Source of the DNA: an uncultured Flammeovirgaceae bacterium
Lineage (GTDB): Bacteria > Bacteroidota > Bacteroidia > Cytophagales > MED-G16
DNA: 64,000 bases
NCBI GenBank assembly: GCA_913052485.1
Contig: CAJXDN010000005.1
Span: forward strand, 1-64,000
Direction: 5' to 3'
Under the pieces are notes generated by a model. That model was given only the letters and a program-made list of their open reading frames with translations, was not told the DNA's origin and made no database searches. This document shows, in pieces, positions 1 to 64,000 of this stretch (position 1 is the stretch's first letter; every line of letters begins with the position of its first letter). The translations under genes and the position numbers were made by a program.

Positions 1-10
1 AAGGTAATTA

Positions 11-44
11 TTGACATAAGCAAATTGAATAATTTTTAAATTTG
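11..44 (+). promoter_or_regulatory. candidate promoter of phoH operon
   Basis: A TTG at 11-13 is followed after 23 bases by TAAATTTG at 37-44. This matches the TTG/TAnnTTTG form known for Bacteroidota primary sigma factor, with a spacer at the long end. The start codon follows 24 bases later. The call is motif-based only. Confidence 0.45.
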
Positions 45-68
45 CATCAAAAAAAGATATAATAAATT

Positions 69-986
69 TTGGTAGAAAAAGTAATTAATCTGGATGACAT
101 CGAATTAGTTGGATTCCTGGGAGTAAAAAACAAGAATATCCAAGAAATTGAGACAGCATTTCCTAAAACAAAAATTATTTCAAGAGGAAATAAAATCTCT
201 ATCAAAGGTAACAAGGATCAACTCCATGAGGTAGAAAAAATAATAAGATCTCTCGTTATTCATTACGAAAAATTTGGAAAAATTGATAGAAAAATTGTTT
301 TGAGTCATATCCGAAATGGTTTCAGTAATGAAGAAAAAGAAGTAATTATTTATGGATCCTCTGGTAAAAAGATTATTGCTAAAACATCAAATCAAAAGAG
401 AATAATAGACCTTCACAATAAAAATGATTTACTTTTTGTAATTGGTCCTGCCGGAACAGGTAAAACATATGTCAGCGTTGCTTTAGGTGTGAAAGCATTG
501 AAAGAAAAAAAAATAAAAAAAATTATTATTACAAGACCAGTAGTAGAGGCTGGTGAGAATTTAGGTTTTCTTCCTGGTGATTTACAAGATAAAATTGACC
601 CTTATCTTAAACCAATTTACGATGCTTTAGAGGATATGATTCCAATTCAAAAAATGAAAAAATTTATAGAAAACAAAACCATTGAAATCGCACCACTAGC
701 TTATATGAGAGGGAGAACATTAAAGAATGCTTTCATATTATTGGATGAAGCTCAAAATACAACTGAGTCTCAACTTAAGATGTTTCTTACAAGGTTAGGT
801 CAAAACTCTAAGATGATAGTTACTGGTGACATATCTCAAATTGATTTAAGAAAAAATCAGTCATCTGGTTTAGTTGATGCTAAAAATAAGTTAAATAATA
901 TAGAGGGAATAGGATTCACTCACTTAGATAGTTCCGATGTACTTAGACATAGCTTAGTAAAAAAAATACTCGACAAATATCAATAA
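69..986 (+). CDS. phoH: PhoH-like ATPase
   Basis: This is a PhoH-family P-loop protein of 305 aa, a cytoplasmic ATPase thought to act in RNA metabolism (possibly with YbeY); the exact role is not settled. The Walker A motif GPAGTGKT lies at residues 126-133 and a Walker B-like ILLDEAQN near 224. The N-terminal part (about 10-70) resembles the small KH-like region of the family. The start is a TTG codon. No ATG lies nearby, and the N-terminus VINLDDIELVGFLG lines up with the usual family start, so TTG is preferred. It is the first gene of a + strand run into serB, which begins 2 bases after its stop. Confidence 0.93.
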   Translation: MVEKVINLDDIELVGFLGVKNKNIQEIETAFPKTKIISRGNKISIKGNKDQLHEVEKIIRSLVIHYEKFGKIDRKIVLSHIRNGFSNEEKEVIIYGSSGKKIIAKTSNQKRIIDLHNKNDLLFVIGPAGTGKTYVSVALGVKALKEKKIKKIIITRPVVEAGENLGFLPGDLQDKIDPYLKPIYDALEDMIPIQKMKKFIENKTIEIAPLAYMRGRTLKNAFILLDEAQNTTESQLKMFLTRLGQNSKMIVTGDISQIDLRKNQSSGLVDAKNKLNNIEGIGFTHLDSSDVLRHSLVKKILDKYQ

Positions 987-988
987 TC

Positions 989-1627
989 ATGAATTACGTT
1001 ATAGATTATGACTCAACATTTATTCAAGTTGAGTCACTAGATGAATTATCAAAGACCTCTAAAAGTTATAACCTAAAAAATCAAAAAGAAATTGAGAAAA
1101 TTACAAACATGGGAATGGATGGAAAAATTTCATTTTCTGAATCGTTAGAAAGAAGAATAAAACTAATCAATTCAAGTATAGAAGATATCAGAAGTACTCT
1201 TGAAGTTTTGGAGAATAGAATTACAATTTCATTTCTAAAAAACAAAAATTTTTTTAAAACAAATTCAGATAAGATCTTTATAGTTTCAAGTGGTTTTCAC
1301 GAACTAATAGATCCAATTGTTTTAAAGTTTGGTATCAAAAAAGAACACATATTCGCAAATAACTTTTTATTTAAAGATAAAAATATTGTAGGATTTGATA
1401 GAAATAACCCACTCAGTAGGTCAAAAGGTAAAGTTGAAATTATTAAACGTTTAAATTTAAAAGGTAAAGTTTTAGTTATAGGAGATGGTTATACTGACTA
1501 TGAAATTAAGAAAGACGGCTATGCAGATTCTTTTTTCCTTTTTACTGAAAATATAAAAAGAGATTCTATTGTCAAAAGTGCTGATTATTTACTAAAATCG
1601 CTTGATGAACTTTTTAAAATCATTTAA
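989..1627 (+). CDS. serB: phosphoserine phosphatase (HAD family)
   Basis: This 212-aa HAD-superfamily phosphatase likely removes phosphate from O-phospho-L-serine, the last step of serine synthesis. The nucleophile motif DYDST is at residues 6-10, and the SerB-like stretch GMDGKISFSESL follows in the cap. Motif II is SSGF, the motif III lysine is in SKGK, and motif IV is GDGYTD. All catalytic parts are present. The stop codon overlaps the serA start (TAATG), so the two are probably translationally coupled. From memory, many Bacteroidota carry these two as one fused protein of about 630 aa; here they are separate ORFs in different frames. Context with serA and serC makes the assignment strong. 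Confidence 0.87.
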   Translation: MNYVIDYDSTFIQVESLDELSKTSKSYNLKNQKEIEKITNMGMDGKISFSESLERRIKLINSSIEDIRSTLEVLENRITISFLKNKNFFKTNSDKIFIVSSGFHELIDPIVLKFGIKKEHIFANNFLFKDKNIVGFDRNNPLSRSKGKVEIIKRLNLKGKVLVIGDGYTDYEIKKDGYADSFFLFTENIKRDSIVKSADYLLKSLDELFKII

Positions 1628-2853
1628 TGAAATCTTTATCTTTCCCAAAGTCAAAAATTAATGTTTTACTTCTTGAAAAACTAGATAAATCCGCCGAAGA
1701 AAAATTCAAAAAAGAAGGATATAATGTTGAAATTTTTGAGGGCAGTTTGGACGAAGGTGAACTAATAAAAAAAATTAAAAATATTTCTATACTCGGCATA
1801 AGATCAAAAACAGTTATCTCAAAAAAAGTTATTGATTCTGCTGAGAGACTGTTAAGTGTTGGTGCATTCTGTATTGGAACAAATCAAATAGACCTCAAGC
1901 ATTGTTCCAACAACGGTATAGCTGTATTTAATGCACCATACAGTAATACTCGATCTGTTGTCGAAATAGTAATTGCTCAAATAATAAATTTATTAAGATC
2001 AATAGTAAAAAAATCAAATGAAATGCATGAAGGAAAGTGGAGTAAAGACTCAATAAATTCTCACGAAATACGTAATAAAACGATTGGAATTATTGGGTAT
2101 GGAAATATAGGTTCCCAATTATCAGTGTTATGTGAGTCATTAGGCATGAACGTATTGTATTTCGATAAATTAGACAAACTTTCAATCGGAAATGCTAAGA
2201 AAGTGTCTTCACTTCATGAGTTACTAAAAGAATCAGATATAGTTTCACTTCATGTTGATGGAAGTGAAGAAAATTCAAATTTTATTAGTGGTAAAGAATT
2301 TGAAATGATGAAAAAGAATTCAATATTAATAAATTACAGTAGAGGCAACATCGTTGATATTAATGCATTAAAAAAATATCTAGTAAATAATAAACTATTA
2401 GGTGCAGCTATTGATGTGTTCCCAAAGGAGCCATTAAATAATTCAGAAAAATTTCAATCAGAGCTTATGGGAATTAAAAATTTAATTTTATCACCTCATA
2501 TCGGTGGAAGCACAAAAGAAGCTCAAAAAAATATTGGCAATTACGTACCAAATAAAATAATTGATTTCATTAATACTGGTAACACCTCAAACTGTGTAAA
2601 CTTCCCTACATTATCACTACCCGAACAAAGAGAATCACATAGGTTTATACATATTCATAAAAATGAGCCGGGTGTACTTCTCAATATAAATAAAATAATA
2701 TCGAGTTTTGATATTAATATCAAAGGGCAATACCTAAAAACCAAAGAAGATATTGGATATGTAATTACAGATATTGATAGAGAATATGATAAATCAGTTA
2801 TCAAAAAATTAAAAGAAGTAAATCACACAATAAAACTTAGGGTACTATACTAA
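1627..2853 (+). CDS. serA: D-3-phosphoglycerate dehydrogenase with ACT domain
   Basis: This 408-aa NAD-dependent dehydrogenase oxidises 3-phosphoglycerate to 3-phosphohydroxypyruvate, the entry step to serine. The Rossmann motif GYGNIG is at 157-162, the substrate-side motif NAPYSNTRSV near 102-111, and the catalytic histidine in SPHIGGST. A C-terminal ACT domain starts near residue 338 (FIHIHKNEPGVLLNIN), as in the E. coli-type enzyme, so serine feedback is likely. Its ATG overlaps the serB stop by one base, and serC follows after one base. Length and motifs are normal. Confidence 0.94.
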   Translation: MKSLSFPKSKINVLLLEKLDKSAEEKFKKEGYNVEIFEGSLDEGELIKKIKNISILGIRSKTVISKKVIDSAERLLSVGAFCIGTNQIDLKHCSNNGIAVFNAPYSNTRSVVEIVIAQIINLLRSIVKKSNEMHEGKWSKDSINSHEIRNKTIGIIGYGNIGSQLSVLCESLGMNVLYFDKLDKLSIGNAKKVSSLHELLKESDIVSLHVDGSEENSNFISGKEFEMMKKNSILINYSRGNIVDINALKKYLVNNKLLGAAIDVFPKEPLNNSEKFQSELMGIKNLILSPHIGGSTKEAQKNIGNYVPNKIIDFINTGNTSNCVNFPTLSLPEQRESHRFIHIHKNEPGVLLNINKIISSFDINIKGQYLKTKEDIGYVITDIDREYDKSVIKKLKEVNHTIKLRVLY

Positions 2854-2854
2854 G

Positions 2855-3919
2855 ATGAAAAAAATTTTTTTTACTCCTGGCCCCTCGGAACTGTTCTTTA
2901 CTGTTGAAGAACACATTAAAGAAGGTATAAGAAATAATATATATTCTATTTCTCACAGGAGTAATGAATTTAAGATAATATATGAGGAATGCGTTTCGAG
3001 GTTAAAAGACTTACTAAGTATACCTAACAACTACAATGTTGGGTTTTTATCTTCTACTAACGAAATCTGGGAGAGAATTATCCAAAATCTTATATTAGAA
3101 GATTCTGGACACTGTGTTAATGGTTCTTTCTCTAAAAAGTTTCATGACTTTGCTTTACTCAATAAAATTAATGCTAAATCATATTCTTTTGATATGAAAG
3201 AATATATTGTTGATGATATTCCTAACACACATGAATTACTTGCACTTACTCTCAATGAGACAAGTACCGGAATTATGTGTTCAAGAGAAAAGATTTCTGA
3301 AATTAGGTCTAAAATTAAAAATTCAATCATTGCCCTAGACTGTGTTAGTGGAATTCCATCTATTCCATTTAACATCAATGATGTAGATACTTTTTATTTT
3401 TCTGTTCAAAAATGCTTTGGATTACCCTCTGGACTTGGTGTATGGGTATACAACGAAAAATGTCTTGAAAAGCATCTTAAAATAAAAGAAAAAAAAATTA
3501 CAGGAACTTATCATTCTCTTCAAAGAATTCATGAAATGTCATTAAAATATCAGACACCTGAAACTCCAAACGTACTCGGAATTTATGTATTTAGCAAAGT
3601 TTTAAAAGATATGATGAATATAGGAATTGATAATATAGTAAGAGATACCAACTATAAATCATCTCTGCTATATAATACAATTAATAATCATAGTGATCTT
3701 GATAGTTTTATAAAAAATAAGGAAATTCAATCAAAAACTGTAATTGTCGCAAATTGTAAAAATGAAAGCGATATGTATATAAATGCCATGAAAGAGAGGG
3801 GTTTTATTTTAGGAAAAGGATACGGATCAGGAAAAAATCAAATTAGAATAGCTAACTTTCCCACACACTCCAAAGAAGTTTTTGAACTTCTTTGTGATGA
3901 ACTAACCCTTATAAAATGA
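2855..3919 (+). CDS. serC: phosphoserine aminotransferase (class V)
   Basis: This 354-aa PLP-dependent class V aminotransferase probably converts phosphohydroxypyruvate plus glutamate to phosphoserine. It opens with FTPGPSELF, typical of SerC-like enzymes. The PLP lysine is in YFSVQKCFGLPSG, and the C-terminal RIANFP region is intact. Clustering with serB and serA completes the three-step phosphorylated serine pathway in one operon. The next gene overlaps its stop by four bases (ATGA). The sequence is somewhat divergent from E. coli SerC and could also be read as an alanine-glyoxylate-type transferase; context favours SerC. Confidence 0.84.
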   Translation: MKKIFFTPGPSELFFTVEEHIKEGIRNNIYSISHRSNEFKIIYEECVSRLKDLLSIPNNYNVGFLSSTNEIWERIIQNLILEDSGHCVNGSFSKKFHDFALLNKINAKSYSFDMKEYIVDDIPNTHELLALTLNETSTGIMCSREKISEIRSKIKNSIIALDCVSGIPSIPFNINDVDTFYFSVQKCFGLPSGLGVWVYNEKCLEKHLKIKEKKITGTYHSLQRIHEMSLKYQTPETPNVLGIYVFSKVLKDMMNIGIDNIVRDTNYKSSLLYNTINNHSDLDSFIKNKEIQSKTVIVANCKNESDMYINAMKERGFILGKGYGSGKNQIRIANFPTHSKEVFELLCDELTLIK

Positions 3920-4677
3920 AAAATGCAGTTGTAACAGGCGGAGCAAGTGGAATCGGCCTTGAATTTGTCAAACTTCTGATAGATGACAATTACAAAGTCT
4001 TCATTGTTGATAATAACGAAGAGAACTTAGATGGTTTACATAACATAATTTGTTCAGATAAATTTCAGCCAATCAAGTTAGATTTATCAAAAGTAACATC
4101 ACCTAAAATAATTCATGAAAAACTTAAAAAAGAAAATATTGATGTCTTGATTAATAATGCTGGCTTTGGAACTTTTGGAAAATTTTATAAAACTAAATGG
4201 GAAAGAGATGCGGAGATGATTAATCTTCATGTACTCAACACAGCACATTTAACAAAACTCTTTCTTAAAGATATGATTAAAAGAAATGAGGGGAAAATAT
4301 TAAATATATCCTCAGTTGCCGCATTCCAGCCAGGACCTATGATGTCACTTTACTATGCTACAAAAGCATTTATTTTACATTTTACTGAAGCAATATCTAA
4401 CGAGGTAAAAGATAAAAATATTACTATATCCGTTCTGTGTCCAGGACAAACTAAAACAAACTTCCAAGACTATTTGTCAACTAAAAAAAATAAAATAAGT
4501 TTTAACACAGGCTGTCCAATTGAGGTTGCAAAATATGGATATAATGCATTAAAAAATAATATCACAGTATCTGTACCTGGTTTTATGAATAAGATAATAG
4601 TCCTATTAAATAGGTTACTACCTAGATCAACGTCTGTTAATCTTGTTAGATATATCCAAGAAAAAAACAGAGATTAA
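3916..4677 (+). CDS. short-chain dehydrogenase/reductase (SDR)
   Basis: This is a 253-aa classical SDR. The cofactor motif TGGASGIG is at residues 7-14, the structural motif NNAG near 80, and the catalytic Ser (NISSVA) and YxxxK (YYATKAF) are intact. The subgroup resembles the DltE/YqjQ-type oxidoreductases (GFGTFGKF, CPGQTKTNF). Substrate is unknown. It overlaps serC by ATGA, so it is co-transcribed with the serine genes, but nothing ties it to serine chemistry. Confidence 0.85.
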   Translation: MKNAVVTGGASGIGLEFVKLLIDDNYKVFIVDNNEENLDGLHNIICSDKFQPIKLDLSKVTSPKIIHEKLKKENIDVLINNAGFGTFGKFYKTKWERDAEMINLHVLNTAHLTKLFLKDMIKRNEGKILNISSVAAFQPGPMMSLYYATKAFILHFTEAISNEVKDKNITISVLCPGQTKTNFQDYLSTKKNKISFNTGCPIEVAKYGYNALKNNITVSVPGFMNKIIVLLNRLLPRSTSVNLVRYIQEKNRD

Positions 4678-4722
4678 ATTATCTTTAAATTCATTATCAA
4701 ATATTTCAAATTATTAAAATAA

Positions 4723-6750
4723 ATGGATAGGGATCTAATCAAAAATAAAATAAAAGTCCTCAGAGATGAGTTAGATTTCCATAATAAATTATACTATGAT
4801 GAAAACAAGAATATTATTTCTGACTATGAGTATGACCTAAAAATGAAAGAATTAATTACTTTGGAGGAAACCTATCCAGAGTTCAAAAATAAAACATCTC
4901 CTAGTGTAAAGGTTGGAGGAAAAATTACAAAAGAATTTAATTCCTTTAAGCATGAAGAGAAAATGTTATCCTTGTCTAACACATACTCAGATGAAGATTT
5001 AAATGATTTTGATAAGAGAGTTAAAAAAATAATTGATAAAAATGATGTCGAGTACGTATGTGAATTAAAATACGATGGAATTGCACTAAGTATTCAATAC
5101 GAAAATAATATTTTTAGAAGAGCTTTAACTAGAGGAGATGGAAATTATGGTGACGATATCTCTAACAATGTGTTAACTATCAAGACCCTACCAATTAAAT
5201 TAAAAAATAATGAGATATTAAACTTAGAAGTTAGAGGTGAGGCGTTCATATCTAAAAGCAATTTCAAATTATTAAATGAAGAAAAAAAATTAAAAGGAGA
5301 ACAATTATTTTCAAACCCTAGAAATACCGCATCTGGTTCTCTCAAATTACAAGACTCGTCAGAAGTCTCAAAACGAAAGATAAATTGTTATATATATTCT
5401 CTTAAAACCAATTCTGGTATAATCAGCACCCATGAAAAATGTTTAGACTATCTTAAATCGATAGGATTTAATGTCCCTGAAACTTATAAAAAATGTAAAA
5501 ACATTAAAGAGGTAAAAAATTATATTAGATATTGGGAGTCAAGAAGATATGATTTAGATGTAGAAACTGATGGGATTGTAATTAAAGTCAATAAGCTAAA
5601 CTACCAGAAAGTATTAGGTAACACAAGTAAAAGTCCAAGATGGGCAATAGCTTATAAGTATAAGGCTGAAAGTAAGGTAACAAGGGTTAGAGATATTATC
5701 TTTCAAGTTGGTAGAACAGGAGCAGTTACACCTGTTGCAATGCTTGATCCTATATCAATTGGAGGATCCATTGTGAAAAGGGCTTCACTACATAATCATA
5801 ATGAGATTATGAGACTTGATGTGAGGTTAAACGATTACGTGAATATCGAAAAGGGAGGAGAAATTATTCCCAAGATCACATCTGTCATCAGAGAAAAGAG
5901 AAATAAAAATTCAAAGAAATTTTTATTTACAACTAGCTGTCCTTCATGTGGATCAAAACTAGAAATTACAGATAATCAAGCTGTATCATATTGTAAAAAT
6001 TATAATGACTGTAAGCCACAAGTATCAGGTAGAGTTGAACATTTTATTAGTAAAAATGCAATGGATATTGATAAATTAGGTCCAGAGACAATTAAAGGCT
6101 TTATAGATAATAAGATTATTAAAGTACCAGCTGACCTTTATAATATAGAATATAATGATATAATCAATCTAGAATTTAAATTAGAGGAAAAGGGGAAAGT
6201 AAGATCATTAAAAGAAAAGTCATGTAATAATATTTTAACAAGTATTGAAAAATCAAAATCCAAGCCGTTTTCAAACCTACTTTTTGGATTAGGAATTAGA
6301 TTTGTAGGAAAAACAACTGCCGAAAAATTATCAAATCATTTTAAAAGTATTGATAATATAATAAATGCGTCTTACGAGGAAATTATAGGAGTTGATGAAA
6401 TTGGTGAAAAAATAGCTGAAAGTGTCACGATGTTCTTCTCAGATGAGACAAATATTACTCATATCCAAAATTTAAAATATGCTGGGTTGAAATTAGAGGA
6501 AGATAGAATCTCAAATTTGTCAAATAAACTTAGAGATTTAATTTTTGTAATTTCGGGTAAGTTTCTTAATTTTTCAAGAGATGAAATACAAGATAAAATC
6601 AAACTTAATGGAGGTAAAATATCCAAATCCTTATCCTCCAAGACAGATTTTTTAATTTCCGGTGAAAATATGGGGCCAAAAAAGAAGATAAAAGCTGAAG
6701 ATCTTGGAACTAAAATAATTTCTGAAGATGACTTTATTTCAATGATATGA
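4723..6750 (+). CDS. ligA: NAD-dependent DNA ligase LigA
   Basis: This 675-aa NAD+-dependent DNA ligase seals nicks in replication and repair. The adenylated lysine is K116 in the ELKYDG motif. The NAD-binding Ia region (SDYEYD) precedes it, an OB fold follows, then a four-cysteine zinc finger (CPSCG ... CKNYNDC), helix-hairpin-helix repeats, and a C-terminal BRCT domain from about residue 600. All family domains are present at the normal length. The 45-base gap from the SDR may hold a weak promoter, but I found no clear one. The next gene overlaps the stop by ATGA. Confidence 0.97.
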   Translation: MDRDLIKNKIKVLRDELDFHNKLYYDENKNIISDYEYDLKMKELITLEETYPEFKNKTSPSVKVGGKITKEFNSFKHEEKMLSLSNTYSDEDLNDFDKRVKKIIDKNDVEYVCELKYDGIALSIQYENNIFRRALTRGDGNYGDDISNNVLTIKTLPIKLKNNEILNLEVRGEAFISKSNFKLLNEEKKLKGEQLFSNPRNTASGSLKLQDSSEVSKRKINCYIYSLKTNSGIISTHEKCLDYLKSIGFNVPETYKKCKNIKEVKNYIRYWESRRYDLDVETDGIVIKVNKLNYQKVLGNTSKSPRWAIAYKYKAESKVTRVRDIIFQVGRTGAVTPVAMLDPISIGGSIVKRASLHNHNEIMRLDVRLNDYVNIEKGGEIIPKITSVIREKRNKNSKKFLFTTSCPSCGSKLEITDNQAVSYCKNYNDCKPQVSGRVEHFISKNAMDIDKLGPETIKGFIDNKIIKVPADLYNIEYNDIINLEFKLEEKGKVRSLKEKSCNNILTSIEKSKSKPFSNLLFGLGIRFVGKTTAEKLSNHFKSIDNIINASYEEIIGVDEIGEKIAESVTMFFSDETNITHIQNLKYAGLKLEEDRISNLSNKLRDLIFVISGKFLNFSRDEIQDKIKLNGGKISKSLSSKTDFLISGENMGPKKKIKAEDLGTKIISEDDFISMI

Positions 6751-7250
6751 AATTTATATTAAACGCAATTAATAAAAGGAAAAGAAAGAGACTTAAAATC
6801 AATAGAGCATCTTTAAGTTACAACAGAGCTAATCACTTTGGAATATTGTATACCTATATAGATGAAAATAAACAAAAAGCTATAAATGATTTTGCAGATA
6901 ATTTAAGGAAAGACGGTAAAAGAGTTGATCTACTTCCTGCAATAACAAAACAGAATGCTGATAATAGGTATTTTAAGACTTTTAAAATTGATGAGGTTAA
7001 TTCATTTGGAACATGGTCAAACAATAATGTCAATTTGTTTATCTATCAACAATATGATTTTATGATATATCCTGACTTAAAACTGAATCCTGAGTTAGAA
7101 AATATAATTATTAACTCGTACTCTAAGTGTAGAATTGGTTTTATTAATTCGAAAACAGATTTATTTGAGCTTGTACTAAGGTCCGATCTGGAGTATGATA
7201 TCTCACACAGACTAAATAAACTTCTTAGGTATCTTAAAAAACTTAAATAA
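6747..7250 (+). CDS. DUF6913-like conserved protein
   Basis: This 167-aa protein of unknown function resembles the Bacteroidota family DUF6913, recognised from memory by a basic N-terminus followed by a stretch like NHFGILYTYIDENK, and by the later NLFIYQQYDFMIYPDL. It has no signal peptide or membrane segment and is rich in Lys, Asn and Arg at both ends. It starts within the ligA stop (ATGA overlap), so it is translated with ligA, and it ends just before a strong terminator. No function can be assigned. Confidence 0.72.
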   Translation: MKFILNAINKRKRKRLKINRASLSYNRANHFGILYTYIDENKQKAINDFADNLRKDGKRVDLLPAITKQNADNRYFKTFKIDEVNSFGTWSNNNVNLFIYQQYDFMIYPDLKLNPELENIIINSYSKCRIGFINSKTDLFELVLRSDLEYDISHRLNKLLRYLKKLK

Positions 7251-7251
7251 A

Positions 7252-7276
7252 AAAAGGTGGTTAAAAACCACCTTTT
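7252..7276. terminator. bidirectional rho-independent terminator
   Basis: An 11-bp perfect stem (AAAAGGTGGTT / AACCACCTTTT) with a 3-base loop sits 2 bases after the DUF6913 stop. A-tracts on one side and T-tracts on the other let it work for the + operon ending here and for the convergent - strand histone-like gene. Confidence 0.85.
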
Positions 7277-7301
7277 AAATAAAAACATTTTCTTTTGTTA
7301 A

Positions 7302-7478
7302 TTAAGAAGCGTTTTTCTGTGCTTGAACTTCTTTTCTTACGTCTTGAGCCCAAACCTTTAAAGCTTGCATGCCCTTTCTAACTCTAGTTCCAGCTGCTTT
7401 GTTTCCTTTATCATAAAATTTAGCAAAGTCAGGACCTAAGTCATTCACTAAGCCAGTTAATTCGTCGTATCTACCCAT
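7302..7478 (-). CDS. histone H1-like small basic protein
   Basis: This 58-aa gene is absent from the ORF track because it is under 60 aa. It reads MGRYDELTGLVNDLG, then FAKFYDKGNKAAGTRVRKG, ending in QAQKNAS. It closely resembles the short 'histone H1' (Hc1-like) proteins of Bacteroidota, with the typical FYDKGNKAAGTRVRKGMQ core. It is basic and presumably a DNA-associated cytoplasmic protein. The start ATG is at 7476-7478 on the reverse strand and the stop complement at 7302-7304. The 91-base gap to spt upstream suggests its own promoter, though I found no convincing one. It ends before the shared terminator. Confidence 0.88.
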   Translation of the reverse strand: MGRYDELTGLVNDLGPDFAKFYDKGNKAAGTRVRKGMQALKVWAQDVRKEVQAQKNAS

Positions 7479-7569
7479 TATATTATATTTAAATTAAAAA
7501 ATAGTACTTTTTCTAATTTAAAGAAAAAAAACCAATAAATCTACTAGTTAAGGCCGTTTTTTAGATATT

Positions 7570-8820
7570 TTAAGTTAAAACAGCACCTTTTTCGCCCATT
7601 TTCTGGTAAATCCCGTCATCTAACTTCTTTTTTACCTCTTTAAATGCATTTATAGTCTCTTCTACGTCTTCTAAAGTATGGGCAGCTGTCGGAATAACTC
7701 TCAACATAATCACCCCTTTTGGTACAACTGGATAGATTACTCCTGAACAAAAGATATTATATTCTGAACGCAAATCCTTGATAATATTTGTACATTCATA
7801 AACATCACCCTTCAAGATAACTGGAGTTACTGGAGACTGTGTAGTACCAATATTAAAACCATTATCTTTTAATCCACCCTGTATTGCGTTAACAATTTCC
7901 CATAATTTATTTTTATACTCAGGGTTTGATCTCAGTAGTTCAAGTCTTTTTAAATTACCAATTACCAACGGCATAGGTAGAGATTTTGCAAATATTTGCG
8001 ATCTTAATTTATACCTTAAATTGTCTATAATGTCTGCATCACCCGAAACAAAAGCACCGATACTCGCCATTGACTTTGCAAAAGTAGAAAAGAATAAATC
8101 GATACCGTCCTGAACACCTTGCTCCTCACCGGAACCAGCGCCAGTTTTACCCATTGTCCCAAATCCGTGAGCATCATCTACAAGTAATCTAAAATTATAA
8201 TCTTTTTTCAAGGAAACTATTGATGATAGATCTCCCATATTTCCAGACATCCCAAAAACACCCTCAGTTATGACTAGAATACCTCCACCAGTTTCTCCAA
8301 CAATCTTCGTTGCTCTCTCTAATTGACTCTTTAAATTCTCTATATCATTGTGTGGAAAAACAAACCTTTTTCCAATATGCATCCTAAGACCATCAATTAT
8401 ACATGCATGACATTCAGAATCATAAACTACAACGTCTTTTCTATCTAGGAGAGAGTCAACTATCGATAAAACACCTTGATAACCATAATTAAGAAGAATT
8501 GAATCCTCTTTTTGGACAAATTCAGAAAGTTCTTTTTCAAGCTTTTCGTGATGGACTGAATTTCCTGACATCATTCTGGCACCCATTGGGTAAGATAAGC
8601 CCCAGTCTTTAGCAGCTTGAGCATCTGCATTTCTCACTTCAGGATGGTTGGCTAAGCCTAAATAATTATTTAGACTCCAATTTAAAACATTTCCACCTTT
8701 AAACTTCATCCTCGGACCAATTTCACCTTCCAACATTGGAAACATATAGTAGTTGTCGTCAATATGAGAATAAGCGCCGAGAGGCCCTTTATCTTTTAGT
8801 ATTTTTTCAAATAAATCCAT
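7570..8820 (-). CDS. spt: serine palmitoyltransferase-like alpha-oxoamine synthase
   Basis: This 416-aa PLP enzyme of the alpha-oxoamine synthase family probably condenses serine (or a related amino acid) with an acyl-CoA or acyl-ACP to start sphingolipid-type lipid synthesis. The PLP lysine is K249 in STFAKSMASIGAF, and the cofactor-binding DDAHGFG is at 215-221. N-terminal SLNNYLGLANHPEV and GARMMSGN match the Bacteroidota SPT branch. Related enzymes make 2-amino-3-ketobutyrate, KAPA (BioF) or, from cysteate, capnine-type sulfonolipids, so the amino-acid substrate is not certain. Neighbours are an efflux pair upstream and the histone-like gene downstream; no other sphingolipid gene is visible. 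Confidence 0.85.
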   Translation of the reverse strand: MDLFEKILKDKGPLGAYSHIDDNYYMFPMLEGEIGPRMKFKGGNVLNWSLNNYLGLANHPEVRNADAQAAKDWGLSYPMGARMMSGNSVHHEKLEKELSEFVQKEDSILLNYGYQGVLSIVDSLLDRKDVVVYDSECHACIIDGLRMHIGKRFVFPHNDIENLKSQLERATKIVGETGGGILVITEGVFGMSGNMGDLSSIVSLKKDYNFRLLVDDAHGFGTMGKTGAGSGEEQGVQDGIDLFFSTFAKSMASIGAFVSGDADIIDNLRYKLRSQIFAKSLPMPLVIGNLKRLELLRSNPEYKNKLWEIVNAIQGGLKDNGFNIGTTQSPVTPVILKGDVYECTNIIKDLRSEYNIFCSGVIYPVVPKGVIMLRVIPTAAHTLEDVEETINAFKEVKKKLDDGIYQKMGEKGAVLT

Positions 8821-8839
8821 ATAATTTAATAAGTTTTCG

Positions 8840-8847
8840 CAAAAGTA
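8840..8847 (-). promoter_or_regulatory. candidate -7 element upstream of spt
   Basis: The reverse strand reads TACTTTTG, a perfect TAnnTTTG, 19 bases before the spt start codon. I found no TTG at the expected distance upstream, so only the -7 half is supported. Confidence 0.35.
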
Positions 8848-8898
8848 ATAAGTATAGATATAATAATTAAAAAAACAATAAATTGTTTTTAATTATAA

Positions 8899-10230
8899 CT
8901 AATTTGAATTTTCAGATTCTTTTTTCTCATTATCAGATTCACCAACTTTCTTATCATTAACTTTTGTTAGTTCGACTACTGAATCGTCCTTTAATTTTTG
9001 AGAAATGGCAATATATGGTCCACTTATTACCCTATCTTCTGTACTTAGACCAGATAAAATTTCTATATTTTCAAAATCACTAATCCCAGTCTTAACCTGA
9101 ATCATTTTTGTTTTACCATTATCTTCAATAAAGACAACTTGTTTAATAATTTCATTTCCGAGACTATCCTTTTCATTTTTTGTAGTAACAGATGAAATGG
9201 GAACTAAAATTATATCATTTTTCTCTTGAGTAATAATTTCAACACTTGCTGTCATTCCTGGTTTAAATGGATTTTCGATACCCTCTTCTATTGTTAGATC
9301 TCTGAAAGATTCATTTATTACCCTTATTTTAACTTTGAATTCTGTCACGGCGTCTGGAGAGGGTTTTGGGTTTGCAGTACTCGCTATCTCGGTAACTACA
9401 CCCTTAAAAACTTTATCATATGTGTTATATGCATCAACATCAATATTTGTTGTGTCACCAATCTCAACTCTTACTATATCATTTTCATTTACATCCACTC
9501 TCACCTCCATTATTGATAGGTCTGCAATTCTTAGTAACTCTGTTCCCGCCATTTGGGATGTACCAACAACCCTCTCACCTAGCTCGACACTCAAAAGTGA
9601 TACTGTCCCAGTCATGGGAGCTACGATACTTGTTTTCCTAAGATTTTCCTCAGCCTCATCTACGGTTGCCTTTGCACTCCTCACAACATACTCACTTGCC
9701 TTGACACTTTGCTTACTTGACTCTAGGTCTTGGGTTGATACCTTGAAATTAGTTTCTGCAATTTCATATTCGGAATCAGATATGACATTTTGATCAAATA
9801 ACGACTTTTGCCTATTAAATTCAAGTTTAGATCTCAGGTATTGGGCCTCTGACCTTGAAAGATTTGATCTTGAACTAGATAAATTTGCCCTTACTTGGTT
9901 GTAATTTGCTTTTGCACGTTCAAGAGCATTAATAAAATTATCTGGTCTTATCACAACAAGGAGTTTTCCCTCATCAACAAAATCACCCTCCATTATTGTT
10001 AAATCAATAATTTCACCAGGAACTTCAGGACTGACTCGAACCTCTACCTCAGGCTGAATCTCTCCTGAGGCAGTTACAAGTTCAGTAATTTTTCCTGTAG
10101 AAACGTCCTTTACTTCTACATTAATAGGTTTTATTCCACCAAACCACCCCAATCTATTCCCTATACTTAACATAATAATTCCTCCAACTACAAGAGAACC
10201 AATAATCAATAGTGTTTTTTTATTTTTCAT
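8899..10230 (-). CDS. HlyD/MacA-type periplasmic adaptor subunit
   Basis: This 443-aa membrane-fusion protein links an inner-membrane pump to an outer-membrane channel. It has an N-terminal membrane anchor (about residues 5-25), a lipoyl/barrel-sandwich half, and a long coiled-coil hairpin (about 95-190, rich in Ala, Ser, Asn, Glu). The second lipoyl half includes TSIVAPMTGTVSLLSVELGE, followed by beta-barrel and membrane-proximal domains. It resembles MacA-like adaptors of Bacteroidota. It starts one base after the TolC-like gene stops, so they form a pair. The usual third partner (a MacB ABC permease or RND pump) is missing here; the next gene downstream is spt. Confidence 0.9.
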   Translation of the reverse strand: MKNKKTLLIIGSLVVGGIIMLSIGNRLGWFGGIKPINVEVKDVSTGKITELVTASGEIQPEVEVRVSPEVPGEIIDLTIMEGDFVDEGKLLVVIRPDNFINALERAKANYNQVRANLSSSRSNLSRSEAQYLRSKLEFNRQKSLFDQNVISDSEYEIAETNFKVSTQDLESSKQSVKASEYVVRSAKATVDEAEENLRKTSIVAPMTGTVSLLSVELGERVVGTSQMAGTELLRIADLSIMEVRVDVNENDIVRVEIGDTTNIDVDAYNTYDKVFKGVVTEIASTANPKPSPDAVTEFKVKIRVINESFRDLTIEEGIENPFKPGMTASVEIITQEKNDIILVPISSVTTKNEKDSLGNEIIKQVVFIEDNGKTKMIQVKTGISDFENIEILSGLSTEDRVISGPYIAISQKLKDDSVVELTKVNDKKVGESDNEKKESENSN

Positions 10231-10231
10231 G

Positions 10232-11674
10232 TTAAAAAGTTAATTTTTTTCCTTGATAAAAGTCTAATACCTTCAATTTAAAAATATAATCATATTTTGA
10301 AGAAAGTAAATCATTTGTTGCCCTTACTAGGTTATTATTTGATATTTGATACTCAGTAAAATTTACAGAACCAAGGTTATATTGACTCTTTATTATCCTG
10401 AATGACTCCTCGAGAGCCCTAACTTGTTTTACAGAAGCAGAATATGATTTTGATGCTGCAAGTGCATCGTTAAATGATGTCTCAATAGTCTGTCGTACCT
10501 GATTTCTTGCTTCAATCACACCAATGTCAGCTATCTCTTTGTTAAGTTTAGCTCTTTTAATATTTGCTGATGTCTGATACCTATTGAAAATAGGGACAGA
10601 AATTGATATCGTTAATGATTTACTGAGATAATCTTTCCATTGTTCTAGAACAGTAAAATCTTGGTCAGATCCAACAACATTAGGGACTAATGATAATGAG
10701 GAAACAGTTTCAAGAGGGTTATTAGTTAAATATCCAATCGTTGTAGGTTGCATCGAAAATCCATCATAAAATTCTCTCTCTCTATTTGCAAAACTTGAAT
10801 AATTCGAGGAAAAACTTGATGAAATATTAATTGATGGGTACCTACTACCCTTTGAAATTCTTAGATCATATAAGCTTGACTGAGCATTTTTTTCTGCACT
10901 TTTAATTTCAGGTAGTAAACTGACAGCTAAATTAAATATCTCATCTGGATCAGCTTCAATTACAGTAGAGGGTGATAACTCAACGTTAGGTTTTATAATT
11001 TTGATTTCTTTTGAAGTCTCCAATAATAGTAACTGTTTTAACTGTAGAATTGTTAACCTATAATTATTTTCCTGCTGTATAAATCCCAACTCATCTCCAG
11101 CCAATTGAGCCTCTAGATTAAGCTTGTTTGTAACAGGAATAGATCCAGCTTCAACAAGTTTGTTGGTTCTGTTTAACTGTTCTTGAGTCGATTGAACCTG
11201 GAACTTTGCGTTTTCGAGTCTATCTGTATTAAGTAATACATTCAGATACGCTCTAACTACACTTAACATCACATTATTTTTTGTATTCTCTAGGTCAAAG
11301 ACACTCTTCTCAAGCAATGTTCTTGACCTTTTAATACTATTCCTAATCGAAAAACCAGAAAATATATTCATGCTTGACGACGCACTTATACCTGAAAAAT
11401 TTGAGTTATTTGAGATAAATGTATTTGTTGTCGGGTCGATTGATCTACCATAATTATTTCCATAATTTGAAAAGACATTAAGTGTAGGTGTTTGCTGAAG
11501 TAGAGCCTGGGTATAGCCTACACCCTGCAATTGTTCATTAATAATACTTCTTTTCAATTGGAGATTGTTTTCAAGAGCAATCTCAATACACTGTTCTAGA
11601 TCTAATTCTAAATACTTATTTGACTGTGAAAATAAATTGAAGGAAATGAAAACAAAAAGTAGTAACCTGAGCAT
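10232..11674 (-). CDS. TolC family outer-membrane efflux channel
   Basis: This 480-aa outer-membrane factor has a signal peptide (LLLFVFISFNLFSQS) and two repeats of the long helical TolC/OEP domain. The first repeat runs from LELDLEQCIEIALENN and the second from about residue 245 (LAVSLLPEIKSAEKNAQ). TYR-type helical segments and an NYGRSIDP motif common in Bacteroidota members are visible. It forms the outer-membrane exit duct for an efflux system with the adjacent HlyD-type adaptor. It lies 80 bases downstream of thyA and has its own -7 element. Substrate is unknown. Confidence 0.92.
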   Translation of the reverse strand: MLRLLLFVFISFNLFSQSNKYLELDLEQCIEIALENNLQLKRSIINEQLQGVGYTQALLQQTPTLNVFSNYGNNYGRSIDPTTNTFISNNSNFSGISASSSMNIFSGFSIRNSIKRSRTLLEKSVFDLENTKNNVMLSVVRAYLNVLLNTDRLENAKFQVQSTQEQLNRTNKLVEAGSIPVTNKLNLEAQLAGDELGFIQQENNYRLTILQLKQLLLLETSKEIKIIKPNVELSPSTVIEADPDEIFNLAVSLLPEIKSAEKNAQSSLYDLRISKGSRYPSINISSSFSSNYSSFANREREFYDGFSMQPTTIGYLTNNPLETVSSLSLVPNVVGSDQDFTVLEQWKDYLSKSLTISISVPIFNRYQTSANIKRAKLNKEIADIGVIEARNQVRQTIETSFNDALAASKSYSASVKQVRALEESFRIIKSQYNLGSVNFTEYQISNNNLVRATNDLLSSKYDYIFKLKVLDFYQGKKLTF

Positions 11675-11720
11675 ATTAATTTAGATGTTTTTAAAGAAAA
11701 TTCCTTGCATCAACTTGGTG

Positions 11721-11728
11721 CAAAGATA
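11721..11728 (-). promoter_or_regulatory. candidate -7 element for the efflux genes
   Basis: The reverse strand reads TATCTTTG (perfect TAnnTTTG) 46 bases upstream of the TolC-like start codon, between thyA and this gene. The matching -33 TTG is not clear. It suggests that the efflux pair can be transcribed apart from thyA. Confidence 0.42.
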
Positions 11729-11754
11729 AAATTTCAATCGAAAGTAAAAAATTT

Positions 11755-12549
11755 TTATACTGAAACCTCTCCTTTTATATGCGGATGCGCTTGATAGTCA
11801 ACTAATTCAAAGTCTTCGTAACTAAAAGAAAAAATATCACTGACCTCTTTATTTATCTTCATTTTTGGTAAAGGGAAAAAATCTCTTTTTAACTGAATTT
11901 TAACTTGTTCAATATGATTTAAATATATATGTGCATCACCAAATGTATGAACAAAATCACCTAACTCTAGGTCGCAAACTTGTGCTACCATCATTGTTAG
12001 TAATGCATAAGATGCAATATTGAAAGGTACGCCAAGGAAGACATCTGCACTTCTTTGATATAATTGACATGACAACTTTCCATTAATTACATAAAACTGA
12101 AATATAGTGTGACAAGGAGGTAAAGCCATATTATCAATAAATGGAACATTCCAAGCGCTAATAATATGCCTTCTAGAGTACGGGTTTGTTTTAATGTCAT
12201 TTATCAATTTTTTAATTTGGTCATGAGTATTACCATCTTTACCTTCCCACTTTCTCCATTGAACTCCGTAAACTGGACCTAAGTTGCCTTTTTCATCTGC
12301 CCACTCATCCCAAATCCTTACGCCATTTTCATTTAAATATTTTATATTATCGTCACCCTTTAAAAACCACAAGAGCTCATGAATAATTGATCTCAAATGT
12401 AACTTTTTAGTAGTAATACAAGGGAATCCGTTACTTAAATCAAATCTCATCTGATGACCAAAAATACTCACGGTACCTGTTCCCGTCCTGTCCGATTTTT
12501 TTTCTCCTTTCTCGAGAATAGTTCGTAGTAGATTATGATATTGCTCCAT
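11755..12549 (-). CDS. thyA: thymidylate synthase
   Basis: This 264-aa enzyme makes dTMP from dUMP with methylene-tetrahydrofolate. The catalytic cysteine is C146 in [13 protein letters not shown], the same number as in E. coli ThyA. The phosphate-binding arginines ([25 protein letters not shown]) and the C-terminal region are intact, at the exact family length. It is the first gene of the - strand block and is divergent from the 797-aa gene, with 58 bases between start codons. No folA is adjacent. Confidence 0.98.
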
Positions 12550-12607
12550 TTATTTAAGTAAATTTAAAAAGTAAATTTTTATAATGATATACTAATTTAA
12601 ATTTAAA

Positions 12608-15001
12608 ATGAAAAGAAGATTATCTGTATTAATAATTTTACTCATTTGTTTATTTTCATTTTATTATTTCTATAAAGAAAACAAATTATCTAGAGATCTA
12701 TGGGATGTTGTTTCCTCTAAATCTGCATTGATTATTGAACTCGATGACCCTCTAAACCAATACAGTTTATTTTTAAATGAATTAAATAATTCTAAACTCA
12801 AGTTTGTATTACAAGACATAACAAAAAACTATACAAGCTTTGACAATGTCATTGACGGGAAAATAGAAAAATTTTTATTAAAAAATAAAGTAATCATATC
12901 ATACTTCAATATTTCAAACAAAACCCTTGATCCTGTTTATTACAGCTACAAGAAAAATTTGGATGAAGACTTTATCATCAAATACCTGAACGATAGAAAC
13001 TACAATATTAACAAGAGAACTCTAAATGGTGAAATAATCTACGAGGCTATGAAAAATGAAATAAACCATACATTTTCATTCATTAACGGCCTAGTAGTTT
13101 ACTCTAAAAACTCACTAATAATAGAAGACGTAATTAGAAGTTTAGGCAACTCAAAATTAACTTTTAAAAAAAATAATTCAAGTTTATTCAGACAAGTTAA
13201 AATAAAAAAGGATCTAGGAAATATCTATATTAATCACGAGGAAATCGAAAAAATATTATCTTCTATATATCCAAGAAGTGTATTTACTGAAACTTTAAAA
13301 TTTCTGCCAAAAAAATCATTTTATGATATCAATATCAGTGACGGGTTCATAAGAATGAACGGGTTCTCTTCTGAGATAGAATATAAAAATATAATTGGAA
13401 AATCAAATTATGATTCAATAATTAATTTTATGCCATCAAATACAATACTATATTCTAATAAAAATTCTGTCAGTAAAATATTAGTACAGAGTTTAAGTTC
13501 AAATACCTCTGGTCACATTATAATTTTTAAACCTGAAAAAAATCAGATCATTCAAAATAAAAAAAATGTTGAAGAGGAGATCTTCTCATTAAATGACATT
13601 AATATCTTTAAAAGATTACAAATTAATGATTTCAATAAAGATCACTATTTCTTTATGTACAATAGCTATATGATTTTATCTGAGAGTTTTAATTTACTAA
13701 ATGAGGCAAAAGCTTTGATAGACGGTAAAGATTTTTTAATAAAAAATATGGAATTTAATAAATTCCAGAAGGAGTTGAATAGCACTCATAATATTCTAAT
13801 AATTTATGATATAGATAAACTTCTACCATCAAATAATTCTAAAATTGGTTATTTATCAGTCCAACTTAGTGATATCGAAAATAAATATTATATGAGCCTA
13901 AATATTATAGAAGAAAAAACAAATAATTCTTTCTTACAAAAAGATATTATTAATGATTTTTCATTTAAAAATAATTTATCATCTAAACCACACATTATTT
14001 TTAGTCATATTGACAATAAGCCCGAGGTAATTATACAAGATGATAAAAACTTTATATATCAACTCTCAGACAAACTAAATCCAATTTGGTCAGACTCGAT
14101 AGAAAAAATCAATTCTAAAATTTTTGAAATTGACTATTATAAAAACAATAAAAAACAAATTTTATTTTCAAGCTCAAACAAGATATACAGCTACGATAGG
14201 AAAGGTAATTCTTTGATTGGATTCCCATTTAAAAATCCATCTATGTCAGCAATAAAATTTCTAAATGTCATAGACTACGATAAGTCAAAAAGATATAGAA
14301 TAATTACATCACACGATAATGGTGAGATTTATTTTTTGAATAAAAGTGGTAGAATATTAGAGGGGTGGAATCCATTAAAAATGGAGGATGACCTAGTTCA
14401 GAGTCCCTTTCATGTGAGGGTAAGTGGTAAAGATTATATTATAATTATTTTAAAAAATGGCACTATACATGTTAAAAATAGAAGAGGACTAAATTATAAA
14501 GGATTTCCAGTAAAATTAAATTCTGAAATATCCAACAAAGCTCATCTGAAAAAATCTATCAATCTAGATAAAACTCTCCTCAAACTGCTAAGTGACGAGG
14601 GAACAGTCTATGAGTTAAATTTAAAAGGCAAAATCTTATCATCAAAAGATCAGTATAGAGACCAGAAAGATTCAAAATTTTTCTTAGTTAAAGAACAAAG
14701 TGGAAAAAACCCTATAATCATATCTTATGATGACTATAATTTGATCTATGGTGAGAGTAAAATAGGTTTCAACAATATAAAAAATGTAAAACTTCAATAT
14801 TACAACCTAAGTAAAAGTGAAAATTTTTTGATCATTACTGATGAAAGAAAAAATAAAACATACTTTCTTGATGAAAATTTAAAATATTATTTTGAACCTG
14901 TTTCTAATCAGAATGAGGTTTCACTTTTAAAGTACAGCAATTCATTAATATTATATAAAACATTAAATAATAGAATATCTATGATTGAATTAAAAAAATA
15001 A
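12608..15001 (+). CDS. large exported protein of unknown function with beta-propeller-like C-terminal half
   Basis: I do not recognise this 797-aa protein with confidence. An N-terminal hydrophobic segment (residues 5-23) followed by a charged stretch suggests a membrane-anchored periplasmic protein. The N-terminal half, including SALIIELDDP and a later paired SLIIEDVIRSLG, recalls DUF3352-like proteins. The C-terminal half (about 470-790) has repeated strands with Asp-Gly turns such as SYDRKGNSLIGFPF, FLNKSGRILEGW and HVKNRRGLNYKGFPV, typical of PQQ- or WD-like propeller blades. It is very rich in Lys, Asn, Ile and Ser, more so than its neighbours. It is followed by the BNR-type gene after 29 bases. 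Confidence 0.62.
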   Translation: MKRRLSVLIILLICLFSFYYFYKENKLSRDLWDVVSSKSALIIELDDPLNQYSLFLNELNNSKLKFVLQDITKNYTSFDNVIDGKIEKFLLKNKVIISYFNISNKTLDPVYYSYKKNLDEDFIIKYLNDRNYNINKRTLNGEIIYEAMKNEINHTFSFINGLVVYSKNSLIIEDVIRSLGNSKLTFKKNNSSLFRQVKIKKDLGNIYINHEEIEKILSSIYPRSVFTETLKFLPKKSFYDINISDGFIRMNGFSSEIEYKNIIGKSNYDSIINFMPSNTILYSNKNSVSKILVQSLSSNTSGHIIIFKPEKNQIIQNKKNVEEEIFSLNDINIFKRLQINDFNKDHYFFMYNSYMILSESFNLLNEAKALIDGKDFLIKNMEFNKFQKELNSTHNILIIYDIDKLLPSNNSKIGYLSVQLSDIENKYYMSLNIIEEKTNNSFLQKDIINDFSFKNNLSSKPHIIFSHIDNKPEVIIQDDKNFIYQLSDKLNPIWSDSIEKINSKIFEIDYYKNNKKQILFSSSNKIYSYDRKGNSLIGFPFKNPSMSAIKFLNVIDYDKSKRYRIITSHDNGEIYFLNKSGRILEGWNPLKMEDDLVQSPFHVRVSGKDYIIIILKNGTIHVKNRRGLNYKGFPVKLNSEISNKAHLKKSINLDKTLLKLLSDEGTVYELNLKGKILSSKDQYRDQKDSKFFLVKEQSGKNPIIISYDDYNLIYGESKIGFNNIKNVKLQYYNLSKSENFLIITDERKNKTYFLDENLKYYFEPVSNQNEVSLLKYSNSLILYKTLNNRISMIELKK

Positions 15002-15030
15002 ATATTTTTAGGTGACTAAATATTATTAAG

Positions 15031-18000
15031 ATGAAAAGAATACTAACTACCCTACTAATTTTAACGATTTTTTTTAATGCTTTCTCCCAGAGGAAACAAA
15101 AGAAAAAAAATAATAGCTCAAATTTTATATCCTATAATATACCTGATATAAAATGGAGATCGATAGGCCCATATAGAGGTGGCAGGTCAGCAACAGTATC
15201 TGGCACAATAAACTCTAACAGTACATATTATTTTGGTGCCACTGGTGGTGGAGTGTGGAAGACTACTAACTCAGGAGTTACTTGGAAAAATATTTCTGAT
15301 GGATATTTCGGAGGTTCAATTGGTGCAGTTTCCGTCAGTGAATCAGACCCTAACATTATCTATGTTGGAACTGGAGAAAAAACAGTTAGAGGTAATGTTT
15401 CCCCAGGATATGGAGGATTTTGGAAATCCAATGATGCCGGAGAGACTTGGAAAAAAATGAATTTAGATATTGACCAAGTTCAAGTTGGTAGAATAGCTAT
15501 CCACCCAAATAACTCAAATATTGTTTTTATTGCAATAATGGGAGATTTATTTAAGGATAGTAAAGAAAGGGGTGTTTTTAAATCTACAGATGGTGGAAAT
15601 TCATGGAAAAAAGTTCTTTTTGCCAATGAAAGATCAGGTGCCGTTGATATTTCTATTGATAAAAATAACCCCAGGATCATTTACGCTTCAACATGGAATA
15701 TAAGAAGAACACCTTATAGTTTAGAAAGTGGAGGAGACGGTTCCGGATTATGGAAATCTACTGACGGAGGTGAAACATGGAAAAATATTTCTGATAATGA
15801 AGGTCTTCCTAGCGGGATTTGGGGGATTAGTGGAGTATCTGTCTCCCCTGTTAATTCAAAAAAAATATTTGCACTGATCGAGAATAAAGATGGTGGCTTA
15901 TTCAGGTCAGATGACGGAGGAGATTCATGGAACAGAATAAATGATGATAGAAATCTTAGACAAAGAGCATGGTACTATACTAGAGTTTATGCTGACACTC
16001 AAAATGAGAATAGAGTTTATGTCATGAATGTATCTTTCTGGAGATCTGAAGATGGAGGTAAATCATTTGAGAGATATAGAACTCCTCATGGAGATCATCA
16101 TGATTTATGGATTGATCCCAAGGATAATGCTAGATTAATAGTTGGTGATGATGGAGGGGCACAAGTTAGTAATAACGCAGCATTAAGCTGGTCTACTTAC
16201 ATGAATCAACCCACAGCTCAATACTATCGAGTTGCTACTGACAATAGCTTTCCATATAATATTTTAGTAGCACAGCAAGATAATAGTACTCAAAGAGTTC
16301 CTCACAGAGTAAACTCTGGTGGAATCGGAGAAAGAGATTGGGAGCCATCTGCAGGTGGTGAAAGTGCTCACATGGCTGCAAAACCAGATAACCCTAATAT
16401 TGTGTTCGGGGGTAGCTATGGGGGTTATCTCACAAGATTGGACCATAGCACTGGTGAAGAAAGAACGATAAATGTTTGGCCAAATAACCCAATGGGTCAC
16501 GGAGTTGAAGATATGAAATATCGTTTCCAGTGGAATTTTCCTATTTTTTTCTCACCTCATGACAATGACAAACTTTATACCACATCAAATTATTTTCATG
16601 TAACAAAAAATGAGGGACAAACATGGGAGGTTATAAGTCCTGACCTAACTAGAAATGAACCAGAAAAACAAGGACCATCTGGTGGGCCTATAACAAAAGA
16701 TAACACTGCTGTAGAATATTATGCAACCATATTTGCAGCATGTGAATCACCATATGAGGAAGGCTTACTTTGGGCTGCTTCTGATGATGGAATGATTCAT
16801 GTTTCAAAAGACGCAGGAGAAAATTGGAAAGATGTAACACCTCCTAATGCTCCAAAATATCTTATGTGGAATAGTGTTGAGCCAGATCCTTTCGTAAAAG
16901 GAGGGTTGTATGTTGCAGGTACACTTTACAAAAATGGTGACTTCAAACCATATATGTTTAAAACTAAAGATTATGGTGAAACCTGGACTAAAATAGTAAA
17001 TGGAATACCAAATAATTTTTTTACAAGAGTACTAAGAGCTGATCCAGAAAGAAAAGGACTCCTTTACAGTGGAACAGAATCAGGTGTCTTTGTTTCATTT
17101 GATGACGGATTATCATGGAAATCATTTCAAATAAATTTACCATTGGTACCTATTACTGATATGACGATTAAAAATAATAATTTAATTGCAGCCACTCAGG
17201 GTAGATCAGTTTGGATTATAGATGATTTAACACCATTACATCAATTAGATGAATCAAATCATAAAAAAGATTTCCATTTATTTAAACCTATTGATAGCTA
17301 CAGAATGGGATTCCCTAGTTGGGGAGGAACTTCAGCTACACAGGGTAAAAATCATCATAATGGGGTTAAGGTTTTCTTTAATGTTGATCAGAGTTTAACT
17401 GAAAATGAGGAAAATGTTTCTCTTGAATTTATAGATGAAAATCAAAATACAATTAAAAAATATTCTGTAAATGATAAAAAATCACCACTTACATTAGATG
17501 GTGAAAAGAATTCATTTGTTTGGAATATGAGATATGATGACGCTGAAGGTTTTGATGGTTTGATTATGTGGGCAGCGGGATTAACTGGACCAAAAGCATA
17601 TCCAGGGAAATACTATGTCAGACTTAGTGTTGGTGAATCAAGTCAAACTGAATCATTTGAAATTTTAAAAGATAAAAGAAGTATTTCATCAAAAGATGAT
17701 CTGAAAGAGCAATTTGAATTTTTAATAGGTATCAGGGATAAGGTAACAGATATTCATAGAGCTATTAAACAAATTAGATCGACAAGAGATCAATTAAACA
17801 GCCTTAATGGTAAGCTTGACGATAGTCATGAGGAGATAAGTAATTCAATAAAAGATGTAGTGAATAGAATTACAGAAATTGAGGAAAATTTATATCAAAC
17901 AAAAAATAGAAGTGGTCAAGACCCATTAAATTTTCCAATTAGATTAAATAATAAACTTGCTCATTTATCAAGCGTTTCTGGTAGAGGAAACTTCAGACCT

Positions 18001-18147
18001 ACAGATCAAATGTATGGAGTAAGAGATGAATTAGTTGAATTAATTGATCTAGAACTTGAAAAGTGGAATAAAATCAAAGAATCTGAATTGGATAAGATAA
18101 ATACAATGATTCTAGAAAATAATATTCAATTGATAAGTATTAAGTAA
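15031..18147 (+). CDS. secreted sortilin/BNR-repeat beta-propeller protein
   Basis: This 1038-aa secreted protein has a signal peptide (ILTTLLILTIFFNAFS) and many Asp-box (BNR) turns such as SNDAGETWKKM, STDGGNSWKKV, STDGGETWKN and SDDGGDSWNR. These repeats form a VPS10/sortilin- or sialidase-like propeller over about residues 40-720. The family is abundant in marine Bacteroidota and is often labelled glycosyl hydrolase, but I see no proof of glycosidase activity. A later immunoglobulin-like part and a C-terminal helical region (about 890-1038) follow. It could be a peptidase-like or substrate-binding exoprotein. Confidence 0.85.
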   Translation: MKRILTTLLILTIFFNAFSQRKQKKKNNSSNFISYNIPDIKWRSIGPYRGGRSATVSGTINSNSTYYFGATGGGVWKTTNSGVTWKNISDGYFGGSIGAVSVSESDPNIIYVGTGEKTVRGNVSPGYGGFWKSNDAGETWKKMNLDIDQVQVGRIAIHPNNSNIVFIAIMGDLFKDSKERGVFKSTDGGNSWKKVLFANERSGAVDISIDKNNPRIIYASTWNIRRTPYSLESGGDGSGLWKSTDGGETWKNISDNEGLPSGIWGISGVSVSPVNSKKIFALIENKDGGLFRSDDGGDSWNRINDDRNLRQRAWYYTRVYADTQNENRVYVMNVSFWRSEDGGKSFERYRTPHGDHHDLWIDPKDNARLIVGDDGGAQVSNNAALSWSTYMNQPTAQYYRVATDNSFPYNILVAQQDNSTQRVPHRVNSGGIGERDWEPSAGGESAHMAAKPDNPNIVFGGSYGGYLTRLDHSTGEERTINVWPNNPMGHGVEDMKYRFQWNFPIFFSPHDNDKLYTTSNYFHVTKNEGQTWEVISPDLTRNEPEKQGPSGGPITKDNTAVEYYATIFAACESPYEEGLLWAASDDGMIHVSKDAGENWKDVTPPNAPKYLMWNSVEPDPFVKGGLYVAGTLYKNGDFKPYMFKTKDYGETWTKIVNGIPNNFFTRVLRADPERKGLLYSGTESGVFVSFDDGLSWKSFQINLPLVPITDMTIKNNNLIAATQGRSVWIIDDLTPLHQLDESNHKKDFHLFKPIDSYRMGFPSWGGTSATQGKNHHNGVKVFFNVDQSLTENEENVSLEFIDENQNTIKKYSVNDKKSPLTLDGEKNSFVWNMRYDDAEGFDGLIMWAAGLTGPKAYPGKYYVRLSVGESSQTESFEILKDKRSISSKDDLKEQFEFLIGIRDKVTDIHRAIKQIRSTRDQLNSLNGKLDDSHEEISNSIKDVVNRITEIEENLYQTKNRSGQDPLNFPIRLNNKLAHLSSVSGRGNFRPTDQMYGVRDELVELIDLELEKWNKIKESELDKINTMILENNIQLISIK

Positions 18148-18178
18148 ATTCGCCATTTTACTTTAATACTAAATTCTA

Positions 18179-19489
18179 ATGAGTAATATTGTTGCAATCG
18201 TAGGAAGGCCAAATGTTGGCAAATCAACATTATTTAATAGATTAGTCGAAAGAAGACAAGCTATTATTCATGACGAGAGTGGGGTAACTCGAGATAGACA
18301 TTATGGTATATCCGAATGGAACGGTAAAAAATTTACAGTAATAGACACAGGAGGTTACGTAGAGAACTCTGAAGATATTTTCGAAAAAAAAATAAAAGAC
18401 CAAGTGATATTAGCTTTGAATGAAGCAAATGTTATTCTTTTTATGGTAGACTGTAAAAATGGATTATCAACATTAGATGATGACTTCTCGAAGGTTCTAA
18501 GGCAAATAAAAAAAGATATAATTTTAGTAGCCAATAAAGCTGACAACTACGAGTTAGAATTAAATTCAAATGAGTTTTATCAATTAGGTCTTAAAGAAGT
18601 ACCAATTGTACCCATATCTTCAGTTAGTGGATCTGGTACTGGGGAACTACTTGATTTAGTTGTTAATAAGCTTGAAGTTAATACAAGTGCGAAAGATATC
18701 AGTTTACCTAGAATATCTATTCTTGGCAGACCAAATGTTGGCAAATCATCTTTCGTAAATGCAATTTTAGGTGAGGAAAGAAATATTGTAACCGATATTT
18801 CCGGAACAACAAGAGACTCTATCGACACTAAATATAATTTATTTAAAAAAGAATTTATTATAACTGATACAGCAGGGATAAGAAAGAAGGCAAAGGTTAA
18901 AGAAAACATTGAGTTTTACTCTGTAATGAGGTCTATTCAAGCGATGGAAAACAGTGATATTTGTATAATAATGATAGATGCAGTACAAGGTTTTGAAAGT
19001 CAAGATATGAATATTTTATCTCTGGCAGTTAAATACAAGAAAGGAATAGTTCTGATGATAAATAAATGGGATTTAGTTAAAAAAAATACTAATAGTACTA
19101 AGGAATTTGAAGAAAAACTAAATAAAAAAATTAGCCCCTTAAATTTTGCTCCTGTAGTATTTACATCAGTGATTAACAAACAAAGAATTCATAAGGTTCT
19201 GGAATCGGCAGTAAAAGTTTATGAAAACAGATCACAAAAAATCACTACATCTCAACTTAATAATACAATGCTACCTGAAATTGAGAATTATCCCCCACCC
19301 TCTACGAAAGGAAAATATATAAAAATTAAATATATCACTCAGTTACCAACAAAGACACCAACTATTGCCTTCTTCTGTAATTTACCACAATATATAAGAG
19401 AACCTTACAAGAGATTTCTTTTAAATAAACTTAGAACAAAATTTCAGTTAGAAGGAGTACCAGTAACTTTGGTATTTAGAAAAAAATGA
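18179..19489 (+). CDS. der: ribosome assembly GTPase Der (EngA)
   Basis: This 436-aa protein has two tandem GTPase domains and a C-terminal KH-like domain, needed for 50S ribosome maturation. The first P-loop is GRPNVGKST (8-16) and the second GRPNVGKSS (about 183-191). Both DTAG/DTGG switch motifs and both NKAD/NKWD specificity motifs are present. The C-terminal KYITQLPTKTPTIAFFCN segment matches the KH domain. Length is normal. It is followed after 49 bases by leuS, which has its own promoter-like element. Confidence 0.97.
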   Translation: MSNIVAIVGRPNVGKSTLFNRLVERRQAIIHDESGVTRDRHYGISEWNGKKFTVIDTGGYVENSEDIFEKKIKDQVILALNEANVILFMVDCKNGLSTLDDDFSKVLRQIKKDIILVANKADNYELELNSNEFYQLGLKEVPIVPISSVSGSGTGELLDLVVNKLEVNTSAKDISLPRISILGRPNVGKSSFVNAILGEERNIVTDISGTTRDSIDTKYNLFKKEFIITDTAGIRKKAKVKENIEFYSVMRSIQAMENSDICIIMIDAVQGFESQDMNILSLAVKYKKGIVLMINKWDLVKKNTNSTKEFEEKLNKKISPLNFAPVVFTSVINKQRIHKVLESAVKVYENRSQKITTSQLNNTMLPEIENYPPPSTKGKYIKIKYITQLPTKTPTIAFFCNLPQYIREPYKRFLLNKLRTKFQLEGVPVTLVFRKK

Positions 19490-19526
19490 AATACCTCTTA
19501 TTTCAATAAATTAAAACATTTAATAC

Positions 19527-19534
19527 TAATTTTG
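19527..19534 (+). promoter_or_regulatory. -7 element directly before leuS start
   Basis: TAATTTTG fits TAnnTTTG perfectly and ends only 4 bases before the leuS ATG. If used, transcription would begin at about the start codon, giving a leaderless or near-leaderless message. There is no clear -33 TTG. Confidence 0.38.
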
Positions 19535-19538
19535 TAGA

Positions 19539-22235
19539 ATGTCAAAGGCTAAATACAATTTTTTAGATTTAGAGAGAAAATGGCAAGATAATTGGAAGTC
19601 AGAAAAAACATATAAGGCAGAGATAAATGAAAAGCCTAAGTACTATGTCATGGATATGTTTCCCTATCCGTCTGGGTCTGGCCTTCATGTCGGACATCCT
19701 TTAGGTTATATTGCCTCAGATATAATCTCAAGATATAAAAGACTAAATGGGTACAATGTGCTTCATCCAATGGGTTTTGATTCTTTTGGCCTTCCTGCAG
19801 AACAATACGCTATAAAAACTGGACAACATCCAAAAAAAACTACTGAAGAAAATATTAAAAGGTTTAAAAAACAGTTAGATACGTTAGGATTATCTTTTGA
19901 TTGGGATAGAGAAGTAAAGACAAGTGATAGTAAATACTACAAATGGACTCAATGGATATTTTTAAAATTATATAATAGCTTCTTTTGCTTTAAAAAAAAC
20001 AAAGCATGTGATATTAGCGATCTAATTATACCCACAGATATGGATGAAAATGAAAAAAATAAATTTATTGATTCCAGAAGATTAGCATATATTGATGAGG
20101 TTGATGTCAATTGGTGTGAGGAATTAGGAACAGTACTTTCTAATGAAGAAGTAATTGGAGGAGTTAGTGAGAGAGGTGGCTTTCCTGTAATAAGGAAACC
20201 AATGAAACAATGGGTGATGAGAATAACTGATTACTCTGAAAGATTATTGGAGGATTTAGACTCTTTAGAATGGCCTGATTCTATTAAGACCTCTCAGAAA
20301 AATTGGATTGGAAAATCAGAGGGAGCTGAAATTAATTTTGAAGTTGATGAGAACAGTAAAATAAAAGTATTTACAACAAGGCCTGATACAATTTATGGTG
20401 CCACCTATCTAGTTTTAGCTCCAGAACACAAATTAGTTAATAAAATAACTACAGATGAAAATAAAGAGGCAGTAAATAAATACGTTTATGAAGCCTCAAC
20501 TAAAAGTGAGTTAGAAAGACAAGAAGATGAAAAAAATAAAACTGGTGTTTTTTCTGGTTCTTATGCGATCAATCCAATTTCAGAGGAAAAAATTCCAATA
20601 TGGATATCAGATTACGTACTTTCAAGTTATGGAACAGGAGCTATTATGGCTGTACCGGGACATGATGAGAGGGATTATGAGTTTGCAACAAAATTTAAAT
20701 TACAAATTACTCAGGTTATTGACCACGACTCTAATGAAAAATGCTTCACTGGGAATGGCAAAATGATAAATTCAGGAGATAATGATGGAATCTCAAATAA
20801 AGAATTTAAGGAAATAGTTATTGATTTACTTGAGAAAAATAATAGAGGAAAAAAAACAATAAATTATAAACTTAGAGATTGGATATTTACCAGGCAAAGA
20901 TACTGGGGCGAACCAATTCCAATCTTACATAATAATGATGAGAGGGTTTCTGTGAGTGAATCAGATCTACCAGTTTTACTGCCCGAGGTTAAAAGTTATT
21001 TACCAACAGACGACGGTTCATCCCCACTTGCAAGAAATAAGGACTGGACAAAAATTAAAATTAATGGAATTAATTACACTAGAGAGACTAACACGATGCC
21101 ACAATGGGCAGGATCTTGCTGGTACTATCTAAGATACCTTGACCCAGAAAATGATGAAGTATTTGCAGATAATAAAAAAATAAAATATTGGATGCCAGTA
21201 GACTTATATATCGGAGGAGCTGAGCATGCTGTCCTACATTTATTATATTCTAGGTTTTGGCATAAAGTATTATTTGATCTTGGCTATGTAAATACATCGG
21301 AACCATTCAAAAAGCTAGTTAATCAGGGAATGATTCTAGGTAGATCGAACTTTATTTATAGGATTAAAGAATCAAACACATATGTATCCCACAATCTTAA
21401 AAATAATTATGAAAACACAAAAATTCATGTTGATGTTAATCTTGTAGAAAATGATAAATTAAATATTAGCGAATTTAAAAACTCATCAAGAGAATATAAA
21501 AACGCTAAATTTATTTTAGAGGATGGTGAATACATTTGTGGATTTGAAACCGAAAAAATGTCAAAATCTAAAAGTAATGTTGTGAATCCTGACAGTATTA
21601 TCTCAAAATATGGTGCTGATACATTAAGAATGTACGAAATGTTTTTAGGTCCAATCGAACAGTCTAAACCATGGAATACAAATGGGATTGAAGGAGTGTT
21701 TAAATTTTTAAATAAATTTTGGTCATTATTCTACAAAGATGATAAATTAAATATTACAGATGATATACCATCAAAAGAGGAATTTAAAATTCTTCACACA
21801 TCCATAAAAAAAATAAGAGATGATATAGAGAGACTATCATTAAATACATGCATAAGTCAATTAATGATTACTGTGAATAGCTTAGTTAAAATAAAATGTA
21901 ATAAAAGAAAAATTCTTGAACCATTAACAGTTATCATATCACCTTTTGCTCCTCATATTTGCGAAGAATTATGGGAAAATATAGGTCACAAAGAAAGTAT
22001 CTCATTTTCTACATACCCAAACTTTAATCAAGATTACTTAACCGAAAATGAATACGAATACCCTATAATGATTGACGGAAAACTGAGAGCAAAGCAAATT
22101 TACAGTTTAGATTTAGATAATAAAGAAATTGAAAGAAGTGTTGTTGAGATTGAAAATGTTAAGAAATGGATTACAAAAGACAAAATAAAAAAAATAATAA
22201 TAGTCCCCAATAAAATAATAAATATCGTCTCTTAG
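19539..22235 (+). CDS. leuS: leucyl-tRNA synthetase
   Basis: This 898-aa class I aminoacyl-tRNA synthetase charges tRNA-Leu. The HIGH-type motif is in PSGSGLHVGHPLGY (residues 45-58), and the KMSKS loop is EKMSKSKSNVVNPD. The editing (CP1) domain includes TTRPDTIYGATY and the GTGAIMAVPGHDERD motif. The anticodon-binding region with PFAPHICEELW follows. An insert around FCFKKNKACDISDLI, seen in Bacteroidota LeuS, lies in the catalytic domain. Its stop overlaps the convergent SGNH gene by four bases. Confidence 0.98.
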   Translation: MSKAKYNFLDLERKWQDNWKSEKTYKAEINEKPKYYVMDMFPYPSGSGLHVGHPLGYIASDIISRYKRLNGYNVLHPMGFDSFGLPAEQYAIKTGQHPKKTTEENIKRFKKQLDTLGLSFDWDREVKTSDSKYYKWTQWIFLKLYNSFFCFKKNKACDISDLIIPTDMDENEKNKFIDSRRLAYIDEVDVNWCEELGTVLSNEEVIGGVSERGGFPVIRKPMKQWVMRITDYSERLLEDLDSLEWPDSIKTSQKNWIGKSEGAEINFEVDENSKIKVFTTRPDTIYGATYLVLAPEHKLVNKITTDENKEAVNKYVYEASTKSELERQEDEKNKTGVFSGSYAINPISEEKIPIWISDYVLSSYGTGAIMAVPGHDERDYEFATKFKLQITQVIDHDSNEKCFTGNGKMINSGDNDGISNKEFKEIVIDLLEKNNRGKKTINYKLRDWIFTRQRYWGEPIPILHNNDERVSVSESDLPVLLPEVKSYLPTDDGSSPLARNKDWTKIKINGINYTRETNTMPQWAGSCWYYLRYLDPENDEVFADNKKIKYWMPVDLYIGGAEHAVLHLLYSRFWHKVLFDLGYVNTSEPFKKLVNQGMILGRSNFIYRIKESNTYVSHNLKNNYENTKIHVDVNLVENDKLNISEFKNSSREYKNAKFILEDGEYICGFETEKMSKSKSNVVNPDSIISKYGADTLRMYEMFLGPIEQSKPWNTNGIEGVFKFLNKFWSLFYKDDKLNITDDIPSKEEFKILHTSIKKIRDDIERLSLNTCISQLMITVNSLVKIKCNKRKILEPLTVIISPFAPHICEELWENIGHKESISFSTYPNFNQDYLTENEYEYPIMIDGKLRAKQIYSLDLDNKEIERSVVEIENVKKWITKDKIKKIIIVPNKIINIVS

Positions 22236-22897
22236 TTCTTATTAATACTATCTAATAACTGATACTTAATCTCTTCAACCCACAACCCATACATCTTTTT
22301 TGATGGATGTAACACATCATTAGCAAGTAAAGTTGTATCATTTAAGACCATCCTAGATATATCAGTAATATCAAAATACATTACATTATATTTTTCTGAC
22401 ATTAACCTATTTAAATCATTATAAGAATCTATCTCTCTAGAAATTATATCACTACCTATTGATTTACCAACAGGTGTAACTCCGTAGTCAGGAATTGAAA
22501 GAACAAAAACATTTCTTTTATTTTTGGAGTAACCAATTGCCTTACTTAAAAGATAATCAAACTCCATCACGTAGTTATCAAAATTATATCCGTCATACTG
22601 GTTATTTACTCCAATTAATAATGAGACAATATCATACTTACCAATATTTAAATTATTGAGAGTATCAATTAATTCATCTGTAGTCCAACCTCTCTTTGCA
22701 ATAATTTTTACTGAGTCAATTAAACTAATTTCCTGAGCTATTAAAAATGGAAAACTACCTTCTATATCAATGCCCTCTCCAATGGTGTAAGAATCTCCAA
22801 GAGCTAAGTATGTAAAACCAGAATCGTATTTTTTTTCTTCATTTTTACATGAAGAAATTATGATAGAAAAGAGAAAAATTATCCTAAAACAGTTCAA
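22232..22897 (-). CDS. SGNH/GDSL-family lipoprotein hydrolase
   Basis: This 221-aa predicted esterase or lipase-like enzyme is tethered as a lipoprotein: the signal ends in a lipobox with SIIISSC, placing Cys at residue 17. Block I is ALGDSYTIGEG with the nucleophile Ser, block III is IGVNNQ, and block V is NDVLHPS with the catalytic Asp and His, so it looks active. Substrate is unknown. Its ATG overlaps the small DUF6728 gene stop (ATGA), making it the last gene of the ispG group. It converges on leuS with overlapping stop codons. Confidence 0.86.
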   Translation of the reverse strand: MNCFRIIFLFSIIISSCKNEEKKYDSGFTYLALGDSYTIGEGIDIEGSFPFLIAQEISLIDSVKIIAKRGWTTDELIDTLNNLNIGKYDIVSLLIGVNNQYDGYNFDNYVMEFDYLLSKAIGYSKNKRNVFVLSIPDYGVTPVGKSIGSDIISREIDSYNDLNRLMSEKYNVMYFDITDISRMVLNDTTLLANDVLHPSKKMYGLWVEEIKYQLLDSINKN

Positions 22898-23082
22898 AAT
22901 AATCTTCTAAAGATTACGACTAGAACACCAATTAGAAACATTACAATCGAAATCTTATTGACAGTATGCATAGCTTTTAGGCTAAAATTTCCTTTAGAAT
23001 TAGGATCTTTTTTTCTAAAGAAATATGTTAAAACCTCAGAAAAGTCAAAATAGTATGATATTTTTTTTTGTTTTTTTTTCAT
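22894..23082 (-). CDS. DUF6728-like small membrane protein
   Basis: This 62-aa protein has a cytoplasmic basic N-terminus, the motif EVLTYFFRKKDPNSKGNFSLKAMH, and one C-terminal membrane helix (about 43-60). It matches my memory of the Bacteroidota family DUF6728, of unknown function. It lies 9 bases after ispG and overlaps the SGNH gene by four bases, so it is part of the same transcript. The conserved motif and tight spacing argue that it is real despite its size. Confidence 0.8.
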   Translation of the reverse strand: MKKKQKKISYYFDFSEVLTYFFRKKDPNSKGNFSLKAMHTVNKISIVMFLIGVLVVIFRRLF

Positions 23083-23091
23083 TTTAATAAT

Positions 23092-25014
23092 TTATGGTTC
23101 AATCCAATTTCCATCTTCCTTGATTAAGTTTACGAGCTCATCTACTCCATATTTAAAATTTATACTTCTCTTCACTACTTCCTGACCTCTATACAAAGTT
23201 ATCTTATCTTTTCCAGATCCAACATATCCATAATCAGCATCTGCCATCTCCCCTGGACCATTAACTATACAACCCATAATCCCAATCTTTAAGCCTTTAA
23301 GATGGTCTGTTCTCTCTCTAATCATAGCCGTTGTTTTCTGTAGATCAAATAATGTCCGACCACATGAGGGACAAGATATAAAATCAGTAGACGTAACTCT
23401 TACTCTGGCTGCCTGCAAAATCCTAAATGATAAATTGTTAATTTTTTTTATTTCTTCTAACCCTTGTGATTTATTTGTTAAAAATATCCCATCTCCATAT
23501 CCCTGAATAAATAAACCGCCAATATCCGTAGATGAATGAATAATTAATTTATCTGAGTAATCAAGCTCATAACTCTGTGATAAAATTACAGGATTATTTA
23601 TGTTCAACGACATAAAAAAGGACCGCAAATCAGGCATAAAATGATCATTCTGTGATCTTAGAATTAATACAAAATTTTTTGGAATAGCTATCGTAGAAAT
23701 ATCTTTGATATCAGATGTATCAATTAACAGGAAATTTAATTTCTCTGAAAGTCTACCTGAATTTAAATTTTTAAATTCATTTATATTTAGAAGAGGATAA
23801 TAACTGTCATTTTTCTTTTGACTTAACCAGTAATCGTAGTCCAAGATAAAATTATATTTTAAATCATCAATTTTAATATTCTTATCTCCCACATATAAGT
23901 AGTCTGGAGAAATATCAAGTCTCTCCCATTTTTTTGACTTATTATCATATGTAATTCCAAGCTCACCTAAACTTTCAGAAGTTATTTTATTTAGTTGTGA
24001 TAAATCTGTTACCACAACAGGAAAATTATCTTCACCAATTTCACAAATTTCACTTGTAATTCTTTTCACATACTTAAATGGTGAAAATTTTATCTTATTT
24101 GGAGGATCTATTTTATAATGATCTTTTCTTTCTTTATACCTATCAACCATTACCTTGGCAACTGGAGATTCAAATTCTGGCTCCTCGGTTAATGAAACTC
24201 TAATTGTATCTCCCAACCCATCATCTAGAAGAGTCCCTATACCGATTGATGACTTTATTCTTCCATCGTCACCCTCTCCCGCTTCTGTTACTCCTAAATG
24301 TAAAGGATAATTTTTTAAAGTTGAATTATTTAGACTTTCTACAAGCAATCTGTAAGCATGAACCATGACTAGTGGATTACTGGCCTTCATTGAAAGAACA
24401 ATATTATAAAAATTATGATCTTCACATATTCTAAGATATTCAAGAGCTGACTCAACCATACCCTTAGGAGTATCTCCAAACCTGCTCATTATTCTATCAG
24501 ATAATGAACCATGATTTGTGCCAATTCGCATTGCGGTCCCATTTTTTTTACAGATTTTAATTAAAGGGGACACCCTATCATATATTCTTTCTATCTCGTC
24601 GTTATAAGAATTGTCATCATATTCAATTTGTTGAAACTTTTTTTTATCAGCGTAATTACCAGGATTTATTCTTACTTTTTCAACTATTTCTGCTGCTATT
24701 TCTGCTGCTTTAGGAGTAAAATGAATATCAGCAACCAATGGTATACTATATCCTTTATTTCTTAACTGATTCCTTATATTTTCTAAGTTTTTAGCATCAT
24801 TAGTTGATGGGGCTGTAACCCTTACTAACTCGCAACCAGCATTTACCATTCTAATTGCTTGATCAACTGTTCCCTTTGTATCCATAGTATCTGTAGTTGT
24901 CATGGATTGGATCCTTATCGGATTTTCACCACCTATACCGAAATCACCAATACTTACAGGAATTGTTTCTCTTCTCTTGTAGGAAAATAAATTCTTATTG
25001 AAATAATCTTTCAA
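23092..25014 (-). CDS. ispG: 4-hydroxy-3-methylbut-2-enyl diphosphate synthase (long form)
   Basis: This 640-aa Fe-S enzyme converts MEcPP to HMBPP in the MEP isoprenoid pathway. The N-terminal TIM barrel starts with IGGENPIRIQSMTTTDTMDT. The C-terminal [4Fe-4S] ligands are in SCPSCG and GCIVNGPGEM. It has the large inserted domain (about 280-520) found in Bacteroidota, Chlamydiae and plants, so the length is normal for this group. Its cluster needs the SUF system encoded at 45.9-51.3 kb. It is the second gene of the SDR-ispG-DUF6728-SGNH run. Confidence 0.97.
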   Translation of the reverse strand: MKDYFNKNLFSYKRRETIPVSIGDFGIGGENPIRIQSMTTTDTMDTKGTVDQAIRMVNAGCELVRVTAPSTNDAKNLENIRNQLRNKGYSIPLVADIHFTPKAAEIAAEIVEKVRINPGNYADKKKFQQIEYDDNSYNDEIERIYDRVSPLIKICKKNGTAMRIGTNHGSLSDRIMSRFGDTPKGMVESALEYLRICEDHNFYNIVLSMKASNPLVMVHAYRLLVESLNNSTLKNYPLHLGVTEAGEGDDGRIKSSIGIGTLLDDGLGDTIRVSLTEEPEFESPVAKVMVDRYKERKDHYKIDPPNKIKFSPFKYVKRITSEICEIGEDNFPVVVTDLSQLNKITSESLGELGITYDNKSKKWERLDISPDYLYVGDKNIKIDDLKYNFILDYDYWLSQKKNDSYYPLLNINEFKNLNSGRLSEKLNFLLIDTSDIKDISTIAIPKNFVLILRSQNDHFMPDLRSFFMSLNINNPVILSQSYELDYSDKLIIHSSTDIGGLFIQGYGDGIFLTNKSQGLEEIKKINNLSFRILQAARVRVTSTDFISCPSCGRTLFDLQKTTAMIRERTDHLKGLKIGIMGCIVNGPGEMADADYGYVGSGKDKITLYRGQEVVKRSINFKYGVDELVNLIKEDGNWIEP

Positions 25015-25023
25015 ATCTAAACT

Positions 25024-25731
25024 TTAAATATCACCAAGTTGAGGTCTAATAATAATTTCTTCAATAGTAGCTCCTTTTGAAGTATTATATGCTGAAAATA
25101 TTGAATTAGATACATCCTCTGGTATAATAAAACGCTCATCTGGTAATGTTGTTCCATCCCAACTACCTGTCCTCACAGCACCAGGTAGTACAGCTGTTAC
25201 CTTCACATCAAAATCTTTTAATTCCTCTCTCAAGCATTGACTCATACCATAAAGTGCAAACTTTGAAATACAATATGAACCACCATTAGCGTAAGCGACT
25301 TTACTTGCAATTGAACATATATTAAAAATATGCCCCTCTCTATATTTTGTCATCAAGTTAATAAGACCCTTGGTTATCCAGTAATTAGAATATAAGTTTA
25401 TATCAATCATTTTCTCTAATGCTGAATCATCTTCCTCAATCAATTTTCCAGGGATAAAAGTTCCTACATTGTTTACCAAAATATCAATTTTTTTAACATT
25501 ATCATTTATAAAATTTATAAAGTCATTGCACCCAACTTTTTTTGATAAATCACACTTAAGTGTATACAGTGTTATATTTGGATTCAAAGAATTTAATTCA
25601 TTTTTAAGTTTTAGTAAGTCATCCTGATTTCTTGAACATGTATAAATATCAAAATTTTCTTGAGCAAATTTCAATGCTATAGATTTACCAATTCCTTTTG
25701 ATCCACCAGTTATTACTATTGTCTTATTCAT
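25024..25731 (-). CDS. short-chain dehydrogenase (sepiapterin reductase/FabG-like)
   Basis: This 235-aa SDR has the cofactor motif TGGSKGIG at residues 7-14, NNVG near 89, and a catalytic Ser with YCISKFAL (YxxxK) near 153. It is close to the sepiapterin reductase or 3-ketoacyl-reductase-like SDRs common in Bacteroidota. The true substrate is unknown. It is the first gene of the ispG operon and is divergent from mlaE, sharing a 63-base intergenic region with a palindrome. Confidence 0.85.
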   Translation of the reverse strand: MNKTIVITGGSKGIGKSIALKFAQENFDIYTCSRNQDDLLKLKNELNSLNPNITLYTLKCDLSKKVGCNDFINFINDNVKKIDILVNNVGTFIPGKLIEEDDSALEKMIDINLYSNYWITKGLINLMTKYREGHIFNICSIASKVAYANGGSYCISKFALYGMSQCLREELKDFDVKVTAVLPGAVRTGSWDGTTLPDERFIIPEDVSNSIFSAYNTSKGATIEEIIIRPQLGDI

Positions 25732-25753
25732 ATGACTAAAATGATATTTAATT

Positions 25754-25765
25754 TACAAATTTGTA
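25754..25765. promoter_or_regulatory. palindrome TACAAATTTGTA between divergent SDR and mlaE
   Basis: This is a perfect 12-bp palindrome in the 63-base gap between divergent genes. In both directions it contains CAAATTTG, one mismatch from the TAnnTTTG -7 element, so it could be two overlapping divergent -7 elements or an operator. Confidence 0.4.
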
Positions 25766-25794
25766 TGTATATTAATGAATAAATAAATTATTAA

Positions 25795-26523
25795 TTGAAA
25801 AATTTTGGCAAATACATTTTATTTCTAGTTTCTCTTTTAGAGAGAAGAGAAAAATTAAAAACATATATCAATCTTACAATTAATGAATCTATAAAAATAG
25901 GATATGACAGCTTATTTATAGTTTCAATAGTTTCAATTTTTATGGGTGCTGTTACAACAATCCAGACAGCTTTTAACCTTGTTGGACCACTTATTCCTAA
26001 TTATGTGATATCGCTGGTTGTAAGAGATATGACACTACTTGAATTATCTCCCACTATAATTGCAATAGTATTTGCTGGTAAAGTAGGATCCAATATTGCT
26101 GGGGAACTTGGAACAATGAGAATCACTGAACAAATTGATGCACTCGAAGTAATGGGAATTAATTCAAGTTCTTACCTAGTTCTTCCAAAAATTATTGCTG
26201 CATTGCTAATGTTTCCAATACTTGTGATTATATCTGCAACACTTGCAATTTTTGGAGGTTATACCGCCGGAGTTTTAACTGATGTCATTACAGGGCAGGA
26301 ATATATATATGGATTAAGATATGAATTTAATCCTTTCAATATTCCTTTTGCTATGGTAAAGTCATATGTTTTTGCTTTTATAGTAGCATCAATATCATCA
26401 TTTCAGGGCTACTATACCTCAGGGGGTGCATTAGAAGTTGGTAAATCAAGTACAAATGCAGTTACAAATAGTTGTATAGCAATTTTAGTTGCTGATTATG
26501 TCTTAGCGCAGATTTTATTATGA
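25795..26523 (+). CDS. mlaE: MlaE-family ABC transporter permease
   Basis: This 242-aa inner-membrane permease belongs to the MlaE family, which moves phospholipids between the inner and outer membranes. It has about five hydrophobic segments and family motifs such as GAVTTIQTAFNLVG, VFAGKVGSNIAGELGTMRITEQIDALEVMGI and PKIIAALLMFP. The start is TTG: the only upstream ATG (25774) is followed at once by a stop, and the N-terminus fits the family from here. mlaF follows with an ATGA overlap. The substrate-binding MlaD is not adjacent. Confidence 0.92.
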   Translation: MKNFGKYILFLVSLLERREKLKTYINLTINESIKIGYDSLFIVSIVSIFMGAVTTIQTAFNLVGPLIPNYVISLVVRDMTLLELSPTIIAIVFAGKVGSNIAGELGTMRITEQIDALEVMGINSSSYLVLPKIIAALLMFPILVIISATLAIFGGYTAGVLTDVITGQEYIYGLRYEFNPFNIPFAMVKSYVFAFIVASISSFQGYYTSGGALEVGKSSTNAVTNSCIAILVADYVLAQILL

Positions 26524-27263
26524 TAGAAATAGAAAATATTAGTAAATCATTCCAAGATAAAAAAGTTCTCCATAGCATTAGCGGAAAATTTGAGAAGGGA
26601 AAAACAAATCTAATAATTGGTGCAAGCGGTACTGGCAAAAGCGTATTACTAAAATGCCTGGTTGGATTATTAAATCCAGATAAAGGAAGCGTTCTTTTTG
26701 ATGGTAGACCTTTTACAGAGTCCGACAAAAGTACAACAACACAAATAAGAAGAGAAATAGGAATGCTATTTCAAGGAAGTGCATTATTTGACTCTAAAAA
26801 TGTAGAAGAGAATATAAAGTTTCCACTAGATATGCTCACTGAATTAACTGAAAATGAAAAAATTGAAAAAGTTAATCATTGTCTTAATCTGGTTGGACTT
26901 GATAAAATAAATTTTAAAATGCCGTCAGAACTTAGTGGTGGTATGAAGAAAAGAGTTGGAATAGCCAGGGCTATTGTTAATGACTCAAAATATTTATTTT
27001 GTGATGAACCTAACTCAGGATTAGATCCATTAACGGCAATTAAGATAGATGATCTTATTCTTGAATTAACTCAAAAACTAGATACGACAACAATAGTCGT
27101 TACTCATGATATGAATTCAGTAATTGAAATTGGAGAATATATTATGTTTTTACATAATGGAAAAAAGATTTGGGAAGGTAACAATAAGGAAATATTAAAA
27201 ACTAAAATCAAAGAATTAAATGATTTTGTATTTTCTAATAAGCTTATGAAGAAAATAAGATGA
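26520..27263 (+). CDS. mlaF: MlaF-type ABC transporter ATPase
   Basis: This 247-aa ABC ATPase powers the MlaE permease in phospholipid transport. Walker A is GASGTGKS (about 34-41), the signature is LSGGMKKRVGIARA, Walker B is YLFCDEPNSGLDP, and the switch histidine is in VVTHDM. It overlaps mlaE by four bases. It ends 2 bases from the end of the convergent respiratory cluster with no visible terminator between. MlaB and MlaD partners are not in this window. Confidence 0.94.
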   Translation: MIEIENISKSFQDKKVLHSISGKFEKGKTNLIIGASGTGKSVLLKCLVGLLNPDKGSVLFDGRPFTESDKSTTTQIRREIGMLFQGSALFDSKNVEENIKFPLDMLTELTENEKIEKVNHCLNLVGLDKINFKMPSELSGGMKKRVGIARAIVNDSKYLFCDEPNSGLDPLTAIKIDDLILELTQKLDTTTIVVTHDMNSVIEIGEYIMFLHNGKKIWEGNNKEILKTKIKELNDFVFSNKLMKKIR

Positions 27264-27265
27264 CA

Positions 27266-27547
27266 CTAGTCAACTAGAGAAGCTACTCTCTTCTTAATTT
27301 TATTTTTCTTTTCAATCTCACTTATATTTTTCTTACTTCTATAATACCAAAATGTAGCCCCTATCAAAATTAAAATATATGTTGAAGTGAATAAATATAT
27401 GATTCCTGAGTTGATACTTGATGAAATTCCTGTTCCTCCTGAATTTGCATCACTCTCAACAATTCCTCTACACATGGAGCAGCCCTGGGATATTGAATCA
27501 AAGTAAACAAATAAAAAAAATAAACTTAGATATATTGATTTTTTCAT
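27266..27547 (-). CDS. small CxxC membrane protein of the respiratory cluster
   Basis: This 93-aa protein of unknown function has a signal peptide (to about residue 21), a mature N-terminus with GCSMCRG, a membrane helix (about 49-68) and a basic cytoplasmic tail. The CxxC close behind the signal cleavage site would face the periplasm and could bind metal or act in thiol exchange. Similar small proteins occur at the end of Bacteroidota ACIII/oxidase clusters. It overlaps the DUF420 gene by four bases and is the last gene of the operon. A link to oxidase assembly is inferred from position only. Confidence 0.7.
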   Translation of the reverse strand: MKKSIYLSLFFLFVYFDSISQGCSMCRGIVESDANSGGTGISSSINSGIIYLFTSTYILILIGATFWYYRSKKNISEIEKKNKIKKRVASLVD

Positions 27548-28065
27548 TTTATATAAAAAGGACTAATCATAAAATATACAATTACTCCAGATACTGATAC
27601 GTAAAGCCAAATTGGAAATGTATATTTAACTACTTTTTTGTGTTTTTCAATCTGGTTTGAAAGTGAGTAATAGAAAGCAAATAAGACAAAAGGCACTACA
27701 ACAATTGATAGAAGTATATGAGATATTAGAAAAAAGAAGTATAAAACTCTCTGATCACCCTGATAAGGTGTACTATCAACTGATGAATGGTATATGATGT
27801 ATGATACTAAAAAAATAGCTCCTAGGGTAAAAGATGCTGTATTAAGGTTCTGGTGAGCCCTTATATTTCTCTTATATTTTATCATGTAGAAAGATAAGAC
27901 TAGAAAAATAGAAGTAAGGGAGTTTATAATAGCATTAAAGTGAGGTAGCTTATAGGTCCAATCACCAAAAATATCAATCTTACTAGGCATAAAAAGTAAG
28001 AATGCAACAGCAATAGGAATAATTACAGAAACTACAGCTATAATTTTTACAAGATTATTTTTCAT
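27544..28065 (-). CDS. DUF420 family membrane protein (oxidase-assembly type)
   Basis: This 173-aa membrane protein has five predicted helices and belongs to DUF420, as judged by HFNAIINSLTSIFLVLSFY, HQNLNTASF and YFFFLISHILLSIVVVP. Relatives of this family (CtaM/YozB) help assemble heme-copper oxidases in Firmicutes; in Bacteroidota it is a standard neighbour of cox genes. It overlaps the SCO-like gene by 11 bases. Confidence 0.83.
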   Translation of the reverse strand: MKNNLVKIIAVVSVIIPIAVAFLLFMPSKIDIFGDWTYKLPHFNAIINSLTSIFLVLSFYMIKYKRNIRAHQNLNTASFTLGAIFLVSYIIYHSSVDSTPYQGDQRVLYFFFLISHILLSIVVVPFVLFAFYYSLSNQIEKHKKVVKYTFPIWLYVSVSGVIVYFMISPFYIK

Positions 28066-28549
28066 ATTGTAACAATAATATATCTATTTCAACATCCAAC
28101 CTTTCAATATCTTTTCTATCCGCCGAATAAAAGTGACCTCGTACCCTATTCTGTTTGTCTAATAACAGAACGAAGGATTTATCAAGATATTCGTTTTCAA
28201 TACATCCTGATAATCTTTCAATTAACCCTCTTTCAACCACTATATTCAACCAATTAAGAGTACGTAGCTTATTAGATAAAGTTATAACTTCAATTTCATC
28301 ATTGATTTCTAATTTATTAATATAATTATCAACTAAAATATCATTGTCAGTCATTCTAACATCAACTATTCTAATATTATTTTTTCTATTAAAATCTTTA
28401 ATTATATACTCATCTATAATTTCAGAACATGACGAATTATAAACTGATAGCTCATATTCATTTTGCCCATAAAATTTTAGAAACAAAAAAACTATTATCG
28501 GAAAAAGAAGAGAAAATAAGAGAATAAATCCTTTCTTAAAAAGATTCAT
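28055..28549 (-). CDS. degenerate SCO/thioredoxin-like protein
   Basis: This 164-aa membrane-anchored protein (helix about 5-25) sits where Bacteroidota clusters usually carry SCO1/SenC, the copper chaperone for the CuA site. The C-terminal part, FVLLLDKQNRVRGHFYSADRKDIERL, looks like the end of an SCO fold. The CxxxC copper motif is absent: only single cysteines occur in NSSCSE and LSGCIE, and the protein has just one His, in the C-terminal GHFYS. It therefore cannot bind copper in the known way and may be a decayed or repurposed SCO. It shares a TAATG junction with the subunit IV gene upstream. Confidence 0.6.
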   Translation of the reverse strand: MNLFKKGFILLFSLLFPIIVFLFLKFYGQNEYELSVYNSSCSEIIDEYIIKDFNRKNNIRIVDVRMTDNDILVDNYINKLEINDEIEVITLSNKLRTLNWLNIVVERGLIERLSGCIENEYLDKSFVLLLDKQNRVRGHFYSADRKDIERLDVEIDILLLQYEK

Positions 28550-28884
28550 TATCCGTAGATAGCTTGATATATTGCGTCAGCTTGTATAAAAAGTGCACCT
28601 AATAACCAGACAACAAACGCACACGGAATCAAAATAGTCCACATTAACGACTTCTGCTCGTGACCAAGATGCATAAATTCCATGACAATATACCCTGCCT
28701 TGACAAATGTCATTCCTATAAATAAAAATATTTTAAAATCTTTCCAGGTTTCAGGAAATTGTAGAGCAACAAAAAATTCTGCTGCAGTAACGAGAGCTAA
28801 TACAATTGCAACCCACCAGATTTTCCAGATTTTTTTCTTATCAGCTGGTTCAGGTGTAATGGATGATATTTCAGGTTCGATCAT
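28549..28884 (-). CDS. coxD: cytochrome c oxidase subunit IV (prokaryotic type)
   Basis: This 111-aa protein has three membrane helices. The motifs VTAAEFFVALQFPE and FVKAGYIVMEFMHLGHE are typical of the prokaryotic cytochrome c oxidase subunit IV family. It is a small structural subunit of the aa3-type oxidase. It is followed by the SCO-like gene with a one-base overlap and preceded by subunit III with a 4-base gap. Confidence 0.9.
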   Translation of the reverse strand: MIEPEISSITPEPADKKKIWKIWWVAIVLALVTAAEFFVALQFPETWKDFKIFLFIGMTFVKAGYIVMEFMHLGHEQKSLMWTILIPCAFVVWLLGALFIQADAIYQAIYG

Positions 28885-28888
28885 ACAG

Positions 28889-29635
28889 TTAAACTAAATA
28901 AAAAAAAGTAAAAACAAAAACCCATACTAAATCAACAAAATGCCAATAAAGACCAACTTTTTCAACCATTTCATAGTGTCCTCTCCGCTCTAGTATACCA
29001 ACGGTCGCTTGATAAAAAATTAAAAAATTTAATGCAACACCACTAAAAACGTGAAAACCATGAAAGCCGGTTATAAAAAAGAAGAATGCAGCAAAGTCAG
29101 GTGGCCCGTACTGATTTAATTCTAAGTTAGCACCGTACATTATAGACCCATCAAGAAGTCTTGCACCCGCATCTGTTCCATGTATGAAATGAGACCATTC
29201 CCATGCTTGACACCCAAGAAATGTCAATCCACCAAATATTGTCCATACCATCCACTTCTCAACACCTTGTCTATCCATCCTGTGACCCGCCTCAACTGCC
29301 AAAACCATGGTAACACTACTTAATATTAAAATAAATGTCATCAAACCAACAAAAACAAGAGGTAATTCTACTCCGTGGAAGAAGGGAAAAGCCTCAAAGA
29401 CTTTTTCAGGAACAGGCCAGTAATTTTGAGAGAAAGAAAAATCAGAGAGAGTACCTTCATAACCCGGATGTCTAAACCTTATAACTCCATATGCAATTAG
29501 AAATGCAGAAAATGTAAAGGCATCTGATATCAGAAAGAACCACATCATAAGCTTTCCGTAGCTTGCCTTGTATGGCTCCGCTCCTCCGGCCCAAAGATCT
29601 TTGTTAGTAGTGTTTAATGATACTGAATTAGCCAT
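28889..29635 (-). CDS. coxC: cytochrome c oxidase subunit III
   Basis: This 248-aa heme-copper oxidase subunit III has seven predicted helices. Markers are KLMMWFFLISDAFTFSAFL, GCQAWEWSHF, TGFHGFHVFSGV and the terminal YWHFVDLVWVFVFTFFYLV. It stabilises the catalytic core. It is the second of two adjacent subunit III genes; this one is the longer form with an insert around the GTDAGARLLDGSIMYGAN loop. Paired subunit III paralogues are usual in Bacteroidota. Confidence 0.94.
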   Translation of the reverse strand: MANSVSLNTTNKDLWAGGAEPYKASYGKLMMWFFLISDAFTFSAFLIAYGVIRFRHPGYEGTLSDFSFSQNYWPVPEKVFEAFPFFHGVELPLVFVGLMTFILILSSVTMVLAVEAGHRMDRQGVEKWMVWTIFGGLTFLGCQAWEWSHFIHGTDAGARLLDGSIMYGANLELNQYGPPDFAAFFFFITGFHGFHVFSGVALNFLIFYQATVGILERRGHYEMVEKVGLYWHFVDLVWVFVFTFFYLV

Positions 29636-29637
29636 TT

Positions 29638-30207
29638 TTATATGTTATAAAAATACAAAGTAATAAATAAATAAAGCCATAATCCTCCGAGAAAATGCCA
29701 GTAAGTAGTTGACATTTCTATGAATATCATACTTTTAGAATGTATATCTAAATTAACTGCTTTTCTAAAAACATAAATGATAAAAAACAATCCTGAAATT
29801 AAATGAAACGCATGTACTCCACTTAAAACATAAATAAAAGATCCGTCAGGGTGACCAACAAAATAAACCCCACCCCCAACTAACTGAACCCATCCTAGGT
29901 ATTGAGTTACTAAAAATAATACACCAGTAATTAAACTTAATAACAAGTAAATTTTTTGACTTTTAAAATTATCCTTTTTAGATGCAAAATAAGATAACTG
30001 TTTAAATATACTACTGAGTATAACCACAGCAGTTGAATAATAGAACATAGTTGGGAGATCAACATTAAAACCGCCAGGCTCTCCTTTTTTAACGATATAC
30101 GCACTTATTAATGAAACAAATATCATTGAGATAGATATCATGAATATCCACACAATGAAAATTCTTGGATTCATTCTTAAAATTTTTGGTGACTCTGAAT
30201 TACTCAT
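29638..30207 (-). CDS. cytochrome c oxidase subunit III, short paralogue
   Basis: This 189-aa subunit III-like protein has five predicted helices. Its C-terminal STTYWHFLGGLWLYLFITLYF and LSGVHAFHLISGLFF match the subunit III fold. It is shorter than the next gene because the N-terminal helices are fewer. Both genes are 2-5 bases apart in one transcript with ctaB, so both probably belong to the same oxidase or its assembly form. Confidence 0.9.
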   Translation of the reverse strand: MSNSESPKILRMNPRIFIVWIFMISISMIFVSLISAYIVKKGEPGGFNVDLPTMFYYSTAVVILSSIFKQLSYFASKKDNFKSQKIYLLLSLITGVLFLVTQYLGWVQLVGGGVYFVGHPDGSFIYVLSGVHAFHLISGLFFIIYVFRKAVNLDIHSKSMIFIEMSTTYWHFLGGLWLYLFITLYFYNI

Positions 30208-30211
30208 ATGA

Positions 30212-31108
30212 TTAAATTTTATCTAAAATAAAACTAATTTGTACAATTGGTAAATAAATAAAAGATCCAAACATAATTTTTAACGCAGAAGATCTAGAAT
30301 AATCTTTGAATAGCTTGAACGTCTGAGCTAAAAAAAGAATAGCACAAAGAACAGCAATAGCACCAGATACTATACCAGTTATCCCAAAAATAGTTGGTAA
30401 TAAACCTAATGGAATTAGAAATAGCGTGTAAGTCATAATATTTAAAGCGGTATTAAAATTTTTTTCTCCTTTACTCGGTAGCAATTTAAAACCAACTTTC
30501 TTATAATCGTCGTGATATATCCAGGCTATAGCCCAAAAATGTGGAAACTGCCAAATGAACTGAATACTGAAAATTATTATTGCCTCAATTGTAATCTCTC
30601 CTGAGAAAGCAACCCAACCTATCAAGGGAGGTAAGGCACCTGGGATAGCACCTACAAAAACTGCTATCGGTCCTACTCTTTTCAGTGGGGTGTATACAAA
30701 TGTGTAGAGTATTAAGGAAACCAAGCTTAAGAGACAAGCAATCATATTAAAGAAAAATAACATCAGAAATAATCCAAAAAACATAAATATCAGTGATATA
30801 ATTAAAGAATTATTTTTTGTGATTTTATTTGTTGGTAATGGTCTCTTTTTTGTCCTATCCATTTTTTTATCTAAGTCCTTTTCAAGAATTTGATTATTTA
30901 TAACAGAAGATGCAGTAACTAGGTAGCCAGATAATCCAAGAATTAATAAATCCAAAATTCTAAAAGAATCAGATGCGAGAACAAAACCAAAAATTGCAGA
31001 AAAAGAGACAAGAAATGAAAGCCTAAACTTTGTGAGTTGAAATACTACCTTTAATGTGCTCATAAGATTTTCCAAAGCAAATATAGTTTTAGAGGTAGTA
31101 AGTATCAT
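30212..31108 (-). CDS. ctaB: heme O synthase (protoheme IX farnesyltransferase)
   Basis: This 298-aa membrane prenyltransferase adds a farnesyl group to heme B to make heme O, the precursor of heme A for the oxidase. It has about nine helices. The Asp-rich motif is in NNQILEKDLDKKMDRTKKRPLP, and the second motif is near YHDDYKKVGFKLLP. The start at 31108 overlaps the ctaA stop (ATGA); an internal ATG at 31063 is an alternative that would drop 15 residues. ctaA lies directly upstream, so the heme A pathway is complete here. Confidence 0.94.
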   Translation of the reverse strand: MILTTSKTIFALENLMSTLKVVFQLTKFRLSFLVSFSAIFGFVLASDSFRILDLLILGLSGYLVTASSVINNQILEKDLDKKMDRTKKRPLPTNKITKNNSLIISLIFMFFGLFLMLFFFNMIACLLSLVSLILYTFVYTPLKRVGPIAVFVGAIPGALPPLIGWVAFSGEITIEAIIIFSIQFIWQFPHFWAIAWIYHDDYKKVGFKLLPSKGEKNFNTALNIMTYTLFLIPLGLLPTIFGITGIVSGAIAVLCAILFLAQTFKLFKDYSRSSALKIMFGSFIYLPIVQISFILDKI

Positions 31109-32154
31109 AAGGAATTCATTTTTTTAACGTTAGAATTTATTAAATAAACATAGAATTGTAACCCAACTATCATAAAAGCTAAAAGTAAATGAACTGGTTG
31201 GAGAAACCTTGGGATTTCAAAATATGCCATACCTGCACCAACGGCTATTTCAAGAGCAATTAAAATTAACATAAAAAATGTAATGAATTTAAACTCTTTA
31301 TTACGCTTTGATTTGATAAATACTAAATAGGTAATAAAAATTTGTAATAATAAAATAATCAATGAAAATGATCTGTGAATAATAAAATTGCTTCCTAAAT
31401 TCTCAATTATTTTGGATCTATTTTCAAAACCAAATACTTTAAGAAAACTATCTACACTTTCTCTTACTTCAGTTCCTAAAATCATCTGTGCAGTAAAGAA
31501 TATAAGACTTAGAATGATTGCATAAGATAGAATAGAAGAACTTCTATAGTCTTCTTTATTGTCAGATGATATATAAAAACATAATATCACATTACAAATT
31601 ATTATGAGAGCAACTATAACGTGGAATGTAATTAATCCAGGTAACAAATTTGTTGAGACAACTATTGAACCAACCCAAGCCTGGAAAAATACGAGAATGA
31701 TTGATAGAAAAGACAAAAAAATTAATTTTGAATTAAATGGTTTAATATTTATAGATGAAATAAATATGAATAGAAGAGATATGCCCACAATAGCACCAAT
31801 AAGTCTATTTATATACTCAGTCCATGTTTTAAAGGAATTAAATTCCTCAGCTTGATTAATTTCAGGGTCATTTATAATTTTATCAGCTGTTTCATTTAAA
31901 CCAATAAGTCTTAGGACTTTTGAAAGTCTCTTATTTTTTTCTATTCTTCCCTTGACGAAAGAGTCTTTATAATCTTCAGGTAATTGAGTTACTGAGGTTG
32001 GTGGTATATATTTACCAAAACACTTTGGCCAATCTGGACAACCCATACCAGAACCAGTACATCTCACTATACCACCAGCTAGGATAAGTAAGTATAAGAG
32101 TACTAAGCCTAATTTAGTTAGGTTATTATAGTTAGATCCTAAAAAATTGAACAT
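31105..32154 (-). CDS. ctaA: heme A synthase (COX15/CtaA)
   Basis: This 349-aa membrane enzyme oxidises heme O to heme A. It has eight predicted helices. The N-terminal GGIVRCTGSGMGCPDWPKCFG holds the conserved cysteine pair. Heme-ligand histidines appear in WTEYINRLIGAI (as the ExxxR region), FHVIVALI, IHRSFSL and LQPVHLLLAF. It lies 6 bases after coxA and overlaps ctaB. Confidence 0.95.
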   Translation of the reverse strand: MFNFLGSNYNNLTKLGLVLLYLLILAGGIVRCTGSGMGCPDWPKCFGKYIPPTSVTQLPEDYKDSFVKGRIEKNKRLSKVLRLIGLNETADKIINDPEINQAEEFNSFKTWTEYINRLIGAIVGISLLFIFISSINIKPFNSKLIFLSFLSIILVFFQAWVGSIVVSTNLLPGLITFHVIVALIIICNVILCFYISSDNKEDYRSSSILSYAIILSLIFFTAQMILGTEVRESVDSFLKVFGFENRSKIIENLGSNFIIHRSFSLIILLLQIFITYLVFIKSKRNKEFKFITFFMLILIALEIAVGAGMAYFEIPRFLQPVHLLLAFMIVGLQFYVYLINSNVKKMNSL

Positions 32155-32160
32155 TCTTTA

Positions 32161-33996
32161 TTACCTGTGTTCATCTTCAGGCATATTTGAATCCTTTGTT
32201 GAGGAAAACGGAATATGCTGAGGAATATAATCATCCTTTGAACCAGGTTTACTGTAGTCGTACGGCCATCTAGTAACTTTAGGAATTTTTCCTGGCCAGT
32301 TACCATGTCCAGGTTCAACAGGTGTTGTCCATTCTAAAGTATTTGATTTCCAAGGGTTTTCTGATGCTCTCCTTCCCCTATAAATTGAATAAAAGAAGTT
32401 AAACAAAAATATAAACTGGGCAACAAATGTTAAGATTGCAGCAAAACTAACAAATGTGTTTAGGTCAATAAAAGATTCTATTCTACCAGTTTCAAAATTA
32501 GTAAATGAATAATATCTCCTAGGATAACCAGCTATTCCAATATAATGTAGAGGAAAAAACACCAAGTAAGCACCAATGAAAGTAACCCAGAAATGAATAT
32601 AACCCAGGGTACTATTCATCATTCTCCCAAACATCTTTGGGAACCAATGATAGACTCCAGCAAATAAACCAAAGAATGATGCGCTACCCATTACAATATG
32701 AAAATGTGCAACAACAAAATATGTATCATGTAGATTAATATCAACAACTGAATTACCTAAAAATAATCCTGTAAGACCGCCAGAAATGAAAAATGAAACT
32801 AGTCCAATTGAAAATAACATAGCCGGTGTAAATATTATATTTCCCCTCCATAATGTAGCTATATAATTGAATGCCTTGATAGCTGATGGAACAGCAATTA
32901 TTAATGTTAGTATTGTAAAAACTGATCCAAGAAATGGATTCATTCCTGATATAAACATATGGTGTGCCCAGACAACAAATGAAAGAGCCCCAATACCAAA
33001 AATTGAGTAAACCATTGCTCTGTAACCGAAAATTGGTTTCCTAGAACAAGTTGCAATAATCTCTGATGTTATACCCAAGGACGGTAATATTACAATATAA
33101 ACCTCAGGGTGACCTAAAAACCAGAAAAGATGTTGGAATAAAATCGCACTTCCTCCTTGATTTGATAGCGCTTCACCAGCTATATATATATCTGAAAGAT
33201 AAAAACTAGTTCCAAAAGAACGATCCATTATCAAAAGTAACGCAGCTGATAATAGAACTGGAAATGATAGAACACCAAGAATAGCTGTCACAAAAAATGC
33301 CCATATAGTTAAAGGCATCCTAAAAAATGTCATGCCCTCAGTTCTTAAGTTTATGATAGTTGTAATATAATTTAAAGAACCTAACAAGGCAGAGACAATA
33401 AATAAAGACATTGAAAATAACCATAATGTCATACCCATACCAGATCCAGAAACTGCCTGTGGTAAAGCACTTAGAGGAGGATAGATAGTCCAACCCCCAC
33501 TAGCAGGCCCACCTTCAACAAATATTGATATAAACATAACAATACTAGAGAGAAAGAAGAACCAATATGAGAGCATATTTAAAAAGCCACTAGCCATATC
33601 CCTTGCACCAATCTGTAGTGGTATTAAGAAGTTGCTAAATGTACCACTTAAGCCAGCGGTAAGGACAAAAAATACCATAATTGTTCCATGCATTGTGATT
33701 AATGCTAAATAAACCTCAGGATCAATTTTACCTTGAGGGGTTAACCAATTACCAATTATTGGGCTCAAAGCTGTTAAATCCATATCTGGAAATCCAAGCT
33801 GAATTCTAAAGAGAGATGACAATGCACCACCTATTATAGCCCAAAAGATACCGGAGATAAGGAATTGTTTTGCGATAACCTTATGGTCTTCACTAAATAT
33901 ATATTTAGTTATAAAACTCTGGTCATGATGCTCATCATGATGATGCTCATCTATCTTAACATTTGGTTTAGCTTTTATTGTTTTGGTAACACCCAT
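32161..33996 (-). CDS. coxA: cytochrome c oxidase subunit I
   Basis: This 611-aa catalytic subunit of an aa3-type heme-copper oxidase reduces O2 and pumps protons. It has about twelve core helices. The CuB/cross-link region is HLFWFLGHPEVYIVILP, with the A1-type E of GHPEVY. VWAHHMF gives the CuB His pair, and the heme ligands are in DTYFVVAHFHIVMG. A His- and Asp-rich cytoplasmic N-terminus (DEHHHDEHHDQ) is seen in Bacteroidota. The next genes make its heme A. Confidence 0.98.
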   Translation of the reverse strand: MGVTKTIKAKPNVKIDEHHHDEHHDQSFITKYIFSEDHKVIAKQFLISGIFWAIIGGALSSLFRIQLGFPDMDLTALSPIIGNWLTPQGKIDPEVYLALITMHGTIMVFFVLTAGLSGTFSNFLIPLQIGARDMASGFLNMLSYWFFFLSSIVMFISIFVEGGPASGGWTIYPPLSALPQAVSGSGMGMTLWLFSMSLFIVSALLGSLNYITTIINLRTEGMTFFRMPLTIWAFFVTAILGVLSFPVLLSAALLLIMDRSFGTSFYLSDIYIAGEALSNQGGSAILFQHLFWFLGHPEVYIVILPSLGITSEIIATCSRKPIFGYRAMVYSIFGIGALSFVVWAHHMFISGMNPFLGSVFTILTLIIAVPSAIKAFNYIATLWRGNIIFTPAMLFSIGLVSFFISGGLTGLFLGNSVVDINLHDTYFVVAHFHIVMGSASFFGLFAGVYHWFPKMFGRMMNSTLGYIHFWVTFIGAYLVFFPLHYIGIAGYPRRYYSFTNFETGRIESFIDLNTFVSFAAILTFVAQFIFLFNFFYSIYRGRRASENPWKSNTLEWTTPVEPGHGNWPGKIPKVTRWPYDYSKPGSKDDYIPQHIPFSSTKDSNMPEDEHR

Positions 33997-33998
33997 AA

Positions 33999-35024
33999 TT
34001 AATCATTTAATATAGCAAATTCCGAAGAATTATTTTTAACAAAGTTCGCATAATAATCAGGATTTTTTTCAACCCATGACTTTTGTGATTTTTTCCATTT
34101 AATATATTCCCATTCTTCTAGAACTACAACCGTGTGCTTCATAGAAAAGTGAGCTCTACCACATATCTTATTACAAACTATTTCAAAATTAAAATTTTCA
34201 TTTCCTGTCTCTTCTCTCATTTCAGCGGTAGTTTTAGATGGCACAAACCACATCTGGGTAGGCATGCCTGGAACAGCATTCATCTGAGATCTCATATACG
34301 GTAGATATACACTATGAATAACATCTCGCGCTTTAATCTTAAAGAGGACAGGTCTTCCTTTTGGAATGTGAATTTCTCTTGGCATAAAATCGTCCAGTGA
34401 TGAAGAGTCTGAAAAATCAATTCCAACAATATTCTCAACATCAATTAATTTATAATTTGCGTTTCCTAACTCATTATCAGGCCCAGGATATCTTGATGCC
34501 CACGCAAATTGGTAACCAACAACTTCAATAACCTCTGCATCTTCAGGTGGTGGACCCATTATTTTATTCCACTTGACCAGCCCCCATCCAATTAAACTAA
34601 CTAACACAATAGCAGGTATGACTGTCCAAACTATCTCGAGTTTGTGATTTTCTGGATAAAAATGAGCTTTTCTAGTTTTATTAAACCTATATCTGTAAGC
34701 GAAATAAAACATTACAATTTGCGTTAATAAAAAGACTGTAAATGTAATTGCTGTTGTAGTCCAGAAAAGAACTTCAATCTCAGGAGCATGCTCAGATGCC
34801 ATAGGTAGAAAGTAATTATCAAACTGGTCGTATGAGTACCATATAATAGCAACGAATGATATAATTAAGAATACAACACCAAAGATGGCATTAGTGCTGT
34901 TTGTATCGTCCTCAAATGAGGCAGAAACTTTTTTCTTTGCAACACTTAATATCTCTGTTGATCTAAAGAAGAGAAATATTGCTACAAGTGATAAAAAAAG
35001 AATAATTCCTAATAAAATATTCAT
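33999..35024 (-). CDS. coxB: cytochrome c oxidase subunit II
   Basis: This 341-aa subunit II accepts electrons from cytochrome c through the CuA centre. The ligands are in CNKICGRAHFSMKH plus the upstream His of VIHSVYLP. There are about four N-terminal membrane segments instead of the usual two, the extra pair lying before HAPEIEVLFWTTTAIT; this longer form is common in Bacteroidota. No fused heme c domain is present, so an external cytochrome c such as ActE probably delivers electrons. A -7 element lies 4 bases before the ATG, so the cox part may also have its own promoter. Confidence 0.97.
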   Translation of the reverse strand: MNILLGIILFLSLVAIFLFFRSTEILSVAKKKVSASFEDDTNSTNAIFGVVFLIISFVAIIWYSYDQFDNYFLPMASEHAPEIEVLFWTTTAITFTVFLLTQIVMFYFAYRYRFNKTRKAHFYPENHKLEIVWTVIPAIVLVSLIGWGLVKWNKIMGPPPEDAEVIEVVGYQFAWASRYPGPDNELGNANYKLIDVENIVGIDFSDSSSLDDFMPREIHIPKGRPVLFKIKARDVIHSVYLPYMRSQMNAVPGMPTQMWFVPSKTTAEMREETGNENFNFEIVCNKICGRAHFSMKHTVVVLEEWEYIKWKKSQKSWVEKNPDYYANFVKNNSSEFAILND

Positions 35025-35028
35025 GCGA

Positions 35029-35036
35029 CAAATTTA
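35029..35036 (-). promoter_or_regulatory. -7 element directly before coxB start
   Basis: The reverse strand reads TAAATTTG, a perfect TAnnTTTG, ending 4 bases before the coxB ATG within the 99-base gap between actF and coxB. If active, it would make a nearly leaderless cox transcript separate from act. There is no strong -33 TTG. Confidence 0.4.
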
Positions 35037-35123
35037 TATACCAACAATTAAATTTCCTCTCTAAGCTTGATGAAATTTAATACCAAAAAATGTTTTGTTT
35101 AATTAAAAATTTCAAAATAAAAA

Positions 35124-36419
35124 TTAAATATCGTGATGTAAACTTTCTTCTAGCATTGGATGATTTTTAGCTACCAAAGGAAGTTTTGTAAGGCCCTGTA
35201 AGATAACATATAAAAATGCAGAAAGAAAAATAAATAATAGTCCAATTTCTAAAAATCCAAAACCTCCGTTGGCCTTTAAAACTCCTGGTGTAATCATTAA
35301 ATAAAAATCAATAAAGTGACCAAAAAGTACTATTGGACATGCAATCTTCAAGAATCTTGTAAATCTTTTACTTGCTCTTGTCATTAAAAATAAGAATGGG
35401 AAAAAGAAGTTAAGAATTAAATTCACCATAAAGAAAGGATAGTAGGTATCACTATCGAGCCTCTCTACAAAATAAATTGTCTCCTCAGGTATGTTTGCAT
35501 AATAAATTAATAAGAATTGTGAAAACCATATATAAGTCCAGAAGACACTAAATGCAAAAACGTGTTTACCAAGATCATGAATGACACTATGATTAACAAA
35601 TGATAGGTATCCATTATCTTTTAATATAATTATCATGTAGGTAATTAGAGCAAGAGCCGATACCCACCAACTAGCAAAAACATACCAACCAAACATTGTA
35701 CTGAACCAATGTGTATCAATTGATAATACCCAATCCCAGGCTGCTACAGACTGAGAGAATGCGTAAAATACGACGAATATTGTTGAAATAGTAAATAACT
35801 TTTTCCAGGACTCTGAACCACCTTTTTCGTCTTCTTTGGCTACATGCTTTAAGATTAATGAGTAAAATAAATACCATATTCCAAGAAAGAAAACCATTCT
35901 TCCTAAAAAGAAAGGAAGATTTAAGTAAGCTTTTTTTCCATCGATAACGTAGTCATATCTTGGATCCGATTTATCATACAAATATTCATGAGTCCAGTGA
36001 AATATATCATGATTTGTAATCGCAAAAACAATCAACATCAATAAACTTCCAATTGGGAGCCATCTTCCAATTGCAAGAGGGACTCTTAATATACCTGCTG
36101 ACCATCCTGCTTGAGATACATATTGGATTGCCACAAAGAAAATTGCTGAAATTGATATTCCTAAAAAATAAACAATATTTATCCATAAATTTGAATATAA
36201 TCTTTGGTACCATTTAAAAGGTGGATGATAATTCTCATCTATAGGGTAATTATCTTCATAAGATGAACTTTCAATAGAGTGTGTTGGATCATCATAACTG
36301 TGGGCATGATCAGCACTTATTATCTGATATGTTCCTAAAATAGAAAGAAGAATACCTGCTATCAGAAGAAACATTAAAGATTTCTTAGTACTACTCATAA
36401 ATTCAAATCTTTCTTTCAT
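35124..36419 (-). CDS. actF: alternative complex III subunit ActF (quinone-binding membrane subunit)
   Basis: ActF is a roughly ten-helix membrane subunit of alternative complex III, related to NrfD/PsrC, which takes part in quinol oxidation and possibly proton movement. The ORF track starts at 36446. I prefer the ATG at 36419 (MKERFEFMSSTKKS), giving 431 aa, because it begins one base after the actE stop and matches family N-termini. Markers are AQYVSQAGWSAGILRVP, DIFHWTHEY, DWVLSIDTHWFSTMFGWYVFASWWVS and a long last helix before the tail. It is the last act gene before the cox genes. Confidence 0.92.
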   Translation of the reverse strand: MKERFEFMSSTKKSLMFLLIAGILLSILGTYQIISADHAHSYDDPTHSIESSSYEDNYPIDENYHPPFKWYQRLYSNLWINIVYFLGISISAIFFVAIQYVSQAGWSAGILRVPLAIGRWLPIGSLLMLIVFAITNHDIFHWTHEYLYDKSDPRYDYVIDGKKAYLNLPFFLGRMVFFLGIWYLFYSLILKHVAKEDEKGGSESWKKLFTISTIFVVFYAFSQSVAAWDWVLSIDTHWFSTMFGWYVFASWWVSALALITYMIIILKDNGYLSFVNHSVIHDLGKHVFAFSVFWTYIWFSQFLLIYYANIPEETIYFVERLDSDTYYPFFMVNLILNFFFPFLFLMTRASKRFTRFLKIACPIVLFGHFIDFYLMITPGVLKANGGFGFLEIGLLFIFLSAFLYVILQGLTKLPLVAKNHPMLEESLHHDI

Positions 36420-36420
36420 A

Positions 36421-37026
36421 CTACTGTCTCTGTAATGTTTGAACATACTTAACTATTTTCCATCTATCCTCGATTGAAATTTGAGATCCATGACCCCACA
36501 TTCTACCCTTTCCATGAGTAATAACATGGAAAATGTGACCTTCAGGCTTATCCTTCACTGCTCTAGAGTTATAGGCTGTTACACCTTTATATACCTTACC
36601 AACAGATCCGTCACCCATTCCCTTTTCGCCATGACAATGAACACAATATCTATCATAAAGTACTTTGGCTTCTTTTAATACATCTTCAGAATCTTCGATA
36701 GGACTTTTAACAGATGCAGAAAGTTCTAAACTATCCTTTGGTAACCTATAAGGTAATGATGAACCTCTTCTTACTGTATTTTCAACAGGTTCTCTCATAG
36801 TCATACTATATGGATTGTAAGGATTTGAATTATAAAACTCACCATGACCATCATCAGGATTAGAGTCTAGCCAGCTTCCAATTTCCTCATCCTTCACTTG
36901 TGATAAAGGCTCATAAGGTACAGAATGATACATATTTGGTGCATATTCTACTCCTGGATCATCATTTTTTGCTGAACATGATATCAGAGTTATAATAATA
37001 AAAATATTAAATATTATTTTTCTCAT
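36421..37026 (-). CDS. actE: alternative complex III subunit ActE (monoheme cytochrome c lipoprotein)
   Basis: This 201-aa periplasmic cytochrome c is anchored as a lipoprotein (IITLISCSAK lipobox). The single heme site is YCVHCHGEKGMGDGSVG, and a distal Met is near GKGRMWGHG. It probably passes electrons from the ACIII core to the oxidase subunit II. It overlaps actD by ATGA. Domain and position match ActE of Bacteroidota complexes. Confidence 0.93.
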   Translation of the reverse strand: MRKIIFNIFIIITLISCSAKNDDPGVEYAPNMYHSVPYEPLSQVKDEEIGSWLDSNPDDGHGEFYNSNPYNPYSMTMREPVENTVRRGSSLPYRLPKDSLELSASVKSPIEDSEDVLKEAKVLYDRYCVHCHGEKGMGDGSVGKVYKGVTAYNSRAVKDKPEGHIFHVITHGKGRMWGHGSQISIEDRWKIVKYVQTLQRQ

Positions 37027-37556
37027 ACATCCATTACTTTAATACTAGTTTCAGAGGCTCCGTTTGATACTAGCAATTTCTTTAATTCAACCTCGTTCAT
37101 CTGATTCTTTTCAATTTCTATTGCCATAACATGCTTATTATCTGTTGATCTTAAATCAAATGTTTTTGGTATTCCCCATGGCTTCAAATCACTAATAACA
37201 AAAAATGTTCCAACCATACCAAAGGCTGAGAGTAAAACAGTCATCTCAAATGTCACTGGAATGAAGACTGGTAGAGGTAGAAAATCTTTACCACCAATTA
37301 TCATTGGCCAGTCGATTGTCATCATTCCGATCATCATCGTTAATGCCAGAGATAAACCAAGAAATCCAAAACAAAAAGCGGCAATAGATAACCTAGATCT
37401 CTTGTAACCTAGTTTATCCTCTATACCGTGAACAGGAAATGGGGAGTATACCTCATAAATGCTAACACCTTTTTCTCTAACTGATGATATAGCATTTAAG
37501 AGAACATCCTCGTCCTCATATATTCCAATCACAAACTTTGTTCCACTATCACTCAT
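37023..37556 (-). CDS. actD: alternative complex III subunit ActD (DUF3341)
   Basis: This 177-aa subunit has a cytoplasmic N-terminal domain (FVIGIYEDEDVLLNAI ... VYSPFPVHGIEDKLG) and two membrane helices, the standard DUF3341 arrangement. It is a structural part of ACIII. It lies between actC (3-base gap) and actE (4-base overlap). Confidence 0.94.
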   Translation of the reverse strand: MSDSGTKFVIGIYEDEDVLLNAISSVREKGVSIYEVYSPFPVHGIEDKLGYKRSRLSIAAFCFGFLGLSLALTMMIGMMTIDWPMIIGGKDFLPLPVFIPVTFEMTVLLSAFGMVGTFFVISDLKPWGIPKTFDLRSTDNKHVMAIEIEKNQMNEVELKKLLVSNGASETSIKVMDV

Positions 37557-37559
37557 ATT

Positions 37560-38930
37560 TTATTTTTTTTCTCCTGTATGTTTTAAAATACTTTTAACTT
37601 CCGCCATATTAATAACTGGAAAATATTTTGAGAATGCTAAAAATGCAGTAAAGAATAATCCAAAAGTAAAAAGATACATTCCGACATCATATATTGTAGG
37701 GTAAAACATAGCCCAACTCGATGGGAGAAAATCTCTATGTAAGGAAGTTACAATTATAACAAATCTCTCAAACCACATACCAATATTGACAATTATTGAT
37801 ATAATAAAAGTTGCTGCAATATTTGTTCTAATCTTTTTAAACCAGAATAGTTGTGGTGATATGACATTACAAGTCATCATTGACCAGTACGCCCACCAGT
37901 ATGGTCCAGTAACTCTATTATAAAACGCATACTGTTCGTATTCAACACCAGAGTACCATGCCATGAAGAGCTCGGTTAGATATGCAATACCTACAATTGA
38001 ACCGGTTACAATTATCACTATATTCATCAACTCTAAATGCTTAATGGTAATATAATCTTCTAGATTATAAACTCTCCTAGTTATAATTAGTAAGGTCAAA
38101 ACCATTGCAAAACCAGAAAAAATTGCACCGGCTACAAAATAAGGTGGAAAAATTGTTGTATGCCAACCTGGTATAACAGAAGTTGCAAAATCCATTGAAA
38201 CAATGGTGTGGACAGACAGTACCAAAGGTGTAGCAAGTCCAGCAAGAACTAAAGATACCGTTTCATACCTTGACCACGTTTTAGCTGCACCATCCCACCC
38301 AAAACTTAAAACACCATAAATAAATGCTGAAATTTTTCTTCCTGCCCTTTTTGCCCTATCTCTAATTGTAGCAAAATCTGGAATTAATCCAATGTACCAA
38401 AAGACAAGGGAAACAGAAAAGTATGTAGTTATCGCAAAAACATCCCAAAGTAAAGGACTTGCAAAATTTACCCACAATGAACCATAAGTATTAGGTAGAG
38501 GTAGAACCCAGATTAACCCAATCCACAATCTACCCATATGTAATAAAGGGAACATCGCTGCACATATAACAGCAAAAATTGTCATAGCTTCTGCTGATCT
38601 ATTAATAGCCATCCTCCACCTCTGTCTAAATAATAAGAGAATTGCAGAAATCAGTGTTCCGGCATGTCCAATTCCTACCCACCAAACAAAGTTTGTTATA
38701 TCCCAAGCCCACATTACTGTTTTGTTGAGACCCCACATTCCGATTCCGTCCCAAAGAGTTCTATATACTGCATATGCTCCTACAACGAGAGTTATATTAG
38801 AAATAATCATGGCTGCATACCACATTAGTGACGGTTTTCCTTCGACTCTTTTACATATGTCTTCAGAAACATCTTTAAGTGTCTTTCCCCCAGTAATTAA
38901 CGGCTTTCTTAACTTTGATTCTACATGCAT
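37560..38930 (-). CDS. actC: alternative complex III subunit ActC (NrfD/PsrC-like)
   Basis: This 456-aa membrane subunit with about ten helices forms the quinol-binding site of ACIII next to ActB. Markers are [70 protein letters not shown] (periplasmic quinol-site loop) and YSGVEYEQY. Start ATG lies 3 bases after the actB stop. Size and motifs match the family. Confidence 0.95.
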
Positions 38931-38933
38931 TTT

Positions 38934-41900
38934 CTAAACATTATTTTTATTTCTTACTTTTCTTAAGTACCATACATTAGGGCTGACTCTAATTTCATCA
39001 AGAACTGCATAAGCTCTCTCTTCTTTCAGCTTTAAAGTTGCCTTATCAATTTTCTCAACTTGTAACTTTTTCCTTATTTTACTATTTACATCATTTACAT
39101 CTCCAAAGGTAATTGCATTGGTAGAGCAAGCAGTTCCACATGCCATCTTTACGTCACCGTCTCTTAGTCTTCTTTTCTCGGATTTAGCTAGTAATTTTCC
39201 TTCTTGAATTTTCTGAACGCAGAAAGAACATTTTTCCATGACTCCTCTTGATCTCACAGTTACATCTGGATTTAAAACCATCTTTCCTAGATCATTATTC
39301 ATTGCAATATTTTTATCGAACTGTGCATTATCGTGATACTTAAACCAGTTAAACCTTCTTACCTTATAAGGACAGTTGTTAGCACAATATCTTGTTCCTA
39401 TACAACGATTATATGTCATCTGATTTAAACCCTCAGAGCTGTGAGTAGTGGCAGCAACAGGACAAACTGTCTCACATGGGGCATTATTACAATGCTGGCA
39501 CATCATAGGTTGAAACGTAACCTCTGGATTTTCTGCAGCTATCTCTAAACCCTGCAAATCATCAACATCCGCATCACTTGAGTAATATCTATCTATTCTA
39601 AGCCAGGCCATCTCCCTCCTATTTAATACCTCCTCTTTCCCTACAACAGGTATATTATTTTCAACTTGACAAGCTATGACACAACTCCCACATCCAGTGC
39701 ATGCATTCAAATCAATAGACATAACCCAATGATGATTTTTATATTCATGTCCATTCCATAAAGTGACCTCCTCTGGCTTTTTCTTACCTTTACTAGTGGC
39801 AACTTTAAATTGATATTTACCAGCACTAGGATTTTTCTTATATTCTTCAAGAGTTGTCTCCTGGATAACACTTTCTCTAGCCATTATAGTCTCATGAGTT
39901 TGAGTTTGAGCGATTCTGTAAGTCTTTCCAGAATTAGAAAGTTTTACTTTACTGATAGTAAGATTTTGGGTTGAACTTTTGGAGCTTAATAAACTGTAGG
40001 CATCAAATCCTACATTATCACCAACTGGGCCCGCTAAGATTCTCCCATAACCAAGAGCTAATCCTACAGTTCCCTCTGCTTGGCCAGGCTGTATTATAGC
40101 AGGAATATCATGACTTGATCCGTCTAATGTGAGCGTCAAAATATTGGTAGACATGGTGCCAGCATCAGTTTGGATATTAAGCTTGTTTGCATCTTTTGGG
40201 TTTACTGATATATAATTATCCCAGCAAACTTTAGAGATAGGGTCTGGCATTTCCTGTAGCCATGGATTATTTGCTTGAATACCATCAGAAACGGTAAGAT
40301 TTTGATAAATATTTAACTCGAATTCATTACTAGAAGTCTCAATACTATCAATCAGAGAATTTATATCTGTATTAATATTTTTTAGAAACTTATTCGGATT
40401 TGGTAATGGATTTTCATTTTTATTTTTTTCGGGTATAAATTCAGCAACACCATCGTATAATAATTTATCCCAAAAAATTTGAAAAGGTTCATCCGAATTA
40501 GATAATTTTTGTTTATTCCTCCAATTATTTTTGATGAAATTAAAATAACTAATTTTTTGATCTGACCAAATGAGAAAATTATCTTGATGCTGACGTGTAT
40601 CAAAAATTCTGTTAATTGTTGGCTGAGCGAAACTAAAAGAATTTTCTACAGGCTCGTGATCATTCCAAGATTCCAGAAAATGAGAGTCGGGGGCAATGAC
40701 ATCACATAATATTGAAGTCTCATCGATCCTATCTGATGTAGATATTTTTAAAGATACACTATCCAACTGATCCTTTAGTTTTGAAATTTTAAAATTATCA
40801 TAGACTGGATTACAATTTAGAAATATTAAGGTTGAGATATCTCCTTGTAATATGTCAGACTCAAATTGATTAAATATTTTATCATCACCATTTCTTATAT
40901 TGTAGGAGTTATTAACATTTATTGTCTTTCCATAATTACCAAGTTGTTCGTTTATTAAATTAACAAGGAGTTGAACAGACTTATTATTTGAGTCAGAAAC
41001 TATTAATGATCTCCCAATATTTTCTACTAAATCATCAGCAACTTTTTCAAGTATATCTAGATTGATTAAACTCTTTTTAGAACTATCATATTTTATTATT
41101 GGTGGCTTGTATTTAGCGAAAACATTTTTTCCAATTTTTGATGATAATATATTCCACAACTCACTAAGATAAATTGGATAGAGAGATGACTTAGTTGGAA
41201 TTCTATTATCGGAATTTGCTCCCGTTAACGACAGATTTGGCTCGAAGGTATATAGTCTAGACATTTCCCTATTATCTCTATGTACAACTCTTCTCTCTGT
41301 AAACTGTTTATTAAATAGATTATGATTAAAAGAACCGCCTAAAAAGTCATAACCAAAACTCACTACAACATCAGCCTTAGAAAAATCATAAGAAGGTAAT
41401 TTTCTTTTTCCGTAATGCTCAAAATTTGCATCTAACATTCCATTATATGATATGTTATCATATTGGATATGTACTGCATTATGCTTCTCACAAAACAATT
41501 TAATTACATCATGAGTTGACGGACTATTAATAGAGTGGCTTACTATATATTTTTTTCTACTTGTTTCAGATGATAATTTTCTCTTAACGTACTTATCAAG
41601 CTCAGACCAAGTTGTTTCTTTGTTATCTAACATTGGAGAAACTAATCTTTGCTTGTCATACAACGATAATACAGAGGATTCAACCTGAGATGATGTACAA
41701 CCTACACTTACTTTAGAAAACTTGTTCCCATCAATTTTGATTGGACGCCCCTCTCTTGTTTTTACAACAACACTACAATAATCACTTCCCATTGTGTAGG
41801 TAGATGCATAGTAGTTTGCAAGTGAAGGATCTAAGTCTACAGGTTTATCTACATGAGGGATGGCATATTTTACCGGCGCCTCACAGGCGACAGTTGAAAC

Positions 41901-42068
41901 AGCAGCAATTCCAAACCCCATCATCTTCAAAAAGTCTCTTCTGGAGTTATTAGAAGATCCTTTTATTGGTAAAAATTCAGGGAATTCGTTTTGGGCATTC
42001 TTTACGAATGAAGGATCATTCTTCAACTGCTCTATCCCCTTCCAATAAGTCTTGTTACCCTTACTCAT
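38934..42068 (-). CDS. actB: alternative complex III subunit ActB (molybdopterin-like plus Fe-S)
   Basis: ActB is the large electron-transfer subunit. The N-terminal half is a molybdopterin oxidoreductase-like domain that in ACIII carries no Mo cofactor. The C-terminal half has four ferredoxin-like Cys clusters: CTGCGSCVIAC, CQHCNNAPCETVCP, CIGTRYCANNCP and CSFCVQ plus CGTAC. The variant Tat signal SRRDFLKMMGFGIAAVSTVAC lies about 45-50 residues in. The ORF track begins at 42092, but the ATG at 42068 (MSKGNKTYWKG) fits family N-termini and sits 2 bases after actA, giving 1044 aa. Electrons flow from quinol through this subunit to ActA and ActE. Confidence 0.94.
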   Translation of the reverse strand: MSKGNKTYWKGIEQLKNDPSFVKNAQNEFPEFLPIKGSSNNSRRDFLKMMGFGIAAVSTVACEAPVKYAIPHVDKPVDLDPSLANYYASTYTMGSDYCSVVVKTREGRPIKIDGNKFSKVSVGCTSSQVESSVLSLYDKQRLVSPMLDNKETTWSELDKYVKRKLSSETSRKKYIVSHSINSPSTHDVIKLFCEKHNAVHIQYDNISYNGMLDANFEHYGKRKLPSYDFSKADVVVSFGYDFLGGSFNHNLFNKQFTERRVVHRDNREMSRLYTFEPNLSLTGANSDNRIPTKSSLYPIYLSELWNILSSKIGKNVFAKYKPPIIKYDSSKKSLINLDILEKVADDLVENIGRSLIVSDSNNKSVQLLVNLINEQLGNYGKTINVNNSYNIRNGDDKIFNQFESDILQGDISTLIFLNCNPVYDNFKISKLKDQLDSVSLKISTSDRIDETSILCDVIAPDSHFLESWNDHEPVENSFSFAQPTINRIFDTRQHQDNFLIWSDQKISYFNFIKNNWRNKQKLSNSDEPFQIFWDKLLYDGVAEFIPEKNKNENPLPNPNKFLKNINTDINSLIDSIETSSNEFELNIYQNLTVSDGIQANNPWLQEMPDPISKVCWDNYISVNPKDANKLNIQTDAGTMSTNILTLTLDGSSHDIPAIIQPGQAEGTVGLALGYGRILAGPVGDNVGFDAYSLLSSKSSTQNLTISKVKLSNSGKTYRIAQTQTHETIMARESVIQETTLEEYKKNPSAGKYQFKVATSKGKKKPEEVTLWNGHEYKNHHWVMSIDLNACTGCGSCVIACQVENNIPVVGKEEVLNRREMAWLRIDRYYSSDADVDDLQGLEIAAENPEVTFQPMMCQHCNNAPCETVCPVAATTHSSEGLNQMTYNRCIGTRYCANNCPYKVRRFNWFKYHDNAQFDKNIAMNNDLGKMVLNPDVTVRSRGVMEKCSFCVQKIQEGKLLAKSEKRRLRDGDVKMACGTACSTNAITFGDVNDVNSKIRKKLQVEKIDKATLKLKEERAYAVLDEIRVSPNVWYLRKVRNKNNV

Positions 42069-42070
42069 AA

Positions 42071-43354
42071 TTAATAATGACATTTTGAACATTCGAGCCC
42101 TCCAATGTCTTCAACTTTCATTGGTTTCTTAGAAGAACTGTTATGTAATTCTACAAGTTTTTTATAATAATCATTTCCCTTAGCGTTAACTTCTGTTTCT
42201 CTGTGACAGTTTATACACCATCCCATTGTCAACTCTGAGTATTGATACACAACATCCATCTCCTCAATTGGGCCATGGCAGGTTGCACATTCAATTCCTC
42301 CAACAGCTACATGTTGCTTGTGGTTAAAGTAGGCCAGATCAGGTAAGTTGTGAACTCTAACCCACTCTATTGGCCTATTTTCTTCGTATGCAGTTAATAT
42401 CTTCTGTATCTCAGGTTTGTCTGTATTTATGACTCCGTGACAATTCATACAAATATTAACTGAAGGAATATTTGCTGATTTAGAAATGTTAACTCCTGTA
42501 TGGCAGTAATTACAATCAATTTCATACTGACCAGCATGTATTTTATGTGAGAAAGCTATTGGCTGAGTTGGCTGGTAGTTTTGCTGAATCCCTATTGTGT
42601 ACAAACCATCAATACACGACTTAACAAAAACTGCAATAAATATAAAAGATGTAATACCAACAAATTTGTTACTCTTTATAAATTTCTTAATATTAAATTG
42701 GCTCTTGACCACCTCAAGGTCTTCTTCATCTAGTAACTTACCTTTAGATTGGTTGTCTTTAAGAAGAACATACTTCTTTGATAAGTTTGTGAATCTAAAT
42801 AAGACAAATATTATTATCAGTAGCAGGATCAAATTCAACCCCAGAGAAATGTAAAGATTATCAGATGAAACCGATGAAACTTCTCCACCCTCTAGTCCTT
42901 GATTAGCATCGGCGACAACAACCTGGATCTCTCTTGAAGACTCATCTTTAATGTATGTTAGAATTGCATTAAGTTCTTCATCTGAAAAATCAAATGATGT
43001 CATCAGAGTTTTATTGTACTCGTTATATAAATTTACTGCATATTCATCTCCACTTTTTATAACTTTTTGAGAGTTCTTTATGAATGCATAAATCCATTCC
43101 TCAGTTTGCCTCTCATGGACATCCTTCAGGGCTGGGCCGATTACTACTTCATTGATAGCATGACATACTGTGCAGTTACCTTTAAATAAATTTTCACCAT
43201 TCTTTACGACTGATGGATCGTACTCCTGTGACTCCTCATCTTGGGCGATAATTTGATACGGAATTGAAAGTAAAATGGACAGGAGAATAAGTCCAAAAAA
43301 TTGGGAAAAAGGAACTCCAAAATGCACTAATAGTTTAGTCGGTTTTGTTTGCAT
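42071..43354 (-). CDS. actA: alternative complex III subunit ActA (multiheme cytochrome c)
   Basis: This 427-aa cytochrome has six CxxCH motifs: CTVCH in an N-terminal monoheme domain (about residues 45-140), then CNYCH, CMNCH, CATCH, CINCH and CSKCH in a pentaheme domain after a membrane helix. The N-terminal monoheme fusion is the Bacteroidota form of ActA. It is the first gene of the act operon, 27 bases downstream of a near-perfect promoter. All heme sites look intact. Confidence 0.95.
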   Translation of the reverse strand: MQTKPTKLLVHFGVPFSQFFGLILLSILLSIPYQIIAQDEESQEYDPSVVKNGENLFKGNCTVCHAINEVVIGPALKDVHERQTEEWIYAFIKNSQKVIKSGDEYAVNLYNEYNKTLMTSFDFSDEELNAILTYIKDESSREIQVVVADANQGLEGGEVSSVSSDNLYISLGLNLILLLIIIFVLFRFTNLSKKYVLLKDNQSKGKLLDEEDLEVVKSQFNIKKFIKSNKFVGITSFIFIAVFVKSCIDGLYTIGIQQNYQPTQPIAFSHKIHAGQYEIDCNYCHTGVNISKSANIPSVNICMNCHGVINTDKPEIQKILTAYEENRPIEWVRVHNLPDLAYFNHKQHVAVGGIECATCHGPIEEMDVVYQYSELTMGWCINCHRETEVNAKGNDYYKKLVELHNSSSKKPMKVEDIGGLECSKCHY

Positions 43355-43380
43355 TTAAGCACTAGTTTTTAAAACTAAAA

Positions 43381-43411
43381 CAAATGTAACAACCGAAAAA
43401 TTAAGTTCAAA
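43381..43411 (-). promoter_or_regulatory. promoter of the ACIII-oxidase operon
   Basis: Reading the reverse strand, TTTG (43408-43411) is followed by exactly 19 bases and then TACATTTG (43381-43388), an exact match to the Bacteroidota TTTG-N19-TAnnTTTG consensus. The actA start lies 26 bases further on. This is the best promoter in the window, in front of the 16-kb respiratory cluster. Confidence 0.75.
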
Positions 43412-43433
43412 AAATTATTTTAATATGTTTTAA

Positions 43434-43450
43434 TTTAGAATTGTTCTAAA
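43434..43450 (-). terminator. weak AT-rich hairpin after fadD
   Basis: A perfect 7-bp inverted repeat (TTTAGAA / TTCTAAA, 3-base loop) lies between the fadD stop and the actA promoter. It has one G-C pair and no long T tract, so a terminator role is only possible. Confidence 0.25.
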
Positions 43451-43456
43451 TAAAAA

Positions 43457-45136
43457 CTAATAAGAATTTACCTCTAAATCTTTCTCTTTTATTATCCTTC
43501 TAAGAATTTTACCAACATTAGATTTAGGCAATTCATCAGTAAAACTTATATGTTTGGGACACTTGTAGTTCGTGAGTTTTTCTTTACAAAAAGATTTTAT
43601 TTCATCTTCTGTCAAGGAGTTATCTTTTTTGACTATTACGGCTTTTACAGCCTCTGTGGTTTTTTTATCTGGAACTCCGATAACACCAACTTCCAAAACT
43701 TTTGGATGCGACGAAATTACATGTTCAACCTCGTTCGGAAATACATTAAATCCGGAGACTAAAACCATCTCTTTTTTTCTATCTACAATTTTTATAAATC
43801 CATCATTATCAATAACTCCAATATCACCAGTGTATAACCACCCATCTTTAATGATTTCATCAGTGTCGCTTTTTCTTTTCCAGTACCCTTCCATTACCTG
43901 AGGACCATGGACACAAATTTCTCCTCTATCGCCCTTTGGTACCTCTTTATTTTTATCATCAACAAATTTTATGTCAGTGTTCGGTAATGGCAAACCAATA
44001 GTACCAATTTTATTTGTTCCATCGAGAGGATTTATTGTTACAACTGGAGATGTTTCAGTTAACCCATAACCCTCAACTAACGGGCAACCCGTTACAGATT
44101 TCCACTTGTTTGCTACAATATCTTGAACTGCCATCCCTCCTCCAAATGCAACTTTAAGTTTTGAGAAATCTAGTTTATGAAAATTAGTATTATTTAGAAG
44201 TCCATTAAACAAAGTGTTAACACCTGTAATTATTGAAAATTTATATTTTGATAACTCCTTAACAAATCCATCCATATCTCTTGGGTTTGTTATCAAAATA
44301 TTTCTTGCCCCGTATTTAAACATTACTAGGGCATTACAGACTAGGGCAAATATATGATACAAGGGAAGTGCTGTAATTACTATTTCTTTTCTCTCCTCAA
44401 GTAAAATATCCATCCATGCTGATACTTGAATTACATTTGAAATAACGTTTTTGTGAGATAACATAGCCCCCTTTGATACACCAGTGGTACCACCAGTATA
44501 TTGAAGAAATGCTATGTCATTTGGTTGAATTTCAACCTGATTATATTCATATTTTTTTCCTTTAGCTAAGGCGCTTTTGAACGTGTGGTGTGATTTTAAT
44601 GAATAGCTTGGGACCATCTTCTTAATATACTTTACAACAAAGTTTACAATGGTTCCTTTAACTGGTCCGAGCATATCTCCCATATCTGATACAATGACAT
44701 GCTCTATCTCTGTCTCATCAATTATCTTTTCAAGGTTATGTGCAAAGTTAGAAAGTATTAGAATTGCCTTACACCCTGAATCTTTAAACTGATGTTTCAT
44801 CTCATCGGGTGTATATAGCGGGTTTGTGTTTACAACAATAATACCAGACCTAATAGCTCCAAATAATGCTACTGGATATTGCAAAACGTTAGGTGATTGA
44901 ATTGCTATCCTATCACCTTTCTTTAAGTTAAGTTCATGAATTAAGAAGTTGGAGAAATGTTGAGTGAGTGTGTCTAACTCTTTATATGATATAGATTTAC
45001 CCATATTTTCAAATGCAATTTGATCTGAGTACTTATTAAAACCCTCATTGAATAGGTCAACAAAAGAACTGTAATTATTTAAACTTAATTTGTCATCAAC
45101 ACCAGCGGGATATTTTTTAGTCCAGAATTTTTTCAT
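43457..45136 (-). CDS. fadD: long-chain acyl-CoA synthetase
   Basis: This 559-aa AMP-dependent acyl-CoA ligase activates long-chain fatty acids. The P-loop is YTGGTTGVSKGAMLSH, the A5 motif is GYGLTETSPV, then YTGDIG, and the C-terminal lysine is in the SNVGKILRR motif. The N-terminus is complete. No other beta-oxidation gene is adjacent; the gene stands alone between the act operon and lrp. Its 5' leader holds a terminator-like hairpin, which may mean regulated read-through. Confidence 0.93.
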   Translation of the reverse strand: MKKFWTKKYPAGVDDKLSLNNYSSFVDLFNEGFNKYSDQIAFENMGKSISYKELDTLTQHFSNFLIHELNLKKGDRIAIQSPNVLQYPVALFGAIRSGIIVVNTNPLYTPDEMKHQFKDSGCKAILILSNFAHNLEKIIDETEIEHVIVSDMGDMLGPVKGTIVNFVVKYIKKMVPSYSLKSHHTFKSALAKGKKYEYNQVEIQPNDIAFLQYTGGTTGVSKGAMLSHKNVISNVIQVSAWMDILLEERKEIVITALPLYHIFALVCNALVMFKYGARNILITNPRDMDGFVKELSKYKFSIITGVNTLFNGLLNNTNFHKLDFSKLKVAFGGGMAVQDIVANKWKSVTGCPLVEGYGLTETSPVVTINPLDGTNKIGTIGLPLPNTDIKFVDDKNKEVPKGDRGEICVHGPQVMEGYWKRKSDTDEIIKDGWLYTGDIGVIDNDGFIKIVDRKKEMVLVSGFNVFPNEVEHVISSHPKVLEVGVIGVPDKKTTEAVKAVIVKKDNSLTEDEIKSFCKEKLTNYKCPKHISFTDELPKSNVGKILRRIIKEKDLEVNSY

Positions 45137-45174
45137 TTTAGAATTAGATTATTAGTTAATTTTTTAAATATATT

Positions 45175-45211
45175 AAAAAAAAAAAGAAAGGGGACATCAA
45201 AAGATATCCCC
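45175..45211 (-). terminator. terminator-like hairpin in fadD leader
   Basis: On the reverse strand GGGGATATC-TTTT-GATGTCCCC forms a 9-bp stem with one G-U pair. It is followed at once by TTTC and a run of 11 T, a textbook rho-independent terminator pointing toward fadD and ending about 40 bases before its ATG. On the + strand the stem has one mismatch and no T run, so it acts on the - strand only. It could be an attenuator, the end of a small RNA, or a block to antisense transcripts. Confidence 0.65.
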
Positions 45212-45368
45212 AGTAAACAACATTAACCCAAAAATGATATTTTAATTTAAATATTTATTAAAGAAAAGACTAACTAGATAAAATTATTTTCAGTGATATT
45301 AAGAATTTTTAAAAAAATTTCAATTAAATTATATTTAATTGTATTATTTACAATTTAAGAAACCAAAA

Positions 45369-45833
45369 ATGAAAACAAATTACCAAATTGATAACACAGA
45401 CCTTAAAATACTAAATATTTTATCAAAAAATGCTAAAATGCCATATACTGAGGTCGCAAAAAAAGTATATGTATCAGGTGGAACAGTCCACGTCAGAATG
45501 AGAAAATTAGAGAAAATGGGGATAGTAAGAGGAACCAAACTCGACATCGACTACAGTAAACTAGGTTATACAATATCCTGTTATATGGGAATATATTTAG
45601 AGAAAAGCTTTTTATATAAGGAAGCAGTACAGGCATTAAAAAATGTACCTGAAGTAGTTGAGATACATGCAATTACAGGCCAGTATACAATTTTCATCAA
45701 AATATTATGTAGAGACACCCCACATTTCAGAGAAATTTTAGATTCTAAAATTCATAAAGTCAAGGGTATCACGAGAACTGAATCTTTCCTATCAATAGAG
45801 GAAACATTAAAAGATGGTTTATCGTTACATTGA
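45369..45833 (+). CDS. Lrp/AsnC-family transcription regulator
   Basis: This 154-aa regulator has an N-terminal winged helix (DNTDLKILNILSKNAKMPYTEVAKKVYVSGGTVHVRMRKLEKMGI) and a C-terminal RAM/ACT-like effector domain (VVEIHAITGQYTIFIKILC). The ORF track begins at a TTG (45339), but the ATG at 45369 (MKTNYQIDNTDL) matches family N-termini. It senses an amino acid or related ligand in known relatives; ligand and targets here are unknown. It is 64 bases upstream of sufB and divergent from fadD, so either may be a target. Confidence 0.92.
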   Translation: MKTNYQIDNTDLKILNILSKNAKMPYTEVAKKVYVSGGTVHVRMRKLEKMGIVRGTKLDIDYSKLGYTISCYMGIYLEKSFLYKEAVQALKNVPEVVEIHAITGQYTIFIKILCRDTPHFREILDSKIHKVKGITRTESFLSIEETLKDGLSLH

Positions 45834-45874
45834 GCGTTTTAGGCTTTTCTTTTCATTAAAAGGAAAAACTATGC

Positions 45875-45882
45875 TAAATTTG
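45875..45882 (+). promoter_or_regulatory. -7 element of the suf operon
   Basis: TAAATTTG, a perfect TAnnTTTG, lies 15 bases before the sufB ATG. A weak -33 (TTTC) is about 20 bases upstream. The 14 bases AAATTTGTATGTAT also occur before mlaE (25758-25771), which supports a shared promoter shape. Confidence 0.5.
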
Positions 45883-45897
45883 TATGTATAAATCACC

Positions 45898-47343
45898 ATG
45901 AGCAAAGACGATAAAATACTTAAGGAATTTACATCAAAAGAATATGAGCACGGCTGGTCAGTTGATTTTGATGTTGACCAAGCACCTAAGGGACTTAATG
46001 AGGATATTATCAAATTAATTTCTAGTAAGAAAGAAGAGCCAAAGTGGTTACTTGACTGGAGACTTAAAGCTTTTGAACATTTCAAAAAAATGTCTGAACC
46101 TGAGTGGTCAAACTTAAACATACCTAAAATTGATTACCAAGATATATCTTACTACTCTGCTCCGAAGAAAAAGAAGATGTTAAAATCTATGGATGAAGTT
46201 GATCCCGAGCTCATTGAAACCTTCGAAAAACTTGGCATATCTCTTCTAGAACAAAAGAGACTTAGTGGAGTAGCTGTTGACGCAGTAATTGACTCAGTAT
46301 CAATTGGAACTACATTCAAGGATAAGTTGAGCGAACTCGGAATAATTTTTTGTTCATTTTCCGAAGCTGTCAAAGAGTACCCTGAACTTGTTAAAAAGCA
46401 TCTCGGTAAAGTTATTCCTGCAAAAGATAATTATTTCGCATGTCTAAATTCTGCTGTTTTTTCAGATGGATCTTTTTGCTATATACCTAAGGGTGTCAGA
46501 TGCCCAATGGAACTATCAACATACTTTCGAATAAATGCATCTAATACCGGTCAGTTTGAGAGGACATTAATAGTGGCAGATGAAGGCTCATATGTCAGTT
46601 ACTTAGAAGGTTGTACTGCACCAATGAGGGATGAGAATCAGTTACATGCGGCGGTTGTTGAAATACATGCTGAGAAAGATGCTGAGGTAAAGTATTCAAC
46701 TGTGCAGAATTGGTATCCAGGAGATAAAAATGGTAAAGGTGGTATCTATAATTTTGTTACTAAGAGAGGTATATGCAACGGAAGTAATTCAAAAATCAGC
46801 TGGACACAGGTTGAAACAGGCTCTGCTATAACATGGAAATACCCATCATGTATTCTAAGAGGTGATAACTCAGTGGGTGAATTTTACTCGGTAGCAGTTA
46901 CAAATAATTATCAACAGGCAGATACTGGAACAAAAATGATTCACATTGGTAAAAATACAAAATCAAAAATAATCTCCAAAGGTATATCTGCTGGACACTC
47001 CCACAACAGCTACAGAGGTCATGTCAATGTACTTAAAAGAGCTAAAAACTCTAGAAATTTCTCTCAGTGTGACTCATTACTTCTTGGTAATAAGTGTGGA
47101 GCACATACTTTCCCATATATTGACATTGAAAATAAATCATCAATGGTTGAGCATGAGGCTACTACATCCAAAATTGGAGAAGATCAAATTTTCTACTGTC
47201 TTCAAAGAGGTATTGATGAAGAAAATGCAATTGCTCTGATAGTTAATGGTTATGCAAAAGAGGTACTAAAGCAGTTACCTATGGAGTTTTCTGTCGAGGC
47301 CCAAAAACTTTTATCTCTTACACTAGAGGGAAGTGTAGGTTAA
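45898..47343 (+). CDS. sufB: Fe-S cluster scaffold SufB
   Basis: SufB (481 aa) forms the SufBC2D scaffold on which Fe-S clusters are built. Family motifs present are [38 protein letters not shown], and the C-terminal [31 protein letters not shown], including the functional Cys and His-Glu region. Size is normal. It opens the sufBCDSE-sufT run, with sufC 14 bases on. Confidence 0.97.
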
Positions 47344-47357
47344 TGTAAATAATTTGT

Positions 47358-48104
47358 ATGTTAGAAATAAAAAATCTTCACGCGTCTATCGATGACACAA
47401 AAATTTTAAAGGGATTAAACCTGTCAGTAAGTGCTGGTGAAGTTCACGCTATAATGGGTCCTAATGGATCTGGAAAAAGTACTCTTGCTTCAGTTATTGC
47501 AGGAAGAGAGGATTATGATGTGACTGATGGCGAGATAAATTTCGGAGGAAGCGAGCTATCTGATCTAGGTCCTGATGAAAGAGCTAGGGAAGGTATATTC
47601 CTTGCATTTCAATACCCTGTTGAAATCCCAGGAGTCTCAACCACTAATTTCATGAAAACTGCTGTAAATCAAGTTCGAGAAGCAAACGGAGAGAAGCCAC
47701 TAGATGCCGTCCAATTCCTAAAGCTTATGAAGGAAAAAATGAAGCTTGTCAATATAAAACAAGAATTACTTAGTAGATCTATTAATGAAGGTTTTTCTGG
47801 AGGAGAGAAGAAAAGGAATGAAATATTTCAGATGGCGATGCTTGAACCTAAACTTGCCATACTTGATGAAACTGACTCAGGCTTAGATATTGATGCTTTA
47901 AAAATTGTTTCAAATGGTGTTAATGCTCTTAAAAGTAATGAAAACGCAACTGTTGTTGTAACTCACTACCAGAGACTTCTAGATTATATCGTACCTGATT
48001 TTGTACATGTATTGATGGATGGCAAAATTGTAAAATCAGGAGATAAAAACCTAGCTCTCGAGCTTGAGGAGAAAGGATACGACTGGATTAAAGTCAAAAA
48101 TTAA
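47358..48104 (+). CDS. sufC: SUF ATPase SufC
   Basis: SufC (248 aa) is the ABC-type ATPase of the SufBCD scaffold. Walker A is GPNGSGKS, the signature is [11 protein letters not shown], Walker B is [16 protein letters not shown], and the switch His is in VVTHYQR. There are no membrane segments, as expected for a soluble complex. It lies between sufB and sufD with short gaps. Confidence 0.97.
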
Positions 48105-48107
48105 CTT

Positions 48108-49376
48108 ATGATAGACGCTTCAGAATTAAAGGACTCAGTAGAGAATGAGAATGATTTGGTAACTAAGGAGATCAAGACCAAATCCCTCAAAAATATTGCC
48201 CCATCCTTTAAAAATTATAGAGAGGAGTATAAGTACACTCCTTTCATAAGAAGAATTGAAAAAAAATTTAGCAGTTTTAACCCCTCCAGTGATATTAAAA
48301 ATCATGAGGAATACAGAGAATTAATACCAGACTCTGAGAAGTATTACATTGTGATAGTAAATGGATCTTTTTTAAAACAAATTTCTAGCTTGCCTGTAGA
48401 GATAGAGATTAATAATTATAAAGGACTTACTAAAGAAAATAGAGAAATTTTTAATAGCACATACTCTAAAACTGACGACTCAAATTTTGATATTTTCAGT
48501 ACAATAAACTCAATCCAGCATCAGAATTGTCTCACATTTCGGATAAATAAATCTACAGTTTTAGATGGAAAAATATCAATTTATAATATCGTTGATTCTA
48601 AAAACCCGGTTTATTTTAGAAAATGCTTTCATATTGGAAAAAACTCAAAAGTCAGCTTCAGCGAAAAATTTATTTATACATCTCATGAATCTTATTTTTC
48701 TAATTCAGTGACCGAAATATTTATGGATGAGAACTCAAACCTTAACTACTTCACTGATCAGAATATCAACAAAAATTACCACTATAACAGCATTAATGTT
48801 TTCCAAAAAAAAGATAGCATTTCTAATTTTCATACTTACAGTTTTTCAGGAGCAATCATCAGAAATAATTTAAATATTAAACTTACAGAAAAAAACTGCT
48901 ATGCTAATATGTACGGTTTTTATGCTATTAAAAATAGTTCGCATATCGATAATCACACTTCAGTTGATCATATCGATGAAAGCTCAATAAGCAATGAACA
49001 TTATAAAGGAATAGTTGATAAAGATTCTAATGGAGTATTTAATGGAAAAATTTATGTGAGACAAAAGGCTCAAAAGACAAATGCATTTCAGGCAAATAAT
49101 AATATCCTGCTATCAGATAGTGCTAAAGTTAATACAAAGCCACAACTAGAAATTTGGGCAGATGATGTAAAATGCTCTCACGGATGTACTGTGGGTCAAC
49201 TTGATGAGGACGCATTATTTTATTTAATGTCCAGAGGTATTTCCAGAAAAGATGCAACATCTCTCTTGCTCTCTGCTTTTAGTACAGATATAACTGATAA
49301 GATAGAAGATGAAGATATTAGAGAAAATTACGAATTAATGATTTTAAGAGAACTTGAAGAATTAAATCATGAATAG
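48108..49376 (+). CDS. sufD: SUF scaffold subunit SufD
   Basis: SufD (422 aa) pairs with SufB. The N-terminal two-thirds are divergent and lysine- and asparagine-rich. The C-terminal part is clear: HIDNHTSVDHIDESSISNEHYKGIVD, then GKIYVRQKAQKTNAFQANNN and ADDVKCSHGCTVGQLDEDALFYLMSRGI, with the conserved Cys-His. It overlaps sufS by 8 bases, so translation is coupled. Confidence 0.93.
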   Translation: MIDASELKDSVENENDLVTKEIKTKSLKNIAPSFKNYREEYKYTPFIRRIEKKFSSFNPSSDIKNHEEYRELIPDSEKYYIVIVNGSFLKQISSLPVEIEINNYKGLTKENREIFNSTYSKTDDSNFDIFSTINSIQHQNCLTFRINKSTVLDGKISIYNIVDSKNPVYFRKCFHIGKNSKVSFSEKFIYTSHESYFSNSVTEIFMDENSNLNYFTDQNINKNYHYNSINVFQKKDSISNFHTYSFSGAIIRNNLNIKLTEKNCYANMYGFYAIKNSSHIDNHTSVDHIDESSISNEHYKGIVDKDSNGVFNGKIYVRQKAQKTNAFQANNNILLSDSAKVNTKPQLEIWADDVKCSHGCTVGQLDEDALFYLMSRGISRKDATSLLLSAFSTDITDKIEDEDIRENYELMILRELEELNHE

Positions 49377-50586
49377 TTACCCTATAGATTCAATCAGAGA
49401 TGATTTTCCAATTCTTAAAAGTAAAATTAATAATCACAACCTTATATATTTTGATAATGCCGCAACCACACAAAAACCAAGAGTCGTAATTGATTCATTA
49501 ACAAATTTTTATCAAAACAATAATGCTAACATTCATAGAGGGATTCACACATTAGCAGAAAAAGCTACCGAGGAATTTGAGATGACTAGATCAGTAGTTA
49601 AAAACTTTATAAACGCTTCATCGGAAAAAGAAATAATTTTCACAAAAGGAACAACTGAAGGAATCAATCTTATCGCCTCTTCACTTAGCAAAAGTTTCTT
49701 TAATGAAGGAGATGAAATTATCATAAGCGAGATGGAACATCATTCAAATATTGTTCCGTGGCAGATGGTTGCAAAAGAAAAAAAATTAAAGCTGAAGACA
49801 ATAAATGTTTCTGATAATGGTGAGTTAGATCTTGATCATTTTGAAAGTATTATTAATGAAAAAACTAAACTAGTTTCAGTGGTTTATATCTCTAATACTT
49901 TAGGAACTATAAACCCTGTGAAGAAGATTATTGATATTTGTAGAGAGAATAATATCCTTAACCTCATTGACGGAGCTCAGGCATCTGCTCACAACGAAAT
50001 CGACGTAAAAGATCTAGGAGCAGATTTTTTTGTTTTCTCAGCTCATAAGATGTATGGCCCAACTGGCGTAGGTATTGTTTATGGCAGAGAAAATATTTTA
50101 GAGAAAATGCCTCCTTACATGGGTGGAGGAGAGATGATAAAAGACGTAAGTTTTACAGAGACTACATATAATGACCTGCCATATAAGTTTGAAGCCGGAA
50201 CTCCTAATATCGGAGATGTTGTAGGGTTTAAAGAAGCAATACATTACATTGAAAAAATTGGAAAGAAGAAAATTAGAGACTATGAGGAGAATCTTATGAA
50301 ATATACTAACTCATGTCTTTCAGATATTGACGGTATTAATATTTTTGGTACCTCTAAAAAGAAAATTGGCATTTTTTCTTTCACCTGTGAAAACTCCCAT
50401 TTTTATGACTTAGGATTACTTTTAGATGCAAAAGGCATAGCTGTTAGGACAGGACATCATTGCACACAACCGCTTATGAGTAAATTTAATCTTGACGGTA
50501 CCGCAAGACTCTCATTAGCACTCTACAATACAAAAGAGGAAGTAGACTTTTTTATAGAGTCTATAAAAAAAATTATCAAAAGATGA
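49369..50586 (+). CDS. sufS: cysteine desulfurase SufS
   Basis: This 405-aa PLP enzyme takes sulfur from cysteine for Fe-S assembly. The PLP lysine is in FVFSAHKMYGPTGVG, and the catalytic cysteine is in VRTGHHCTQPLM on the short loop of the group II type. The motif YFDNAATTQKP opens the enzyme. It overlaps sufD upstream and sufE downstream (ATGA). SufE is expected to accept the persulfide. Confidence 0.97.
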   Translation: MNSYPIDSIRDDFPILKSKINNHNLIYFDNAATTQKPRVVIDSLTNFYQNNNANIHRGIHTLAEKATEEFEMTRSVVKNFINASSEKEIIFTKGTTEGINLIASSLSKSFFNEGDEIIISEMEHHSNIVPWQMVAKEKKLKLKTINVSDNGELDLDHFESIINEKTKLVSVVYISNTLGTINPVKKIIDICRENNILNLIDGAQASAHNEIDVKDLGADFFVFSAHKMYGPTGVGIVYGRENILEKMPPYMGGGEMIKDVSFTETTYNDLPYKFEAGTPNIGDVVGFKEAIHYIEKIGKKKIRDYEENLMKYTNSCLSDIDGINIFGTSKKKIGIFSFTCENSHFYDLGLLLDAKGIAVRTGHHCTQPLMSKFNLDGTARLSLALYNTKEEVDFFIESIKKIIKR

Positions 50587-50996
50587 ATACTACTACAATT
50601 CAGCAAAATATTATTGAAGACTTTGAAATATTGGAAGATGACTTCGAGATGACATTAAATTACCTTATGGAGCTTGGTGAAAAACTCGAAGAATATGAAG
50701 AAAAAAATAAAACCGATGAAAATATTGTCAAGGGCTGTCAGTCTAAGGTATGGCTATCTTATGAGTCTAAAGATGGAAAATTATTTTTTAGTGGGGATAG
50801 TAATACCTCAATTACTAAAGGGTTACTTAGCTTACTTATAAAGGTTTTTTCAGGACAAACCCCAAAAGATATTTTAGACACAAAACTTTTCTTTATCAAT
50901 AAAACAGGTCTGTGTAGGTTTATCGGCACACAAAGGTCCAATGGTCTCGAGGCAATGGAAAATAAGTTTAAAGTCATAGCACTTTCAAGTAAATAA
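50583..50996 (+). CDS. sufE: sulfur acceptor protein SufE
   Basis: SufE (137 aa) takes persulfide sulfur from SufS and passes it to SufBCD. The acceptor cysteine is in VKGCQSKVWLSYE, and ISKGLLSLLIKVFSGQTPKDIL-type residues follow. It overlaps sufS by ATGA and ends 3 bases before sufT. Size is typical. Confidence 0.96.
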   Translation: MNTTTIQQNIIEDFEILEDDFEMTLNYLMELGEKLEEYEEKNKTDENIVKGCQSKVWLSYESKDGKLFFSGDSNTSITKGLLSLLIKVFSGQTPKDILDTKLFFINKTGLCRFIGTQRSNGLEAMENKFKVIALSSK

Positions 50997-50999
50997 ATT

Positions 51000-51320
51000 A
51001 TGACAGAGAAGCAGCAAGAACAATTAAAAGAAAAAATAGTCAGGGCAATCAAAACAGTCTATGACCCAGAGATACCCGTTGATGTTTATGAACTTGGACT
51101 AATTTACGATATCCAAATTTTACCAAAAAAAAATATTCATATACTAATGACTCTAACTTCTCCGAACTGCCCAGCTGCCGAGACTATTCCAGCTGATGTA
51201 AAAAATAGAGTTGAGATGATAAAAGAAATTAATGAGGTTGAAGTAGAAATCACTTTTGACCCCCCTTATTCTAGTGACCTAATGTCTGAAGAGGCAAAGT
51301 TAGAATTAGGTTTTATGTAA
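51000..51320 (+). CDS. sufT: SufT-like MIP18/DUF59 Fe-S assembly protein
   Basis: This 106-aa protein of the DUF59 (MIP18/PaaD-like) family aids maturation of Fe-S enzymes, as SufT does in other bacteria. The motif KTVYDPEIPVDVYELGLIYDI and the later TLTSPNCPAAETIP (with Cys) are typical, and VEITFDPPYS near the end completes the domain. It is last of the tight suf run; the bacilliredoxin follows after 24 bases. Confidence 0.93.
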   Translation: MTEKQQEQLKEKIVRAIKTVYDPEIPVDVYELGLIYDIQILPKKNIHILMTLTSPNCPAAETIPADVKNRVEMIKEINEVEVEITFDPPYSSDLMSEEAKLELGFM

Positions 51321-51344
51321 TTGTTTAAATAAATTTTTTATAAT

Positions 51345-51764
51345 ATGTATCCAGATGAATTAACCAAGCCAATGATTGAAGAACTAACTTCTGTTGGTTT
51401 TACAGAACTTAAAGATGCTGAAGCCGTTGTTTCAGAATTAAATAAAGAATCAGGAAAATGCTTAGTATTAGTCAACTCTGTTTGTGGTTGTGCGGCAGGT
51501 GCTGCAAGACCAGGAGTGAAACACTCACTAACAATATCTGATAAAAAACCTGATAAATTATATACAGTTTTTGCTGGTGTAGATTTTGAGGCAGTTAATA
51601 AAGTAAGAGAAATGTGTTTGCCTTACCCTCCGAGCTCACCTGCAATAGCCTTATTTGATAATGGAGAGCTAATTCATTTTGTAGAAAGACACCATATCGA
51701 GGGAAGAGATGCCTCGATGATATCTGACCATCTTAAAAACGTTTACGAAGAATATTGTAGCTAA
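51345..51764 (+). CDS. bacilliredoxin (BrxA/BrxB, YphP/YqiW family)
   Basis: This 139-aa thioredoxin-fold protein of the BrxA/BrxB family reduces mixed disulfides between proteins and low-molecular thiols, as established for bacillithiol in Firmicutes and seen by family in Bacteroidota. The active motif CGCA is in NSVCGCAAGAARPG. The N-terminal MYPDELTKPMIEELTSVGF and the C-terminal HFVERHHIEGRDAS are standard. Position after sufT fits a role in thiol repair linked to Fe-S supply. No bacillithiol synthesis gene is visible here. Confidence 0.92.
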   Translation: MYPDELTKPMIEELTSVGFTELKDAEAVVSELNKESGKCLVLVNSVCGCAAGAARPGVKHSLTISDKKPDKLYTVFAGVDFEAVNKVREMCLPYPPSSPAIALFDNGELIHFVERHHIEGRDASMISDHLKNVYEEYCS

Positions 51765-51783
51765 TTATTAGATACTATATTTG
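51755..51783 (+). promoter_or_regulatory. promoter of hppA
   Basis: TTG (51755-51757) plus 18 bases plus TATATTTG (51776-51783) fits TTG-N17-23-TAnnTTTG. The hppA ATG is 22 bases downstream. The -33 part lies inside the end of the bacilliredoxin gene. Confidence 0.55.
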
Positions 51784-51805
51784 CGGGTAAATAAAATAAA
51801 CTATT

Positions 51806-53929
51806 ATGAACGAATTGTTATACTTAATACCAGGATCTGGAGTAATTGCTCTATTATTTGTGTATCTAAAAAATAATTGGGTTGCTTCAAAAGATGTTGG
51901 TTCAGAAAAAATGGAAAGAATTGCCAAAAATATTGCTGATGGAGCAATGGCTTTTCTTAGAGCAGAATATAAAATACTATCAGTTTTCGTATTAATAACA
52001 GCTGTCTTACTTGGATTCAAAGGAGAAAGCGAAGGATCTAGTTATTTAGTTGCATTATCTTTTGTTGTAGGTGCTTTATGTTCTGGCTTAGCTGGATTTA
52101 TCGGAATGAAAGTTGCAACCAAAGCAAATGTAAGAACTACTAACGCTGCTCAAGAGTCATTAGGAAAGGCTTTAGAAATAGCATTTTCTGGTGGCGCAGT
52201 TATGGGTCTAGGTGTTGTCGGACTTGGAGTACTTGGACTAGGTTCACTTTTTATCATCTATAATGGAATTTTTCAAGATATTGACACAGTAATAAAAGTA
52301 ATTTCTGGGTTTTCATTTGGAGCGTCTTCAATAGCATTATTTGCTAGAGTCGGAGGTGGCATTTATACTAAAGCAGCTGATGTTGGAGCAGATTTAGTGG
52401 GTAAAGTTGAGGCAGGAATTCCTGAAGATCATCCATTAAATCCAGCGACAATCGCTGATAATGTTGGAGATAACGTTGGAGATGTTGCGGGTATGGGAGC
52501 AGATCTATTCGAATCATTTGTAGGCTCAATAATTGGCGCTATGGTACTTGGAGCTGCTTTCATTGGTGTTCAAGAATTTTCTGGAATGGAAACAAATGCA
52601 ATTCTATTACCATTATTTATCGCATCTACTGGAATAATTATGTCAATAATTGGTACATTTTTTGTAAGAGTTAAAGAAGGTGGCAGTCCTCACGCAGCTT
52701 TAAATCTTGGTGAGTTTGGATCTGCAGGTTTAATGATAATTGCTACATACTTTTTAATTGATGAATTTCTTCCAGAAGCATGGGTATTTAATGGGAAAGA
52801 ATATTCTTCTATCGGTGTGTTTTATGCTACGATCGCAGGACTAATTGCAGGTTTAGGTGTTGGAAAAATCACTGAATATTACACAGCTACAGGAAAAGCT
52901 CCTGTCAAATCCATAGTTAAGCAGTCTGAAACAGGAGCTGCAACCACAATAATATCAGGTCTTGGCGTAGGTATGATGTCAACAGCGATACCTATAATCT
53001 TAATATGTATTGCTATCTTACTTTCATATGAATTTGCTGGACTATATGGTATTGCTATCGCAGCGGTTGGTATGTTAGCTAATACTGGTATTCAATTAGC
53101 TGTGGATGCATACGGACCTATTTCTGATAATGCAGGTGGTATTGCAGAAATGGCTGAATTACCTCCACAGGTAAGGGAGAGAACAGATAAGTTAGATGCT
53201 GTTGGAAATACAACTGCTGCCATTGGGAAAGGCTTTGCAATTGCCTCTGCTGCATTGACTGCATTAGCTTTATTTGCCGCATTCATGCAGACAGCTAAGA
53301 TAACATCTATAGATATTTCTAACCCAATAGTAATGACTGGATTATTACTAGGTGCTATGCTTCCATTTGTATTTTCTGCATTGTCAATGAATGCAGTTGG
53401 TAAAGCAGCAATGAGTATGATTGAGGAGGTAAGAAGACAATTTAAAGAACTTCCAAAATTAAAGGCTGCACTTGAAGTAATGAGAAAATATGATTCTGAC
53501 TTATCAAAGGCATCAAAAGCTGATATGAAAATTTTCAATGAAGCTGACGGTGTTGCAGAGTATAGTAAATGTGTCGAGATCTCTACTCAAGCTGCACTAA
53601 GGGAAATGGTACTTCCAGGTATACTTGCTATCTCTGTTCCTGTTGTGGTTGGATTTTTAGGGGGAGCTGAAATGCTTGGAGGTCTTCTAGCTGGAGTTAC
53701 TTCTTCTGGTGTCCTCATGGCCATTTTCCAATCGAACGCAGGAGGCGCGTGGGATAATGCCAAAAAAATGATTGAAGAAGCGGGTCAAAAAGGCACTGAG
53801 GCTCATAAAGCTGCAGTTGTAGGAGACACTGTGGGTGACCCCTTCAAAGATACATCAGGACCATCATTAAACATATTACTGAAATTAATATCAGTTGTAG
53901 CACTAGTAATTGCTCCATTATTGGTATAA
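51806..53929 (+). CDS. hppA: membrane-bound ion-pumping pyrophosphatase
   Basis: This 707-aa integral membrane pyrophosphatase has about 16 helices and couples PPi hydrolysis to H+ or Na+ export. The PPi/Mg site includes [47 protein letters not shown]. The C-terminal [18 protein letters not shown] is intact. The GNTTAA motif (Ala rather than Lys) suggests the K+-dependent branch; whether H+ or Na+ is pumped cannot be read safely. The gene has its own promoter and ends 7 bases before the preferred ftsX ATG. Confidence 0.97.
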
Positions 53930-53936
53930 TTTAACT

Positions 53937-54833
53937 ATGTATAAGGAGAGAAAGAAACAAGCAAAAAAAACATTTGGAAACTTCCCTTTTCTAAGTGTTA
54001 TATTTAGTGTATCACTTTCTCTCCTCCTACTTGGAATATTTAGTCTATTCCTTATATCTTCAATCGAAGTAAGAAAAGTAATTCAAGAAAATACAGAGGT
54101 TAATATCTTTTTAAATAAGAATATATCATCAAATCAAGTTGATAAAATTAAAAGAACTTTATTCACAAAGGACTATATCCTTTCTAAGGATGAATCCACT
54201 CTAAAATATATATCTAGTTCTGATGCGGCAGAGGAATTCAGTAAAGAAATTGGAGAAGATTTTGTTAATTTTTTAGGTAGTAATCCTTTACGAGATCTTA
54301 TAATTTTAAAGATAAGCTCAGACTTTTTTGAAAAAGAAAGTTTAGAAAATATTGAAAGTGATATACTAAAAGTTCCTGGCGTTTATGAAGTTGATTATTC
54401 AAAAGAAATGATTGAAAATATTAACTCTAATGTTAGAAATATTAGTCTTGTATTTGGTGGCATTTTCATTACTTTATTTCTTATTTCTATTATTTTAATT
54501 AATAATACACTCAGAATTGCTTTATTCTCACAAAGATTCCTGATTAGAAGCATGCAACTTGTGGGAGCAACTGCTAACTATATATTGAAGCCATTTATTT
54601 TTAGAGGAATCATCTATGGTTTTATATCGGGTATTTTATCCTCTGCTATATTATATTCTCTTGTCTTACTAATAAATGAGAGGATAAATGAATCAAATAT
54701 GATAATAGGCATTGAAAAATTAAGTATTATATTTATTTCATTGATAGTTACTGGTATGCTTATTGTTATGTTTAGCACATATACTTCTGTGAATAAATAT
54801 TTAAACTCCTCCTTAGACGATTTATATAAATAA
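53937..54833 (+). CDS. ftsX: cell division ABC permease-like protein FtsX
   Basis: FtsX (298 aa from the preferred start) is a four-helix membrane protein that with FtsE controls cell-wall hydrolases in division. The first helix is near residues 15-38, then a periplasmic domain with VPGVYEVDYSKEM, and three helices from about 165. The track ORF begins at 53910, inside hppA; the ATG at 53937 (MYKERKKQAKK) fits the family. ftsE is not here. It starts the ftsX-DUF3098-uppP run known in Bacteroidota. Confidence 0.91.
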   Translation: MYKERKKQAKKTFGNFPFLSVIFSVSLSLLLLGIFSLFLISSIEVRKVIQENTEVNIFLNKNISSNQVDKIKRTLFTKDYILSKDESTLKYISSSDAAEEFSKEIGEDFVNFLGSNPLRDLIILKISSDFFEKESLENIESDILKVPGVYEVDYSKEMIENINSNVRNISLVFGGIFITLFLISIILINNTLRIALFSQRFLIRSMQLVGATANYILKPFIFRGIIYGFISGILSSAILYSLVLLINERINESNMIIGIEKLSIIFISLIVTGMLIVMFSTYTSVNKYLNSSLDDLYK

Positions 54834-55039
54834 TGAAAAATAAAACTAATCTACCTTTTGATAAAAATAATTATAGGCTTATGGTAATAGGCATAATTGT
54901 TATATCTGTTGGATTCTTTATAATGACTCTTGATAGTGAAGATTATGGGTACGGTTTTCTAGGGTTAACACTTGGACCAATAATTGTTCTTTTAGGATTT
55001 ATTTTTCAATTTTTTGCCATTTTTTATAAAAGTAAATAG
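54833..55039 (+). CDS. DUF3098 small membrane protein
   Basis: This 68-aa protein has two helices and matches DUF3098: LPFDKNNYRLMVIGIIVISVGFFIM and a C-terminal PIIVLLGFIFQFFAIFYKSK. Its function is unknown. It overlaps the ftsX stop by one base (TAATG) and ends 3 bases before the uppP fusion. It is a standard neighbour of ftsX in Bacteroidota. Confidence 0.9.
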   Translation: MKNKTNLPFDKNNYRLMVIGIIVISVGFFIMTLDSEDYGYGFLGLTLGPIIVLLGFIFQFFAIFYKSK

Positions 55040-55042
55040 GCT

Positions 55043-56512
55043 ATGGAATGGTACGAAGCTCTAATACTCGGGATAGTTCAAGGATTAACTGAGTTTCTTC
55101 CAATTAGTAGTAGCGGTCATCTTGAAATAGCATCATATCTTTTAAAAACAAACCCCTCGGAAAACTTGGTGTTTACAGTAGTTGTTCACATAGCAACAGC
55201 AATTAGTATAATTTATGTTTTCAGAAAAGATATTAGTGAAATCATAAAAGGTCTCATACAATTTAAAAAAGAGGATATTGATTTCACACTTAAAATATTG
55301 ATATCTAGCATACCAGTAGGAGTGATTGGAGTATTATTTGAGAAAGAGGTTGAATCTTTTTTTACAGGTAATATTGTCTTAGTTGGCTCCATGTTATTGG
55401 TAACCGCTGCATTATTATTTTTTACATACTTCAAAAAGGATGATTCCAAAAAAAATATTTCTTACACTGACGCTATAATTATAGGCTTGGCTCAGGCCCT
55501 AGCTATACTTCCAGGTATATCTAGGTCTGGATCAACAATTTCCATGGCTTTACTATTAAATGTAAATAGGGAGAAAGCGACAAAGTTTTCTTTCCTAATG
55601 GTACTTGTTCCTATTTTTGGAATTTTGATTTTAAAATCTATTAAAGGATTTACAGAAATTTCAGGATCATCTAATTTAATTTTATTTGATTCCTCATATA
55701 TAGTTGGATTTATCTCAGCATTATTCAGTGGAGTATTTGCATGTAAGGTAATGCTTAAAATAGTTAAAGAAAGTAAGTTAATTTATTTTGCGGCCTACTG
55801 TTTATTAGTTGGATCAATTGGGATTTTTTTCGGATCAAAAAACTCAAATGAAACATTTTACATAACTCCCATAAAAGAGTTAGGTGAGCTAAGAGAAATT
55901 TCAAAAAATTCAAATCCTCCGACTCTTGACAGTTTAGACTCCCACAAAAAGTTAATAGATCTTAAAAAACTAGATGATGAGTTTCAATTAGATATAAGAT
56001 ATGCATCTACAAATAATTTTATGAGATCAAAATTCTATGAGAATGAGAGAGCTTTTTTTAATTCAAGTGCAGCAGAAAAATTGATTGATGCCAAAAATGA
56101 GTTAAAAATATTAGGATATGGAATAATAATATATGACGCCTACCGACCTTGGTTTGTAACAAAGATGTTTTGGGAGGGCACTCCTGAGAATCTTAAACAT
56201 TTTGTTGCCAATCCAGAAAATGGATCTTCACACAACAAAGGATGTGCAATTGATATAGGACTTTATGACATCACAACAGGAGAAAGTATTGTTATGATCT
56301 CAGGATATGATGAATTTACAGAAAGAGCATATCCGAACTATGTGGGGGGGTCAAAAAAACAAAGGGATATACGAGATATGCTTATTCGAGTTATGAAAAA
56401 AAATGATTTCACTGTATACGAATACGAGTGGTGGCATTTTAATTATAATAAATGTAATTCAGGAATTATGGATTATTCGTTTTCTGAGTTAGACTCACTC
56501 AATTCCGTCTAG
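55043..56512 (+). CDS. uppP: fusion: undecaprenyl-diphosphatase UppP + VanX/DdpX D-Ala-D-Ala dipeptidase
   Basis: This 489-aa protein carries two full enzymes. Residues 1-265 are UppP (BacA), which recycles undecaprenyl pyrophosphate; its two active motifs GLTEFLPISSSGH (14-26) and PGISRSGST (157-165) are intact, with about eight helices. Residues about 275-485 are an M15D D-Ala-D-Ala dipeptidase: Arg in DAYRPW (R368), zinc ligands in SSHNKGCAIDIGLYD (H397, D404) and EYEWWHF (E462, H465). All five match VanX. The linker KELGELREISKNSNPP looks like the normal start of mature dipeptidases in this group, so the signal peptide is replaced by UppP's last helix (246-264). There is no stop or frameshift between. 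VanH/VanA-type genes are absent, so a wall-recycling role is more likely than glycopeptide resistance. It overlaps the convergent lipoprotein gene by 18 bases. Confidence 0.9.
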   Translation: MEWYEALILGIVQGLTEFLPISSSGHLEIASYLLKTNPSENLVFTVVVHIATAISIIYVFRKDISEIIKGLIQFKKEDIDFTLKILISSIPVGVIGVLFEKEVESFFTGNIVLVGSMLLVTAALLFFTYFKKDDSKKNISYTDAIIIGLAQALAILPGISRSGSTISMALLLNVNREKATKFSFLMVLVPIFGILILKSIKGFTEISGSSNLILFDSSYIVGFISALFSGVFACKVMLKIVKESKLIYFAAYCLLVGSIGIFFGSKNSNETFYITPIKELGELREISKNSNPPTLDSLDSHKKLIDLKKLDDEFQLDIRYASTNNFMRSKFYENERAFFNSSAAEKLIDAKNELKILGYGIIIYDAYRPWFVTKMFWEGTPENLKHFVANPENGSSHNKGCAIDIGLYDITTGESIVMISGYDEFTERAYPNYVGGSKKQRDIRDMLIRVMKKNDFTVYEYEWWHFNYNKCNSGIMDYSFSELDSLNSV

Positions 56513-56920
56513 AATTTTTTGGCCTGAGGACATACTTGTTTTAAATTTTTCTGACACATCATTGATACTTTTCATAAATTCATTAAGTTTAGTGTTAACA
56601 TGCAATAGGTCAATTCCCTCAAGATTGTCATGTGTTTTTCTGTCCATAGGATATTTATCAAAAGAGAACTCATTACTGAAATCTTTCATAAAATTCATCA
56701 TTGACATTCTTGCAAAATCAAGGTTCTTAATAGCCTCATTATCTTCCTCTATTCCATCTATTTCTAATAGACCGTTTTTGATATCTTTAATGGTTTTCAT
56801 TTCAAGCATTAGATCATCATGTTCTTTCATTATATCATCCAAAAGCTCTACATTAGATTGATGAAGACTGTTATTATTAGAACAAGAGATTAATAGAAAT
56901 AATATAAATATATACCTCAT
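56495..56920 (-). CDS. small helical lipoprotein, unknown function
   Basis: This 141-aa predicted lipoprotein has a signal peptide ending in LLISC (Cys 13). The mature part is mostly helical and rich in Met, Asp, Glu and Lys (KEHDDLMLEMKTIKDI, DFARMSMMNFMKDFS), likely a coiled coil. Similar short lipoproteins occur beside barrel-type outer-membrane proteins in Bacteroidota, but I cannot name the family. It starts 2 bases after the upstream OMP gene, so the two are one unit. It converges on and overlaps the uppP-vanX gene by 18 bases. Confidence 0.7.
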   Translation of the reverse strand: MRYIFILFLLISCSNNNSLHQSNVELLDDIMKEHDDLMLEMKTIKDIKNGLLEIDGIEEDNEAIKNLDFARMSMMNFMKDFSNEFSFDKYPMDRKTHDNLEGIDLLHVNTKLNEFMKSINDVSEKFKTSMSSGQKILDGIE

Positions 56921-56922
56921 AA

Positions 56923-58317
56923 TTAATGGTTTTTATGTCCACCTGGACTGTATTGTAAATTTAGGATAAAATGATTATAACTACCAACCTGAAGACCATT
57001 ATAACTCATATGAGATGGGAAGGAATACTCAAAAGAAACCCTTGAATTTCTTAGTAAGCCCTTGTTCATAGAAAGGTTTAACCCAAAAGAAGTATTTAAT
57101 AAAATTTCTCCACTATTATTTGAGTTATTTAATATCATTAGTGTCCTATTCAATCTACTATCCTCACCTGAAATAGACTTTTTATTTATGTAATTTTGTC
57201 TTATACTAAGACTTAAAAAATTCGTAATTTTTACTGCCAACCAGTAATTTATATTCAACTCATTACCGTAAGAGTATCCTACAGAATTGTCAGCTAATCC
57301 AACTAAATATAGTGGCTGTAATCCACCTGAAATTTTTTTAAGTTGGAACAAATACGTGAATCCCATTCTTACAGAGAAATAACCAGAACCTGTCTGCATG
57401 GAATAAGGCATGATGTTAATTTTATTTTTTTTATTAATGTTTCCTGAAGGAATAACTAATCCAACATTCGAGTGGAGCTTCATATTTTTTTTACTGAATA
57501 AACTGTAGAGCGCTTGAAAATCTATATCTCCAAACCCCTGAGAGATTAAATTATTATCTCCATTTAATAGCACATTATAAATTGTTTTTTTGTTAAGGAG
57601 AGAGACCTTAGTGTATAATGTCAAATTTTTATGAACTCCGTACATCATCTCAAGAGAGTGAGTGTTAAATGACTGTGAGATAATATCTCTTTGATAGTAA
57701 GAATATATTTCTTCACTGGTAAACCTATTATTATGATTATATGTTCCCACGCCATTAGATAAATTATACTTATATCCTATCATGATTCCCCCTTTGCTGT
57801 GTACATGATCAGCATCAACTCCTGAGGGTGCATGAGAGTCAGGTCTCGATGAATCCCACATTTCCATATTCATCTTCATGAAATGGTCCTGAACATCAAT
57901 AAATTTATTATTGTCGGATACTAAATAATTCTTAGAAATAATATTTTCAGTTAAAACCTCAATAGATTTTTCTAGATCCTTTATCTTATCCAAAGAAAAC
58001 TCAGCAACAACTTTATCAGAATTATTTTTATCAATTATAAAACCCTTAAAGTTATTAATCATGAGTTCTGAAGTCCTGACATACCTCCAACCAAATGAAA
58101 CCGTAATAAAATACCTTGGGTCTTCAGGTGATTCGTATCCTCTGCTTGCTAGTGATCTAATTATCTGATTTCCAACCCTGTTGTCAGTGGCGTCAAAACC
58201 AGAGCTCATATCTATTTTACTTACGATATTTATTGATATATTTTTAGTGTTACTTATCTTTTGAGATAAAGTCTCATAAGAAATAATAATAATAAAAAAG
58301 AATAAATATTTTTTCAT
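56923..58317 (-). CDS. outer-membrane barrel protein with N-terminal DUF4136-like domain and His-rich motif
   Basis: This 464-aa secreted protein (signal to about residue 19) has two parts. Residues 25-130 resemble DUF4136-like lipoprotein domains (VGNQIIRSLASRGYES, then FKGFIIDKNNSDKVVAEF). From 162 to 177 comes HAPSGVDADHVHSKGG, a variant of the HAPxGVMGDHxHKKGEW motif in barrel proteins often found with copper or metal genes. The rest (about 178-464) is a beta barrel ending in YNHFILNLQYSPGG. It may bind or pass a metal ion, inferred from the motif only. It pairs with the downstream lipoprotein gene. Confidence 0.68.
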   Translation of the reverse strand: MKKYLFFFIIIISYETLSQKISNTKNISINIVSKIDMSSGFDATDNRVGNQIIRSLASRGYESPEDPRYFITVSFGWRYVRTSELMINNFKGFIIDKNNSDKVVAEFSLDKIKDLEKSIEVLTENIISKNYLVSDNNKFIDVQDHFMKMNMEMWDSSRPDSHAPSGVDADHVHSKGGIMIGYKYNLSNGVGTYNHNNRFTSEEIYSYYQRDIISQSFNTHSLEMMYGVHKNLTLYTKVSLLNKKTIYNVLLNGDNNLISQGFGDIDFQALYSLFSKKNMKLHSNVGLVIPSGNINKKNKINIMPYSMQTGSGYFSVRMGFTYLFQLKKISGGLQPLYLVGLADNSVGYSYGNELNINYWLAVKITNFLSLSIRQNYINKKSISGEDSRLNRTLMILNNSNNSGEILLNTSFGLNLSMNKGLLRNSRVSFEYSFPSHMSYNGLQVGSYNHFILNLQYSPGGHKNH

Positions 58318-58376
58318 AGAATTTCTTTACTAAAATAAATCTTTTACTTTGCCCATAAAAGTGATTTAAACATCTT

Positions 58377-59075
58377 ATGAGCTTTCTTGAAAAATACAAT
58401 AGTGGACAAACATTACTTGTTGATAAGGAGCTTGATTGGACATCTTTCGATGTTGTAAAAAAAATAAAAAATATAATCAAATGTAGGAAAGTAGGTCACG
58501 CAGGTACTCTTGATCCATTAGCTACAGGTTTACTTATTATTTGTACAGGAAAAAACACAAAAAAAATTAATGAAATTCAAAATCAAAATAAAGAGTACTC
58601 AGGCCAATTTACGATAGGAAAGACGACACCATCTCATGATCTAGAGACGGAATTCATAAACGAAAATGATATTTCAGATATCTCTGATAAAGTCATCCTA
58701 AGTGTAAGCGAATCTTTTGTGGGAGAACAGTTTCAAAGACCACCTAAGTTTTCAGCGGTTAAGGTTAGTGGGAGAAGGGCATATGAGTACGCTAGAGATA
58801 ATAAAAAAGTAATCATTAAAGAAAAAAAAATCACAATATTTAGCTTTAATATAACTTCTATCAACTTGCCAAACATAAACTTCAATATAACGTGTACCAA
58901 GGGTACATACATAAGATCAATTGCTCGAGACTTTGGTAAAAAATTAGGATGTGGAGCAGTTCTTACCAAACTTAAAAGAACGAAGATTGGAGACTTTGAT
59001 GTTAAAAATGCAAATAAGATAGATTATTTGGTTAGTAAATTAAAAAGAGAAAAGATTGAAAATAATCAAGGATAA
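58377..59075 (+). CDS. truB: tRNA pseudouridine-55 synthase TruB
   Basis: TruB (232 aa) makes pseudouridine 55 in tRNA. The catalytic Asp is in KVGHAGTLDPLATGLLII, and the RPPKFSAVKVSGRRAYEYAR and CTKGTYIRSIARDFG motifs follow. The C-terminal PUA domain is absent or very short, as in many bacterial forms. It is divergent from the OMP gene with 59 bases between start codons, and ribF overlaps its end by 20 bases. Confidence 0.96.
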   Translation: MSFLEKYNSGQTLLVDKELDWTSFDVVKKIKNIIKCRKVGHAGTLDPLATGLLIICTGKNTKKINEIQNQNKEYSGQFTIGKTTPSHDLETEFINENDISDISDKVILSVSESFVGEQFQRPPKFSAVKVSGRRAYEYARDNKKVIIKEKKITIFSFNITSINLPNINFNITCTKGTYIRSIARDFGKKLGCGAVLTKLKRTKIGDFDVKNANKIDYLVSKLKREKIENNQG

Positions 59076-60000
59076 ATCCACAGTAAAATCAAGTGGGTAT
59101 ACGATTGCGACAATAGGTTACTTCGATGGTATCCATCTCGGTCACAAAAAAATAATCAATGAGATTGTTAAGCAGGCAAAACAAAAAGATGGAACCAGTA
59201 TATTAATTACATTCTGGCCACACCCAAGAACAGTTCTTGAGGCTAATTCAGAAATTGACTTTCTATTAAGTAATTCTGAAAAAATTAAATTTTTAGAGGA
59301 AGAGGGTCTTGATCTAATTTATCTGATTGAGTTTACTAGGGATTTCTCCAAAATAAAAGCAAAAGAATTTGTTCAAAACTATTTAGTTGAGAAATTAGAC
59401 ATAGATAAGCTTGTTATTGGTTACAATCACAACTTTGGTTATAGGAGAGAAGGAAATTATAATTTTTTAGAAAGAAATAGAGAAAAATTTGAGTTTGATA
59501 TTCAGGAAATTAAAAAGAAAGAAATTGATCAAAACCTAAACATAAGTTCTTCAGATATCAGGAGAGAAATTCTCTCAGGAAACATTGAACAGGCTAATCT
59601 AATGCTCGGATATAGTTTTTTTATATCGGGTACAGTTATTCGAGGAGATGGAATCGGAAAAAAAATTGGATTTCCTACAGCAAATATTTCAATTGAAGAA
59701 GATGAAAAAATTTTACCAGGAAATGGAGTTTACGCCTGTAAAGCACAATTTGAAGATAAAATCAATTCTGGAATGTTAAATATTGGCTACAGGCCTACTG
59801 TTGATGGGAAAGAGAGGAGAATTGAAATTCATATTTTTGGGATAAATTATAATTTTTACGGAAAAAATCTCAAAATTATAATAATAAAAAAAATCAGGGA
59901 TGAGATTAAGTTTAACTCTCTTGATGAACTTAAAGACCAGTTAAGAAAAGATAAAATTGAATCAAATAAAGTTTTAAATAATGAAAAAGTCAGAAATTAA
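59056..60000 (+). CDS. ribF: bifunctional riboflavin kinase/FAD synthetase RibF
   Basis: RibF (314 aa) makes FMN and then FAD. The N-terminal nucleotidyltransferase has TIGYFDGIHLGHKKII (20-35) and SSSDIRREI; the C-terminal kinase domain (about 185-310) has GKKIGFPTANI and NGVYAC. The start is TTG at 59056, inside truB; no ATG fits, and the distance to the first motif is right for the family. gldC overlaps its end by 20 bases, so truB-ribF-gldC are tightly coupled. Confidence 0.95.
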   Translation: MKIIKDKSTVKSSGYTIATIGYFDGIHLGHKKIINEIVKQAKQKDGTSILITFWPHPRTVLEANSEIDFLLSNSEKIKFLEEEGLDLIYLIEFTRDFSKIKAKEFVQNYLVEKLDIDKLVIGYNHNFGYRREGNYNFLERNREKFEFDIQEIKKKEIDQNLNISSSDIRREILSGNIEQANLMLGYSFFISGTVIRGDGIGKKIGFPTANISIEEDEKILPGNGVYACKAQFEDKINSGMLNIGYRPTVDGKERRIEIHIFGINYNFYGKNLKIIIIKKIRDEIKFNSLDELKDQLRKDKIESNKVLNNEKVRN

Positions 60001-60313
60001 ATTTTTTGTAACACTTGATGAAGAGAATATACCTGAAAAGATTGAGTGGATGGCTGAAGATAATATAAATAGTGGTTTATCCGAGACGAAAACTATTAGT
60101 ATATCACTCTGGGATGAGAAAAAGAATAATACATTGAGGATAGATCTATGGACAAAAGAAATGAAAACTGATGAGATGAAGAGGTTTTATGTTGACTGCA
60201 TTGGTGGACTAAGTCAGAGTATCCTCAACTCGACAGGGGATGAGTTCATGTCAAAAGAGACAAATAAGCTATGTGATAGGCTCATAGAACACATTAAAAA
60301 TAAGTCTGATTAA
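59981..60313 (+). CDS. gldC: gliding motility protein GldC
   Basis: GldC (110 aa) is a small cytoplasmic protein of the Bacteroidota gliding set, with role unknown at the molecular level. It reads KSEIKFFVTLDEENIPEKIEW, then SLWDEKKNNTLRIDLWTKEMKTDEMKRF, matching the family closely. It overlaps ribF by 20 bases. GldC alone does not prove gliding, since it also occurs in non-gliding Bacteroidota. Confidence 0.93.
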   Translation: MKKSEIKFFVTLDEENIPEKIEWMAEDNINSGLSETKTISISLWDEKKNNTLRIDLWTKEMKTDEMKRFYVDCIGGLSQSILNSTGDEFMSKETNKLCDRLIEHIKNKSD

Positions 60314-60319
60314 TTCTAG

Positions 60320-60368
60320 TAATAGCTAAATTTTGATTAATTTACGTCGTTGTTATGCTAATAGCTAA
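60320..60368 (+). repeat. direct repeat TAATAGCTAA in the upstream region of the TonB receptor
   Basis: Two exact copies of TAATAGCTAA lie at 60320-60329 and 60359-60368, start-to-start 39 bases, in the 85-base gap before the receptor gene. Both are followed by similar AT-rich stretches. They could be operator half-sites or part of a duplicated promoter; no perfect TAnnTTTG is seen. Confidence 0.4.
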
Positions 60369-60398
60369 CTTGAATTTTAACATAAAACTATAAAGTGT

Positions 60399-63206
60399 AT
60401 GAATAATTTTGTTAAGAAATTAGTCTGCCTTTTCTTATTATTTTCAACAGTATCTATTCAATCTTTTTCTCAGAGTATCTCTGTATCTGGAAATGTTTCA
60501 GATGAAAACGGTGGTTTAGTTGGCGTAAATATTTTAGTGAAAGGCAAGATACTAGGAACCGTCTCGGATAGAGATGGTAATTTTAGTTTGAATGTTGCTG
60601 AATCATCTGCAACATTAGTTTTTTCAATTGTTGGATACCAGACAGAAGAGGTGAGTGTCTCCTCTAATGTTTCTGATCTAAACGTTACCATGACGGAAAG
60701 TATTCTTCTTGGTAGCGAAGTAGTTGTATCTGCTTCAAGAGTTGAGCAAAGTATCTTAGAAGCACCCGTTACAATTGAAAAGATGGATCTACTTGAAATC
60801 CAGAATTCAGCGACTGCTGACTTTATGGATCAGCTTGAACACATTAAAGGTGTAAAAGTTAGTAGAGGAAGTCTAAACTTTGCGGCAGTTAATACTAGAG
60901 GTTTTGCAACTGATGCGAATACAAGATTCGTTCAGTTAGTCGACGGAATGGACACTTCTGCTCCGTTACTTAACTTCCCAACTGGTAACTTAGTTGGAAT
61001 AAATCCTCTCGATCTTGAAAGCGTAGAGATTATACCTGGTGCGTCATCTGCACTGTATGGACCAAATGCTTTCAACGGTGTTATGTCAATGGCTAGTAAG
61101 AGTCCTTTTGAATACCAGGGGCTATCTGCACAAGTAATGCAAGGTTATACCACATCACACAGAGGTGGTAACGAAAACAATGGTTATTCTAAGTACAACT
61201 TGAGATACGCAAAAGCTATTAATGATAAGCTTGCATTCAAAGTTAACTTCTCATATGACATGGCGACTGACTGGATTGCAAATGATTATATGACAAATGT
61301 CGATGCTGCAGGTAATGCCTTCGGAGATATTGATATGAGGGGAATGCCTAACTTCAACGGTCTCAATCTACACGGTGACGAGACTCAAGTTGCAGTTCCA
61401 GTGATGGCAGCTGCTTCTCTAGTTGGAGGTTGGGTGTCACAATTACCAGAGCAGGTCTTAGACTTAAGAAGAACTGGACTACCAGAAGAGTTCTTACTTG
61501 ATAATAATGACGCGAAGAATATGAAGTATGACATCGGTGTCAATTACAGAATCAATGATAACCTTGAAGCATCACTAGTATATAGAAAAGGTGGTGGTAA
61601 TACCATCTACACTGGAGCTCAAAAATATGCTTTAAGAGACTTTGGTCAGCAATTCTTTAAAGTTGGACTTGAGAGTGATAAGCTCAAATTCAAAGTTTAT
61701 CAGTCAATAACTGACGCAGGAAATTCATATAATGTAGGTGCCCTTGGCGCTATCATGAACGAGGCATTCAGTCCTACTCAAGCACAGTGGGGACCAACAT
61801 ATCTCCAGACATATATTACTGCTATGCAAGGATACGTACCTGGAGTGCCAGCAGGAGATACATATTATGCTCATGCAACAGCAAGGCAACAAGCTGATGC
61901 TGGAATTCCAGCTGTTGGATCTGCAGAGTGGATGGGTGTTAGAGATCAAGTAATTTCTAACAGATTCCAGGATCCTAATGCTCCAGGAGCAAATTTCTAT
62001 GATAACTCTAAGCTAACACATGCTGATATTACTTACGAAGCTGCTGACTGGTTACTAGTTGGGGCTAACTACAGAAACTACGGTATTTTCACAGACGGAA
62101 CAATCTTTAACGAGGACCCAGAGGGAACAGGTGTTAATTCGAGAATTAATATCGGTGAATTTGGTGCTTTTGCTCAAGTTAATACTGAAGTGTTTGATGG
62201 TTTTAGATTTATCGGATCATTGAGATATGATAAGAACCAAAACTACGAGGGACAGGTTACACCAAGGGTTGCAGCAGTTTATACTTTTTCTGAAAAACAT
62301 AATATCAGATTTAGTTATCAGACTGGTTTTAGAAGCCCAGATACCCAATCTCAATTTATTTTCTTCCCGGCTGGGACATCAACTCTTCTCGGAACCGCAA
62401 AGTCTAACGCTGAGAGATATGGTGTAATGGAAGGTGGAGCCTGGACAAATGATTCTTATCGAGCATTCTTACTATCTGGTGGAACATTAGATCCAGCTAC
62501 TGGAGATCCGATAGGTGGTAATTCAGCTTTGTTAGAAGAAGCTTATGTCGATTACATTACGCCGGAGAAGTTATCTTCAATCGAGATTGGTTATAAGGGT
62601 ATAATAGGAAATGTATTACTTGTTGATATGAACTACTATAATACAAATTATACTGATTTCGAAGGTGGTCAAAATGTGAACGCCAAGTTTGCTTCAACAC
62701 ACAAAGGACAGCCAATTCCAGCTGGATATACGTGGGCACTAAATAGTAACACAGATGCAGACGTTAGATCTTGGGGATTTGGTCTTGGAATGACAGTTGA
62801 TCTAGGGTTAGGTTACAAATTAACTGGTAATTATAACTACAAAAATTTAGAGATTGACGGTTCTGATCCTTCAGAAAGTGATTTTATCTCTTATTTTAAC
62901 ACACCAGAGAATATGTACTCTTTTACTTTTTCAAATAGAGAAGTATTCAAAAACTTTGGATTCTCAGCAAGTCTAAGATTCCAGGATGACTTCTTATACG
63001 AAAGTACTTTCGCTAATATGCATATCCCAGCTTACGGAACTTTTGACGCTCAAGTAAACTATAAACTTGAAAGTCTGAAGACAATTGTTAAAGTTGGTGC
63101 TAACCATATTGGAATTGATAACAATGATTACAGATCTAGACCAGGTGGTCCATTTGTTGGAAAACTTTTCTATGTATCTCTAACATTTGACGAATTTTTA
63201 AACTGA
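60399..63206 (+). CDS. TonB-dependent outer-membrane receptor with CarboxypepD_reg-like domain
   Basis: This 935-aa receptor has a signal peptide (to about residue 25, FSTVSIQSFSQS) and a carboxypeptidase-D-like domain (about 28-105: SGNVSDENGGLVGVNILVKG, TVSDRDGNFSL). A plug domain follows (about 115-230, with VEIIPGASSALYGPNAFNGVM), then a 22-strand barrel ending in KLFYVSLTFDEFLN. It imports an unknown ligand using TonB energy. Its base and codon use are visibly less AT-rich than its neighbours, as in highly expressed outer-membrane proteins. It is followed after 13 bases by an SGNH-like lipoprotein, a common pairing in this phylum. It lacks SusC-type context (no SusD). Confidence 0.94.
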   Translation: MNNFVKKLVCLFLLFSTVSIQSFSQSISVSGNVSDENGGLVGVNILVKGKILGTVSDRDGNFSLNVAESSATLVFSIVGYQTEEVSVSSNVSDLNVTMTESILLGSEVVVSASRVEQSILEAPVTIEKMDLLEIQNSATADFMDQLEHIKGVKVSRGSLNFAAVNTRGFATDANTRFVQLVDGMDTSAPLLNFPTGNLVGINPLDLESVEIIPGASSALYGPNAFNGVMSMASKSPFEYQGLSAQVMQGYTTSHRGGNENNGYSKYNLRYAKAINDKLAFKVNFSYDMATDWIANDYMTNVDAAGNAFGDIDMRGMPNFNGLNLHGDETQVAVPVMAAASLVGGWVSQLPEQVLDLRRTGLPEEFLLDNNDAKNMKYDIGVNYRINDNLEASLVYRKGGGNTIYTGAQKYALRDFGQQFFKVGLESDKLKFKVYQSITDAGNSYNVGALGAIMNEAFSPTQAQWGPTYLQTYITAMQGYVPGVPAGDTYYAHATARQQADAGIPAVGSAEWMGVRDQVISNRFQDPNAPGANFYDNSKLTHADITYEAADWLLVGANYRNYGIFTDGTIFNEDPEGTGVNSRINIGEFGAFAQVNTEVFDGFRFIGSLRYDKNQNYEGQVTPRVAAVYTFSEKHNIRFSYQTGFRSPDTQSQFIFFPAGTSTLLGTAKSNAERYGVMEGGAWTNDSYRAFLLSGGTLDPATGDPIGGNSALLEEAYVDYITPEKLSSIEIGYKGIIGNVLLVDMNYYNTNYTDFEGGQNVNAKFASTHKGQPIPAGYTWALNSNTDADVRSWGFGLGMTVDLGLGYKLTGNYNYKNLEIDGSDPSESDFISYFNTPENMYSFTFSNREVFKNFGFSASLRFQDDFLYESTFANMHIPAYGTFDAQVNYKLESLKTIVKVGANHIGIDNNDYRSRPGGPFVGKLFYVSLTFDEFLN

Positions 63207-63219
63207 TAAATTAATAATT

Positions 63220-64000
63220 ATGAAAAAGTTTAAATCAATTATTTTAACAGTAGCCTTTTCTCTCGTGTTTTTTGCATGTGAGCAGGAGATGACTGAACTC
63301 AAACCTAATGTGTATAACCCTGCTGGAACACCGAGTGGTGATAGTGGAAGCGCAGACTTTAGTAAGTTTGTTACAATAGGTGGTAGTTTTACTGCTGGTC
63401 TTATGGACGGTACATTAAATACTAGCGGTCAGATGCATTCTTTAGGTAAAATGATCAATAACCAGTTACAACTAGCTGGTGGATCTAGTACATTTAATCA
63501 ACCTGACATAAATTCTGAAAACGGATATTTAGGTCCAGGCCCTGATGGTGTTGCTGGTACCTCAGATGATCAAGGTAAAACATATTTAACTATTAGTGCA
63601 TCAACTGGTGCAATTGGAGTCGGTTTCTCTCAAGGTGACGCAGCCTCTGTTGCTACCCCTTACAGTGGAGATAAAAGTGCATTAAATAATTTTGCATTCC
63701 CTAATTCAGTTATGGCTATGTATTTAACTGCTGCTGCTGGTGGACCAAACGTAGCTCAAAATCCTGCATTTAACTCGTTTTTTGCTAGATTTGATGCTTC
63801 TGGTGCGACAGTTTCACCACTAGGTCAATTTATTGGATCTGGAGGTTCATTCTTTATGTCATGGCTTGGATTTTCTGACTTTGTTGCCTACTCAGCTAGA
63901 GGAGGTGATGAGACTCAGGCACCAAAACCAAATGCTACAGAGTTAGCTACTTACTATCAGCAAGCTCTTGGAGCAATGCTAACTAATAACCCTGTTTGGA
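63220..64000 (+). CDS. SGNH-like lipoprotein partner of the TonB receptor (3' end cut by window)
   Basis: The first 260 codons are present, with no stop before the window end. The signal peptide ends in the lipobox VFFAC (Cys 20), so it is a surface or outer-membrane lipoprotein. FVTIGGSFTAGLMDG resembles block I of the GDSL family, and WLGFSDFVAYSARGG resembles the WIGNNDVLGYA block III of related Bacteroidota proteins, but with Ser in place of the usual Asn. It may be a hydrolase or, if inactive, a ligand-binding partner. This ORF is not in the track because it runs off the end. Confidence 0.78.
   Translation, partial: MKKFKSIILTVAFSLVFFACEQEMTELKPNVYNPAGTPSGDSGSADFSKFVTIGGSFTAGLMDGTLNTSGQMHSLGKMINNQLQLAGGSSTFNQPDINSENGYLGPGPDGVAGTSDDQGKTYLTISASTGAIGVGFSQGDAASVATPYSGDKSALNNFAFPNSVMAMYLTAAAGGPNVAQNPAFNSFFARFDASGATVSPLGQFIGSGGSFFMSWLGFSDFVAYSARGGDETQAPKPNATELATYYQQALGAMLTNNPVW

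Follow-up and report, generated by a model that had tools for sequence, protein, structure and literature searches.

A single gene in the window, the 64,000-nucleotide stretch of DNA analysed here, encodes UppP (BacA) and a VanX/DdpX-type zinc dipeptidase (M15D) in one chain. Its product is probably (roughly 0.6) one inner-membrane protein in which a working UppP holds the dipeptidase in the periplasm by its last helix, with by-products recycled jointly. In this mechanism, the last helix of UppP, oriented N-in/C-out, would carry the dipeptidase into the periplasm and retain it there. The UppP half would free undecaprenyl phosphate for reuse and the second domain would most likely cleave periplasmic D-Ala-D-Ala, or D-dipeptides like it, such that D-Ala is recovered. 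Two recyclers of cell-wall by-products would then share one anchor. We infer the substrate, the role in D-Ala salvage and any benefit of coupling. No description of a UppP-dipeptidase fusion was found in the literature searched, which lay mostly outside subscription journals.

The fusion gene and its distribution

The frame runs from ATG to TAG through 489 codons without an internal stop (window 55043-56512, plus strand; Table 1), and the Pfam families BacA and Peptidase_M15 both match it, in agreement with the earlier note, which had described one 489-codon frame carrying both enzymes. It is a real fusion of single origin. Of the 15 genomes of the family, distributed over three genera, 13 contain this fusion unbroken and free of stops, with a length of 489-495 codons; the other members are 59-90% identical to the window fusion. 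The family is represented by independent marine MAGs and by single-cell genomes, whose records bear the names Marinoscillum or Flammeovirgaceae, and its genomes are small (1.0-1.6 Mb). An assembly or sequencing artefact in which a stop was missed could be suspected from the origin of the window in one incomplete genome (77.7%), but twelve further genomes, including single-cell genomes, contain the same unbroken frame; a missed stop or assembly error is thereby refuted, and we regard an artefact as practically out of the question. The two family genomes without the fusion (G007 and G008) also lack the neighbouring truB, so the locus is probably just missing from their assemblies, and they were dropped as evidence of fusion loss.

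Table 1. Features of the fusion gene and its locus in the window
Feature	Position	Strand	Remarks
ftsX	53937..54833	+	conserved upstream neighbour; Pfam FtsX_ECD/FtsX, synteny
DUF3098 gene	54833..55039	+	conserved upstream neighbour; Pfam, synteny
UppP::M15D fusion gene	55043..56512	+	489 aa; unbroken in 13/15 family genomes
UppP (BacA) domain	55043..55834	+	residues 1-264; catalytic E17, S23, R161; Pfam PF02673, PDB alignment, invariance
Last UppP transmembrane helix	55778..55831	+	residues 246-263, N-in/C-out; signal-peptide stand-in; alignment, published topology (PMC4641660, PMC5852022), K/R-rich preceding loop
Ser265 (TCA)	55835..55837	+	seven relatives have a lipobox-like Cys here; the clade of the window has Ser
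Linker (FYITPIKELGELREISKNSNPP...)	55856..55942	+	residues 272-300; homologous to pre-M15D segment of exported relatives
M15D (VanX/DdpX-type) dipeptidase domain	55946..56446	+	residues 302-468; R368, H397, D404, E462, H465
141-aa lipoprotein (MRYIFILFLLISCSNNN...)	56495..56920	-	part of block inserted between uppP and truB; no Pfam match
464-aa protein	56923..58317	-	weak Phenol_MetA_deg (outer-membrane channel-like) match; part of inserted block
truB	58377..59075	+	after uppP in outgroups; Pfam, synteny

Among the four closest members dN (0.04-0.07) is far below dS (0.56-0.88) in both halves of the fusion, which are under strong purifying selection. At longer distance the linker diverges faster than both domains. 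Among the matches listed, no second UppP-dipeptidase fusion was found in 395 genomes of the class searched for the dipeptidase and 396 genomes of the phylum searched for UppP. Candidates of unusual length were rejected: in the other long UppP frames of the phylum (G484, G525, G513 and L186-L197) any extra length is an N-terminal open frame and not a C-terminal fusion, and the long M15 frames (L124-L129 and others) contain no UppP.

The two enzyme domains

Residues 6-258 match BacA with 250.6 bits (E=3e-74; Pfam PF02673, gathering cut-off 33.4), and the UppP half scores 192.5 bits against the NCBIfam equivalog TIGR00753, below its cut-off of 217.5. The E. coli UppP (5oon/6cb2) motifs EFLPVSSTGH and PGFSRSG align with the window sequence such that Glu21, Ser27 and Arg174 of the E. 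coli protein correspond to E17, S23 and R161.

The second half matches Peptidase_M15 over residues 302-468 with 97.6 bits (Pfam PF01427, gathering cut-off 27) and is identified as a VanX-type M15D domain with E=1e-27; a profile search of the domain against VanX (1r44) yielded 7e-33. The zinc-binding and catalytic residues of VanX are found as R368, H397, D404, E462 and H465. Mapping on the solved structures showed every catalytic residue mapped to be kept, in agreement with the earlier note, and the catalytic residues of both halves are invariant in ten aligned relatives. A model of the dipeptidase domain (pLDDT 92) has a TM score of 0.78 to VanX (1r44) versus 0.41-0.49 to VanXY, VanY and LdcB. 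Scores against the NCBIfam equivalogs are below the cut-offs for DdpX (NF007557; 110.8 versus 176 bits) and VanX (NF033115; 72 versus 320 bits). The VanX fold evident from profile, model and TM score points to D-Ala-D-Ala or a close D-dipeptide as the likely substrate. D-Ala-D-Ala is made in the family, since genes of the D-Ala-D-Ala ligase type (Ddl) are present.

The M15 domain might instead act as a DD-carboxypeptidase and shorten stem pentapeptides, either on lipid II or on new peptidoglycan, at the site where UppP takes over the released carrier. Neither YkuD LD-transpeptidases nor S13 (PBP4-type) DD-peptidases were found in eight genomes of the family f1 (G000, G002, G005, G009-G013), some of them incomplete; as far as these two families go, the bacteria may therefore lack an enzyme for trimming. 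However, in fold and sequence the domain is nearest to the strict dipeptidase VanX and much less close to VanXY or VanY, which makes trimming an unlikely function. In eight family genomes PF01427 has no match other than the fusion. Of seven family genomes tested, six contain PAP2 phosphatases, and UppP may therefore share the task of carrier phosphatase with other enzymes.

Location of the dipeptidase

Assignment of the membrane side rests on the published UppP topology because the full-length AlphaFold model of the fusion is poor (pLDDT 57.8, ten sequences): the prediction for the full chain proposed in the earlier note was carried out, but the model was too poor to use. In E. coli, a beta-lactamase fused to UppP at Phe273 conferred ampicillin resistance, which locates the C-terminus in the periplasm; Phe273 is the last residue, and the BacA-beta-lactamase protein retained phosphatase activity and complemented a mutant (PMC4641660). 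The UppP crystal structure and the charge pattern agree with a periplasmic C-terminus (PMC5852022). In the window UppP, with the sides of the loops taken from the E. coli work, the cytoplasmic loops are rich in K/R, including the one preceding the last helix, and follow the positive-inside pattern. Because the C-terminus of UppP is published as periplasmic, the dipeptidase is expected in the periplasm, where it should work on the outer side of the inner membrane. Published topology and charge pattern therefore favour the membrane-tied enzyme with a periplasmic dipeptidase that had been proposed.

Locus and origin of the dipeptidase domain

In other families of the order a free uppP is found in the same locus, with the order ftsX-DUF3098-uppP-truB-ribF. 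In the family of the window, uppP is followed, ahead of truB, by the dipeptidase part and two opposite-strand genes; this holds for each of the nine members examined over a longer stretch, although one contig stops before truB. One of the two genes encodes a lipoprotein of 141 aa and the other an outer-membrane-like protein of 464 aa (window 56495-58317, minus strand); they apparently form one insertion together with the dipeptidase.

A role in defence was suggested earlier and was considered here as glycopeptide or bacitracin resistance. Overproduction of UppP confers bacitracin resistance and VanX participates in vancomycin resistance, where it acts in the cytoplasm and requires partner genes. 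The fusion, by contrast, is predicted to place its dipeptidase in the periplasm. It occupies a housekeeping locus conserved throughout the family, and no vanH or vanA partners occur among its neighbours at that locus (ftsX, DUF3098, the lipoprotein, the outer-membrane-like protein, truB and ribF). The suggestion thus found no support, and we consider resistance highly improbable.

In a phylogenetic tree all dipeptidase domains from the fusion group together in a single clade (support 100/100), nested in a group of exported M15D proteins. The remaining members of the group are C-terminal domains of beta-lactamase-fold proteins or lone proteins; the former belong mostly to Planctomycetota and also to marine Bacteroidota (Pfam assignments for three), and the lone Bacteroidota proteins carry lipoprotein-like signal sequences. 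The linker of the fusion, FYITPIKELGELREISKNSNPP, matches the segment that precedes the domain in the exported relatives, FKITPVKPIDLLRRKAEKSNPP, which places the join directly after the last helix of UppP. The donor was an exported M15D lineage of lipoproteins and beta-lactamase-fold fusions; its domain was added to the resident uppP a single time, in the ancestor of the marine family, where the last helix of UppP replaced the signal sequence of the domain. The exported fusions of PF00144 with M15D (L054:8252-10654:+, L066:8294-10654:+, L082 and about 40 other loci), common in Planctomycetota, likewise combine the dipeptidase with an enzyme of cell-wall type.

The join between UppP and the dipeptidase

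Alignment of the join bears out that the dipeptidase has no signal peptide of its own and that the last helix of UppP stands in its place. In seven of the 13 family members the helix is closed by a lipobox-like [GS]C, in the forms IISGC|KDQ, ILYGC|NDQ, ILYGC|NNL and IFFGC|NDK, and in three members FSSC|TKN or IKN. The Cys is kept while its codon varies (TGC or TGT) and the linker changes. At this site Ser (TCA) is found in the window and the three relatives nearest to it, and Phe in one genus; owing to Ser265 the window protein lacks the lipobox Cys of an Lgt/LspA lipoprotein. On the tree the Cys goes back to the shared ancestor of two of the three genera, with a later loss in the clade of the window. 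In the Cys-bearing relatives, lipidation and LspA cutting at the join are plausible, and the gene product may be a polyprotein that LspA cleaves.

These data bear on the possibility that the fusion is a way to two proteins, in which the last helix serves as an internal (lipo)protein signal and the dipeptidase is freed by signal peptidase (LspA where Cys is present) or made separately from Met237. Retention of the Cys in seven of 13 members despite codon and linker change speaks for it, as do the presence of LspA in all eight family genomes tested and a simple lipoprotein-pattern scan, which in L035 and L037 marked the internal Met together with the last helix as the beginning of a lipoprotein. 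Met237 (MLKIVKESKLIYF...) corresponds to the internal ATG at window position 55751, just 5' of the last-helix segment; a start at the equivalent site would yield a lipoprotein-like precursor in the Cys-bearing relatives. Conservation of Met237 proves nothing, however, since free UppP keeps this Met too. In the four genomes of the window's clade the replacement of Cys by Ser rules out LspA cutting at the join, and the window chain should stay whole. As an account of the fusion we consider two separate products rather doubtful. A precedent in kind is fbcH of Bradyrhizobium, the cytochrome b-c1 polyprotein cut by signal peptidase. Internal lipoboxes or LspA-cut polyproteins were not found described in the literature searched.

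A comparable join exists in another class of the phylum, where 13 genomes (L156-L168, family f110; for example L147:2461-3942:+) carry an in-frame fusion of UppP with a prolyl isomerase of the cyclophilin type (PF00160). A lipobox at the end of the last UppP helix is present in 13/13, and related families encode the cyclophilin on its own, immediately downstream of uppP, often with a lipoprotein signal; both features also favour two products. The last helix of UppP crosses the membrane from inside to outside as a signal peptide does and, with the dipeptidase and the unrelated cyclophilin fusions, has replaced a (lipo)protein signal peptide at least twice, independently. We tentatively suggest, at somewhat less than an even chance, that this helix is a recurrent natural docking site and at the same time an internal signal for lipoprotein export: in two unrelated lineages Lgt and LspA would lipidate the polyprotein and cut it into UppP and a lipoprotein (dipeptidase or cyclophilin), and the clade of the window would have lost the site, leaving its enzymes joined.

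Coupling or anchoring

Periplasmic D-Ala salvage beside carrier recycling is the most likely role. The main alternative, which has a substantial though smaller chance of being right, is anchoring without coupling: neighbours were joined in a small genome and UppP serves as anchor and export signal, with the enzymes indifferent to each other. It assumes the same anatomy as the salvage model and differs solely on coupling. The size of the genomes, the faster change of the linker and the independent origin of the cyclophilin join are consistent with it, but the family-wide retention of the fusion with both active sites intact is not required of a neutral join.

With the recycling of carrier and of D-Ala dipeptides tied to one gene and one site in the envelope, a functional link becomes directly testable. 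The join suggests a little-considered route by which the last helix of a multi-span membrane protein acts as a signal peptide for a downstream enzyme, and perhaps even as a lipoprotein signal that can be cleaved. If true, this would alter the annotation of such fusions and the presumed location of their second domains.

Comparison with known systems

With E. coli UppP/BacA (PDB 5oon, 6cb2) the window protein shares the whole domain span, the catalytic Glu, Ser and Arg motifs and, within the order, the conserved locus, but it bears a 225-residue, predicted periplasmic enzyme at its C-terminus. The fold and all zinc and catalytic residues are shared with VanX/DdpX (M15D; PDB 1r44), which are free enzymes, whereas the window domain is anchored behind the last helix of UppP and lacks the longer VanX segment preceding SxHxxG. 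Its nearest domain relatives, with about 50% identity, are the exported M15D proteins (Bacteroidota lipoproteins and PF00144-M15D fusions); they share the linker ITPVKPIxxLR...PP but use their own signal peptide or lipobox, and on the N-terminal side they have either a beta-lactamase-fold domain or no partner. The UppP-cyclophilin proteins are likewise joined where the last UppP helix ends, with a PF00160 isomerase and a lipobox in 13/13 in place of M15D and Ser265. The engineered BacA-BlaM at Phe273 (PMC4641660) likewise carries a periplasmic enzyme on the C-terminus of UppP and kept both activities; it is a laboratory construct, whereas the fusion in the window is natural.
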